From contig JAHQIY010000008.1 in the NCBI GenBank assembly GCA_019054805.1, positions 1,783,501 to 1,847,500 on the forward strand: a DNA stretch of 64,000 nucleotides, written 5' to 3'. This DNA is from Brachionus manjavacas. Its lineage: Eukaryota; Rotifera; Eurotatoria; Ploima; Brachionidae. Made by a program: the position numbers and the translations under genes. Within the stretch, counting starts at the first letter, position 1; every line of letters begins with the position of its first letter. This document shows positions 1 through 64,000 of this stretch, piece after piece. Below the pieces are notes generated by a model that worked only from the letters and a program-made list of their open reading frames with translations, did no database searches and was not told where the DNA came from.

Positions 1-852
1 AATTTTAAATATTTATAAAATCGATTCATTGATGAATGATTAAAAATTATTCTATTCAATGCTTAAATGGGCGTCAAAGCCAAGTAAGAAAAATAAGACA
101 ACAAAATAAAAATTAGAAAGTTAAATTGATTTTGTTCAATTTTATTCAATTAATATTTAATGATTTGGACTAATTGATTTTTTTTTTCTAAGTAGAAAAT
201 CAGCTCGTAAAGAAAATAGTTCTTGCGTTAAGTTCCGTATATAAATAAGCTAGAAATTTTTCATTATTTAAAAATTTAGATAAAATCAAATCAGCATAAG
301 ATTTAGAGACACGGTAAAGTTTTTTTTATATTTAATTTTTAGTTCCAAAATTTTTCTTAGCTAATAATTTTGTTTAAGTCTGGTAAAAATTTAGTCAGAC
401 CAAATCAACTCAGAGTTCCAAAATCGGAAACTGCTCTTCAAATTAACTTTATTTTTTTTCAATTTAAATAATTTATTGTAGGTTTTAGAAAAAAAATAAC
501 TAATTTTCAAATGAGATTAAAAATTATTTTTCCTTTTCATTGTAAATTATTCCATGATTTTTTAATATCAACAAAATTTCAAATGTCTTGAACATTGACA
601 AAAAAATAAGGCCAATTTAAATTCGAATTTAAATTTAAACTAATTTGAGTTGATTAGACTCCTAGGGGATTCTTTTTAAATTCTTAAATTTTCAAGCAAT
701 TAATTTTAAATTTTTTAAAATGGCTCTCGATAAGTTACTTGGTAATTTTAATTAATTAAAAAAAAAAAATAAATTTTCAAATAATTTCTATTTAAATGTT
801 TTAATCCCAATATTAGATATTGTTTTTAAATTAAACAACAAAAAAAAGAAAA
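1..852. other. AT-rich upstream region
   Basis: I see no gene here. The stretch is AT-rich with homopolymer runs and leads into the first neuropeptide F gene, so it probably contains that gene's promoter and 5' UTR, but no motif stands out. Confidence 0.5.
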
Positions 853-1375
853 ATGTTTGCAAAAAGTGGATTTCTAAAAGACTTTAGCAATATTTCCAAG
901 TATTCCGTAGCTTTAACATTATTTTTAATCGTTGTTTCTATGTGCGAAAATGTAAGAGCTATGGATAACCAATATTCGGATCTTCCACCGCCACCAGCCA
1001 AGCCAGAAAGATTCACCAGTAAGCAGCAATTGAAGGAATACTTGGTTAAATTGCACGAATACTACGCCATTATCGGTCGACCACGCTTCGGTCGATCCCA
1101 AAACCTATTCAATGAAAATATTCAAAGCTCTGAGTTAGGCACAGATGCCAAAGATAACTCGATCCCAGTCACTTTGGCAATCAACGTCATGGACTTCAAT
1201 GGAGATGGATTTCTCACCAAAAAAGAACTTCGTAATTTCGTTAAATTGGTTGAAGACTATTTGTAAGTGATAAATTAATTTCTTAAATTAAAATACATAG
1301 AAAAAATGTACTCTGTGTGAAAAAAATTCACAATTTTTAATTGTTGTATTTTTTTTGTTTAGTCATCTTGAATAA
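853..1375 (+). CDS. NPF: Neuropeptide F precursor with a C-terminal EF-hand
   Basis: This encodes a secreted neuropeptide precursor. Residues 1-36 form a signal sequence with hydrophobic core LTLFLIVV, probably cut after VRA. The NPF peptide follows to about residue 79 and ends in EYYAIIGRPRF, then Gly-80 as amide donor and Arg-81 as cleavage site. The TSK..L..YL...EYY spacing and RPRF-amide end are typical of protostome NPF. The C-terminal part then holds DFNGDGFLTKKE (residues 114-125), a canonical 12-residue EF-hand loop with Asp1, Asn3, Asp5, Gly6 and Glu12, flanked by helix-forming residues. NPF precursors normally end in a short peptide without such a motif. The reading frame runs to a stop at 1263-1265, but a strong donor GTAAGT at 1263 and an acceptor at 1361-1362 suggest splicing to an end reading DYFHLE at 1375 (140 residues). 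The unspliced end would be DYL. NPF identity is secure; the splice is likely. Confidence 0.88.
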
Positions 1376-1397
1376 TGAATTTAAAATATTTTTTTTT

Positions 1398-1403
1398 AAT
1401 AAA
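1398..1403 (+). terminator. Poly(A) signal of the first NPF gene
   Basis: AATAAA lies about 23 bases after the spliced stop codon and fits the end of the first NPF transcript. Such hexamers also arise by chance in DNA this AT-rich. Confidence 0.5.
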
Positions 1404-2874
1404 ATATTCTAATTAAGTGTTTTTGAAATTTTTCTTTAATAAAAATGTGTACTTATTTAATCATAAATGAAACAAAAATCAAGACATTTTTTGAAGACTT
1501 GGAAATTTTAATTACAATGCTTTTAGGAACGACATTCTTAATTTTTTGCCCAAGTAGAAATTGTGAAACCGTAATTTTTAATTATGAAAGACATCAAATA
1601 ATCTAGTCTAAGATATATCATAAAATAATTTAAGATTTTAAGAAGCTTATCAAATTAAATTACGAATATCAAAATATATTAATGTATCTATATTTAATTT
1701 CATTTAAATTTTGATTAAATTTTATTAAACTATGATCAAGACTGAATCAATCAAAAAAAATAGTCATTTAGCAATGGGATAAGTTTAATTGGTATTTTAC
1801 AGGAAATTTAAAATATGATAAAATTAATCGACTCGTTTTAAAAAATTTTAAATTTCCTCTTGAAACAAAAAAATCGAATTTTTTAGTATAAATTAGAAAA
1901 TAAAAAAAGAATCTCGAAAAATCAGATTTCTAATAACCATTTTACATTTAATAATAAAAATCAGGAAGTATTTGCCAAAATTCCAATTATTAATTTTCAT
2001 GTTTTCTCTTAATTAAAATTAAAAAAAAATATTTTGTAAGAAAAAATTTACAAAAAATACTCTAGTCTGATTTGAATTTGTTAAGTAGATTTTTGATAAA
2101 TCTACTGATGCGCTAATCTATGATTTAGTGGAAGAAAATTATAAATAATTAATAGTCATGAAATAATCCGAAGTGGAAAATCAATTTTGTGGGCTGAAAT
2201 TTTCAAGTACTTGTCAATATTTATTGAATAAATCAGTCAAATATATGAGATAAAAATATTAAATTTTTTGCTAGGAAAAATTTTATTAATTACAAAAATT
2301 AATTTTGAATATGTTTTTGAAAACTGGGTTTCATTCCGAGTTGGAATTATTAGAAAATGATGTTTTCACACTTTTTCAAACTTAATTATTTGCTTTGCAG
2401 TCGTCACTTGAGGTTCAGCCTTAGACTAATTACTAAATTTTTGGATATAAAAAAAAGAAGTAATTAGCCAAAATTAGAATATTTAAAAAAGGAAATGATA
2501 CTGTCATGGCTACAAGATCAAATATTCTACAATAGCAATCATGTTTTAAAATTAAACGACTACTGTTCCAGATAAGAAATGTTTAAAATTTTCAGCTCTA
2601 AGATATTAATTAATTTAGCAATCTTTTTTACGGCAAATTTGCCTTGAGATTTATGTTTTTATTTCGAAAAAAATTCAAATTTCTTAGGTGAATAAAAATT
2701 AGAGGTTCAATCACGCGATTCCTTTGTCACTTTATTTTAATGATTAATTCTTTTTTTCTGTTAGTAATCTGAAGATTAAAGCTTTCGAAATTCTAGAGTA
2801 ATTTGAAGCAAATCGATTAAGATATTTCTTTCAACTAAATATTGAATCATTTTTTAAGATAAAAAGTACAAAGA
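1404..2874. other. Spacer between the two NPF genes
   Basis: About 1.5 kb of AT-rich DNA. No exon or recognisable repeat is visible. It should contain the promoter of the second NPF gene. Confidence 0.5.
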
Positions 2875-3150
2875 ATGAATGTGAAAATTTTGCTCCCAAT
2901 TTTGTTTGGTTTAATTGTTTGTCAACTAATAGCCGAAGCAGTGTCGTTCGGAATTAGAGGCACGTCGGACGAAATGCCCGAGCGACCAGCTGTTTTTACG
3001 AGCAAAAAGGAGCTAATTGATTACATTAAGCGAGTAAACGAATATTATGGCAAGGTTGGACGACCAAGATTTGGCAAGCGCAACTATCCATTATTTGGAA
3101 ACAAATTTAATCATCAGTATAGAGACTCAAACGAATGGAATTTTAATTAA
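2875..3150 (+). CDS. NPF: Neuropeptide F precursor, second copy
   Basis: A 91-residue secreted precursor in a single exon. Residues 1-23 are a signal sequence (KILLPILFGLIVCQL core). The peptide ends in YIKRVNEYYGKVGRPRF, followed by Gly-67 for amidation and Lys-Arg (68-69) for cleavage, then a short 22-residue tail. It matches the first NPF in TSK.(Q/E)L.(E/D)Y(L/I)..(L/V).EYY....GRPRFG, so the two genes are tandem paralogues on the same strand, 1.5 kb apart. Unlike the first copy there is no EF-hand and cleavage is dibasic. No intron interrupts the RPRF codons. As a known family function, NPF signals through NPY-like G-protein-coupled receptors in feeding and related behaviour. Confidence 0.9.
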   Translation: MNVKILLPILFGLIVCQLIAEAVSFGIRGTSDEMPERPAVFTSKKELIDYIKRVNEYYGKVGRPRFGKRNYPLFGNKFNHQYRDSNEWNFN

Positions 3151-3251
3151 CTTAAATAATTTACAACCTAATGAACAAAATGTGAACCAATTTATTCAGA
3201 AGTTAGGATTTTTACAAACTTAACAATCTTTTTAAATTTTTTTTTATTTTT

Positions 3252-3257
3252 AATAAA
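3252..3257 (+). terminator. Poly(A) signal of the second NPF gene
   Basis: AATAAA about 100 bases after the stop codon, the first such hexamer downstream, so the likely cleavage signal. Confidence 0.45.
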
Positions 3258-4594
3258 CTTTTAATCATTTAAAAATTGATCGCATTCTTACAATTTAAAG
3301 ATTTTTTTCTCATACCAAAAATTCAAAATAGCAAAACAGTTAAAATAAAAGATAATAAATTAAAATTTTACTTGTGAATATTACATCTATTTTATTCAAA
3401 TAAATTTATTAAAATTTCATGTAATGAACAAAATTTCAACTAAATGAATTAAAAATTAGCCGATTATCTTAAAACTGACTCTTTTGAGTAGAAGAAATTG
3501 TTCTAATATTCCAACTAACAGATCAATAGCACTAAATGATGTTGATAAATAATAGCCCAAGAAGTGCAAGAGTTCTGACTTGAAAAATATTATTTGAAAG
3601 AAAGAAAATCCTTTATAATGTCAATAGATGTAAAAAAATATTTTTATTATTTATTTTAATTTAAATTTTCGAAAAAGTATGATAAATTCTATTAATTTGT
3701 GTGTATTAAAAAAAATCTGCCATTTTTTTTATAATATTAGTTTAAAAAGATAAAAATGTTATTTTTTATAAAAATTTTGGTAATAAAATGTCACGTCTCA
3801 TTTGAATGAATCAATTTAAACTTTTCTAGGCTCGGATTTTGGGAATTATTGAAAAAAATCAAACCAAAAATACTAAATTTAACTTTAAGAAGTTATTTGG
3901 AATATGATCTAAAAATGTAAAGTGAGTGATTTAAATAGGAGTAGACAATTGTATTTCTTCCGCCAGATATACAAGTTGCTCTCTTTGCAGAGGATTTTTG
4001 CTTTTGGAACAAAAAGAAATAAAAAAAGGAGTCGATTATTTGTGAGTTTCTCTTTATTTCTTGGAAACAAACTCGATCCAAAACTTACAGACACAGATGT
4101 TAAAAGTGGGTTTTAGTCATTTGTTTTTTATTTTATTTTTGTTCTATTTAAAGACATTAATTAAAAAAATAAGAGAGATTTTAAAGATTCACATAAGTTC
4201 GCAATTATAGTTCAGAAGGTAGAAAATAAATCTTAAATTAAAAATTTCTTGATCAATCTGATAATTTATTTCTAAAAATGTGTGATATAGCGACATCTTA
4301 GTCGATATCACTGGAAAGTTGATTAACTTAACCATGAGCGTTTGAGTTAATAAGGAGCATAAATAGCTGCTCCAACACGTCTAACGAAAGATCGGATAGA
4401 CAGGCCCAAGGGTACTAATGTAAACATTACAAAATGTAACAAAGTTTTTTGTCAAATTATCCAAAAATAAAGAAAAGTTTACTAATTTGAATTTATTGAT
4501 TTTTATTGAATTTCGGTGTTTTTTTCACCAAGCTTCACACTATTCAAATATTAAAAAAAAATTTCAAATTTGAAATGGAGTATGCAAGTAATGG
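3258..4594. other. Intergenic, no gene seen
   Basis: AT-rich DNA. Short open frames around 3.9-4.1 kb look like nothing known and overlap on both strands. A slightly more GC-rich patch at about 4285-4430 may be an unrecognised repeat. Confidence 0.4.
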
Positions 4595-5192
4595 TACCGG
4601 CCAAAAAGCCTTACGTAGCACTTGTGAGTCCTCATCTCGAGTACGCGGTGGCTGCTTGATGCCCGTAAACGAAGAAGGACATTTTAGTTCTCAAGAAGGT
4701 ACAAATAAGAGCAACAAAATTGGTCAAATCGTTTTAGCATTTATCATAAAAGACGAGATTAGAGAAGTTGGAACTCACTACCCTGATCAAGAAAAGAGAG
4801 AGAGGAGATCTTGTCGAATATTTCAAGATAGTTAATGGTTTAACTAAAGTGAACTGACACAATCCAAACAACTTTGCGATTCGTTGAGCTGTTCTGATCC
4901 AGCGAGGAGTATACGTGGGTACCAAAAACAGAATTTCCAAATAACTGACGAGAATCAACCAACGAGAGCATTTCATACTTAACAGAGTAGCAGACAACTG
5001 GAACAGATTGCCTCCTGAAGTAGTCAAAGCAAGTTCAAAGAAGTTGTTTAAGAAAATGGTCAACGAAATCAATACGTTGCGATAGATGTAGGAGAATTAA
5101 GCGCTGTTGAAAAGGTATTATAGAGTTCCATATATGTGTTTTCTCCTGGGGGGGGGTAAACCATCGTAGCTCATTATTGTTATTATTATTTA
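4595..5192 (+). mobile_element. 5'-truncated LINE 3' fragment
   Basis: Read on the + strand with several frame changes, this gives the C-terminal part of a CR1/L2-like reverse transcriptase polyprotein: PYVALVSPHLEYAVAA, then LEKLELTTLIK, RERGDLVEYFKIVNGLT, and HFILNRVADNWNRLPPEVV ending in KKMVNEINTLR. Non-LTR elements of this class end with this leucine/arginine-rich region. In-frame stops (for example TGA after AVAA) show it is dead. It finishes in a GGGGGGGGG run and an ATT-rich tail, as expected for the 3' end of a target-primed insertion. Related 3' ends occur on the - strand at 11.6 kb and 34.5 kb. Confidence 0.75.
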
Positions 5193-5316
5193 GCAAAATA
5201 TACAATTTTTGAAGATTATTCAGTGAATTTAACACTTTAGTTTATGAAAAAATATTTTTGACAGTAAACAATTATTTCATTTAATTCAGTTTTATTGAGT
5301 AAAAAAATATCTAAAT

Positions 5317-5632
5317 CTTGGTTAAGCTCTAAGAGTAATGACCGAGAGTTAATTGTAAAAATATAATGTTACATTAATTAATTTAAAAAAAATAATAAAA
5401 AAATTTTATTTATTCATTTGTTCAACTATATTGTAGTGATGTTGGAAAAAATTTAAAATAATTTTTGAAAAATTTTTTTGTTTGGTATTTAGATTACCGC
5501 TTTTTGTTTTTAAACATTTAGTAGATTGTGGTAAATTTACAAAAGTAAAAAAACAAAAATTTACCACTTTTTACGTAAAATAAGGTAATATTTCAATATT
5601 TTTCGTAAATTGTTGCTAAAGCAAAAATTTCT
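5317..5632. repeat. Left arm of a long inverted repeat pair
   Basis: The reverse complement of this block is found at about 17110-17912, once a 520-bp insertion there is removed. Shared stretches include GTTCAA(C/T)TATA, GTATTTAGA, AGTAGATTGTGGTAAATTT and AATTGTTGCTAAAG. Within the arm, GTGGTAAATTT and AAATTTACCAC form an 11-bp hairpin stem that is kept in both arms. The pair brackets about 12.6 kb of transposon debris. The arms may be the ends of one large old element or two independent copies of one repeat family. Confidence 0.7.
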
Positions 5633-7070
5633 AATAGTATATTGAAAACTAGGTCATAGTTTATTGAAAACTCTTAAGATATAAGTTTATTCTTTTTTCG
5701 ATTTTAAAAGCTAAATATGTAATAAGAATGTAAGATATTAATAAAATACGGACCCAAAAGCATAAAGAGAATAATACGAAATTTTCTGTTATTAAAAAAA
5801 TTCAACATTTTTAATGAAAGTGTTTATTTTGTTGTAACAAATTTCTCTCTTATAGGTTTCATCCTCTCTGATCCAATTACCTCCTAATATATTCATGATT
5901 TATATGGATTTCTGCGTCGACATTTCTAAGTATTTAGTATTTTTTAATCTTAATTTTTTAATTAGTAAATTGAGTAAATTTTTTTCAGGATTTTAAGTCA
6001 AAAGTTTAAGCCAAAGCCATTATAATTAAATTCAAAATCAGGACTTGACTTTAGGTCAAAATAAGTTGAAGTTCTCGGCTAATTTATTAGTCTAATAAAA
6101 TTAAATAAAATAAAATAAAATTAAATAAGTTTCTAAAATTTGAATCTCTAAATTGCCTAAAATATTTTTTTGATTTTAGTAGAGATAAAGCGAAAATTTT
6201 AATAGAGATATATGAATTTCAGTCTAAGTCTTAGATCGAAAATGAATTGAAAAATTTGAGAATTTTTTTTAATATTCAAGGGAAATGATATTAAATTTTC
6301 ACACAGTTTTAATGATCTTTCTACTGTTTAATCATCCTCCTACGTTTTAATTTACTTTATTCATTATTCCCTTTAAGTTTTTGACTTTGGGAGTTACTAC
6401 GCCAAACTTTAAATTTTCTATGTAATTATTTTTTCTATCATATTTTTTATCATTACATTAGCTTTTTTCTAAATAGATGAAGAAATTTTTTAGTGCTTTT
6501 TAGATTTGGTGGTGAACAATTTTTAGATTTGGTTAACTAATAGTTCATAAAACCTGAGAACAAGAATTGTTCCTGTAACAGTAACAGTCGTAAGTTTTTA
6601 AAAACTGCTAATATTATCTTTAAGGATCATCTTATCACAAACCCAAAGTCAAAATTTATAAAAAAAAAACTAAGTTTTTAATGCTTGCAATAATAACTTA
6701 AAATTATTTCTTTTTTTGAAACTGAAAAAAATATTTGAAACATCGCACTTTTTCAATGTTATTTCAACATTGGATACATTTTGTAATTCAAACACAAAAA
6801 ATTAAACCGAATTAAAAAAATGCTAGAATATTGAATTTAAAAGAAAATCGTATTTGCCAATTTTCTTTATTTCTACGATTTTCTACTCTAACAGAATTGA
6901 ATTGGGCTACATAATATTAAACAGTCTTAATTTAAAAAAAAAAAAAAAAAAAAAATTTACGTAAAATATGATAAATGATGATATTTTACTTTGATCAATT
7001 TAACAATTTAATTTTTTTTATTAAGGTTTTAAGATATTTTACATAAACTAAACAAAAAGTTGAACATCAC
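5633..7070. other. AT-rich stretch, no gene seen
   Basis: No coding signal. There is a long A run at about 6930-6953. The sequence lies inside the large inverted repeat and is probably transposon-derived, but I cannot name it. Confidence 0.4.
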
Positions 7071-7073
7071 CAG

Positions 7074-7390
7074 TGGCGGAGCCAGAAAGTTAGAATGGTG
7101 TGGCGAACTTCAAGACCAAAGAAGAGGGGATAGAATTGGTGCGTTGAAGGGAGCTTTATAACAAAGGCATCAAATACATTCTGCACTATAAATAAGTTGC
7201 ACTATAATATTTAAATTGCACTATAATATTTACATGCACTATATTAATCAAAGCTGCACTATAAATAACATTCTTACACTATAATATTCTTTAATAAGCA
7301 CTAATATAATGTTTAAAAAGCACTAAAATAATTTTGGACCTGAACTATTTTAATTCATTTTTAGATAAATAAATACAACAAGCACTATTT
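7074..7390. repeat. GCACTATAATA subterminal-type repeat array
   Basis: About nine or ten degenerate copies of a GCACTATAAT(A)-like motif lie at roughly 7183, 7199, 7218, 7236, 7255, 7275 (TACACTATA), 7298, 7319 and 7382, with some irregular spacers. They begin about 100 bases inside CAGTGGCGGAGCCAG (about 7080), a motif of the kind seen at transposon ends, and precede the MULE-type transposase remnant on the opposite strand. Arrays like this commonly serve as subterminal transposase-binding sites. That role is inferred from position. Confidence 0.6.
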
Positions 7391-7545
7391 TTTTCAAATT
7401 ACAATTACAATTATGTGATTTAGAGAGAAAAAAAATATAGTGAAACATACATAAGAATAAAATAAAAAAAAATAATATTGTATTTATTAAGAAGCCGACT
7501 CGTTATTAAATTAACGAATTAAATAAGCTTTTAAGCTTTTTTGAA

Positions 7546-8510
7546 TCAAGTAGGATCTACCACTAGTGCTGCTGCTGCCAAAGTGGGTCTTCCTCGACTA
7601 CGTTTTTTTCCTAATGGCTTGTTGACCGAAGCCATAGGAATCTGGCCATCTCCAATCTTTAACTTTGAGCACACTCCAATGACGTGCTTGCAAATGTAAT
7701 TCTTGCTGTTCCAGTCGCAACTGCATCGCGACAATTTCCATTGCGTTTTTTTGATTTTAATTTCATAAAGGCTGTTTGTTTGCTTAGATAAAACGTCAAA
7801 GGTCTTCCAAATGCATTTGTCTCTAGCATCTTTAAACGCTTCAACATCTTTCTTTTGTAACTTTTTTTTTGTTCGGATGGTATGTAAAAATGAGGCTTAA
7901 CGAGCAACATACTTTTATCTTTTTCAAGCCACTCAAATGCTGCATCGTAGTCTTTTTAAGCGATAAGCGGAACAAATTGGAACATTTTGCGATTGAGATT
8001 TGGTTGCTCATCTGTTCCAGGACTGCGATCGAGGCTCCAGTTTTTGATGATTTCATGCATGGCACAGTGGCAAAAATCTTCCATCGGCATCTGTCTTTGG
8101 AACGTCGAATGTGACTTGATGACTTTATTCGTTGATTCAACTGCATTATTAGTGACTGGAATTCGCTCGTCTTCGTCTGTGAAGAAACCATGATACCATC
8201 CTGGATTCTGTTTGATCCACCATTCGTCGAAATAAAACATGAACACAGTTACTGAGTGATCTTTCTTGTTAAGCCACTTGCGCCGCCAAATGAGATATGC
8301 GTGCTCAAAGACATCTTTGCTCGTAAATTGCTGCATAATGACGATTTCATTCAACAACTGATCGCGATGAGTTTTCGTGACTTTTGACAAAGCGTCTTCC
8401 ACCTTTGTTTTCATGTGGTACCAACACATGATCCTCTCTGGTTTAAAGCCGAGAGCTAATCCAAAGCCATTTGAAATAGCCTGAGCTGCGCCTGCGATCA
8501 CATATAACAA
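7546..8510 (-). pseudogene. MULE-type transposase with SWIM zinc finger, frameshifted
   Basis: Three overlapping reading frames on the - strand together give the middle and C-terminal parts of a Mutator-like transposase. The first frame (8510 down to 7956) has AGAAQAISNGFGLALG, MCWYHMKTKVEDAL, WWIKQNPGWYHGFFTDEDE and TNNAVESTNKVIKSH, the typical TNN..E..N..IK block near the end of the catalytic domain. The last frame has CSCDWNSKNYICKHVIGV, which fits the CxCx(n)CxH SWIM zinc finger, followed by RGRPTLAAAAL. At least two frameshifts break the protein, so it is inactive. A possible 3' splice site (CGCAG) sits just before AGAAQ, so an upstream exon may be lost or lie further right. Confidence 0.8.
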
Positions 8511-8900
8511 AGTAATGAAATTTTAAAATCAGGTTTAAAAAATTCAAAACATAGTAGAGCAAAAAAATTGAATTCATTGGAATAATTAACTATTTAAAAA
8601 ATTAAATAATATATTTAAGAAAATTAAAAATTAAATAATATTTCTTCTATTCTTTTGCCCTAGCAATAATATCAACAATTTTGTAAACGTCAATTTCTTG
8701 TAATTCAGATGACTCAATTCATTATGCTTATTTCATTTAATCTTTCTTGACCTGTCCTGCTTCGAAGTTAAATTTTTATTCTTTTTAAAGCAGAAAAAGT
8801 TCTCTCCAATTATTTTTCCAAATAGTATACATGCTTCTAGAAAATAACTTTGTGTCTAAAAAATATTTTTCAATAATGAATAATCTAAAAAGTCTTTAAA

Positions 8901-9560
8901 ATGATAAACATTGAAAGCGATGATGAATTTTACTCTGACGATGAAGACGCAGTAACTCCATGTATTAGTTTCGAATAAATTGCTCTAGAATTCGACGAAC
9001 AGTTTGATAAACAACTTGGTAAAACAAAAAGAAGGGGAGTATATTGGGAGTTTTAGTCAGGATTAGATGATTATCAAGAAGCACTCAACACAATTAAAAA
9101 CAAATGGATTCTTACCAAATCTTAAAGGACGAAAAAAGGTCTTAAAGAATACCACAAGTCTGCCGCTAACCAAAAATGTAATGCTCAAATGCATTTATAT
9201 ATCTATTGAACGATAGCCACCATGTTAATCTGTTTCGAGATACAGAGGAGCACAAATATGATATAATCGTCAACCTAAAGAGATTAAAAAGAAAATCCTC
9301 GAACTTTATGAACTTAGAATTACTCAACCGTTGGATATTATTTAAAGTTTACGTAAGCATAGCTTCACAAATGTCCCTACTCCAAGACAAATCACAAATT
9401 TTATGGCACAAAAAAAAAAATTTAACTAAACAACTAAATAGCCCACTACCTAGTTTTCCTAATAAAGCTTTTGTTGTAAATTACGAAGTGGTCGCTAATA
9501 AAAAAACGATCCAATATATACGAATGATCGTATTGTAGTGGTGGACGCACCAAAACAGCA
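8901..9560 (+). pseudogene. Degenerate N-terminal region of a MULE-like protein
   Basis: The + strand reads MINIESDDEFYSDDEDAVTP, then VYWEF, YQEALNTIKNKWILTKS, EYHKSAANQKCNAQMHLYI, VNLFRDTEEHKYDII, KKILELYELRITQPLDII and RKHSFTNVPTPRQITNFM, with stops and frame changes between. The arrangement resembles the acidic and FLYWCH-like N-terminal region of animal MULE proteins. It lies on the opposite strand to the catalytic remnant at 7.5-8.5 kb, so it belongs to another copy or to an inverted half. The mariner element begins 50 bases further on. The family call is moderate. Confidence 0.5.
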
Positions 9561-9884
9561 ACAACAACATCACAAAGAAAGAATTTCAAATAAATTTTTT
9601 TTTTAATTTTTAAAGGTATGGTCCCTTTCTTTGATAAATATTTTAACGATTTTAATAAAAAGCCGCTAAATAAAGTATATCATTTAAAATCTAAGATCCT
9701 AAGCTACAAAATAATATATAATTCTTAATAGTTGTACAAGGATTCGATGAAAAATAATGGATGAGGTATAATAAAACATAAAAAATTTAAAAAAAAACAT
9801 TAAAAAAGAATTCACAACATAAAAATAATTTTTATTTATCAAACTGACAAAAAAACATAAGTTAATTGTTATTAACCACCAACA

Positions 9885-10083
9885 CCTAAACCTAAACGAC
9901 CAACCCTCAACGAGTTGAAGGCCTGGATACTCCACAGTTAGGACTTGGGGAGGTCTTAGCTCGAACACTCATCGTCCCACATTCCTTCTCGCCAAACGCA
10001 CAACCATAGCGATTAAAGTTGTTTTGGATTGCTCGCAGGGTGATTTCCTGCTATGACTCAATTTATTATTATTATTATTATTA
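9885..10083 (+). repeat. SINE or LINE 3'-end insertion with ATT tail
   Basis: A GC-richer block of about 175 bases, unlike its surroundings, ends in (ATT)n at 10062-10083, the signature of a target-primed retroposon. No clear RNA polymerase III A box is visible. GCTCGAACACTC is only loosely like a B box, so a truncated LINE 3' UTR is as likely as a SINE. A sequence next to it (GAATAAAACATAAATTATTT) occurs twice, about 90 bases apart, a small local duplication. Confidence 0.5.
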
Positions 10084-10364
10084 TAAACTAAGAATAAAAC
10101 ATAAATTATTTTTGATTTAATTAATAAAAAAACTTCAAAATAGAGAAAAAAACATAAGTCAATTGTTATTAAAATAAGAATAAAACATAAATTATTTTTG
10201 ATTTAATTAATTAGTCCTTTTCATACCATGGTCCTACTATTCTTTTTTAACGATTGAGTCTATATCGCAACAACCTACTAGATGTATGCAAACAGCTGAA
10301 TCCAAAAATTGACAGCAGCTACAATAAGTTCAATCAGGACAAAAGCAATTTGGGTTTATTTCTA

Positions 10365-10740
10365 CTAAATATTAATCGCTCCATTTAATAAAATATCATC
10401 ATTTTCTTTTTCTTCCTCTAATTTTGCTATTGATTCTAAATATTTTTTTGCCTCCATTTTGGTAGATAGTTTAGCAAAAGAACATATTGGAGTAATGTAT
10501 TCGATACGAGACTCAAATGTTACCACTTTTTTAAAAATCTCAAAAACTGGCAACAAATTGAATTTGGTTCTTGCTGTAAAGAATCTTTTGATTTTATTAT
10601 TGTACGATTCAATCGGATAATTTGACATAGCATAACCAGGAGGTGTTTAAAACAATTGCCAATTACAAAATGGCTCAGCGAGCCATTGTTTTGAAAAATA
10701 TTTAACAAAATCGTTCAAATGTTTATTTTTTTTCCATTTA
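10365..10740 (-). pseudogene. MULE transposase fragment
   Basis: The - strand reads FVKYFSKQWLAEPFCNWQLF, then a frame break, then MSNYPIESYNNKIKRFFTAR followed by a region rich in Lys and Glu. The NYPIE..N..IK block matches the conserved segment after the MULE catalytic domain. Only this part remains. Its position inside inverted ends with a 9-bp target duplication supports the assignment. Confidence 0.7.
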
Positions 10741-11647
10741 GCCAAAAAATTTTTTTTAATTTTCCAAAACTTTCTTTATTTTTGGTTGACTTAAGATGAA
10801 TAATATAATTCATCTTCACATGATTTCCGAATTTTTTTCGAATTTTTATGAAGTTCTTTATTTGTGTAAGCTACACTTTGGATAAAGGACCACCAATTTA
10901 TGACAATCGCTGTTATCTGAGCAGATAGTACAATTGTTAGAATTTGCATGTTTTGATGATTGTTTAGGGTACTGTTTTAAAAAAATGTTGAATTAAGTTT
11001 TGTTAAGAAAATCCAGACAATTTTTCGCCTAGGCATTCTGAGATTATTAAAATAATTTTTAAAAGGATTTATTTATTTTATGTTTTATTAGCTTTTAAGA
11101 TTACTCTGTCTTAGAAATTTCCAAAAACACAATTTTATGTTTTTTTTTCTAAAATTAAAAAAATATCCAAAAATTTATGTTTTTTTCTCTATTTGTATAG
11201 TGTAATCTCGATTTTATCTATTATTTCTCTCTTATTCAAATTATAAAAACAATTTTTGATTTATGTTTTAATTTTTTTTATTCTCTATTTTTATGTTTTA
11301 TTATATTTGTCCAAAAATAATTGAATTAAAATTAATAAAAATTTTATTTTTTTTTAAATTGAGTTGTTATTTTATTATTAGTAGTAGTAGTAGTAGTAAA
11401 TAGTAGTAGTAGTATGCTGTGGGAGACTTGAGTCTCCAAGTAGTGGCGCACGTAGACGCCCCACTTTAACAGCCAATTGCCGATTTTTTTTAAATAAGCT
11501 ATTTTTAGAAAACTTATTTTACATTTTTTTTAAATAACTTACTAATGAATATTTTAAAATAACTATCATTTTACACTGTTCTAAATAAACTATTTTTAGA
11601 TGCAAGAAAAATATCTAAATTTATAAAAGTATTATTAAATTAATTTT

Positions 11648-14359
11648 TCATCTAAGTAGCTTGTCGATTCTTTTTTTAAAAATGTTTGTATTGCTGACAC
11701 TCTTTGTCACCGCATCCAGCGTGTTCCAGTTTCCTGCTGTTCGGTTAATGAAAAAGTTGTGTCTAACTCCACAATTGCGGATCAGCTGTCGCTCGATAGC
11801 CTTATGGCAAGTTCTTGTGTTCCCTGCCGGGCTTTCTAGACCGTCCGAAGACAGCTTTTGATCCCCATTTATGAATGTCACCCGATCATGACGATGCTGA
11901 ATTTTGTGTAGTTGGATGAGATCACCACGCCTGCGTCTCTCTTCTAGGGTACTCCAACCAAGAGCCTCTCTTCTCTTGACGTATGGTTTATCCTTCAGTT
12001 CTGGTACTAGTCAAAGGTCAGGCATATCATTGATAAAGATGATGAAGAGCAGAGGACCAAGCACTGATCCTTGTGGTACGCCGCTCGTGACTGGTACCCA
12101 ATCAGAAACTACTTCACCTATCACTACACGCTGTTTGCGATCGCTTAGGAAGCAGCGGATCCACTTTATGAGTAAATCTGGAAGACCATATGCTGCTAGT
12201 TTCACAAGTAGCAGTTCATGCGACACTTTGTCAAATGCTTTCTCAAAGTCCAAATAGATGACATCCGCCGGCTGCCTTTGACTCATGCAGTTTGTCAAGA
12301 AATCCATTGTTTCTAAAAGATTGGTAACACAAGATTTGTGAGCCATGAAACCATGATGTTTATCCGTGATGAGCTTGTTCTTCTCAAGATGCTTGACGAT
12401 ATAATCCTTAATTAGCGACTCTAACACTTTGCAAGGAACGGAGGTTAGAGAGACAGGACGATAGTTGCTTCCAATAGTTCTGCTACCCTTTTTATGTATT
12501 TGTGATACATTAGCAATTTTCCAATCAGTAGGCACTTCCGATAAGATCAAAGACTGCTTGAAGACAAAGGAAAGTGGTCCGGCTAGCGGCTCTGCGCACA
12601 TTTTCAGAGCGTGTGTGTTGACCTGATCGACTCCAGCTGACTTATCACTGTTTAAAATCCTAAGTTTATTCAATACCATGTCAGGAGTAACGACGTCCTC
12701 AATTACAAAACACGGATCAGGTTTACCTCTCACTTGGAAATTCGACTCCGCGGTTTTCACGACTTCTCTCAGGGTCGGTTGCTCAAACACCGAGAAGAAG
12801 AAAGAGTTAAGTCTATCGCAAATGCCTTCTTTGTCCGTAATGATTTGGTTATTCACATCCATCAAAGCTGCTATGCATTCTCTTGAAGAATAGTGCCGGT
12901 TCATATAAGAGTATATCAGCTTTGGATTTTATTTCGAAGCTTGCGCGAGCTTTAACTCGTAATCAATAATTGCTCTCTTCACAACGTACTTGACCCGTTT
13001 GCATAAGTCTCTGTGCTTGCTCGCTAGCTGCTCACAATGATTGTCGATACATTTACGGATAAAATTTCGCCTTTTTTGACGAACCAGTGAAGCAATCTCA
13101 GGATTCCACCACGGTGGCTTGGTGTTTAGCGTTCGGATCCGCCGTCTTTTGACGAATGATTTGGCGGCTTCGCGGAAAATATGTAAGAAATCTGAGTACA
13201 AATCTTTGACGGACCCTTTCTCTGATATACGCCACCAATCATGATTTTTGAAGAACTGATTCATAGCGGCAAAGTCACCACTTCGCCAATGTAGTGCTCT
13301 GCTGTCGAAACTTTGCGGACGTGCTGCTTTAGAATGAAGCTGAAAGCTCAAACTGCAGTGGTATCTGGAGGCATTGCCGTCTAGAGGTGGACCCCTTTTA
13401 ACGTCTGACACTCGGTTCGGATCACTTACTAGAACAAGGTCTTGCAGACTGGTTGGTTGGTCATTACAGAAGAACGTTTCTTCTTTTACCATTTGCACAA
13501 GACTCGAGTCACTGATGGCTCTGCCAACATGGTAACACGCTGATTGTACGTCCAGGACAGGTGCGCCGAACTCGTTCCATTCAGCATGCGGCAAATTGAA
13601 ATCGCCCATGATAATTATTCCCGAAAACTTCCTGTTTCGTAATAAGTTAGTCGTGAATTCAAGTGAGGTGGCTATGGCAGTGTCCAAATCGCTTGGGGAA
13701 ATGCTGGAAATTTGATCTGGAGGCCTGTAGATGCATCCAACTAATAATGGTTTCTCATTTTCGATTCTTAAAGTTGCCCATATTTGCTCACAGCTGAGAT
13801 CCATAAAACTGACTTCTGACGTCCTGTAGGCGTCATAGCACGACTTAATATACAAGCAAACTCCTCCGCCTCTCTTGTCGCCTAAACGATCTTTTCTAAA
13901 AAGCTGATAGCTGTCCATCTCGGCAACCGAACTCTCATCAAACCAGGTCTCCGTGATGCCGATGATACTTGGCGTCAAACTGGCTGCTATCGTTTTAAGC
14001 AGTGGCATTTTATTATTTAAGCTCGTAGCATTTGTATACCAAAAGCTGATGCCTCCTGCATATGTAGATTGTGGTATTGGACAAAGCATTTCAGATGAAG
14101 AGCTGTTAGATAAAGCATTCAAAGGTTCAGATTCTGTTTCACACGAAGGAGACGATGAAGATGACGAAACAGCGGAGTTGTAGTTCGACTCATCAGAGTA
14201 ACTGTTCTGGAGGATGCATGTTTCATTGATTGATGATGAAAATTTTGGAACTGATCGAACTTTTTCAATTGGACTATTTTGATATTTGAATAAGACATGT
14301 GAAGAAGGTAAATTCTTTTCTTGTGATGGCATTTTAGGACCAAATGAGGCGATGGTCAT
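11648..14359 (-). pseudogene. LINE ORF2: endonuclease-reverse transcriptase with catalytic deletion
   Basis: ORF2 starts near 14359. The apurinic-type endonuclease shows TNATSLNNK, GITETWFDE, GGGVCLYIK, YRPPDQ, MGDFNLPHAEWNEFG and SRYHCSL in order. The reverse transcriptase follows with [46 protein letters not shown] and [20 protein letters not shown]. An in-frame TAA follows ASK at about 12926. At about 12010 the frame stops after FINDMPDL, and the sequence jumps to LKDKPYVKRREALGWSTLEE, the C-terminal region, ending at RIDKLLR. The (F/Y)ADD catalytic box and thumb, normally just after FIND, are missing, roughly 170-200 residues. Confidence 0.85.
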
Positions 14360-14521
14360 ACCAGTCAGCTCCTTTCGCTGCTAGACACTATCCGGGACAG
14401 ATACAATAAGTCTCAGTTCACCATTTCTAATACCCCAGAATCTCTTCTTATTGTCTTCGCAATTTTTCACCTTGACAATTCGTCCGTTTACTGTTGCTGT
14501 TCCGGTCAGTTCATTGTTTCT

Positions 14522-15226
14522 TCAATCCCGTTCTTCCCGAAGTTTCTTATGTGCCATACGCTCTGACGGCGTGAGATTTTCGTTGATGTAAACATTCTTC
14601 CATTCTTCAGAATTCCGGAGTTTTTTGCTTTTGACTAGCATGTCCAACTTGGCACTGACGCTTTCCATTTCAACGACGAATAGTACTCGCTCTTTGTTGG
14701 ATCCAGTTGATTCTTGTGTCCGAATAGCCGTTTTTTTCCTTAAACATCTTGCTTTCTTAACTTTTGTCTCCGGAACCCCAATTGCGACCGCAAGTTTTTT
14801 TGCCAAAATCATCTCCTCATCCTCTTTGTACAGGTTCACTGGCAAAGCAGCAATCACATTCTGAGCTCTCTCCTCCTTTCTCCTTAGCTCGGTTGCCACG
14901 GTTGCCATTATGACGGCCGCTTTCTCTTTCTGGTGTGCGTTACCAGCTACCAAATTTACCCAGTTGAGAGATGCATTCTCAGTTGCCGATTGGTCATTAG
15001 TTTTACTTACAGTGTCAACAAGTTTGCTCAACGTCTCGATTGTCGTTTTTTGGGACTCGTTTTCTTTTTCCAAAGTTTCGATTTTTTGGACAAGAACTTG
15101 CATGCATTTGCTTATTTTGGAGAGCCAATTATGGTGGTTTTTGCCGACTTCAGCCGTAGCTGAAGGAAGCCTTGGCCAATTTGCTTCTTGCAGAAAGCTA
15201 AGGTCCATCTGTTGATGAACAGCCAT
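14522..15226 (-). CDS. LINE ORF1 protein
   Basis: An open frame of 234 residues precedes ORF2 and is separated from it by about 160 bases. Residues 40-80 form a predicted coiled coil (KISKCMQVLVQKIETLEKEN and on), followed by a basic domain with NVIAALPVNLYKEDEEMI, VGVPETKVKKARCLRKK, RVLFVVEMESVSAKLDMLV, and a C-terminal NENLTPSERMAHKKLREERD. The last two resemble the RNA-binding ORF1 domain of many CR1/L2 and jockey-type LINEs, which form trimers and bind element RNA. The frame is intact, unlike ORF2. Confidence 0.75.
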   Translation of the reverse strand: MAVHQQMDLSFLQEANWPRLPSATAEVGKNHHNWLSKISKCMQVLVQKIETLEKENESQKTTIETLSKLVDTVSKTNDQSATENASLNWVNLVAGNAHQKEKAAVIMATVATELRRKEERAQNVIAALPVNLYKEDEEMILAKKLAVAIGVPETKVKKARCLRKKTAIRTQESTGSNKERVLFVVEMESVSAKLDMLVKSKKLRNSEEWKNVYINENLTPSERMAHKKLREERD

Positions 15227-15287
15227 TGAATTATTTGTTTTAATTTATAAAATTTCTTGTTGATTTTTTTCTTTAATATATATTATT

Positions 15288-16432
15288 TTATTTAAGGCAA
15301 TTAACTCTTTTGGCTTCTTCAACATCTCTTATTCTTTTTGTAAAACTATTTACTCCATTTCTAATGTGTTCAAGTGGCACTCGCTCGACTCCTTTTTTAA
15401 TTTCTTCAATGAAATCCTCCCTTTTGGCAAAATTGTTTGGCCTCATATTTGTGACAAAGGCATTCCAAAAAAAATAATCACACGGGTTCAAATCGGGTGA
15501 ATTGGGAGGCCAATTGGTGCTATAAATTTGAAAAGATTATTTTCACACCATCTTTGTGTCGTCTTATCGGTGTGCGGTTTTGCGCCATCTTGTTGAAATA
15601 CCCATTTATTTGTGCCGAAAATTCTATGACCTTCTCGTTTCGCAAAAGGCAAAATTCTGCGCTGGTAAAATGTAGAGTTCATTGTTTCATCTTAAATCTT
15701 TAAAAAATTTGTGTTTATAAAATTTGTTTTAAAAAACTTTTGTCTAAAAAATATGGCTTCGTTGGTTCTTTTTCTGTTAAGCCTATCCAAACCATCACAG
15801 ATAGTGGAAACTTAGTTACACCATATAAACCTTATTTAATTTAAGATTTCAATCTAAGATTTTTTAAAATTTAAATTTTTAAGAAAATTAAGTCAACCTC
15901 CTTTTAAATCAGCTTCCTCACACGAAATGGCGTAAACTCTCGGTAAATTTTTGAACTCTTTGTTCTTATTTTTTCACCAAAATTGAGAAAAGTGCAATCT
16001 TTTGACTACATGGGCTTCTTTCATCAATGGAATTTTTCTCTTATTATAGGCCTTAATTTAATCTTTTAAAGCAAAATTTAAAAATATCTTTAAATTTTAC
16101 TATGAGGTTTAGTTCTTTAAATATGTTCACCACAAATCCTTTTGAAATATTCAATTTCGCCGCGATTTGTCTGCCAGAATGATTATTGGTTAATCGTTTA
16201 ACTTTACGTTTGTTAATTTGTGTGACTTCTGACCGAGGTCTACCCGATGATTTTTTTGAAGCAGTTTTGCCATTGTCTTTAAAATCTTTTATCTAACGAG
16301 AGACTGTTCTTTGAGAAACTTTTCCGCAAAGTATTTGAAAAATTCTACTATCGGATATTCCATTTTGATGGTGTTGAATAAACAATTCACGTAAGGCTTG
16401 TTGCTAGGGACGTCCCATATTTATCATTTTCG
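15288..16432 (-). pseudogene. Tc1/mariner transposase, degenerate
   Basis: The N-terminus reads MINMGRP, a stop, then QALRELFIQHHQNGISDSRI, a stop, and in a shifted frame KSSGRPRSEVTQINKRKVKR with SGRQIAAKLNISKGFVVNIF, giving the two helix-turn-helix regions joined by a GRPR AT-hook-like motif, as in Tc1/mariner proteins. The catalytic half has WVFQQDGAKPHTDKTTQRW and, after a one-base frameshift near 15521, NWPPNSPDLNPCDYFFW. The third acidic residue is Asp, about 36 residues after the second as I count across the frameshift. The protein ends VEEAKRVNCLK at the site of the LINE insertion. Confidence 0.8.
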
Positions 16433-17109
16433 AGTTTAAATTTGAAAAATTATCCAAATATGATCAAAAAATATTAATTAAATTTTAGGATTTATGCAAT
16501 TAGTTTTAAATAAGAAATTTTAAAAGCAAAACAAAATTTAAAAAAAATAAAATTTTTATTAATTTTAATTCAATTATTTTTCATCAAATCCTTGTACAAC
16601 TATTAAGAATTATATATTATTTTGTAGCTTAGGATCTTAGCTTTTAAATGATATACTTTATTTAGCGGCTTTTTATTAAAATCGTTAAAATATTTATCAA
16701 AGAAAGGGGCAATACCTTTAATGTAAAAAATCTCTTAAAAAAGTGCTTTAAATCAAACAAAAATATTAATTAGCTATTCATTAAATAGCTAATTCTATAT
16801 TTAATATGTGTGTAAATTTCAGGTTGTTTTTTTATATTAATGTATGATGGAATTTTAAATAATGAATAAAGTAAAAGGGGTGGTTAAACAATTGAAAGAT
16901 CATCAAAACCGAAAATTTACTATTATTTCCCTCTAAATAAAGAAAACTTTTTTTTAAAGTTTTTCTTACAAAATACAATCATATATGACAATCAACTCTT
17001 TTTTACGATATTGTTTTTATCTGTAAATGACAGTTTTTTTGTTTAAGGGGACTTTGAAGACCCAATATTAAATATTCTTGATTTAAAAAAAAAACTCTCA
17101 AATTCTTAA

Positions 17110-17912
17110 ATTTTTAGAAATTTTTTCTTTAGCAACAATTTACAAAAATTTATTAAAAGTGGTAAATTTATGATTTTTACTTTTTTAAATTTACCACAAT
17201 CTACTTTATGTTTAAAAGCAAAAAGCGATCATCACTGGCAAATTGAAGTTCATGATCAAATGTAAATTTCAAATCAAAATTTTTAGCTTTTGATTTAAAT
17301 AAAAAGGTATTTTTTATCAATTTTTTAATAATAAATGACTAAACTTTATTAAACATTACTTGTTTAATCAATAATTAGATAGAAAATTAATTTTTATCTG
17401 AAGTAAATTGAATACTTAATAAATATTTTGGAATTTTACAATGCAAAATTTAACTCTGTTTCGCCGTAATATAATTTAATTGATATTTGAATATTATTTA
17501 AAGCGTTTATTTGAGCCATAATTTGGATACCTAAATGTCGATTTTAAATTTGCCTTTAAAGTTTTCCAAAAATGATTTTAGAAGAATCAATTAAAGGTCA
17601 ATTAGAGAAAAAAAGATTTGTTTTTTTAATTAAAATAATAAACATCTTATGTATAATTTAAAAAAAAATCAAAAAAATCTAATTTTATCATTTTTATTAA
17701 TATTTTTATCAATTAAATTTTGATCATTTGATTATGATCATGAACTTCAAGTTGCCGTCATCACTCTAAATACTAAACAAAAAAAATTTTTTTAAATTAT
17801 TTTTTTTATTTTTTCCTTCATCACCACATTATAATTGAACAAATGAAAAAATAGAATTTTAAATGTACCTTTATATTTTAACAATCAATTACTCTTTAGA
17901 GCTTTACCAAAA
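17110..17912. repeat. Right arm of the long inverted repeat pair
   Basis: Reverse-complement partner of 5317-5632, with the same hairpin (AAATTTACCAC and its partner). It is interrupted by a 520-bp MITE-like insertion at 17238-17757. With that removed the two arms align over about 280-310 bases with scattered mismatches and indels. Confidence 0.7.
17238..17757. mobile_element. MITE-like element, 520 bp
   Basis: Flanked by a perfect 8-bp duplication TCATCACT (17230-17237 and 17758-17765). The ends are inverted: GGCAAATTGAAGTTCATGAT on the left and the complement of GGCAACTTGAAGTTCATGAT on the right. The interior is AT-rich with no coding capacity. An 8-bp duplication would fit a hAT-type transposase, though the TIR does not start with the usual CAG/TAG. 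A similar end (GCAAATTGAAGTTAAAGATC) occurs alone near 27117. Confidence 0.8.
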
Positions 17913-19730
17913 TTGGAGCTCATTCTATGTGGCCTTAATTTTATCTAAACCATGTTGTTAAATTTTTTAGAATTATACTAAAATTCTTGATTTAACCTAA
18001 GAGAAAGGTATCTCTAGTAAGATCAAAGAAATAAAAAAATTTTAGAAAATTTAATGATTCAAAATTTTAGAAACTTATTTCAATTATTTGTTTCAATTTA
18101 TTTAATTTTTTATTTTAAACTAATAATAAAGAAATTGGTCTAGTTGTTAAAAAACGAAAAAAATCAAAAAGAATGACAAATTTTAATGAATGCTTACTCC
18201 TAGCCTTAGTATTATTTTCTGTTTTAGACTGTAAAACAAAGCATAATATTAGAAAGCTAATTTTTTTTTAACTGATTGTCTTTAAATCATTTTAATTTGA
18301 AAAAATTAGCTTTATAAATCTATTTTATTTTTATCATGTTGTTTTAAAATTAGTGATTCTGAGTGATTCATTAAATCAAACCTTAGAGAAATGCAAACTT
18401 CGAATAATTATGTATCAATAACTGGACTGTACATTTCATTGAAAATTTTTAATTTTTTTTTAAATTTTATTAAAGTAGCTTCTTTGATAGAATTTCGATT
18501 TTGATTACTAATAGATATTCTTATTAATTAAGCGTGTCAAAAAAATTTAGTGATTGTTCAAGCAAATAAATTTTAATTAAATTAAATAAGCTTCAAATTC
18601 TTTAATTAGTAAACTTTATTTTGCGCATTAAAAACAAAAAATCTCAAAATCTTAATACAAACATTCTTCAAAATTATGAAAAAAATTTCAAATTATGTAA
18701 TTTGAAATTTTTTTCATAATTTTGAATTTTGTTTTCTTTATTTTCGTTTTTGGAATTTAAACTAAACAGATATTAAAATCAAATTTCTTTTTTCTTTTAT
18801 AAATCCAGTCACATAGACGAAAAGCTTATCAAGCAAAATTATTTCCAAATATTTCTTATCCAAAAACATTTTTTCGAGTAAATAAAACTAAAACCATTTA
18901 AAAAAAATTCTCTAAAACTTAATTGTTATCAATTTTAATGGAGTAAAAAAATTCATATAAATTAAATTTCTTTATAAAATTCTTAAAAGTCAACTAGTTA
19001 TCTACGAAACAAATTAACATTACTTCTCTGGCTGTCTGTGAATTTTACTAATTTAAAATTTTGAAATTTTTTTCAGAGCGCATAAATTCTATTCAACAAT
19101 TTTTTGACACAGTTAATATTGAAAAAGAGAAAAACGAAATTTAAAAATGTATCATGATATAAATCACAGACATTGTTGATAATTGAATTATACTCATACC
19201 AGACCAGTATGGTCGAAAGCTTTTTTTGCAAAAAAAGCACAAATTTCTGGGCTTGAATAAGAAAAAACTTACATTGCACAACAAAGACATTTTTGGGCTC
19301 ATTTAGTAAGAAAATAAAAAAATGCTTCAAAATTAAAAGACAATTTAAAAGGCCTCATTTAAATAATTAGAAATAATTCTATTTTATGTATGTCGGTGGA
19401 CATCTTTGATATTATAACATTGAGTCACTATATAAACCAGGTTCATTTTACTACTAATCACTTACAATTTTTTTTTTCTTACTAAATAGGTCTGTATAAT
19501 TTTATCTAGAAAACTCCATTTTTAGAATAAATTAAACGCCTCTTTTAGTTTCTCAACAAAGCTTATTTAAGTCAGACTGTTCAGCTTTTATCTATCTTGA
19601 AATTGCGAAAATTCTAATTTCACAACTAGAATAATTCGATTAAAGTCTGTAGCTATGAACACACAAAAACATTGACTGTATAAATAAAACCATTCAATGG
19701 AAATAAAAAAAAATCATATTTTAAAAAATT
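17913..19730. other. Intergenic, no gene seen
   Basis: AT-rich DNA between the transposon cluster and MRTO4, with the 28-bp foldback as its only clear structure. Short open frames near 19.1-19.3 kb have no recognisable content. Confidence 0.4.
18667..18726. repeat. Perfect 28-bp inverted repeat
   Basis: TTCAAAATTATGAAAAAAAT at 18667 begins a 28-base arm (18667-18694) whose exact complement is 18699-18726, around a 4-base loop ATGT. The stem is AT-rich. It could form a cruciform or be a tiny foldback relic. Nothing nearby suggests a function. Confidence 0.8.
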
Positions 19731-20846
19731 TTATTTTCTATTTTTTAATTTTTTCTTAATCGGTTTATCTTCATCATCAGATTGTTCCATTTCTTCAAAA
19801 TTAAACTTTAGTTACTAAACAAAATAATTTGGATAGAGCAAACCTTTTTCGCTCTCATCTCCCTGAGAGTCGCCATTTTCGTTATCCTCTGCCTCCAGCG
19901 TCGAGTCTATTATCTCATAATCTCCATTTTTATTCCAATAAACTTTTACATTTATCTTAAAAGTAGCCTGCATGTACTCGAACAATTTCTAAAGCAGGAT
20001 GTAAAAATAAATTTCCAAACTAGTCTTTTAAAGAGATTTCTTACCAACAGCCTGGCCTGTTCTGGCGTGAGTTTATCGCCTTTTTTGCATACCACAAAAT
20101 CCGTGTCCAGTGTCACAATGCCTTTTTTTAGACTCGTGTGCATTCCCAATTTTCTTAGTTGAGGTTCCATGGTATGCTGAAATTGAGTTAATGGCCCGGC
20201 ATTAATAGTCACGTCCTCGGTAGCTACATTGCCTGATCTGGCATAGTCTGGACATTCATACTCTTGGAAATAACTTGGAAAAAATTCAAATAAAAATTTT
20301 AAGGTGCAAAAAGAATTACTTTAAAACTTCTTCTTTTGTTTTGTTGGTAAATAAAAGACCCACGTTCCCGACCAAATATGGCGTAACCTTGTTCAAATTT
20401 TCTTTGTATTCGCTTTCGGGGTCGCGTCCCAGTGCCAAAGCTATTACTTTATTTTTACCAAAAAGAAATCTTAGATATTTAAAGATTGTTTTTTTTCTAT
20501 TTTTAAAATTTTTTTTTTTTTATTTTACTTGCTGTCTGTCCACTTTTGGCGCAGTTCTTTTAAAAATAAATTTCTTTGGTTGAACATAGAGATGATAAAC
20601 AAGTTATCATGTGCGTCCAAACATTCTCTAATCTATTTTTTTCTTTAAATAAAATTTTGTTGAGTCAAAATTAAATTTTACTTCTGAGATTAAATTTTGT
20701 TTGAATTCAAGGCCTTTTTTCTTGGTCACAGTTAGCGAAACTTATATTGGAAAAAATTTTTTTTTTTTAAAACCACGTGTTTTTATTTATTTTTTTGTTA
20801 ATTAAATTGTGTGCTTACCTGTGCGATCTCTTTTGGATTTTGGCAT
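19731..20846 (-). CDS. MRTO4: mRNA turnover protein 4 homologue (ribosome assembly)
   Basis: MRTO4 (yeast Mrt4) is a nucleolar paralogue of ribosomal stalk protein P0 that occupies the P0 site on pre-60S particles. Seven exons join to 258 residues: 20819-20846, 20682-20740, 20529-20632, 20320-20469, 20045-20273, 19844-19988 and 19731-19792. Diagnostic segments are MPKSKRDR at the start, [66 protein letters not shown] and [20 protein letters not shown] with [12 protein letters not shown]. The protein ends in an acidic then basic tail ([18 protein letters not shown]). There is no P-protein-binding extension as in P0. The gene is divergent from the amine oxidase gene, with 412 bases between start codons. 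Confidence 0.93.
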
Positions 20847-20919
20847 TTTGAAAAATGAATAAAAAAATTTTTTATGATTTTATTTTTGCTTAGATTTTAA
20901 TAACGTGGTTTGAAAAAAG

Positions 20920-20955
20920 TGCATGCAAATTTGCACGCATATTTAGTATAAAAAG
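20920..20955 (+). promoter_or_regulatory. Candidate promoter between MRTO4 and the amine oxidase
   Basis: The divergent gap holds a 12-bp palindrome TGCAAATTTGCA (20924-20935) inside a longer imperfect dyad that includes ATGCAAAT, the octamer motif, and 12 bases later TATAAAAAG (20947-20955), a good TATA box pointing at the oxidase. Function is inferred from position and motif only. Confidence 0.45.
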
Positions 20956-21258
20956 CTTTTCCAAATTACTATTAGCGCAGGTTGGAAATTTGTAAGAAAA
21001 TTTCACGATACCATTAAAACAAAAACATCAAAAAAAAAATAAAATAATTTTTAAGTATATTTTAATTTTAGATTCATTTTTGGCAACTGCGCAAATTTAA
21101 ATAAAAGCTCATTAAAAAAAATGAAAATACTAGCTTGCTCAGCAAACAAAAATTTATCTTTGTCTACTATTAACTAATATTTTAAATTTTTTATTTTAGA
21201 TAACTCAATCTTTATAAGCATTTTGCTTTATTAGAAAAAAATATTTAAATTTTAAAAA

Positions 21259-23043
<1,785 letters not shown>

Positions 23044-23542
23044 TTAATGATTTTTATAACAAAAAAACAAAATTCTTTTGAATGTTTTTTTTTTAATTTA
23101 ATTTTTAAAAGACTATCAAAAAATTTTTTTTATAGATTATCTTAGTTTTTTTTTTAGAAATAAAATTCAATTTTTATGATTTTTTTCCCTTATAAATTTT
23201 TTCTATTAAAATTTACCGAACATTTTTGTTTTTCGACAATAAAAAGGCTAAAATATCCCACAATATTAATTGTTAATAAAAATTTTCTTTTAAAATTAAA
23301 AGAAAATGCGTATCTGAGTTATAGTGCATTATAAATATATTGTTTTTTTTTCTAATTAAGGCGTTTTTATATTAAATTTGTTTTAAAGATTCAAAAATTT
23401 AAAAAAAAATTTTCCAATTCTAGTGAAGCTCAAATTTTTTTATTTAGTTTTTATTTTTTTACTTTCGACTTTCAATCATTTCTATTTTAAGAACAAAATG
23501 TTTAACTTTTATCATCGCAAAATTAAATCAAATTAATAATTA
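23044..23542. other. Short spacer, no gene seen
   Basis: AT-rich 3' flank of the oxidase gene up to the Tc1-like element. Nothing else recognisable. Confidence 0.4.
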
Positions 23543-24803
23543 ATGGGTGACAACATAAAATCGAGACTAACTTTAAAAGGTCATAACTCCATTAATATTT
23601 ATCAAAATAAATCGAAATTTTGAGAGAAAATAGCATTTTTATTCTAGTTTCTATTTATGCTTTTATCTTTTCTCAATAAGTCCATTTCTTCGAATATTAT
23701 TGAGTCGTTTGGATGTAGAGGCCAAAAGGTCCTGTACGAAATTTTGGTCCATATTTCTTGTACAAAGTCGTATTTTATTCCTTAGTTCATCTAAGTTTTT
23801 TGCTCTCCAGCCATTCTCATTCACTTTCCCGTTTAAAATGGACCAAAAATCTTCAATTGGTCGTATTTCTGGCACATTTGCAGGGTTTTCGCATTTTTGC
23901 ACAAATTTGATATTTTGGTCATTCAAGTAGTAAACCACTGAATTGGCATAATGAGAGCTCGCCAAGTCGGGCCAGAACTTAAATTTGCCGTCTGAATGAT
24001 GCTTTTTAATAAACAGAATGACTTCGCGCTTTATAAAGCCTAAATAGACAGTTTGGTTGACTGCGTATGATTGGCGCCGAAATACCCCTCTCAGAAATGA
24101 CCAACCAAACAAGTAATTTCTGCTCAAATTTCTTAGCTGGGGTATATTTTGTACTTGCTGGTGTTGCAGCAATGTGACTTGAGTAAAATATATCATTTCC
24201 ATTAATTTTACCATGACTGAGAGTGAAATAAGATTCATCGTCTAAAATCCAGAAAATATGTGGATTTTTTAAGTACAAGTTTCTACATTTAACTCTAGCT
24301 ACTTTATTCTGCGTTTCGGTTCGGTCAGGGATTTTCATCTTTTTTTTAGGTGTTATTTGAAGCTTCTTCAACAATTTTGAGACCATTTGCTGGCTTATAA
24401 TAAATTTAATGTTGTCTTTGTGATCAAAAGCCTTTTTTAGCTCGTTGAGTTGTACTTTAGTCATTTTTTCGGTGTTTGACCAGATCCTTTCTGGTGAAAA
24501 ATATTCACTACGTTTTAAAATTTGGTAAACAGTACGCCTTGGAATTTTTTCTGCCATAAAATGCCTCACAGTGAATATATTTTCAAGTGATCTATTTTCG
24601 TTAAAAAACGCGAACACGCCAATTCTTAGGGCCTCTTCTTTAGATGAATTTATTTTGGTCATTTTTGATTCAAATTTAATAATTTTAATTTTATCGTATT
24701 TAAAATTAAATTTACTACAAGAATATAGAAAGAGTTTAAAAAAAATTAAAATAGCATTTCAAATGATACTTAAAGGTTGTATCGATTTTAAGTTGTCACC
24801 CGT
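23543..24803 (-). mobile_element. Tc1-like transposon, complete ends
   Basis: The element is 1261 bp, flanked by TA on both sides (23541-23542 and 24804-24805). The ends are inverted repeats reading A(T/C)GGGTGACAAC(A/T)TAAAATCGA, with two differences over 22 bases. One transposase gene fills most of it on the - strand. The near-identical ends point to a fairly recent insertion, although the gene has a frameshift. Confidence 0.92.
23663..24662 (-). pseudogene. Tc1-like DDE transposase, one frameshift
   Basis: Two overlapping frames make one protein. The first (from 24662) gives MTKINSSKEEALRIGVFAFF, an HTH region (RRTVYQILKRSEYF), QMVSKLLKKLQITPKKKMKI and the first catalytic Asp in FWILDDESYFTLSHG, up to GISAPI near 24075. 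The second continues with AVNQTVYLGFIKREVILFIK, then WPDLASSHYANSVVYYLND (second Asp) and NVPEIRPIEDFWSILNG (catalytic Glu). I count 37 residues between the second Asp and the Glu, a DD37E spacing. A single indel near 24075 separates the halves. All three catalytic residues remain, so the copy died recently. Confidence 0.88.
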
Positions 24804-27800
24804 TAAGCCAGTTAAAAATTGATGAAATCTCTTAAAAGTTTGTGTGCATTAGCCACTCTTAACTTAAATTTATCTTCTAAAATTTAATTTCTACATTGAT
24901 ATGTTGAATTAAAAAATGGACATATGTAAAAAAATATATTTTTTATCAGAAATAAATTTTATTTAAAAAATTAAAAAATTAAAAAATTTTATTTTTTTTT
25001 GCTTAAGCCCACTTTTAAGTGGACATATTGGGCAAATACTTCAATGATTGAAAAAATTTAGGATAAAAATTAAGACATTTTTTGTAGTTGAAAGTTTTCT
25101 CTAGCTTCAGAATCTGAATGAATTATTCTCAGAGGTGTATCAGGCTTTTAAACCTCAAGTTTTAGCTCAACAAAAAAATTTTTACAATAAAAAAGGATTT
25201 TTCAGAAAATACGTAATTTATTGATACTTAAAATATTAGCGATATTTGCTTTCGTAATTTTAGGGTAAATTCTTAATGGATGCATCTCTTGTCCCTAAAT
25301 TTTGTTTACCTCACTGAAAAGTTTGACATTCTAGAGTTTTCAAAAAAGCAAAATGCGAAAATGAGATCCCATCTGGAGATAGTGTAACAATTTTACACTT
25401 CTTTACTAAAATTATTAAGTAAATAAACTTTTTTCTTTATTCAGCTGAACGGCTTCAAATAAAAGGACTTGTTTCCATAATAAGAAAAATAAAGATTTAA
25501 ATGAATATTCTAAGAAAACTTGAATATTTGTGTAATCTATTTTCAATCTTTCTTCATTATAATCAGAGCCAAAAATAAACTCAAACTTTGAGTTTTTTAG
25601 TTCCAGTCTGTTAAACTAATCCTAATACTGCATGCTTTTGAAACCAAAAAAAATTTGGTTCTATGCGTCATCAGACATCAGATACCATTTGATAAAGCAT
25701 GTCTTGATTATAAATATAACGAAAACAATTTTTCAATTACAATTTCACAAGAAAATTTTTTTATTTATTTCTTTAATAAAAGTTCAGAAATTTGATAAAA
25801 ACTGCTACTTTTTAATAAGGAAATAATAAACAAAATCGAAACACATTGATGCAATAAAATTATTTCCTATATTTAAAAGACATGATTAGGATTACATTTT
25901 TAGCTTGTGTTGAATGGCCTTGGAGTGTTTGAGGAGATATTTTGTGTTTTAAAGAGATATCTTAAAAACTGAAATCACAGTTTAAATTTGGGCCTATTTT
26001 TTATTTGGGCGAAAATTATAGCACTAAATATGCTAAAAGTTCGCTTGAGATAAGATTTTTTATTAGAAAACGAAGGGAGTCCTTTATTTAGATTTATATA
26101 ATGTAATTCAAAAAAATAAAGGATACATAAATCTTTTAAATTAATTCAAAACTGTTCCTAAAATATTACAATTTTGTAAACTTTTTACATATTTCACAAA
26201 CCTTTTAGAGCTAAATTTTGAAAAAAAAATTTTAAAACTAAATTGATTTAATCAAAAATTAATAAAAAAGATGAAAAATATTTATCAGTATTTTGGTTAA
26301 AGCACTCCATTGTATTTCTGAAAGGAAATATTAAAAAAAAAATTTAAATTAATCTTTTTTTCTTTAAAAAATCAAAGACGTAAATGATGACTGACTTTTA
26401 ATAGATTAATAAATACAAAATTTTGGTTTTAATTTATTATTAATTATTGTTTTTATCATTTATTAATAAAGGCCTCAAAGGCAAGTTTATAAAAGAAATT
26501 ATTTTTAAGATTTCAAATTAAAAATTTTCTTCGTAACTCATTTATTAAAACATATAAAAATAATAATTTATTAAAAATAAATGGCACTGAGAGTGATACA
26601 CGACGGAAATTTTAAAATATATGTCAACAACTATATATTAAACAAAATTTAAAAAATTTATTTAGTAGTAGTAGTAATAAGACGAAAGTTTTAATATAAA
26701 AGCGGATTGATTAAATCTTAATTCAGCACATTCTCATGTGTATATAGATACCAATCATTTCTTCGAATATATTAGATTTCTTATACATTAAAAATATTCA
26801 AAATTGGAATTTATGTTTTTTATTTTGTAAATATAAAAACACTTTAAAGAGCTATTTTTGCATTTGAATAAGTCTTCAGTTAAAATCAATGAAAATTGAA
26901 CACTTTGTTAAATACTATAATCATTTAATTGTTTTTCTAAATATAATTAAGTTGTTAGCAGAATGCTGAACATTATTTTTTTTATTTTTGTTGAAATTAA
27001 AAAATATAAATATTTTCATTTATTTATTTTCAGGAAGTAAATCTTAATATTTTTTTGATTATCAAGGAAACTAATTAAAGAGCATTTTGAAGTTGAAAAC
27101 TGCCCCTTCGACACAGCAAATTGAAGTTAAAGATCAAAACAATTAAATCAATTTAAAATTCTAAAATAATTTTTTTTATTATGAAAAAAGACATATTTTT
27201 GAGTTTAAGATTGTAAAATATGTATTTTCCTGATAAAATATTAAATAAATGGGGTTAGAAATAGCGCACTGTTAATACCAGCAAATAAATGGTATGACTT
27301 TATGTAGTGCGCTTTCTGAAATTGCAAGAGAAAGGATGAAAAAACCTTATAAAAAATTTATTTAAAAATTTAGAGCGTAAAAGCTCTCATGATGATTTTA
27401 ATTTTTTTTGATAAAATAAAAAAAAATAAAAAATGTTAAACTCAATTTTATATTTGAAATGCTTGATATTAAACTTAATTTCTTCAATACTTCAAATGCG
27501 GTAAAAATTCGATTTAATTTTTTTTTAAATCAGTACGTGGTAAAGTTTATCCACATTTTATTTCGACAGGGGTTTAAACGGAAATTAATAATTGGCATTT
27601 TCAACATGAAACGGATAGTAATTAATGCCAGAATTTGTAATCTAAATCAGTTTTTTTTATATTTTAATAAAAAGATAAATAAAATATGAAACTTTTTTTG
27701 ACTTCAATTTCAATTTATTCAAAAAAATTAAGTTGATTTTTTTTGAAATTCTAAAAATCAGATAATAAAACTCACGTTGTTTAACACCTATAATTTGATA

Positions 27801-28354
27801 GATCGATTTGTTCAAATTTTGATTTCAAATTTCATATTTTAGTTTTGTATTAATCTTGGTAATTAGAGCTAGAATCAAAATCAAAAATAAATAAATTAAT
27901 AGCCTTCTAAATTTTCACATTTAAATAAATATTTACAATTATTATAAAATAAAATAAAAATCCATGATGATGCTAAATTTTATTATCTAGATTAGAATTT
28001 ATTTTTTTGATCATATCATATGGAAAATTATCCGAGACAAATTAATTGAGTTTGAAGGAATACTTAGGTTAGATGCAATAAACTCCTACTTATAATTACA
28101 TGATATTTTCAATTGAGAGTTTATTTTTGCGGAAAAAAGAGAATTTTCGAATTAAATTACCAAAAATTTAATATCGTTAAAAGGCTCCACCAGGTATATT
28201 TAATTGACTTGCAAGTCGTTTATTACTCTTTATTAATTTCGAACAACAAATTTTGAAGAAAATATTTATTTAGATAGTGTTAGATTAGACAGTTTCTTTA
28301 TAAGAAAAATAAATAGAATAATTGTATAGCCGATTTAAAAGAGAAGTCAAACAT
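24804..28354. other. Intergenic, 3.5 kb, no gene seen
   Basis: AT-rich. It contains a TAGTAGTAGTAGTAATAAGACG stretch at about 26662-26683 like the LINE tail at 34.4 kb, a lone MITE-like end near 27117, and an imperfect hairpin at 27255-27319. No exon is convincing. Confidence 0.4.
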
Positions 28355-29172
28355 TTAGTCCATTCGGGTCTTAAGTTCTCTCACAGTTACTTTATCTTTT
28401 TCACTAAAATTTTAAAATTAAAAATTTGTTTGATTTAAATTTTTTTTAAATTACATAACATAAACAACAGCACCCCATCCAGAATAGGAATCTCTGTCAA
28501 ATGCATTCATCAAGGCTTGTGAAATTGTTTCAAACAAATCACTAGGTTCCTGCAGTAAATTAGTTAAGTATTACCATCAAAATTTAAATTAATTTTGTTA
28601 CCAAGTCTGGTTGCCATAAAGTTTCGCACATTCCGTACAATTGCTCATTAGCTGTGCCGATCACAGCAAAGTCTTTGGAGATACAAGGCTGGCCAATTAG
28701 GTCCATGACACTGATAAATGGTTCGCTGGTTTTGGGGTCTAGACCGGCGATTATAGGCTCAACAAAGTAAGGACCGAATCGTTTTTCATAAAGCAGGTTT
28801 GATACCATACTAGAAAATGTCTTTGGTTTAATGTGCCTATTTTCTTGAAGTTCGTACAAGTTTAGTCTAAATCTGAGTCTTTGGCTCCTACATATAAAAA
28901 TTTTAACCAGAAAGTGCACTATTTTTTAATCTCTTACACTGTTTGAACATCTGTGGCTAAACCAGCAAGACCCAAGTACAATTGAGGTCCCATTTCGAAT
29001 ATTTTCGGAAATTCCATTGATACTGTGGAGTATTGGATGCCGAATCTCTTGTCGGACGCAATGGCTACACAATCTTTTCCTGTCATAGCGACAACGGAAC
29101 CACCATTATAGCTCATAATACTCTTAAAAATTAATTTGAGTTCAATTTTTTTCAAAGATTTAAATTTACCAT
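28355..29172 (-). CDS. PSMB3: Proteasome subunit beta type-3
   Basis: PSMB3 is a non-catalytic beta subunit of the 20S core. Five exons (29170-29172, 28938-29122, 28602-28887, 28455-28549, 28355-28403) give 205 residues, the same length as the human protein. Key segments are [109 protein letters not shown] and [15 protein letters not shown] at the end. The N-terminus has no threonine nucleophile, as expected. The first coding exon appears to be only the ATG, directly followed by GTAAAT; splicing it restores the MSIMSYNGG start known from other animals. The inner ATG of MSYNGG is an alternative start. Confidence 0.95.
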
Positions 29173-31022
29173 TTTGTCAACTTTTTGTTAAATTTTGATC
29201 AATTATCTGAAAAGAAAAATTTAATTTTTAAAATTTATTTAGTCATTTGAATTAAGGGTTTTTGCACGAACAGTGAAAATTAAAATTTTGAAATGCATGT
29301 TTTAGTGAAAAAGCACTACATAAAGAAGTTCTAATGGCAAATTTTAAAATTACGATGCAAATTTCAAATATTTAAGTGAACAATATTTTTTGTCTCAGTT
29401 TTATTTTTTTTTCGAATTAAAACTACGTCAATTTGTATAATTAATTAATGAAAAATTCTAAAAAAATTTCCATGTTTTTAAATTAAAAAAATAAAAATTC
29501 AGAATAATCAAAAATATTTTTTTTATTAATTTTGATTTATTGGAAATTAACTAGCTTACGCAAATTTTTATTTATTAATATTCAGGTTTTTTACAATTTA
29601 TTTTTGAAATTTTCAAAAAAGCTTTTTTTCGAAATAGATTCTTTTTACTGAACAAAATAAGCCTAAAGAATTTGTTGCCGATTTTAATTAAAAAAATTAT
29701 TTTTGACCCTTTGGTAAGCTTATCAAAAAAAATTAGAATCTGTATTAAGAATTAAAAATTAATAAAATTTTAATTTACAGATTAGTGATCAATTTTTCAA
29801 AGCAAATTAGACGGATCAATAAACAGCCAAATAGAGAATTTTTTTCTTATTCATTAAATTTGAAAATAGAAGATAAAAATTAATTCGGATATAAATTTTT
29901 TGGCATTGATGTATTTTAGAAATTTTTGTGTGCACAAACTGATTAAATGATGATAGAAAAATAATGTTCTCATTAATTGGACATGATACCAAACGAAAAG
30001 TTTGGCACGTAAATTAGATATGTCTTTTTTGAGTCTTAATTAACGGTGATCCATGGAGCAAGTATCTGGTAAAAAGAGCGTATTTTAAATAATCAATAAA
30101 AAAACTTAATTATTCCATTGTGAAGCTATCAGAATTAAAAATTAATGAATTAATAATTTTATCTAAACTACTTTAAAAATAATGGGTCAATTAACTTAAC
30201 TGAACTCGAGGTTTGTGAATCAAGTACTCGAAGGACTTGATAGATGATTAAGTCACTTGTTGGACAATCAATTAAATTAGAGTTTTGTGACCACAATTCC
30301 AAAAAAAAATAAATTGACTTTAGTTCCATATTCAAATTAAAATTATATCAAGATTAAGATAAATTTGAGGAAATTGATTTTTGAAGATAAAATGCAATCA
30401 GCTAAAAAGAGAAATATTTTTATTTTTTTTAAGTAAATTTTTAACATAAACTAATTTTCCAAAGGTACTGATGAAAAAATTAATTGAAGGGAATCAAGGG
30501 TAAGAAGATAATGAAAATGACTGGAAAAATTTAGCCAAGAAAAAATTTATTTCATACTTGAAGATAATATTAGAACTAATTTGAGAGTAGGCGAATTTAA
30601 AATCCGGTTTAAATGTATTCCCTTTTGATTTTTTTAAATAATAAATTAAAAGAGCTTTTTTAGAACTAATGAAAGCTACGACCGTAATTTTAAATTTAGT
30701 TGACATAAATTTCAGCCATCCAATTTATCTAAAAAATGAACTTGAGTTATTTCCTCTGCCGTGTGGTTTGTAATGCCTTTACTTCAAAAAAGCTATTTAT
30801 TGAACATGTTCGACAATTTTAATTATTTGCTTTTATTTTAGAGTAAATATTTTGGTAAAGCTACACTTTATTTTGGCTGTTGAATTCTATTTGTCTTGGT
30901 ACTAAAGATTTATTTGCCAAGCAATCTAAAAAATTGCGTATTTCCAATTCTATTTCCTATTTTAAACTTAAAAACAACCATTTTTTTTTAAAAAGATAAT
31001 TTAACAAAAAGTTACGATCACC
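29173..31022. other. Intergenic, no gene seen
   Basis: AT-rich DNA between two divergently oriented genes. No coding signal. Promoters of PSMB3 and of the LRFamide gene should lie at its ends. Confidence 0.4.
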
Positions 31023-31485
31023 ATGAATTTGAACATGAATTTTTACGCGCTGATAGCTTTACTAATTTCCAGTCAAATTCAAGCTATTTTGAGTTCGGAC
31101 TCGCAAAATGATCTCGAGTCCAAAAAGGGTAATCAAAAAATAAATACAAAAACATGAGGCTTAAATTTATTTTTTTTTAGAATTGGAATATATGGACAAA
31201 CTGAGACAATTGATAAACATTGAAAAAATACTTTACAAAATGAAAAAACCAGAGCCGGATGAGAATCAACTTGAGACTGATTCATATGATGAATTGGAGT
31301 CGAACTCGGACGAATATGATTTTGGAAATAACGAAGCAAAGCGATCAGCCTATCTCCGATTTGGCAGAAGTCCCGCATTTCTGAGATTTGGCCGAAACCA
31401 AGCTTATTTAAGATTTGGCAAGAGTTATGGAAATTTTGGCGCCAAGAGAAATCCAACTTACTTAAGATTTGGACGAAATGTCTAG
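31023..31485 (+). CDS. LRFamide neuropeptide precursor
   Basis: A secreted precursor of 136 residues from two exons (31023-31128, 31181-31485). Residues 1-21 are a signal sequence (FYALIALLISSQIQA). An acidic spacer (residues 58-87) leads to KR at 89-90. Then follow four amidated peptides, SAYLRF, SPAFLRF, NQAYLRF and NPTYLRF, each with Gly as amide donor. Three are cut at single Arg and one at single Lys. Between the third and fourth, SYGNFGA precedes KR and lacks the amide-donor Gly at its end. The C-terminal (Y/F)LRF-amide places it among FMRFamide-like or short NPF-like peptides. Which of these families it belongs to I cannot say. Confidence 0.88.
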
Positions 31486-31486
31486 A

Positions 31487-31492
31487 AATAAA
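31487..31492 (+). terminator. Poly(A) signal of the LRFamide gene
   Basis: AATAAA starts two bases after the TAG stop, implying a very short 3' UTR if used. Another AATAAA lies near 31577. Confidence 0.45.
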
Positions 31493-33544
31493 CTTTTTTT
31501 TAAAGTATTTTAATTAATTTATATTCACAAAACTTTTTTTCAAAGCTGTTTTGTTGATGGTCATTTTTAAGAGATCAATAAATTTTATTGTGTTATGAAT
31601 TTATTTTATTTTTTCTTAAAAAAATATGTGTCCAAAAGACCTCTTAAAAAAAAAATTTTAAAAATACATTTTGAGTTTAGTTTGATTTTAATAATGATAA
31701 TTAAAATTCCCATTTTCTAGTATTCTAATAAATTATTGGTATCAAAAAAAAATTTAATTTTTTAATTAAAAAGAAAATACGTAATATTCAAAAATGGATT
31801 CAAATATGAATAATACAATAAATAAAATAGAGGATAATACCTTTTATTTTTTCCAAAGAGGAAGGTAATTAAAATAGCGTCATTTTTTTGTTGATACGTC
31901 TAATGAAAGATGCACACAATTATTTCCTTAATCAACAAAACTTAATAAAATATTAGTGATTAAACATTTTTTTTATTTAGATAGAAAACATGATAAAGAT
32001 TAAAATAAGCTCAAAATGCTAATTTTAGGATGCTACAAATTTAATCATATATTTGTGTATTATCTAGACAATAGCTGGAATTTTTTCTATTATAAATAAT
32101 AAAAATAAAAATTTTCTATCGAAGGGTATAAAATAATTAAATTTTTCATTTTCTTTACTTCTCTTTTAATGACTCATGTTAAATTTAGCTAGACTCATCA
32201 CATTATTTGCATCAACGGATCCATCTTATAAGTTCATGCGAAATAAAATAAACTTGGAATAATAAATAATTTTATTCAGGCATCTGGAGCCAAAAGAGTG
32301 ACCACCGCCTAAAACTAAAAAAGTTCTTAATTTTTTAGAAATTTTAAAATTTTTGCAATATTTTGCACTATTTTGAATTTTTGAATATTTTTTTTTAATA
32401 TATCAGGATAAAAGAGAAAGGACTTATCTCCTTTTTGTACAAGATTATTTAGTTTATGAACTATTTTGAAATCAAAAATTTTATATCTTAAAATGTGATC
32501 AATAGGATAAATTAGATTAGCAATCTTTCTAAATGCATTAAATTGATTTAAAAAATTATGGAAGATTATTTTTTTAAGGCTTATCAATTATCAAAAACCA
32601 TTAACTATATTTTATTAAATCTTTAGACTGGAAACATGAAATAGCTTAATTTTTGAGAAATCTTAATAGATAACAGTTCAGTGGTTTCTTAAAAATAAAT
32701 TTAATTTTAAGCTAAAAAAATAAACGAATCATTCATTTAGTTAAAAATAAATTTAAAAAAAAAATACAAACAAGCACTTAAAAATAAATTACTGAAAAAT
32801 TATTAAAAATTTTGTCTCTTACCCATTATGCCATGGTATTGGCAAGTTTATGTTACCAAATTTTTCTAGACATGCTTTTGGTGAGTATGCTTTTACTTAA
32901 GAAATTAATGATTCTCTTCTTTTCTCTAGTTTTTTTCTTTTCATTTCTAATTATATTGGCTTTTCGTTTAGATGAAATTTACCAGAATTTACTTTAATGC
33001 TTAAAATGTAGTCTTAGTTTTTGATAAATTTCATTTATAAATTTTTTTTTCAAAGCTGAAATCAGACTTTATTTAAATTTTTATAAAGGCAATTATGTCC
33101 TAAAATTAATAGATATAAGTGAAATTTTTTCTTAGAACATTAAGTTTACAAAATTTTATTTTAAAAACTATCAATTTATTAATTTATAATTGTACCAATT
33201 TTCATAATTGTGCCAAGTTCAAATTTCTGACTGGAAGATAAAGTGTTTAGGTGTGACAAGTTGTTTGTGTTTAATATATTTTTGATAAAACAATTTATTA
33301 AACACAAACATAAAACAATTTAACAAAAGTCTTCTTTATTTAATTATGAGAACATAACATTTTTTTTTGTCACAATTTTTGTTTTTTTAACAGCGGAATA
33401 GATCGTCAAAAAATTCGAAGGTAATACAAAGCCTCCATTTGGAATTTAAAAATTCCTCATCTCATTTAAAATAAAAAAAAATTCATTTATTAAATGCTTT
33501 AATATTTTTTTCTAAATTATAACTGAATTCTTCCATTTTGAAAA
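31493..33544. other. Intergenic, no gene seen
   Basis: AT-rich. A hydrophobic open frame at 32812-32997 is of low complexity and has no recognisable domain, so I do not call it a gene. Confidence 0.4.
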
Positions 33545-33810
33545 AATGATTTAAGTTAAGGTATTGAACTCTATGACGACGTATGATAGCGAGCCTAGAG
33601 CGAACAGTCTTTGAATGGTCTTGTACAACCCTTGAGTCTATTATATTTTAAAAGATTGGAAGGTCAAAGTCTCACCCTCATAAACTTTAGCTTTCAAATT
33701 TCCCCTAAAATCTTCTATTGGTCGTGCTTTTGGTACTTTTGTTGGATTCACTTATTTGGCAACATACCTTACTTGTTCTTTACACTCTCCGGCGTCTTGT
33801 TACCGTTACT
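33545..33810 (-). pseudogene. Tc1-like transposase C-terminal fragment
   Basis: The - strand reads VNPTKVPKARPIEDFRGNLK and, after frame changes, SRLAIIRRHRVQYLN. These correspond to NPANVPEIRPIEDFWSILNG and SKRLNNIRRNGL near the end of the Tc1-like transposase at 23.7 kb. Only this C-terminal part remains, with stops and frameshifts, so it is an older relative of that element. Confidence 0.65.
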
Positions 33811-34424
33811 GCTATAAAGTGAATCGCCTTACAGCTTCAGCTTTTGGCAAATTTTGGTTACTTTTTACCAAGTTTTTAGGGTTTTTTGATGTTTTCGTAC
33901 ATTTTTAACTAATAACTTATTGAAAATTCAACTTTATTATATAATTTTTATTTATTTTAAAGCTAGGATAAGGCTGATTTTAAATTTTGAACAAAATTGG
34001 GAAAGGTCTTATCCACTCTTATAGCAAATTTAACTAAACTTTTATGCTATTTATTATCTACACCCGTAATTATGGTACACAAGACATCGAAGAACTAAAT
34101 GAGCCAAGAAAATTATACACACTTGATACACAAAATATTCTCTCTTATATATCCTTTGAATATCATTCTATTTTCTGAATTGTCTCCAAGTTCCAATCAA
34201 TTATTATTGGTCAGATAAAGCCTAGTAACTACGAGTTTGGTTTAAATCTAATTCTAGCAACAAGACTAGTTACAAATTATAACTAGTATGAAAGGTCCAA
34301 TATGACCATGGAGTAGAGTCAGCCTAAGCTTACAGCTCCGCCAACAAAATTGTCTCATAATAACCAATTTTTCTTTATGTAATTTTCGAGGCTTGCTTAA
34401 AAGTCATTATTAAAAAAATAGTAG

Positions 34425-34935
34425 TATTAGTAGTAATAAGAACGCGAAGCGAGATAATTCACAGGGATGTCCATCAAAGCGGTCGTCTAAGTTGGTGTTG
34501 GTGTCGTATTTGATTTTAAAGGAGTCTACCGTCTCAGTTGCGACTACTTCATCAGGTAGTCCGTTTCATACATTTGCTATCCGATTGATGAAGAAGTTGT
34601 GTCTTTGCTGACAAGATTCCACGATCTCACGCCTTAGTTGACTTCTCTTCGTGTCTCTCGGAGCTGACCAATTAGGCATGTTGTACCACGTTATGTCTTC
34701 TTTGATCTTGTTGACTTTGAAAAGTTGGATTAATTCACCACGTTGTCGTCTTGTCTCCAGAGATGTAAGATCCATTCGCTCAAGTCTGCTCTCGTACTCC
34801 ACGCCTTTCAAAGCAGTGGGGACTCTTGTTACTCTTCTCTGGACTTTTTCAAGAGTGTCAATATCTCTTCTAAGATACGGGTTCCTAGCGGACACTGAAA
34901 ACTCCAGATGCGGACGAATGTAGGTGCAATATAAG
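34425..34935 (-). mobile_element. 5'-truncated LINE 3' fragment
   Basis: The - strand encodes CTYIRPHLEFSVSARNPYLR, RDIDTLEKVQRRVTRVPTAL, GVEYESRLERMDLTSLETRR, RGELIQLFKVN and RHNFFINRIANVWNGLPDEV, the C-terminal part of a CR1/L2-like ORF2. One frame is open over 34566-34895, and the protein continues in another frame. The fragment ends in a trinucleotide tail (TAGTAGTATTAGTAGTAATA on the + strand). It is clearly related to the LINE at 11.4-15.3 kb but diverged, so a different subfamily. Confidence 0.8.
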
Positions 34936-35170
34936 CAAGATAAAAACTAATCTGACCGCAACCTTATCAGCTCAGAATGGTAAAACATTCATGTAGTACT
35001 TAAAAAAAATAAACAAATTGTGGTCATGTGATTTATACTTTTTAAATTTTTCTAATTCAAGATTTTAATTTGTATAAGACTTGTTTGTTGCTCAAAATTT
35101 CTAAAACTAGCCAAAAAATATTTAGCAAATTTTTCGTATTATTTTCTTTTAATTTTTGAGTTATTCGCTA

Positions 35171-35265
35171 AATATTTATATATATTGAATGAAACTTAAA
35201 GAATTTGTATAATTTATAATGAATGGAATACTGTAGGAATTTATTTATCAAAAAGAAAAATATTA
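35171..35265. repeat. Direct repeat, copy 1
   Basis: A block beginning AATATTTATATATATTGAAT and containing GAATGGAATACTGTAG recurs at 35905-35992 in the same orientation, about 735 bases away, with scattered differences. Either a segmental duplication or remnants of direct terminal repeats. Confidence 0.65.
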
Positions 35266-35904
35266 TTTTTTTGATTCAAAAATACATGTAAAAAATTAGA
35301 AAATACATTAGAGTCAATTGAAAAATTAACAACATAAGATAACATATAAATTAACTTAAACCCATTATTTAAAAGTCAAATTAAAACTATAAAACTATAA
35401 AACTTTTAAACTCTGATTCTATAATAAAATCAAACATTAAACTTCATAAAATATAAAATATAATTTATCGAGTCCACAATGCCATGATTCAAGCATCCAT
35501 CAATCAATCAAAGAGCATTTAACGATTCAATTTTATTTTGTGTACAGTCATTTATATCAAGTTTTTTGCTCACAGCCTTCAACTGATCGACCAAAGTTCC
35601 TTGATCACTTCTAATAATATTGTTTTCATACAAAGTTTTAAAATCCTTAAAGATTTTAAATCCTTGTTAAAAAATTCATTTGATTGAAAATAAAAAAATT
35701 TATATTTTAAGTATAACCGCTTGATACTTGGGAGCTTTAGGCATTTGAATAGACGCTTTTTTCTAACAAATTTGCTTAGCCTGGTCGAGCGTTGATAAGA
35801 ATATTTTGTCTTATGTTTTCAGACTCAATTTACTTTTTGTCCATATTAGAAAATTCCAAACCATGTTGCAATATCGATTGAAAGAATTGGTTATAAATAA
35901 AACC

Positions 35905-35992
35905 AATATTTATATATATTGAATTAAACTTAACGAATTTGTTTAATTTATGAATGGAATACTGTAGAAAATAATTTATCATGAAGAAAAAT
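35905..35992. repeat. Direct repeat, copy 2
   Basis: Second copy of the block at 35171-35265. The sequence between the copies contains the unassigned reading frame mentioned for this region. Confidence 0.65.
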
Positions 35993-36245
35993 ATATCTGC
36001 AAGTATTTTATTAAATGAAATTTTATCAAAAAATTATTAATTTTAGATACAAATTTGTCATTTAGTAATTTTTGCACCGTAAATCCTTGCAAACTACACC
36101 GACTTTAAAGGCTGTAATTATCCATTACTCTTCTACCTAAGAATAAAGCATTAACCTTGGGTTTTTTTAATAAATTATCTTTTAAACACCAGAATTAAGT
36201 CAAAATAATTTGCTAAATACTAATATTATTTTTTTATCAAGACAC

Positions 36246-36606
36246 CAGTGCATGGATAGACAATGAGATCAATCTTTTAAAAAATCATTTTCCTTTCTGT
36301 ACTTTTTGTACCTTTTCAAAATATTATTTTATTTGGCCCTGTTCCTTTTTGTACTTTTCGTGATCAATGGTAATTTTAATCATTTTATTAAAACTTAAAC
36401 GGGGTCCGGGGCGGAGCCCTGGTTTAGGAATTCGGGAATGCTGAAGGTAAGAAAAATATTAGTTAAAAATATAAAATTTATATTTTAAATATTGATTAAT
36501 AAAAGGTTTTTTTATTACCATTAAGAACAAAAAGTACAGAAAGTACAAAAAGTACAGAAAGGATTTTTACTTTTTAATATTTTCATTGTCTATACCTCCC
36601 CCAGTG
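36246..36606. mobile_element. MITE-like foldback element
   Basis: The ends are CAGTGCATGGATAGACAATG and the complement of CACTGGGGGAGGTATAGACA, then a second inverted pair TCCTTTCTGTACTTTTTGTA. Together they give imperfect terminal inverted repeats of about 65 bases on a 361-bp element with no coding capacity. GTACTTTTTG-like units recur inside. I found no clear target duplication. The CA(G/C)TG end suggests hAT-type but is not proof. Confidence 0.65.
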
Positions 36607-39600
36607 TGCTATTGCTTTATTTTATTAGTCAGGTGATGAAATAACAATCAACGAAATAGGTATGACCGCAAGAGACCAGAATGATGACGAATCATAATGA
36701 AAAAAGAATAATTTTTTTAAATTTATTGCTTAACTTTTTTTTTAATGGACTCTAAAACAACAAAATATGGCAAATCTTTTCAAAAGATATTGACAATTTA
36801 ATAAAAAATCTGTTAAAATCAATTTAGAAAGCTAAAATAGTGAGACCTAAATTTCATTTTATGTGGAAAATCATATTATAGCTATTAATTTTGTTACTAG
36901 ATGAGAATCAAAACAAGTAGATGAGAATCTTTGTAATTGAACAGCATTTTTTGTTCAGGTATAAAATTCAGAATAAAAAATTTAGCTTACATATAAAAAG
37001 ATACATTAATAGGTGCTCATGCTGGCGAAATTCTTGTGTCATGGAAAAATGATCTTCAAAATTAAAGTGAACTTAGGCAAAATATCCAAGCAGTCGAAAA
37101 ATTCCAAAGCTTAAAATCTGAAATATTTATCTGAAATATGAAATCGAATTCACTTTTGGATGATATTAAAACATTTAAGCATAGTTTTTATTTGAATTCA
37201 GAAAATAAATCAAAGTTAAATTTAAACAATTTTGATTCTTTTTAAAATTAAATTTTGATTTTAAAATTTTAAATTAATTAGAATTTTTGTTCAAATTAAA
37301 TATGAATGTACACATTTTTAATAGAAACATTCATGGATTGCTTGAGCAATTTGCTAAATTAACTATCAATTAATATATCAGAAGTTGTTTAGATTTGTTA
37401 AAGTTTGTTCAAGACTAAATAGGTTAGCTACAAGATCAAACCTGTAACCACACCATAACACCTGTAGACATTCAAACAGAATCCAAATAAATATAAATTC
37501 AAGCATCAAAAAAATTCAAATAATTTTTTTAGATGAAATTTTAATTTAAATTTATAAATTAATTTTCAATTAAAAACTTGAATTTCATACTTAAGTTTTT
37601 ATAAAATTTTAATATAAATTTTAATGTTCGTTTTAATATTCCATATTTTATTTCAACTCTAGAAAAATTGATTTTATTCTTTTTTAAGATGGAAGAATTA
37701 TGGAAATTCATTCTTTAAGTTATAATCAATTTAATTTTTATTCCTTAAATGTTTTTCTAAATAAAAGATGAGTTTTTGAATCTTCTATTCATATTGTAAT
37801 TCCTGACGAAGATTTTTGGTTTTTCAGAATACTTAAGAAACTCATCTCTGAGACAATTTCCGTCTTCAATTATTCAGCTTGATATCAAGTTTTGGATTTC
37901 AATTTTTTCTAAAATTTCAAATGATGTTTGATCTCCGAGTTTGTGTACCAATATCAGTGATGAAATTACATAATTGTTAAATAAATAATCTTTCAAAAAT
38001 CCCTTAAATCAAACACTCTTGTTTTTCAGACGATTTTGATTGAAGTTATTAAATCAATAGTTATTGAATTAAATTTGGAGAAAAATAGATTTGAGTTTTA
38101 TTCATGAAGCACCGAGTCAACTCTAAAAAATATGACATCAATGATTCTTTGCAAATATCAGTATAAAAATTGTCAAAATTAAAGATTCTATGAAGAAATT
38201 TTATTTAGATAATCATTATTTTTTTATTATTAACCAAATAGAAAAAGATTATATGCAGATGCCGAGATTATTGGTCCTTATTAATCACTAAGCAAATTTT
38301 TTATAAACTCGAAATATGATATTAGTCTTGCAAGAGTTTCAGTTGATCTGAGTATAAAAAGATGTAGAGGATGTTTAAAAAATAATGTTGAAAACTGTGA
38401 TTTGTATAAAATGTTTCTATTTTATAATTTTGGCAAACTGAATGGTAGTGGCATTCGCAGTGTCTTCTCCAAAGTTCTTAAATGTCTTTTGTTAATAAAA
38501 AAATTCATAAAAACCTGTTACCATTTATTTTCAATTAGTTTTATAAGAATTTGGTCAAATCAATATCAAGGTTCCTTTTCAATTAAACAGCTAAAAGAAA
38601 TGAACCAGGAATGTTACTTTCACTAATGGTTTTCTCCGTTATGTTAATAATTATTTATAGTGGGATTGACGTAGAATGATGCAAAAAAAGCGAGAATGAT
38701 GTAAAAAAATAAATAAAATAAAATAAACTAAAGTTTTGTCTTTCTAAATAAATTTAAAAAATAAAATAGAATGTTTTCATTATTGTGCTAGTCACATGAT
38801 TTTATTGAATTAAAAGAACTACTAGAAATTATTTTTCAAATTATTGTTCAAATTAGTTCAATATTTTACTGTTTGCAGAACCATTTTTGTACAATCAGAA
38901 ATTTTATTAAAATTTCAAATTACCCGAGTTTGACATTCTTAGAATATCAAAAGGCGCGTCTATATCTTTAATTTCAATTGACGAATAATTATTTTATAAA
39001 TTTATCTGATTAAATGAGATTTTTCTAAAAATTAAAAAATAGAAGGACTTCGAATCTGGATTGATAGAATTAAAAAAAAAGACTCAAGAGTGAAGAAAAT
39101 TATTTTGTAATAGATACAAAATATATTCAGGATCTTTCTAAAAAAAAAATTGCTTATCATGAATCTATGCCAGGAAAAGAAGGTACTAAAATTATTTTTA
39201 ATAAAAGAGGTTAATTTTAATGGGGTCAAACATACTTAAACCCCATTTACTTCTTAATCACTTAGAATAACTCCTTTTAATCTCGACTAAGAAACTATAA
39301 TATGAATTGTTTTTTTATATAGCGCTCTATTTTATAAGTCGATTTTATAATTTGTATCATTCTTTAATTAAATTTTAAATAAAAATTTTCACGAACTTCG
39401 CGCCTTTAACTCTTTTTATTTATTTCTATTATTTGCATCAACGTTCTACCACACTGACTCACCAATACTTGTTAAATGGATTCAGAAACTTAGATCCTTT
39501 GATTTCAAACCACTGAAGCGTACAAACCAAATTAATCAATTGGCATAAAAAGGCAAAATGTTAAGAATTTTACATTTCCCAACATTTATGTCCCATTTGT

Positions 39601-39609
39601 AGTTATAAC

Positions 39610-39836
39610 TAGGGGTGGGAAACCAGTTCGAAAGCGGTTTAAAAGAAACTCGGTTTTCGAACCGGTTCAATTTTGAATAATAGAAATATAAAATATTTTT
39701 ATTTCTATTTTTTATATAAGAATTGAACTTTTCTCAATTGTTTAATTGAAAAAATAAAAAATTAAAAAAGAAAAAAAAAGTCTTTAGATCAAAAATCTTT
39801 TTTTATTCTTTGGAAATAGCCGGTTTCTCACCCCTA
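39610..39836. mobile_element. hAT-type MITE, 227 bp
   Basis: Terminal inverted repeats TAGGGGTGGGAAACC and its complement (one mismatch) bound a 227-bp AT-rich interior. The flanks GTTATAAC (39602-39609) and GTTAGAAC (39837-39844) are an 8-bp target duplication with one change. TAGGGGTG ends and 8-bp duplications are typical of hAT-derived MITEs. Confidence 0.75.
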
Positions 39837-41486
39837 GTTAGAACGTATGTTGTCTTAGTCACTACGCTTGTACAAAAATTTGAGACCAGAGAATACTTTG
39901 ACAGGATCACTCAACTCGAAGTTCCATCAAAAAGTTAAATGTAATTTTATTGTATTGTCTCTATATTGAAAATATATTGAAAAAAAATAAAAAAATTATT
40001 AAAGAATTGTTTTGGTTGAACACCTAATAAACTACGGAACAAAGAATAAGTATGGATTTTTTTTTTAAATATAGAATTTTTCAATGTAAAATGAAAAAAG
40101 TTACTTTTAACCGATTTTAAACAAAAAATTTAAATAAAAAAAAATAAAAAATAGATCAAAAAATTTTTCTTTCATTTTGTACTTGTTCCATATTTTAATA
40201 GGGATTCCATAAAAAAACATTTATAAAAATTCTGTATTTTTTTTGAAATTCCATTCATTATCTAATTCCATATTCGGTGATTCATTAGGCGAGTAGTGAA
40301 AAAAAATCCATGTTTTAGAGTTTTATTTCGTTCTGACTTTCAGTGGTCCGTTCCGTTTCAACCTATGATTATAAAAAAAAATTGGTTTCTATTTAAATTA
40401 AAAACCATCCAAAAAAATTTGCTTTTTTATATTGTAATATTTTTGATCAGTTCCTACTTTTTAACTGTCACGATCTAATAACATAAATTTTTAATTCTTT
40501 AATTATGATTTTTCAAAAAAGGAGACAATTTTGTTCAAATTATTCATTTGTACTTTTTCCAAAATTTTCAATTTCACAAAGCTACTTATAGAACAATATA
40601 ATTCTATGAGCTTAACCCGGATCACTGCATTAATTACTATTGATACAATTAGTATAATAATAATTTTTTTATAAAATTTTTATCAATGAATTTAAATCGA
40701 TCTTAAGTCTTAAAAAAATAATAAGAATCAAATTCACTATGCATGTATTTTTACAGATAAACAAACACTTTTATTTCATTTTGCTTATCTTTATCTCATT
40801 TAAACTAAATTTTTAGTATGAAGGAGCTATATAAAGATAAACATAAATATAAATAAAAATAAATAAAATTATTCACTAATTCAACTATTTCCATTATGGT
40901 GCTAAGTGCTAAACCGTGGTGATTTGGACCACAATGTTTACTAAAATTTACTAAACATTTAATTAAACATACTTTTATAGGGTAGTTGAAAGTAAGGCTT
41001 GATTTACAAATGACTCAACATGATATTCTAATAAATTGTTTATTTTGATGATAGATAATAGCATTTTCTTATTGTTAGAAAATGAAATTTATTTATATTT
41101 TTGTTGTGTTAATTTTAAGATAAATAATTTAATTTTAAAAATTCATTATCTTTAGAGTTTTTAACAAATAAAACAAATTTATATTTATTTATTCAAAAGT
41201 TTAATTAAAATTATATATCAACTAAAATTTTCAGAAATTTATTTTAAATTTTTTTTTATAATTAAATCACATGAACAACAAAATAAAAAGTTCGCTTAAA
41301 ACAAAATAGGGTCTCGTGACAGTTTTTGTTATTTGATAGCATTAAATTTTAGTTCGGAAAAGTTTGATTGTTCTGCAGAATAAACTTATAGAATTTTTCA
41401 AATTTTAATATCCCTTGCTTTATATTTGAATTAGGAAATCAAATAAAAATTTAAATTTTTATTAAAAAATTAATCAATTTCAGTCT

Positions 41487-42452
41487 TTAATCAGTTTTTT
41501 TTAGTGGTGACTGTTTGACAACTAAAAATCCGTCCATCAAATAACCCAATTTATATAAAAGCGCAAGAATGATTAAAAGCCCGCCAAAAAACATGCCTCT
41601 TTGGAATTGTGTCAAAACTTCCATTACTGGATACACCCAAAATCCACCATATTTAGCCACTACCAAAACCCTTCGAAAAAAAAGTTTATTCTAATTCTAG
41701 AATTTAAAAAAATTACCATATCAAATAACCTAGTCCAGCTAAAATAGTAGGAACTACACCGATAATGAATGATTTTGCGAATTTATGTTCATTCCAAGAG
41801 CTTTCAATTAAAACAGCAATTAAAGGTAGCGTGTGCATGATATGATTATGCCATCCAGGTATAATAGCATCGAATTCTTTGGGAAATATTAGATCTCTAT
41901 CAATCGAATAAATGCCCCAAAATGAAAAAGTAACAAACTTAAAATAAAAAATTGAATTAAGTTGTTTTGACAGAATTAATTTTTTTAATTTACTGATCCG
42001 ATTGGAAATGCCAATGATTTGAAAATGAAATTTAAGGTTGATTTAAATGAAGTTTTAAAATTTAGCAATTTCAATAGTTCATCTGTTGTACACAAACCAA
42101 AAAATACCAATTGAAGCACCTTTAAGAAAGAGTAAAATAAAATTTGGCATTGAGGGATACTAAAATAAAATCTAAAATTTTTGTTCTAAAATTTTTGGTT
42201 TCCTTTCCCATAAAATCAAAAAAAACGAAATTAAAAAAAAGCATTTGAAAAACAATTGAAGATCGATGAATGATAAAAAAGATAAATTACCATATCTAAA
42301 GAAGTTAAATATTTGTAACGACCACCAAAGCTTTTATCATGAACAAACAGTGAATCAGAATTTTCGGAAACATCTTCTATTTTCCGGCCGAGTCCGATCG
42401 CAAATAGAGCAAAAAAAATCAAGTAAAGAGAAAATTTTAAAAATTTATTCAT
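41487..42452 (-). CDS. AIG1: AIG1/ADTRP-like membrane hydrolase
   Basis: AIG1 and ADTRP are multi-pass membrane threonine hydrolases that cleave fatty acid esters of hydroxy fatty acids. Four exons (42291-42452, 41994-42119, 41717-41937, 41487-41670) give 230 residues, the usual length. Hydrophobic segments occur at residues 5-21, around VLQLVFFGLC, in SFIIGVVPTILAGLGYLIWV and in FFGGLLIILALLYKLGYL. Family motifs are GGRYKYLTSLDM, VTFSFWGIYSIDRDLIFPKE, GWHNHIMHTLPLIAVLIE (containing the conserved His of NHxMHT) and KYGGFWVYPVME. The gene is divergent from INTS14, 932 bases between start codons. Confidence 0.9.
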
Positions 42453-43384
42453 TTTAGATTTGAATTATTACTAAGGTAATATCTAGAAAATTTAAATAGA
42501 CATTGATAAAAAAAGCTTTGTCACTTGAGTAAGAGTAAAGTCTATTGCATTAGATAAATCTTAAAACTATTTAATGAGTATTTTTTTAAAGGAGCCTTTT
42601 AAATCTTAAAAGAACTTAAGTTAATTCGGTAAATACTTGATTTTTGAAAATATTTAAATATAATTTCAAGTATGTCAAACATAATTGTTAATTAACATTG
42701 ATTTTTTATTTTAATTTTAGCTTCAAATAATTAAAATGTTAGCACATTTTTAATCAAATAATTAGCTTATTTTCAAAAAAATATTAGAAATTTTTTGAAA
42801 TGTTCTCGAGGTATTTTTAAATTTTGATTAAACATGATCAAAATTAAATATAAATGTCTATAATTTTTAAATTAAATAAATAAATCATTTTTATTACTTT
42901 ATTTTATTATAAATTATTTAATGATTTTTGATTCGAAATATTGAATTTCTTGTAAAATTTTCATTAAAATAATTTTTGAATAAAATTTGGAATTTAATAA
43001 AAAATTAGTTACTTTGATTTGCCAGGTGCTAATTTATATCAAAGTCAATAATTTAAGCCCTTTTTTAAGCAAAAAAAAATTCAAAGATTTTTATTAGTAA
43101 AAAAAGCCTTTAAAAATTTTGATAAAAATTTAGACAACCCACTACAGTTTTATGTCTTTTTTAATTACCTTAAATAAAATTTTTATTCCTCGATTAATCT
43201 AAATGCTTTGATTCAGCAGCATTTGATATTTTTAAATTAAATAATTTTCATTAAAAAATAAAATAAAATTAAAATGAAATTATTTAAAAAAATGTTAATT
43301 TTTTTATGCATTTAATTAAAGTATTTAATAAATAATTATTTTTAATTTTTAATTTGAATTTTTTCTAACTTCAATTGATTGAAT
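42453..43384. other. Divergent promoter region
   Basis: AT-rich spacer between the AIG1-like and INTS14 start codons. It should hold both promoters. No specific motif is convincing. Confidence 0.4.
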
Positions 43385-46300
43385 ATGCCACTGGCCATAA
43401 TAATTGACAATTCTTTGTCTATGCATAAAGAGATAAATGAGAATGGACTAAAAACATCAAAAAGAGAAATAGCCAGTTTGCTTTGCGAAAAATTGATAGA
43501 TCTCGTAGCCTCTCGTGATAAATACGAATTTATATCTTTGGTAAATTAAATATTGCTAAAAAATATACTTATTTGTTAATCAAAGTATAAAGGTATCTGT
43601 TTCGTCGAATGCTCAACTACTTACAGAATTTACTCGAGATTTTGCCAAAGCTAAACAATCTCTAAAAATTACCAAACCAGGTGATTGCTTCAATCTTGAA
43701 TCTGGTTTGAGTAAAATTAGCGAAATGGTCATTGATACCTTTGGTTGTTTTACCAATGTTCAAATTTTAATATTGACTAATGAAGTTGATAATTCGACTC
43801 AAGAATATTCAATTAAAAATTTTTATTCAAAACTAAAAGAAAACAAAGAGATTGTAAACAATTTTTTAGAATCAATCGGGTTCGATTACGATGAGAATAA
43901 GTATTTTAAAAATTCAATTCTAAATAATGACATATTAAATTCAAACTTTAACTTTGAATTTAACAAAAAATTATCTGGTACAATTTTACCATTTTCATTT
44001 CCAAATCGATTAGATGTTATCTGTTTACAGGAGAAAACTAGTCACGCCGAATCCGGATACTTTGAATTCGACGATGATAATTTTAGTTTTCGTTTTGTAA
44101 AATTAAGCAGTCAAGATTCAAAAATAAATTATTTAAATGAGATTGTTGGCTTAAATGGCTCAGATGGAAAAGTGTTTTGTGTTGAAAATTTAAATAACAA
44201 ATTTATTTGTGAAAATTTTTTACCACAATTTTCCGATTCTTTATTTGATCCCTTTGATTTTGAACTAAAATGCGGAAATTTAAAATCAATGATTAATCTT
44301 GTTCCTTCGCCAATAAATAAAAAGTAATTTCTTATAAATAAAATTTTAATTATTAATTAAATTAAATAAATTTTGAGGTCTCGATTTTACGGATATCTAG
44401 GCAAAGAGCTTAGTTCTTCAATTGAAATAATAGGGTTCATAAACATTCCCGATTTTGTGACGCCACAAACTATTTCCAGACATGCTCTTGTTCCAAGTAA
44501 TATTAAAAAAATGTATCTTATTTGTTTAAAATTTATTTATTAAAAGGTGAAAATATTCAAAATGAAGAAAAAAGTTCATTTTTTATGTTGCTTTATACAA
44601 GTCTTAAGTCAGAGAATATGGCTGCCGTAATTAAAATTTCGGCTGATTCCTACGGAGCCATTAACTGTGGAACCGATGGCAAAACAGACCCGAAAAAAAA
44701 GTCTCATCTCACTCTGGCAATTTTTAGACCAGGTAATTTACAAATTTTAATTAAAATACCTTTTATTCATTTAATAAGGCCGAGCGGCAAATAGCTATAA
44801 AAAGAATATTATTTTATGAAAGATAACTATCTTATGTTAAATTAATTAAAGGGGACTTATTTCAATCAATAATTAATTTCAAATACCTCTGAATTTGAAA
44901 AAAAATTCAATATATTTAGGCTTTTAGTTTTTTTAGGCTATTTGATTATCAGACAGTTCCTGGCTTATTGAATATTTTGAATAGTTTTAAATTACCAAAG
45001 GGTTATCTGCTTTTTTAGATTTCTAGCTTTAGATGGGAAGCGTCCGCTCAGTTTTTGAATCATGCCAAAAAAATTTAAAAAAGAAAAAAAAAAACACTAA
45101 TTTTGCAAATCGACTTCTTCAGAATAATAGCCTTGGGGAAATCTATTTAAAATTTTTAAAAAGACCATTTTCAATAAATTAAAAATAGAAATGTTCATTC
45201 AGACAAATGTCTTTATTTTTTAAAAAAATAGTATCTTTAAAGAATCTTATCTTTTAGATATTTTAATTATTTAAATTATTTAATTTGTCAACCATGACCT
45301 GCAAAAATTCAAAAGCAAAATAAGATATGAAGATAAAATTGCTTTAAATAGAATTAGTCTGATCAATAAAGACAAAATAAATTCTTTAAAAAATTCCGAA
45401 ATTAATTAATTAAAAATACTTTTATCTTGAATCGGCTCTGAAAATCTTTTGGGAACTGATATTAATATTGACGGATTTAAAAATTAATTGCTTTTGATAA
45501 TTTTTTAATTAAATTTAATTTTGATCAAAAATAATTATTGTTATTTCAAAAATGTTATTTTTTAATCATTTTGTATTAAAACTAAGTGTCGAAAATGTTT
45601 CATTTATAGTGTAGACTATTTTATGATAGAAAAAAATATTTCATTTAAATTAATGCTTTTCTTGGACTGTTGATTAGAAAATATAAAATTATGATTCATA
45701 AAGAACAAAATTTAAATGAAAAAATTCAAAACGTACAAAAGTGACTTACGGAATGAATTATTTTTTTTATAAAAATTGAAAATTTAATTTTTTTATTTTC
45801 TAAATTACTCAAATAACAGAATTTCTTCATTTGAATGTCGATCACTTTTAGAAATATAATATTTTTTGTTCATCTCTCTCTGGACAAACTTGTGCCAAGC
45901 AAAATTTCAATTTCGTTCTTAAATAAAAATCAAAGCCCTGATATTTTTTAATTTAATTCATATTGAAAAAAAATAATTCTCGAATTTTATTAAAATATGA
46001 AACATGCCTAAATCCTAATTTTAAACAGATTTAAAAAATTTAAACTGGAATTTAATTACGAAATCAATTAAAAAATTGTAGATTTTAGTTCTATAGAGGC
46101 AATGCTCTCGAAAATAAATGCACCTGAAACAAAAATAACTTCTTCACCAGCCAAAGGACAAGTACAGCGACCTGAATATACAAAAAGTTATGCCAAAAGC
46201 TGCATAGTCTGGTACAGAGCGGTCAATCTTCAGTCCGATGTTCAGAAAATATTCAGAAATGCTAAAAAAATGAACGAAAAAATGCCAATATTTTATAAAG

Positions 46301-46583
46301 TAAAAATTGCGTTCATTTTTTGTGAATTTGTTTTATAATTTCTAAGGAGCTTAACCGAGTCCGAAAGGCTGCCATAACATTTGGGATCTACGAGCTTTTT
46401 CAGGGCTTAAGCAAAATGTTCGAAAGGGAACTGGTCAACTCGGCAAGCAGCTACAATGCCGAAGCGAGCGCTCAGCTTGGACATGTAATTAGATGCCTTA
46501 ATTTGCCAGAATACAAAGACTACAGAAGAGACATTCAACCGTGGACTGGTCCACAGGCGCATTCAAAACCGGGTCGGAAATAA
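43385..46583 (+). CDS. INTS14: Integrator complex subunit 14
   Basis: INTS14 (VWA9) is part of the Integrator complex, which cleaves snRNA and promoter-proximal transcripts. With INTS10 and INTS13 it forms a nucleic-acid-binding module. Six exons (43385-43540, 43593-44323, 44378-44496, 44547-44732, 46097-46299, 46347-46583) give 543 residues. The VWA domain opens with MPLAIIIDNSLSMHKEI, which keeps the DxSxS metal site, and includes TRDFAKAKQSL and LPFSFPNRLDVICL. Then come FELKCGNLKSMINLVPSP, SIEIIGFINIPDFVTPQTIS with RHALVP, SFFMLLYTSLKSENMAAVIK, KKKSHLTLAIFRP, SCIVWYRAVNLQSDVQKIFR and NAKK, and ELNRVRKAAITFGIYELFQG. These follow vertebrate INTS14 in order. The fourth intron (44733-46096) is 1.36 kb; the others are about 50 bases. 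Confidence 0.92.
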
Positions 46584-47043
46584 AACAAATTTATTGATTT
46601 AACATTTTATTTTTGAATTGATGTAAATAAAAAAAAATTTGATAAAACTTTGTAAAGTTAAAAATGAGAAAAATAAGTGTTACATAAATCGTTAGGATTG
46701 AGTTTTTTTTTTCTAAATTAAAATTTACCTGAAATATTGCATTAAAATTCAAATTTTTGCATTCATAACAAAGCGCAATAATTGTTTGCTAAATTTTGCT
46801 CATATTTTTTTGCTGGCTGCATTTTTAATGCACCCTCAATATAATTATTATATTCGATAGCGTTGTAGAAATATATATATTAAACTATTTAGTTCTATAA
46901 GTGAACACTGCTGAAAATATATTAAATAACAACCTAAAGTTTATGTTCACGCTATTAAATAATCAAATAATGTCGGACATGAATCAATTTTAAACCTATA
47001 TGAATTTTTGTTTAGATCATACCATTTAGGTCCCTTTTTTCAA
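46584..47043. other. Short spacer
   Basis: 460 bases between INTS14 and CYC1 on the same strand, with an AATAAA at 46626-46631 that suits the INTS14 3' end. The rest should hold the CYC1 promoter. Confidence 0.4.
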
Positions 47044-48089
47044 ATGTTCAAATTGTTTAAATCAAAAAAAGTAGCCAAAAATTTGGTAATTTTTTTATTC
47101 AACAAAAATAAAGTAATTGTTTAATATTTGAGAATTTAAATCAAGGCTATCGGATTAGCAAGTGCCACCACCGCCTCTGGCCTGGGTCTAGCTTTGGCAT
47201 TGAACGTTGATTTATTTGCTTCGGACCACGGCTGTTATCCGGCCAAATACCCATGGTTTCACGAGGGACTCTTCAATACTTATGACCACGCCAGGTATTC
47301 ATTCAACCAAATTATAATCTAAATTTTTAATCTCAATTGCTCAAGTATTCGCCGTGGTTACGAAGTGTACAAACAAGTGTGCGCTGCTTGCCACAGTATG
47401 CGATACACATACTACCGTCATTTGGTCGGTGTGTCGCACACTGAGGACGAGGCCAAGGCCGAAGCAGCAGAGTCAATGGTAACTGATGGACCTAACGAAG
47501 AGGGAAACATGTTCCAAAGACCGGGCAAGTTGTCCGACCCTCTGCCAAGTCCGTATCCTAATGACGAAGCGGCCAAAGCTGCCAATGGAGGAGCTCTGCC
47601 ACCTGATCTATCATTGATTGCTTTCGCCAGAAACAACGGAACCAACTACATATTTTCATTATTGACTGGTTATCATGATCCTCCAGCGGGTGTTGAGGTC
47701 AAAGAGGGTCTTCACTACAACCCGTACTTTAACGGAGGATGGATTGCCATGGCCAAGGCTCTGTATGATGAAATAATCGAATATTCAGATGGAACTCCAG
47801 CTACGACCAGCCAATTGGCCAAGGATGTAACCGAATATTTAAGATGGTCATCGGAGAAGTCACATGACGAAAAGAAAAAACTTTTACTCAAGGTAAATTA
47901 AGATAACATGAATAATACATTTATTAATTTATTTTTTTTAATTAATTTTATTATTAAAAAAAGACATTTTTGATTTTCCCGCCAATATTGGCTTTGTTTT
48001 ATGTCTACAAGAGAAGAGTGTTCACGGTAATGAAATCACGTAAGCTAATGTTTAACCCAACTAAAAGCTCCGGTTCTGGAAAACATTAG
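47044..48089 (+). CDS. CYC1: Cytochrome c1, heme protein of complex III
   Basis: Cytochrome c1 carries electrons from the Rieske protein to cytochrome c in the mitochondrial inner membrane. Four exons (47044-47085, 47146-47294, 47346-47892, 47964-48089) give 287 residues. The basic N-terminus [14 protein letters not shown] and hydrophobic [19 protein letters not shown] form a short bipartite import signal. Mature sequence starts near [15 protein letters not shown]. The heme site is VCAACHSM, with the axial Met likely in [10 protein letters not shown]. Other family blocks are [49 protein letters not shown] and [20 protein letters not shown]. The C-terminal anchor is [18 protein letters not shown] then KSRKL. 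The presequence is shorter than in mammals. Confidence 0.96.
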
Positions 48090-49340
48090 AATTAAAGAAA
48101 AAAAAATTAAAATCAACAAAACTTAACAAAAAATTTCTAGTTATTTATTTTTTCTAAATTAAAAAAAAAAAACAAAAAATTGCCTAATATGTGTTAAACT
48201 TTTTTTGTGGCGATCAAACAAAAAGACCAGGCAAAATGTTAGATTGACTTGATGAAAAAAATGAAATAAAAAAATAAATTTAATAAAAATTTCCATTAAA
48301 ATTTTTTGTTTATTTTTCTTCTTTCAATAGAGCAATTTCAGTATTATACCGGAAAACTTTTTCTCTTGACAATTTAACCAGTTGTCAAGCGAAAAATTTT
48401 ATTTACTTTTTTGTTCTAATCAAAACATAAAAATTGCAAGATAAGTTTTTGGAAAAAAAAAAGCGAAAAAGTTTTATTTTTGTTTCGACCATGTGGAAAA
48501 TTTAGGACAGTTTTGTAAGGCTAACAATTAAGAAGCTCTGGGAATGAGTATCAATAAATTTTGTTCATTTAAAAAAAAACAAAAAACAATGAAAAAAGTG
48601 ACATACTGATTTACTAAAAGCATTAACAGCAAGACGGATTAGTTGAGTAAACCAAAAAACAGTCGGTCTACTCATTTTAGAAGGATTCAATTTATCTCGA
48701 CAAGGTTTTCGATTAAGATTTAATCTTAAATAAATAAATTTCAATTAAACTAAAAACTAAAAAAAGAAAGAAAAAAAGTTACATCCTAGCAACCATGATG
48801 GGCAAGATAATCAATAGAGATAAAATGTTTTTTTAATTTTTGCCCAACAAAAAATAAAATCTTTTTCTGATCAACCAAGATCAAAAGGCAAATGAGTTAT
48901 TTATTTTCTAGTCGAAATCAATTTCTGATTTTATTAATTAAGCGATTTGATTTTTTTGTTAAATTTTCAAATTGAATAAATATTGGATTTTAATTTTGTG
49001 TATTTTGATTAATCTTAATGATACTGCTAATTATTTACAAGAGTATTCACAGTTTGTTTATTCATTAATCTATTCATTAAACACACACACAAACACCACT
49101 CGTGCAATCGTTGTGGCCAGGCTTCCTGTTTAATCTGGAAAAGAAAGGGGAATTTTGGTGGCTGGCCAAGGCCGAGTGTGCATTGTGTGCCCGCGGCGCT
49201 CAATTTGAGGTGCTTATGTTTAGGTGAATCGATTGAGCTTTTCCATAAACATCAATCAATCAATCACTTCAAGTATTTGGGTACTTTTAAACTATTCGCT
49301 TGGAGCTAGGCAAAAAGTATGTTTAAAAACAACTGTAGCT

Positions 49341-49506
49341 GGTTGTGGGAGTCGAAGAAGCATGGGCTACAGCTTAAACGTGATCAAAATTTGACTTTTT
49401 TTTATTGAAAGATTAGATGTATGATTAATATGAAAAAATCAAAGAATATATCAACTGGAATAAATTAAAATGTATCAAGTAGTGGTAAATAAGTGTACAA
49501 AAGAAG
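49341..49506. repeat. Direct repeat, copy 1
   Basis: GTGGGAGTCGAAG...AACGTGAT...TATCAACTGGAATAAATT...TATCAAGTAGT...AAATAAGTGT recurs in the same order and orientation at 49968-50147. Confidence 0.7.
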
Positions 49507-49967
49507 ATTTTTATTAAAAATAAAAATTGATTAGAATAAATTGATTATGGCCAAATTTTAAAAAGCCTTGAATAATAAGGCTTTTTCTGTCATTAGAGTT
49601 TTTTAAAAAAATTCAATTTAAGTTATTGTAGAATATGTCTTAAAATTAATATACCAAAAAAATATTAAAATTTTTTTTTAATTTTTTAATTTAAAAATAA
49701 CTTCGTCTAAAACCCAGGTTTTCTTGCTTGGACATTATTGTTTTGTTTTTCATGAAGGATTAAAAAAAATTTTATAATTTAATAAGATTTAAAATTGATA
49801 TAGTTAAAATAAAAAGATTTTATTTTTTTCAAATTTTTTTTTTGTAAATTAGGTAAGAAAATTAGATGTATTTTGTGCATGTGATTGTATCCAAATGAAG
49901 ATGGATTTGTTCATTTTAGTTTAAATTAGTGTAATCGTGGTTGTGTAGGCCGATGAAAGCTTGACTA

Positions 49968-50147
49968 CTAGTGGGAGTCGAGCAAACATGGACTTACACA
50001 GTTAAAACGTGATAAAACTTGGGATTTTTTTTTATTGAAATGATTATATGTATGATTAATTCAACAGGAATCTAAAAAAATCAAAGAGAATATCAACTGG
50101 AATAAATTAAAATTTATCAAGTAGTTTAAATAAGTGTGAACAAAATG
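49968..50147. repeat. Direct repeat, copy 2
   Basis: Second copy of the 49341-49506 block, about 630 bases downstream, with a few small insertions. Confidence 0.7.
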
Positions 50148-51889
50148 AAAAAAAAAAAAGCTTTTAGCTGAGCAAATAAAATGGCACAGGGAGCTAGTTG
50201 TGGAGCAAGCGAGAGAATGGATCACGTTCGAAGCGAAATGCGTGCTTTTTTTAAGGTGACAACAACAAAAAAACGAATTACTTCCAGTCGAATAAAGCTT
50301 AAATTACTTAGAGCAAGTGGCATCGGCATAATGACATTTACCGATTGAGTTAATCTCGGTCCATTATGGAACGCTTTGATTCAACAACACTGAACGCATC
50401 ATCGATTAAACATCATTAAAGTCTTAACATTCGGCATTTTAATCCATAGGCAAAATATTCCACCACCATAAGGTTATCTTAATGATTTCCAATCTCTAGT
50501 AAAAACAAGCGAAAGATCACTTTCGTTTGAAGAAGACTCTTATGCAATTTAGCTTGTTAGATAAGTCGATTTCCTTTTTGTTTGGTTGTGTTTCTGCTAT
50601 CGATTTGTTTACATATCCTCAGGCTGAGCCAGAGAAAAATCCATTAAGCTTTTATTTATTTAAAAACCATAAAATGTTTAAACTAAATGAAACATAGCAA
50701 AAATAAAGAGAGAGAGAGAGAATCAAAATTTTCCTCTTCTTCTTCTTCTTCTTAGCATTTGTTCTAATTGAAACTCTTTTGTCCACTGGGTCAATAGTCG
50801 CTCAATTTGCGATCAGCATCTATTACCTTAATGAAGACCTAGTTTGACGAGCCTGGTGGCGTTTAGAAATATTTAAAAGCGTGCTGCAAATTAGATTTAG
50901 TTACTCAAAAACTTCTCTTGGGTTATAATTTTTTCCAAACAGGAAAAAATAAATTTAAAAGATGAATCGGAAGAAATTTGCTTACCCACACACACACACA
51001 CAAATAGGTGAATTTTATTGACTGCAATTCCATTAGGGATTTGTTTTTGTTTTTTCTTCTATTTGAACAAAAAAATAAAATAAAATATTTTTTTTAAGTT
51101 TTTTATTTCAAAAAATAGCGTTAAGAAACAAAAAAAAAAAAAGAAAAAAAAAACAATGGAAAATGCTTTTAAGCAAATTGAATTTAGATAGATGTCAAAC
51201 GGGTCCAGATTTAATCGACACACGCCAACTCCGAGCATTCAAGTGAATGTTTTATTTCAAATTGTTTGCAATATGCATTGTGGTCATTGAATCCATTGAA
51301 CATCAGTCTTAATCTCGATAATTAAAGTATCGATTTGGGAGTTGGAATAAATATCGATTAAGGAATTAATATTTTAATAGCTTTTAACTTTTGTGTATGT
51401 GAGTGTGTGTGTGTGTTCTATAGCATAATTCAATATGACAAGTTTCAATATATTTCCTTATGAAGAATATTCATAATTTGCACTCGGGGATTCTTAATCT
51501 TTCCACAAATCTTGTTGAAATCTTTTGTTTAAACAAATTCAAATATTTATTTACATCAACAGTGAAAAATAAAAAAATGAAAAAAATAATAAAATAAAGT
51601 TTTAAATAATTCGAATAGGTTCGTGATGAACAAAGCAGTATATACAACAAACTGGATGTTTACTTAATCGGGTTGTTTACTTTCATTTGGCTACACTGCC
51701 ACAAATAAACTAAGAGAGAGAGATAGATAGAGTGAGTGAGTGAGAGAGAGCACACTAAAATAGCTGCTAATTTGCATTCTTTTATCTTATCTTATTTCAA
51801 ATTCAAATTATCAGAAATATGAGACCGACCGAATTGATTCAATATTCATTTCTGGATTATATCTAAATTTTCCTTTTTTTTTAAATAGT

Positions 51890-52600
51890 TTATTTTTTAA
51901 TTTTAAATAGCTTTGAGTAACAAAACTCATTCCATCATTGGAATTTTTCATCAATAAATTTTATTAGAGTTGGTCTAAATATATTCTTTTTTTTGTTTCT
52001 GAATAAAAGAGATGTATATATTTAAAGTTTAAAAAATACAAAAAATTGAGATATATATTCGCTTTTATTACATGAATTTAAGTATTGTAATTTTTTCCAA
52101 AAAAATAAAAGAAATCTAGAATAGAAATAGAAAATTAGAAATTAAAAAAAAATTTACTGATTATGAACATTTTTTTTAAATACAATTTTTTTTAATTTAG
52201 AAATGGCTCTGAGTAAGAGTTTTGAATTAATGAATCTTTTAATTATTTATTTTTTTCCTCAAACAAATGATGTACAAGTTTAAGGTAAAAAATAATTTTC
52301 TTTTTACTAGTTCAAATAGAAAAGTATTTAGAAATAAAAAAAAAGACTGAAATTCATTGATTATATTCGCTTTTATTTCATGAATCTTCAAAAAAATTCA
52401 ATTAGAAGTTTTGTAAAAACTGTAGAATAAAAATTTAAATTTATTTAGATAATGCTCACAATTTTCTAAATTAAAAAAATTTTAATTTCAAAATGGCTCG
52501 GAGTAAACGAGCTTCTTCTGCCATTAGAGTTTTGAATTAATGAATCAGAGTTTTTGTAGAAGATGTCTTCAGGTTAAAATACAACAACAAAAAATAATTT
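51890..52600. repeat. Diverged ~300-bp tandem repeat
   Basis: AAATGGCTCTGAGTAA-like sequence occurs at about 51905 (AAATAGCTTTGAGTAA), 52201 and 52494, and ATATTCGCTTTTATT(A/T)CATG at 52055 and 52363, giving two to three units of about 300 bases. A related segment (CTGTCATTAGAGTTTT) is found alone near 49587. Confidence 0.55.
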
Positions 52601-53798
52601 AAATTTTTGTTCAGAAATTTTATTTAGACAATAATTTGGACTCAGATCGAGTGGTGTCTCTAATGTATACGGCACTTAAATGAACTTGTTTGTGTAAGAG
52701 AGAAGTGACGTCATGTCCCTGTGAGCCAAGAAGACATTAAATAAATTGTTCAGTTGAAACATTCTCTTCGACTGCTTTACACAGTGTTCAGATGAAGTGG
52801 TATGTGACCATTCTTTTATTAGACAGTAAGCATGAGTTTAAAGACAATGGTTTTATTTATTTATTTCATTTAGCGCCAATTCTGGCGATCTAGTAAAATT
52901 GAATACAAATTAGAAAATGTCTTCTATTAAATTATTTTGTTAATTTAAATTGGAGTAAAGGAAGTATTAAGAAATTAAAGACAATTTTAAAGACAATAAT
53001 ATTGGCACCATCTAACAGGTCAGGGTGCTATCAAAAAAATTGTACTAGAATTCAATTTGCACAGCTAAAAATAAAAGGAGGATGATGATGATGATGATGA
53101 AGTTGTCCTATTTGGTTAAATTAGTGTAATTGCTGCAGGCGCTCTCGCTAAAACACTTAGCATTTAAGAGCGGTTTGAGTAAGAGAATTGCAAATGTCGA
53201 GATCCGTACTATCTATTTCGAAGCATTTGGGATTCGGCATCGATAAATTAATTAATTAATGAGCTTTGAACAAAAATAGATAAAAACCAAATGTGTATCT
53301 GTGCATGTATATGTGTGTGTGTGAGTGTGTGTGTGTATGTGTGTGTATGTGACGTCCTCTAGGTCACCGACTAATAGACTGAATCTTGACAATGTTGTTT
53401 GCCAACATGTGGACAATTTGTTTTTTTTTTCTCTCTAATTTGATTAAAAGCATCATTTGATTTATTTTGTTGTTGTTGATTATATTCTAACTTTGGTTTA
53501 TATTTACTATGCTCGTTCAGGTAGAAAGACTTTTTTCTTGTTTCAGATTTAAAGACGAAAGAAAATAGTTTGGATATTTTAAATTAATTTTCTAGTTTGG
53601 TTTGCTTGGAGAGAACGAGTGGTTCTAATTGACAAAGTGGAGAATTTGCTCTAATCGATTTTAGTTTAGAGTGGAATAATCTTATCTATTTTGGAAAAAT
53701 ATTTGCCTTTCCTTTTCTAGATAAAAACAACAACAACAACGAGTTTGTAAAAGTAATTTAGACGATAAGTAAATTGTCAAAGGTCCTTGAGGAACGCG

Positions 53799-53977
53799 AT
53801 TGGAGTGGTCGGCCGAGCGCCTTCCGACTTCAGCGATCGGCTCCGCCCCACTCCGCCAGCCGCAATCATCCACTCACAAGCCTTTTGATTCAGCATAAAA
53901 TATTATTATTTCAAATAAAATTTGAAATCCAAGCTCGGCTTGCAACTCGATTGGTTGCAAGTCGAACAACCAATCGA
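53799..53977 (+). promoter_or_regulatory. Candidate Islet promoter: GC box and CCAAT dyad
   Basis: A GC-rich patch in an AT-rich setting, about 330-510 bases before the Islet ATG. It contains an inverted CCAAT (ATTGG, 53799), CCGCCCC (53843-53849), and a perfect 11-bp dyad TCGATTGGTTG / CAACCAATCGA (53947-53957, 53967-53977) that places two CCAAT boxes in opposite orientation 9 bases apart. This looks like a core promoter of a regulated animal gene. The start site itself is not visible. Confidence 0.5.
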
Positions 53978-54306
53978 ACACTTGAAATTCTCTTGCTTTC
54001 TCTCTCTCTCTTTCTCTTTCTTTCTTTCTTTTCTCTCTTTTTTGTTGTTGTTGTTGGGAATGATAAAAAACGAAGAATTTCGCTGTTCAGAACAAAATCG
54101 GCTGCAACATATAAAAAAAAAGAAAGAAAAAAAATATTTTATTTTTTTTTTAAAGAAAAATAGATCTCTCTTCATAATTAAATTAATTAAAATTATAATT
54201 TTTTTTTATTTTTTTTATTCTTTTTTTAGAACGTAATGTTTTTACTTTGGTTTTGAATCGAACAAAAAAATCGAGCAATTAATTATTTAATTAATTAATC
54301 AAATAA

Positions 54307-57263
54307 ATGTATATTACGAATTCAATTGACATGAACGAAGATTTCAACCAGGCTGAATGCAAAGCGTACTCAAGTAAGCAGTCGCCAAAAATTTAAACAT
54401 CATCCAAAACTAGCAGACCTTGTGGCAATGAGGCTAGAAATTCGACAATAAAAAAACTCCACTCTTAATTCTTTTCTTTACTTCTTATTTGCCCCATTTG
54501 ATCTTAATTAAAAGAAAAAGGAGAAAAAATGCAAAGCATTTAATTTAGTTTATTGAGGAATTTAATAAAAGTAGTAGTGTGTTGTAGTAGGCAAAAACGG
54601 CTTGTTGAGTCCAGTGAAGCAGCGTGGCCGCCGAAAGCCCACAAATCAAAGTTTGCAGTCTTGAGTGACAAGCGCAAATAATTGCTGTACTTTTGTGTTT
54701 GTTCTAATCGCTTTCAAATGGGCCGCCTAAGTCACTACTTGAAGTACATTAAGAGTATACTTATGCAGGAACCGGGATTTACTTATTTCAGTTGCAAATT
54801 AGCAACTTCCCCTTTTGCTATTTAATCAATGAGGAAATGGCTCGATTTTGCTCTCAAAAGTGATCCTCCGATCTCTCTGCATGACTTTCAAATTATCACC
54901 TTTGCTTCAATCTAAGCCCATTAATCGATTAATAATAGGCTCTCTCTCTCTTCTCTCTCTCTCTCTCTCTTTTGTCCACACACAACTGTTCTCCACATAC
55001 ACAGGATAAATTTTTGTTTCTTTAAAGAAAAATCAATATGTTTCGGCTGTGGCAATTTGATTCATGATCAGTACATATTGCGTGTGGCGCCCGACTTGGA
55101 ATGGCACGCCAAGTGTCTCAAATGCCACGAGTGCGGCCACTACCTGGACGAAAACTGCACCTGTTTTGTTCGCAACGGCAAGACCTACTGTAAAATGGAC
55201 TATGTCAGGTAAGCTATCATCACCATTACACATAGAATAGCAAAAAAAGTTAAAATGAGAAAATATAAAAATTGACCCCAGCAAAATCTGATGAGCTCAG
55301 TGAACCAAGTGCCACTTGCATCCTATGCACATTTGATTGTTCGCCCCTAAGCCTTTAAGACTGCGACATTGGCTCTCAGGTCGAAAATAAATCTACTATA
55401 AAGAATTAAGGACTTCAAATGGGCTGACTCAATCGAATTAAATTTAAAACTGTACAAATCATTGATAAGATCACTCTTTGACTACTGTTTTATTATTCCA
55501 AACGTTGGAACAGAGAAGTAAAAAATCAAGACTATCTGTAATATAAAGGAAACAATCCAAACTTAAAAAGATTTATAACTCCATTTGATAAAATTATTGT
55601 CTAATTTAAAACTAATTTTTTGTAGACTATTTTTTTTTTTTTTTTTTTTTTTTTATCCGATTTTTCACCAAGTTCCTTTTTAATACTTTTGTAATCAATC
55701 AATTTTTATACTAGCATAGATTTTTCATGAGGGCTTAAACGAAGGTCTAGAACCATTCGGACGTGCCCAGGGGTCCTCCCCTAAATTATTTAAAAAAAAA
55801 AAAAAAAAAATAAAGGAAACAATCACCGCCATAAAACCCTATTTTGCTCACTCAATCTATATTACTACTAACATTAACCAAATCAGTTTTTTTTTTAATT
55901 TATTTATAATTTTTTAATTGAATCTTTCTATCAATTTAAAATTGTAACATTTTTCTCGTTGCAAGAGGGTTCAAACGAAGGCTAATGCCATTCGGACAAA
56001 CTCTGGGAAAACCCAAATTTATTTATTAAAAAAAAAACTAAATTAATTAAGAAATAAATGAGACAACAAAAAATTAATTTATTTAACGAAAGATTGTTCA
56101 GCAAGAAATGCTTCAAATGCAAGGAGTGCTTTAGCAAAAACGATTTTGTCATGCGGGCCAACAGTCGAATCTACCACACAGACTGCTTTCGTTGCTTGGT
56201 CTGTAGCAAGCAGTTGGCGCCCGGCGACGAGTTCGCGTTGAAAGAAGAGGGCCTCGTGTGCAAGTACGACATAGACATGTACGAGAAGAATAACGGCCTG
56301 ATGGCAGCCAACAACTCGTGCCAGAACATAACCAACCTGCCGCCGCCTCCTCTCGGCCAAGCGAGCAACAAGGCGGCAAAGTGCGAGGAGCTGGCCCCCA
56401 ACGACTACGAGAACAACCATCACCAGGAGTGTGCGTCGCCGAGCGGCATGCAGCAGCAGGCGCCGCCGCCGCCAATGGGCCTCATGGGCTGCGGGTCGCA
56501 CATGTCAATGGCGCCGATGCATCAGAGCGCGCGGCACATGAACAACTCGACGGCCACCGGCAACAACTCGAGTGGCAGCGCTCACCGCAAGGACAAGACG
56601 ACTCGGGTGCGCACCGTCCTCAACGAGAAACAACTGCACACGCTCAGAACCTGCTACGGCGCCAACCCGCGTCCTGACGCTCTCATGAAAGAACAACTTG
56701 TCGAAATGACCGGCCTTAGTCCACGCGTCATCCGCGTCTGGTTCCAGAACAAACGATGCAAGGACAAAAAAAAAACCATACTCATAAAACAAATGCAAGA
56801 GCAGCAAAAAGTAATTATTGAAAATTAATTTTACACCTTAGGCTTCAATGTGTCAAAATAAATAGGGATCAGTGGGAAAAAAAATTAAATAAAATGAGAA
56901 AAATTTTGCTGTTTTTTTATTTTTTTTTTTAATTTGAAATTTTATTTTTAGAATCGTCAGACAATCGGTCATGGCATTCAAATGGTGGCCACGAGTCCGA
57001 TGCGCAACGACATCAACAGTCTGGGACCTGGCTCGCAGATCGAAATTCAGCAAAGCGCCACTGCATATCAAAACTCGATGAGCTGGAATTTGCCGATGAG
57101 TGCCATGGGTCAAATGGGGCAGCATCACTCGGCGAGCTACGAGCAAATGATGGGCTTTGGCTCGGACGAAGAGGAGTGCTATGATCAAATGTCAGATCAA
57201 AATGGTGACGATAGTGTGAGCAGTGTGGGCGCTTTGGACGACGCGCGAATCCAGCAACTCTAG
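54307..57263 (+). CDS. isl: Islet LIM-homeodomain transcription factor
   Basis: Islet (tailup) specifies motor and other neurons and binds LIM partner proteins. Four exons (54307-54373, 55028-55208, 56093-56810, 56952-57263) give 425 residues. LIM1 (about 25-82) reads [30 protein letters not shown] and [18 protein letters not shown]2 (about 89-142) reads [28 protein letters not shown] and CKYD, with all zinc ligands present. The homeodomain (about 250-310) has [40 protein letters not shown] and [19 protein letters not shown], nearly identical to vertebrate ISL1. A linker rich in Pro, Gln, Asn and His separates LIM2 from the homeodomain. The first exon ([13 protein letters not shown]) is inferred from a donor that joins in frame to KKSIC. 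Exons 3 and 4 are far more GC-rich than the surroundings. Confidence 0.93.
55390..56040 (+). mobile_element. LINE 3' fragments in Islet intron 2
   Basis: At 55440-55560 the + strand reads [20 protein letters not shown] then GTEK, stop, [12 protein letters not shown], typical of the C-terminal part of jockey/L1-like reverse transcriptases. The 3' UTR ends with CATTCGGACGTGCCCAGGGG and an A-rich tail (about 55790-55810). A second partial copy follows directly (55814-56040) and ends with CCATTCGGACAAACTCTGGG and another A-run. A run of about 30 T lies at 55627. Dead insertions, spliced out with the intron. Confidence 0.6.
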
Positions 57264-57920
57264 AGAGAACAAGTTTAAACAAGACCGCGAATAGAAGGCG
57301 TTTTATTCTCCGGGTCGCTTCTAAATACGATTGTTAATAAATGTCTAAGTTTAAAATTAAATAGTTTTCTATTTGTACAATTTGTCAACAGTAATTAAAT
57401 GAAAAAACCAGCTTATCTATTTATTATTTGACACATTTTAGCCAAATTGATGATCATTTTTTTTTCAACTATTACTAAACTATTAAAGTATTTGTTCAGT
57501 TTTTTTTTCCTATTTATTTTTTTCCACTTTAGTCATTTTTTGTGTTTTGTTACGTACTCTTTTTTTTTTTTTTTTTTTTTTTTTATTGCAATTTTTTTTC
57601 TTTTCTTTCTTCAATAACAATGATAATAATAATTTATAAATAAATAATGCCAAATTTAATTCAAGTGGTTTGTTTTGTTAAGACTTAATTTCAAGAGTAA
57701 ACATTAGCCAAAGCTTGTCGAGACAAAAAAGAAGAGAAACTTCAATTTTAGCTTGAAGTGTGTGAGTGTGTTTTAGTGGAAATTTTTGTTCATTTGAAAA
57801 AAGTGCATTTAGAGTAAATAAAAACGGTCTCAATTCACTTAGTGCATAGGTATTCAATTACATGCACAGATAAGACACTTGCCATGACCGATAGCATCAA
57901 GCTGAGAGTAAATTTGAGTT

Positions 57921-58127
57921 AAAGAGAGAAAGTATTATTTTTTGTTTTAAATAGACTCAAGTGAATTAAATAATTAATATTTTATATCTAACTGTGCTGA
58001 CCAATAAAAGTCCATTCATAATGTTTATTTATTTAATTTTAGCCCGAGACTCAATTAGCACACTTGGAATATTTTTTTAAATATTTAATAAGGTCTCCAA
58101 GACCTATGCTATCAGCGGACATTTATG
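57921..58127. repeat. Duplicated inter-Islet block, copy 1
   Basis: Aligns with 59416-59628 over about 210 bases, including GAGAAAGTATTATTTTTTG, CCAATAAAAGTCCA, CAATTAGCACAC and GTCTCC(A/T)AGAC. Identity is roughly 85 percent by eye. Both copies have the same orientation, 1.5 kb apart. Confidence 0.75.
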
Positions 58128-59415
58128 TTTCAGTGTTAGGTTATGAGACTGGTAGTTCTATAGCCTCAGCAGTGAACACTAGTTTCTGCTTTGCAGTGGG
58201 CTTTTCAAGTAGAAGTTGAAGACGGCAGTAACCAGAATAGAACTGGCGTACCATCGAAGTCTACCATTGCACTCTTGAATGCACTAAAATTTCTTTGTCT
58301 CTATTTAATTGAATTGATCAGAACTTTGGTTGGAATTTATTTTTCAACCTTTTTTTTTTGCTAAACAAATGGTTTAAAATTGGTAAAATCAGTGACAATT
58401 TAAGAATAAAAATGTCAGGTCCTAAAAACTTGTTAATTTGAAATGTTATCTAATTCATCTCTAAAAGCATTCAAATTTTTTCAAATCCACCACAGTTTTT
58501 GAAAGTCAATTCCACTATGTTGATGAACGCTATGCATTCTTTCTTTTTTGAGTTTGCAGTGACTTTGTTACACTCTATCTGATCTGCTCTTAGTCTCCTT
58601 GTTTGCAAATATGTTGCTCCTAATCTCTTCACTCTTCCACTTCAGCATAGATCCTGTGTTGTATTTTCTCAATTTTCCTTATACTTCTTTTTAGTTTTGG
58701 ATTCCAATGCGGCTCTGTACACTCTAAAATTGTTTAATTTATTTATTAAATAATTTTGGAGAGCTATCTCCCCAGGCTAATCCGAGCGGCAAAAAAAACC
58801 CTCTTTTCAGCCTTCTTGCTCAAAATTAAATTAGAAAAATTTAAATGTGTAAAAAGATGCAATGAATAGAAAAAAAAAGGTTTAAATAAAAGTGCTTCTT
58901 TGTACACTCCAAGACGAGGCCTGATGAAAGTTGGATATTGTATTAGTCAGCCTTGATTATAAGCCTGTTCTCTAACCAGAGGTAATCAGACTTTTTGGTT
59001 GTAAAAGACTAGAGAAAACAAATAATAAAAACTGTTTGATTTCAGTCGCTAACAATGCCAACTTAGATCACCCTGAGTTCAATCTAAATCAATCAAAATC
59101 AGTTGAAAAATATCTAATACCTTTTTTTTAATTTTTTTAACAAAAACAAAAATTCTTTTGTACTGCTTCAGAAAAAAGAGTGAATGTATTTAGAAATGTA
59201 CCCGATGTAGTGGATTTGCTTTCGTTACTGTTTCACTCACACGAAAAATTTGAGTTTGTTGTGAAATTTTTTTTGACAATAAAAAAGCAAGATTAAAGAT
59301 TTAAAAGTTGCAACATAGAGTTTAAATTTTGAATATTGGTGATGTTTTATTTTTTGTCTTTTTTTTTTTTTATTGCAACATAGCAGCTTGCCGTAATGTT
59401 ATGACATAGTGTCAA

Positions 59416-59628
59416 AAGAGGGAGAGAAAGTATTATTTTTTGCCAAATAGACCCGAGTGAATTGAATAATTGAATTTTTATATCTAACTGGACTGGCCAA
59501 TAAAAGTCCACTCAAATGTTTATTTAGTTAATTTTAGCCCTAGATTCAATTAGCACACTCGATAGAGTATTTTTATAAATATTTAATAAAGTCTCCTAGA
59601 CTTATGCAATCAGAGGACACTTATTTGT
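59416..59628. repeat. Duplicated inter-Islet block, copy 2
   Basis: Second copy of the block at 57921-58127. It could be a duplicated regulatory element or a dispersed repeat. Confidence 0.75.
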
Positions 59629-60125
59629 TTACATTTGAAATTGTTGTTTTTTTTGCTCAAGCAGTTTTAATCAAATATTTGAGTGTTTTCGGCTTAAGTA
59701 GATTACCTTCAGCCAAGCGTTTTGTAAAGCTAGCTTTCAATGCATCTTGATAATCATCTGCTTTAGATAAATCGATTCCACACTCTCACACACACACACA
59801 CACATATACATACAAACACATATATACATGCTTTATTTTCGAGTTAAATGAGAAAATATAATAGGTAAGTAAAAGAGAAAAGCGAGATGAAATGAGCTAA
59901 TTAATTGATGTTATTAATGCTCAAGGATTTTTCGAGTGACGCACATTTATCTTCTATTTCAGCAATCTTTTTTGTCCAACTGCTCAAGATTCAAAATTCA
60001 ACATTTGAAATGAGGCTCGCGGGCACAGTTTAATATCAATTAGCGTTTCTCATTTCAATTAATATCATTTCTACTAGAAGGATTTAATTGCTCGAAATTT
60101 TCAAGTTTAATCAAGCAGTGCTAAA

Positions 60126-60147
60126 ATGCAAATGATTAATAATGCAT
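60126..60147. promoter_or_regulatory. Octamer plus homeodomain site cluster
   Basis: ATGCAAAT (60126-60133), a perfect POU octamer, is followed by ATTAAT and AATGCATT within 22 bases, in a less AT-rich patch. POU and LIM-homeodomain proteins bind such sites, so an Islet enhancer or autoregulatory site is possible. Based on motif only. Confidence 0.3.
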
Positions 60148-62699
60148 TTTGCCAAGCTCAAAAACCAAGACAGCCGAATAGTTCGTACTTAATTAAAACT
60201 CATTTAGCGGTGCGCCCATTCAAACTAGATAAGTAAAAAAGAAAAAACATTATCGATAAAAATTAGCAAGACCTTATCTCTCTTTCTCTCTGTTCTACTC
60301 TCCCATCTTTTCAATTGAATAATTAAGATCTCAATTTGAGATTGTGAATCTTTGATCGTCGCTCTTGTATATCCTAGAGCTCAAATGCATTAACCACTAA
60401 ATCTCATGCCAAGCTCTCTTTTGTTCTTGTGTTCTTAGTTGGCCAACTAAATACATATTTTTCTAATCGATCAACCTTTAATCTTGGTGCCGCCGTGATT
60501 TATTCTGTTGTTGTATTGGATTTACTCCGCACAATTGTACAACTGATAAACATCACTAAGACCAGCTTTTCTCATCTTTTATTGCCCAAATTACTCAAGA
60601 AAATAAACTCTGTTGAAAAAAAAATATTTTTTGCAATTACTTCAAACTAAACTAAACTAGAATAAATAAATAAATTGAAATTAGAAAAGCTTGAATCTCA
60701 AATGTTAAATAAAGCAGATTGTGGTGGCTTGAGTCTGACACAAAACATTATTCAAGATCAGTGGGGCCACAGCTCCCACCACGAGCACTCACCGAACACA
60801 AAGCAGGCATGTCGGCCTTTCCGGCTACGTGCTTCCACTCAACATTGCACTAACCACATTTCAAATATTTGCCCAATCTTGCTGAAATTATCGAATTACA
60901 GTGTAACATGATTCATGTTGTATAATCGTAATCTATTGCATAATTGTTCACATTAGCACTCGTGGTTGTAAATGGACCTAACAAAATTGCTAGTGTCAAA
61001 AGCTTGTTATTACACAGAATAACTATCTAATAGTATCAGGGAAAAAATTTTTAGAATATTTTTTATTTTTTTTGATTATTTTTTATCCAAACAAAAACAC
61101 ACAAACACACAAATGCTTATTTATTCTAGCAAATTTTTCAAATCGCTTTAGCACTCTCTCTCTGGCAACAAGAATAACATCATTATTTTTTTAATTCAAA
61201 TTAAATGGAGCTCAGTTGCTTGGTATTACTTTAATTCCATGTGAAAACAGAGCCGATTTTTTTGCTAAGGTATTTTAAAATAAACAAAGCCTTAGCAATA
61301 CATTTTCAAAATAGCACTTGATTGTCAAGAGGGACTCGCAAATTTCGCCAATTTTTTTACAAAAACAACAAGCTCGACAAAAAGTTGATAAATTTTCTTT
61401 TTTTCTTTTGTCACTGAGAGCGTATCATTACGACTCTCGAGCTTGATCTTCACACAAGTCCCGTTGATTGTCACTTGTTCAGCTTTAATTACAGGTTAGG
61501 GCTCCAATTATTGATTTGTCACTCAAACTTTGTCTCAGACTGCTATTTAGGATAGCTTCACGCGATCACTGTGTCAACTTCAAGTTGATCTTTTGTTCGA
61601 ATTTCAAATGCAACAAACTGCTTATTTGCTATCAAAAATCATGTTTAATTATACTCATACAGAGAGCTGGTTCCAGTCGCTCTTTTGCCTGCTAATTTCA
61701 ATAAAACTTGACAACTAGCCAAAATTGAAACAACTACTACTTGAAAATTACTATTGTTGAAAACAATAGTAATCTTGGTCAATGGAATTTGACTCTCAGA
61801 TAGACTTTACTAAAAACACCCTCAGGACGCTTTTACTATTTGCTTTAAATGATCTTTTTTTTATTTTAAATTGGACCAATTTAGGTCAATGATCAAATCG
61901 GCTTCTATTAAGTAATTTCTAATTGAATTTTTCTCTAGCAAAAAAATGACCAGCTTAAACAAACATCCACAGATAAAATCACCTAAATGCTAATCGATCA
62001 AAACCAATGCGATCAAGTTCTATTAAAAAAAAAAAAAAAATTTCTGATAAATTCTTGAATTTTTAATATTTTTTTTTTCAATTCAAATTGATTGCATATT
62101 AGCTAAATGCAAAGTAATTAAATTAATTTTTTTAAATAAAAAACTTACTATATCATCCTCCCAATCCGTGCTAATAGCAAAAAGAGAACATTGTTTTCAA
62201 AATCAGAACACACAAAGGATGATGTCAAAATAAATGTTGACATCTATTTTAATTGAATTATGTTATCGTTAATCTATTTCAACTGCAAATAAAAATGAAA
62301 AATTTAAAGAATAGAAAAAAACTTGCTGCCAAAAAATCAAAAAAGCGGAAATAAACAATCCAAAGGCTAAAACAATGTCATTGATGACGCTTGAAACCGA
62401 AAACCTACGGGGATGTGGCAAGCAGAAAAGTGGAATATTTAATGCGAATGCATATGATGCAGAGCCAAGCCTGAAGCATCAAAGCGGACCAGTTATGTCC
62501 CTTTTTCGATCCTAGTGGACAATGGGGAAGTGCTCATCTACACCGCAATTATTACCCAGTCGAAACTGGTGCCCCTAATTTTATGATGAAAGAGGTTTAA
62601 ACATTCACGCCGTATTGCAGAGCTATTTTGAAGGTTTTTTTCATTTTAAAGAACCCTCTGCTTGCATGGCTAGCACCCAAGCCATTCGGCTATACGCGC

Positions 62700-62762
62700 T
62701 CACTTATGGAACAATACAGATTAGAAATACTAGGTACATGCGAACGTCGCTGGACCAAAATA
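62700..62762 (+). mobile_element. Possible LINE endonuclease scrap
   Basis: A short + strand frame reads MEQYRLEILGTCERRWTK, like the start of non-LTR endonuclease domains (typically D.LG..E.RW). Nothing further can be read, so this is tentative. Confidence 0.35.
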
Positions 62763-63155
62763 AATTGTTTTGTTTTTTGTTCAGTTCCTTAAACATTTTT
62801 GAAAATAAAAGCATTTTTTTGTGTTCAAATTTTTTATTTTTTATAACTAAATAAAATATCGAAGCTAAAAACAAAATATGACAAGAAAAAAAAAAGAAAA
62901 AAAAGAGAAGCAAATTCAGAATTTCAATTTGTACATTTCTAAACACGAAAAGATTCATCCGGTTGATTTACATGAGCGCATCCATTTCCCTGGGAGAATA
63001 AATGCGCCAACAAAAAAAGGAAAAGGCGACAGCTTGAACAAACAACATCATCCAAAAATTAAAAATGAGAAAATTTCCTTTTCCGAGCTGATGAATAAAA
63101 AAATTAAATTAAATAAAGACACTAAATAACAATTGAAAAAAAACAAAAAAAAAAA

Positions 63156-63664
63156 CTAGTAACAATTATCATAGATTAGATTATGATGGGCCTGTGGAAT
63201 ATGCTGGGTGGCAAACGACGGATGCATGGGCATTTGGACATGCTGGCCTTGCTGTTGACTTTGCTCAGGTCGAACAAGCATATTTTTCTTTTTGTCTTTG
63301 CATCGTTTGTTCTGGAACCAAACGCGGATCACCCGAGGATTCAGGCCGGTCAGCTCGACCAGTTGTTCCTTCATGAGAGCGTCGGGCCGCGGATTAGCGC
63401 CGTAGCAGGCGCGCAACGTGTGCAGCTGCTTCTCGTTGAGCACGGTCCTGATCCGCGCCGGCTTGTGACTACTCTGGTGGTTGACTTTGAGCAGCGAGCT
63501 GGTCGAGTAGTTGCTCTGGAACGACGGCTTGCTCACCTTGCTTGCCACAGCCTTTTTTTTGCTCCTATTCAGCCCGCTCTCGCCAACTGAATTCTCTTCG
63601 CACACTGAATTGTCGTTGTCGTCATCGTCCTGCTCCACTTCGTCATCACTCACACTCCTATCGT
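63156..63664 (-). CDS. isl: Second Islet homeodomain gene, last exon only
   Basis: The 3' terminal exon of a LIM-homeodomain gene on the - strand. It begins at a clear acceptor (TTCTGTTTCAG) at 63664. An acidic stretch ([13 protein letters not shown]) precedes the homeodomain [40 protein letters not shown] and [19 protein letters not shown], which differs from the first Islet at only a few positions. The tail ([17 protein letters not shown]) is short and ends IYDNCY. The LIM domains must lie on upstream exons beyond the right edge of the window. It is a diverged paralogue, oriented tail to tail with the first. Confidence 0.92.
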
Positions 63665-64000
63665 CTGAAACAGAACAAAAAAATTTAGTTTTTTTTTTTT
63701 TTTTCCTTTTAAAAAAAGGGTTTATTAACGCTCGATTTAAATGTGGCCATATGCTCTATTATCTAACACTCAAGTGCTCAAGAGAGAAATAGAAAAAAAA
63801 AGTCAAGTCAAGCAGAAAATTGATAAGTATATATTCACATTTTGTTGTTGTTGTTGTTGTTTTATGTGGCCAAATGTCCTTGTTTGTTTAGTGATAACAA
63901 AAAATATTTACAAATTAGATTAAATGGATTTGTTGCTCTACTAAACTGGTCCAATAAAAATAACAAGCACACAAAACGAGCAGTCTGTGAAATAGTTTCC
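63665..64000 (-). other. Intron of the second Islet gene
   Basis: Sequence 5' of the homeodomain exon on the - strand, with a polypyrimidine tract next to the acceptor. No further exon is seen before the window ends. Confidence 0.6.

Follow-up and report, generated by a model that had tools for sequence, protein, structure and literature searches.

In the rotifer Brachionus manjavacas, a single coding frame encodes both neuropeptide F (NPF) and a full EF-hand calcium loop behind it, and a second NPF gene on another contig carries the same layout. The joint frame, which the earlier note had read from the letters of the window (the whole 64,000-nucleotide stretch analysed, positions 1,783,501 to 1,847,500 of contig JAHQIY010000008.1 in assembly GCA_019054805.1), was confirmed by translation and by Pfam profiles and is real. 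The gene in the window is referred to here as NPF1, its tandem copy as NPF2 and the gene on the second contig as NPF3; their features are as follows, in positions of the window unless another locus is named.

853-960, plus strand: NPF1 signal peptide, residues 1-36, with the h-region SVALTLFLIVVSMC (crude hydrophobicity rule; cut after ENVRA placed by eye)
961-1089, plus strand: mature NPF region, residues 37-79, ending IIGRPRF (PF00159 and PDB 1k8v; putative N-terminal limit)
1090-1095, plus strand: Gly-Arg amidation/cleavage site, RFGR↓S, of the RxxR type (sequence; predicted cleavage)
1096-1161, plus strand: polar linker, residues 82-103 (alignment with the NPF3 linker at shuffle level, p 0.29)
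1162-1191, plus strand: putative entering helix of the EF-hand, IPVTLAINVM (Pfam EF-hand_1 from residue 109)
1192-1227, plus strand: 12-residue EF-hand loop DFNGDGFLTKKE (translation, Pfam, signature)
1228-1262, plus strand: putative exiting helix LRNFVKLVEDY and two bases of a split codon (translation)
1263-1362, plus strand: predicted 100-bp phase-2 intron GTAAGT...TTTTTTTTGTTTAG, GC 0.18 (splice-site sequence)
1363-1375, plus strand: predicted final coding stretch, leading to the end DYFHLE and stop (sequence)
1398-1403, plus strand: poly(A) signal AATAAA (sequence)
2875-3150, plus strand: tandem copy NPF2, with signal peptide, NPF ending VGRPRFGKR and short tail (translation, Pfam)
L002 1429-1711 and 1762-1825: predicted coding parts of NPF3, protein end FGFLDLNGDNAISLAEFKRIFDKESIAE (sequence)

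Unspliced, the NPF1 frame (853-1266, plus strand) gives 137 residues in the order signal peptide, NPF, polar linker and EF-hand; the predicted spliced coding parts are 853-1262 and 1363-1375 (plus strand). The hormone ends in YYAIIGRPRFG-R, with F79 at 1087-1089 and G80-R81 at 1090-1095, and the first Asp (residue 114) of the loop at 1192-1227 lies 33 residues past R81, as had been claimed. The family assignment was provided by Hormone_3 (PF00159), which matched residues 45-80 with E 3.7e-13 and 49.7 bits (Pfam cut-off 28.7), and by the PDB sequence search, in which neuropeptide F 1k8v was matched with E 0.001; NCBIfam gave zero matches for NPF1 and NPF2. A hydrophobic signal stretch was recognized by the crude hydrophobicity rule in NPF1 and by eye in NPF2 and NPF3.

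The segment 1180-1375 comprises the EF-hand, an intron-like gap of 100 bp (1263-1362) and 13 coding bases up to the TAA at 1375, and the protein would end in VEDYFHLE if spliced and in VEDYL if unspliced. The EF-hand is complete with or without splicing. Under the rule GT[AG][AT]G, no donor-like site was detected in the NPF1 exon between the NPF end and the donor at 1263, and the donor-like sites found at 952 and 1019 are both located upstream of the NPF end. The GC content is 0.376 in the tail and 0.391 in the signal peptide and NPF, against 0.17-0.18 in the predicted intron and its flanks. NPY/NPF genes usually have an intron inside the RPRF codons; these codons are free of an intron in all three NPF genes of this genome (853-1089, 2875-3072 and L002 1429-1620).

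The EF-hand of NPF1 was matched by EF-hand_5 (E 3.5e-5, 23.5 bits), EF-hand_1 (E 6.1e-5, 22.7 bits) and EF-hand_6 (E 4.2e-4, 20.3 bits), all below the respective Pfam curated cut-offs of 25.9, 25.4 and 25. The profile search clearly recovers, at E 3.5e-5 to 4.2e-4, the motif that the earlier note had called a canonical EF-hand, but places it above no curated cut-off. Only Hormone_3 and EF-hand families were matched in NPF1 at E ≤10 in Pfam, and no nucleobindin family was among them. Against the PDB, the best whole-chain E-value with EF-hand proteins was 7.4e-6, a value summed over several EF-hands of the chain, and the best single stretch gave E 0.012. The PROSITE signature PS00018 is present in both the NPF1 and the NPF3 loop (DFNGDGFLTKKEL and DLNGDNAISLAEF); in six-frame open reading frames of at least 30 residues in the window it had one match in 45,295 residues, namely that in NPF1. 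The side-chain ligand positions 1, 3, 5, 9 and 12 are occupied by D-N-D-T-E in NPF1 and by D-N-D-S-E in NPF3. A single EF-like motif was found in the NPF1 stretch, with no second EF-hand. The structure model of NPF1 placed helices at residues 104-111 and 123-136, with pLDDT below 50 almost throughout, and was discarded with its mean pLDDT of 45.6.

Besides NPF1, which is on contig C8, a search of the genome (114,169,980 bases in 61 contigs) with the precursor turned up NPF2, the tandem copy, and NPF3, on contig C2 (G000:C2); PF00159 likewise placed NPF1, NPF2 and NPF3 above its cut-off genome-wide, with three weak matches in addition. Three out of four published B. plicatilis primers (table in PMC11219915) were matched exactly in this genome: CuZnSOD forward at a single site, CuZnSOD reverse in L012, 169 bases away from it, and catalase forward at one site, with a second site at 3 mismatches and one hit of the reversed control; the catalase reverse primer was absent from the 3-kb stretch L013. 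On these matches the genome is taken to be that of B. plicatilis itself or of a very near sibling. The spliced NPF3 protein matched Hormone_3 with E 2.1e-10 and 40.9 bits (Pfam cut-off 28.7). NPF3 also carries a lone EF-hand, DLNGDNAISLAE, in which all calcium-ligand positions are kept and the loop is interrupted by a predicted phase-1 intron of 50 bp (GTAAGTG...TTTTAAG). Its EF-hand_5 match reached E 4.3e-5 and 23.2 bits (cut-off 25.9) and its EF-hand_1 match 19.2 bits (cut-off 25.4). Over both genes the EF-hand E-values are 3.5e-5 to 8.5e-4, and the scores remain 2.4-6.2 bits below the Pfam curated cut-offs. EF-hand proteins were also matched by NPF3 in the PDB (best whole-chain E 5.8e-5), and the GC content of its tail is 0.595 and 0.453 in the two exons, against 0.239 downstream. 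All three hormones end in an amidation site with a basic residue, GRPRFGR in NPF1 and GRPRFGKR in NPF2 and NPF3. Of the three NPF genes found, NPF1 and NPF3, on two contigs, thus have the lone EF-hand tail, and as a layout common to two old paralogs it is not a single-gene oddity. That the signature is merely a random match is barely conceivable: the scores below the Pfam cut-offs would fit it, but when each tail was shuffled 200,000 times the signature arose in only 147 cases for NPF1 and 195 for NPF3, rates that put both by chance at about 1e-6, and EF-hand_5 has E near 4e-5 in NPF1 and in NPF3.

A base rate for lone EF-hands was taken from an exon-wise EF-hand_5 scan of the genome in which 150 of 301 candidates were scored, these 150 forming 107 clusters taken with 900 bases on each side. 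Within the stretches taken, 82 of the 107 clusters had two or more EF-like motifs and 25 a single one, and some of the latter resemble multi-EF families with diverged partners; diverged partner EF-hands or far exons can mimic lone EF-hands, and intron-split loops like that of NPF3 may escape the scan. The scan lists NPF1 without NPF3, probably because the intron splits the NPF3 loop. Among 140 frames with the strict signature, a signal peptide before the first EF-hand was indicated by a crude rule, applied to single exons only, in two, NPF1 and L034, the latter with three EF-hands. In the same material, a small protein, MSYYKFRNISGMDHSIDRNEY..EFSLIDRNRNGRIDYHEF.., in which one clear EF-hand is combined with an end rich in tyrosine and glycine, was seen in repeated copies at G000:C3:2584688-2615173 (7 hits) and G000:C2:4399102-4406040 (3 hits), and a multi-copy family (L042, L046, L048-L051, L061, L109, L120) has frames of 325-335 residues with the sole detected EF-hand at the C-terminus.

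A lone EF-hand terminal exon ending in GILFTLIDTNSDGKLSFSELYQFFDETN and a stop was observed about 15.3 kb downstream of NPF3 on the same strand (L064 802-981, G000:C2:8410613-8410792); among same-strand frames of at least 30 residues, about 7.8 kb upstream of this exon held no convincing first exon or NPF. A search for relatives gave 7 pattern matches in viral contigs and 67 in genome contigs, of which none was confirmed. Elsewhere in the window, two open reading frames on opposite strands (56058-56828 and 63156-63755) share a near-identical homeodomain stretch, LIM-homeobox Islet-like by eye, and 7546-8522 and 11648-15244 contain, also by eye, transposase-like open reading frames and a LINE-like element in which segments for endonuclease and reverse transcriptase are recognizable. 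The sole COX1-family match in the assembly (G000:C21:120555-121901) lies within a frame of 667 residues that is open in the standard code, so that contig C21 may come from a bacterial contaminant and the assembly may lack the mitochondrial genome.

The tandem copy NPF2 matched Hormone_3 with 43.0 bits (cut-off 28.7), and the earlier claim that it lacks the EF-hand was upheld. No Pfam EF-hand match was obtained for 2875-3150 and no EF-hand protein of the PDB was matched by NPF2, in both cases at E ≤10. Frameshift-tolerant alignment detected no EF-hand remnant on its 3' side (3076-3275), where the scores were reached by 88 of 100 and 41 of 100 shuffles. Decay of an EF-hand behind NPF2 is not claimed, the remnant score being at the level of base shuffles.

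The NPF1 and NPF3 precursors are 38% identical over residues 40-84, with 14 of 31 positions of the NPF core identical, and their linkers are similar only at shuffle level (p 0.29). The EF-hand stretches, designated EF1 in NPF1 and EF3 in NPF3, share 5 of 28 residues in an ungapped alignment (p 0.0004, 5,000 shuffles), and their alignment score of 31 was reached by 2.7% of 3,000 shuffles. At the same time, when EF1 and EF3 were aligned with 194 other EF stretches from this genome, the mean scores were 33.4 and 35.4, both above the 31 of the pair itself. The view of EF1 and EF3 as close relatives is thus unsupported by sequence, 113 (against EF1) and 117 (against EF3) of the 194 others equalling or beating that score. 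As their likeness does not exceed that of typical EF-hands in this genome, the case for a common origin is made by the layout, and it is likewise the layout, and not the sequence, that favours a single gain. No clear candidate for a donor gene emerged from the genome, the best scores being 67 (L092, against EF1) and 66 (L083, against EF3). Precursor alignment scores were 109 for NPF1-NPF3, 104 for NPF1-NPF2 and 82 for NPF2-NPF3. The earlier note took the difference between the tandem copies for a gain or loss after duplication; as NPF1 aligns about equally with NPF3 and NPF2, either NPF2 may have lost the EF-hand or its gain may predate the split between NPF1 and NPF3.

Acquisition of an EF-hand by NPF1 and NPF3 independently, which fits any proposed function, appears improbable to us. 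It would accord with EF1 and EF3 being at least as distant from each other as typical EF-hands here are, with the different positions of the predicted introns (that of NPF1 follows the EF-hand, that of NPF3 interrupts the loop) and with the exiting helix, which is like an NPF helix in the case of EF1 and not in that of EF3. However, short EF-hands quickly lose mutual similarity, the ungapped EF1-EF3 alignment does beat shuffles, although any EF-hand pair may do so, and two arrivals at the same site in the same kind of precursor would be a strange coincidence if no origin were shared.

The helix resemblance concerns the exiting helix of EF1, FLTKKELRNFVKLVEDYF (1210-1262), and the helix of NPF2, FTSKKELIDYIKRVNEYY (2995-3048), with an ungapped score of 48, a likeness noticed post hoc as the best of six comparisons. 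That score was reached by 1 of 3,000 shuffles of the long tail and by 0 of 100,000 shuffles of the EF stretch alone. EF1 ranked top of 197 genome EF stretches (EF1 itself being counted in two forms) against the NPF2 helix, with 35 as the best other score, and 33 of 54 bases agree between the two helices. The scores of EF1 against NPF1 and NPF3 were 33 (5 of 3,000 shuffles) and 32 (17 of 3,000), and EF3 showed no such likeness, its scores being reached by 31-50% of shuffles. Construction of the NPF1 EF-hand in place, from a duplicated NPF helix as exiting helix and a new calcium loop, with a separate gain in NPF3, is nevertheless highly unlikely. If true, it would mean that a hormone repeat turned into a calcium-binding tail and that such a tail was selected twice.

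The usual layout of an NPY/NPF precursor is a signal peptide, the hormone and a plain flanking peptide. In bilaterians, as far as the accessible text of PMC5627052 states, the hormone lies directly behind the signal peptide. The rotifer genes share with these precursors the signal peptide, NPF, GRPRFG amidation signal and C-terminal flanking peptide, and differ in the EF-hand that two of the three encode within this flanking peptide. The earlier note knew of no such precursor with a calcium-binding module, and in the open-access literature searched no NPF/NPY precursor with an EF-hand was found. While no earlier report of this combination was found, neuropeptide precursors with an EF-hand are already known as a kind, in a snail and as nucleobindin/nesfatin.

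The snail precursor is one that we take to be HCS2. According to its cited title, the paper of Bogdanov et al. 1998 (pmid 9622259) describes a snail gene that encodes neuropeptides and an EF-hand region, and the precursor was later called pleurin (PMC8398477, in its accessible part). The shared trait, a neuropeptide gene also encoding an EF-hand region, is known here from this title and not from sequence, and there is no evidence that the snail gene is related to NPF1 or NPF3. Pleurin precursors, in the accessible description of those of the slug Deroceras, contain several PRXamide peptides, unlike NPF1 with its single RPRFamide peptide. Nucleobindin-2/nesfatin-1, as outlined in the parts consulted of PMC9004410 and PMC5627052, is likewise a secreted precursor with cleavage sites, a satiety peptide and EF-hands, but it is a multidomain protein with a leucine zipper and another peptide, whereas the rotifer precursors have 137-140 residues and one EF-hand. 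Granins offer a possible parallel, as they may concentrate cargo of the regulated pathway in response to calcium; chromogranin B, as far as the text available from PMC9526250 goes, differs in binding calcium via acidic patches, with no EF-hand identified.

The reading that we prefer, with a probability of about 45%, is that the lone EF-hand of the NPF prohormone acts as a calcium-responsive folding or association module in the secretory pathway. The NPF1 or NPF3 precursor would enter the endoplasmic reticulum, a site of high free calcium, where the loop would bind calcium and then fold. Lone EF-hands tend to pair, and the precursors could accordingly associate tail-to-tail, an association that might help to fold or concentrate them or sort them into regulated granules. 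The folded EF-hand would shield the inner basic pairs (KK in NPF1, KR in NPF3) from convertases until cleavage at RFGR↓S or GKR↓S released NPF, which would then be amidated. The concentrations quoted in the accessible part of PMC9526250, about 130 uM calcium in the trans-Golgi and about 400 uM in the endoplasmic reticulum, could suffice to load a weak lone EF-hand. That source, in the same part, also makes the case that chromogranin can condense without calcium, a point that speaks against a simple aggregation model. Moreover, NPF2 has no such tail and NPFs elsewhere are not known to carry one, so the tail is unneeded for making NPF.

Two other functions of the tail were weighed against this module. 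The EF-hand part could be released once NPF has been excised, as a secreted peptide of its own that buffers granule calcium or acts extracellularly as a second messenger peptide, a proposal that we regard as unlikely but worth considering. In each gene a convertase-type site stands right behind NPF (RFGR↓S in NPF1, GKR↓S in NPF3), the snail precursor combines neuropeptides with an EF-hand region by its title, and PMC5455113, which cites the snail paper, ties pleurin to calcium regulation in its accessible text. However, the inner basic pairs, KK in EF1 and KR in EF3, could destroy such a peptide, the tails have neither the amidation site nor the cysteine pair that mark bioactive peptides, and those of NPF1 and NPF3 share little beyond the loop pattern. 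A passive relic is likewise rather unlikely; on this view an exon from a calcium-binding gene was fused to the precursor long ago, and its EF-hand has since been tolerated as a spacer. Precursor regions outside the hormone evolve fast, NPF2 has no EF-hand and the linker is unconserved, all of which would suit a relic, but the old paralogs NPF1 and NPF3 have both kept the full set of ligands and a frame open throughout while their linkers are similar only at shuffle level.

NPY/NPF peptides are among the best-studied hormone families, and an EF-hand flank in two old paralogs would link granule calcium to the packing or processing of such a hormone. As small, clonal animals with sequenced genomes, rotifers could soon allow conservation and peptidomics of these precursors to be checked. 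Together with the snail gene, as known from its title, and with nucleobindin, the rotifer genes would suggest a recurrent origin of EF-hand tails in neuropeptide precursors.
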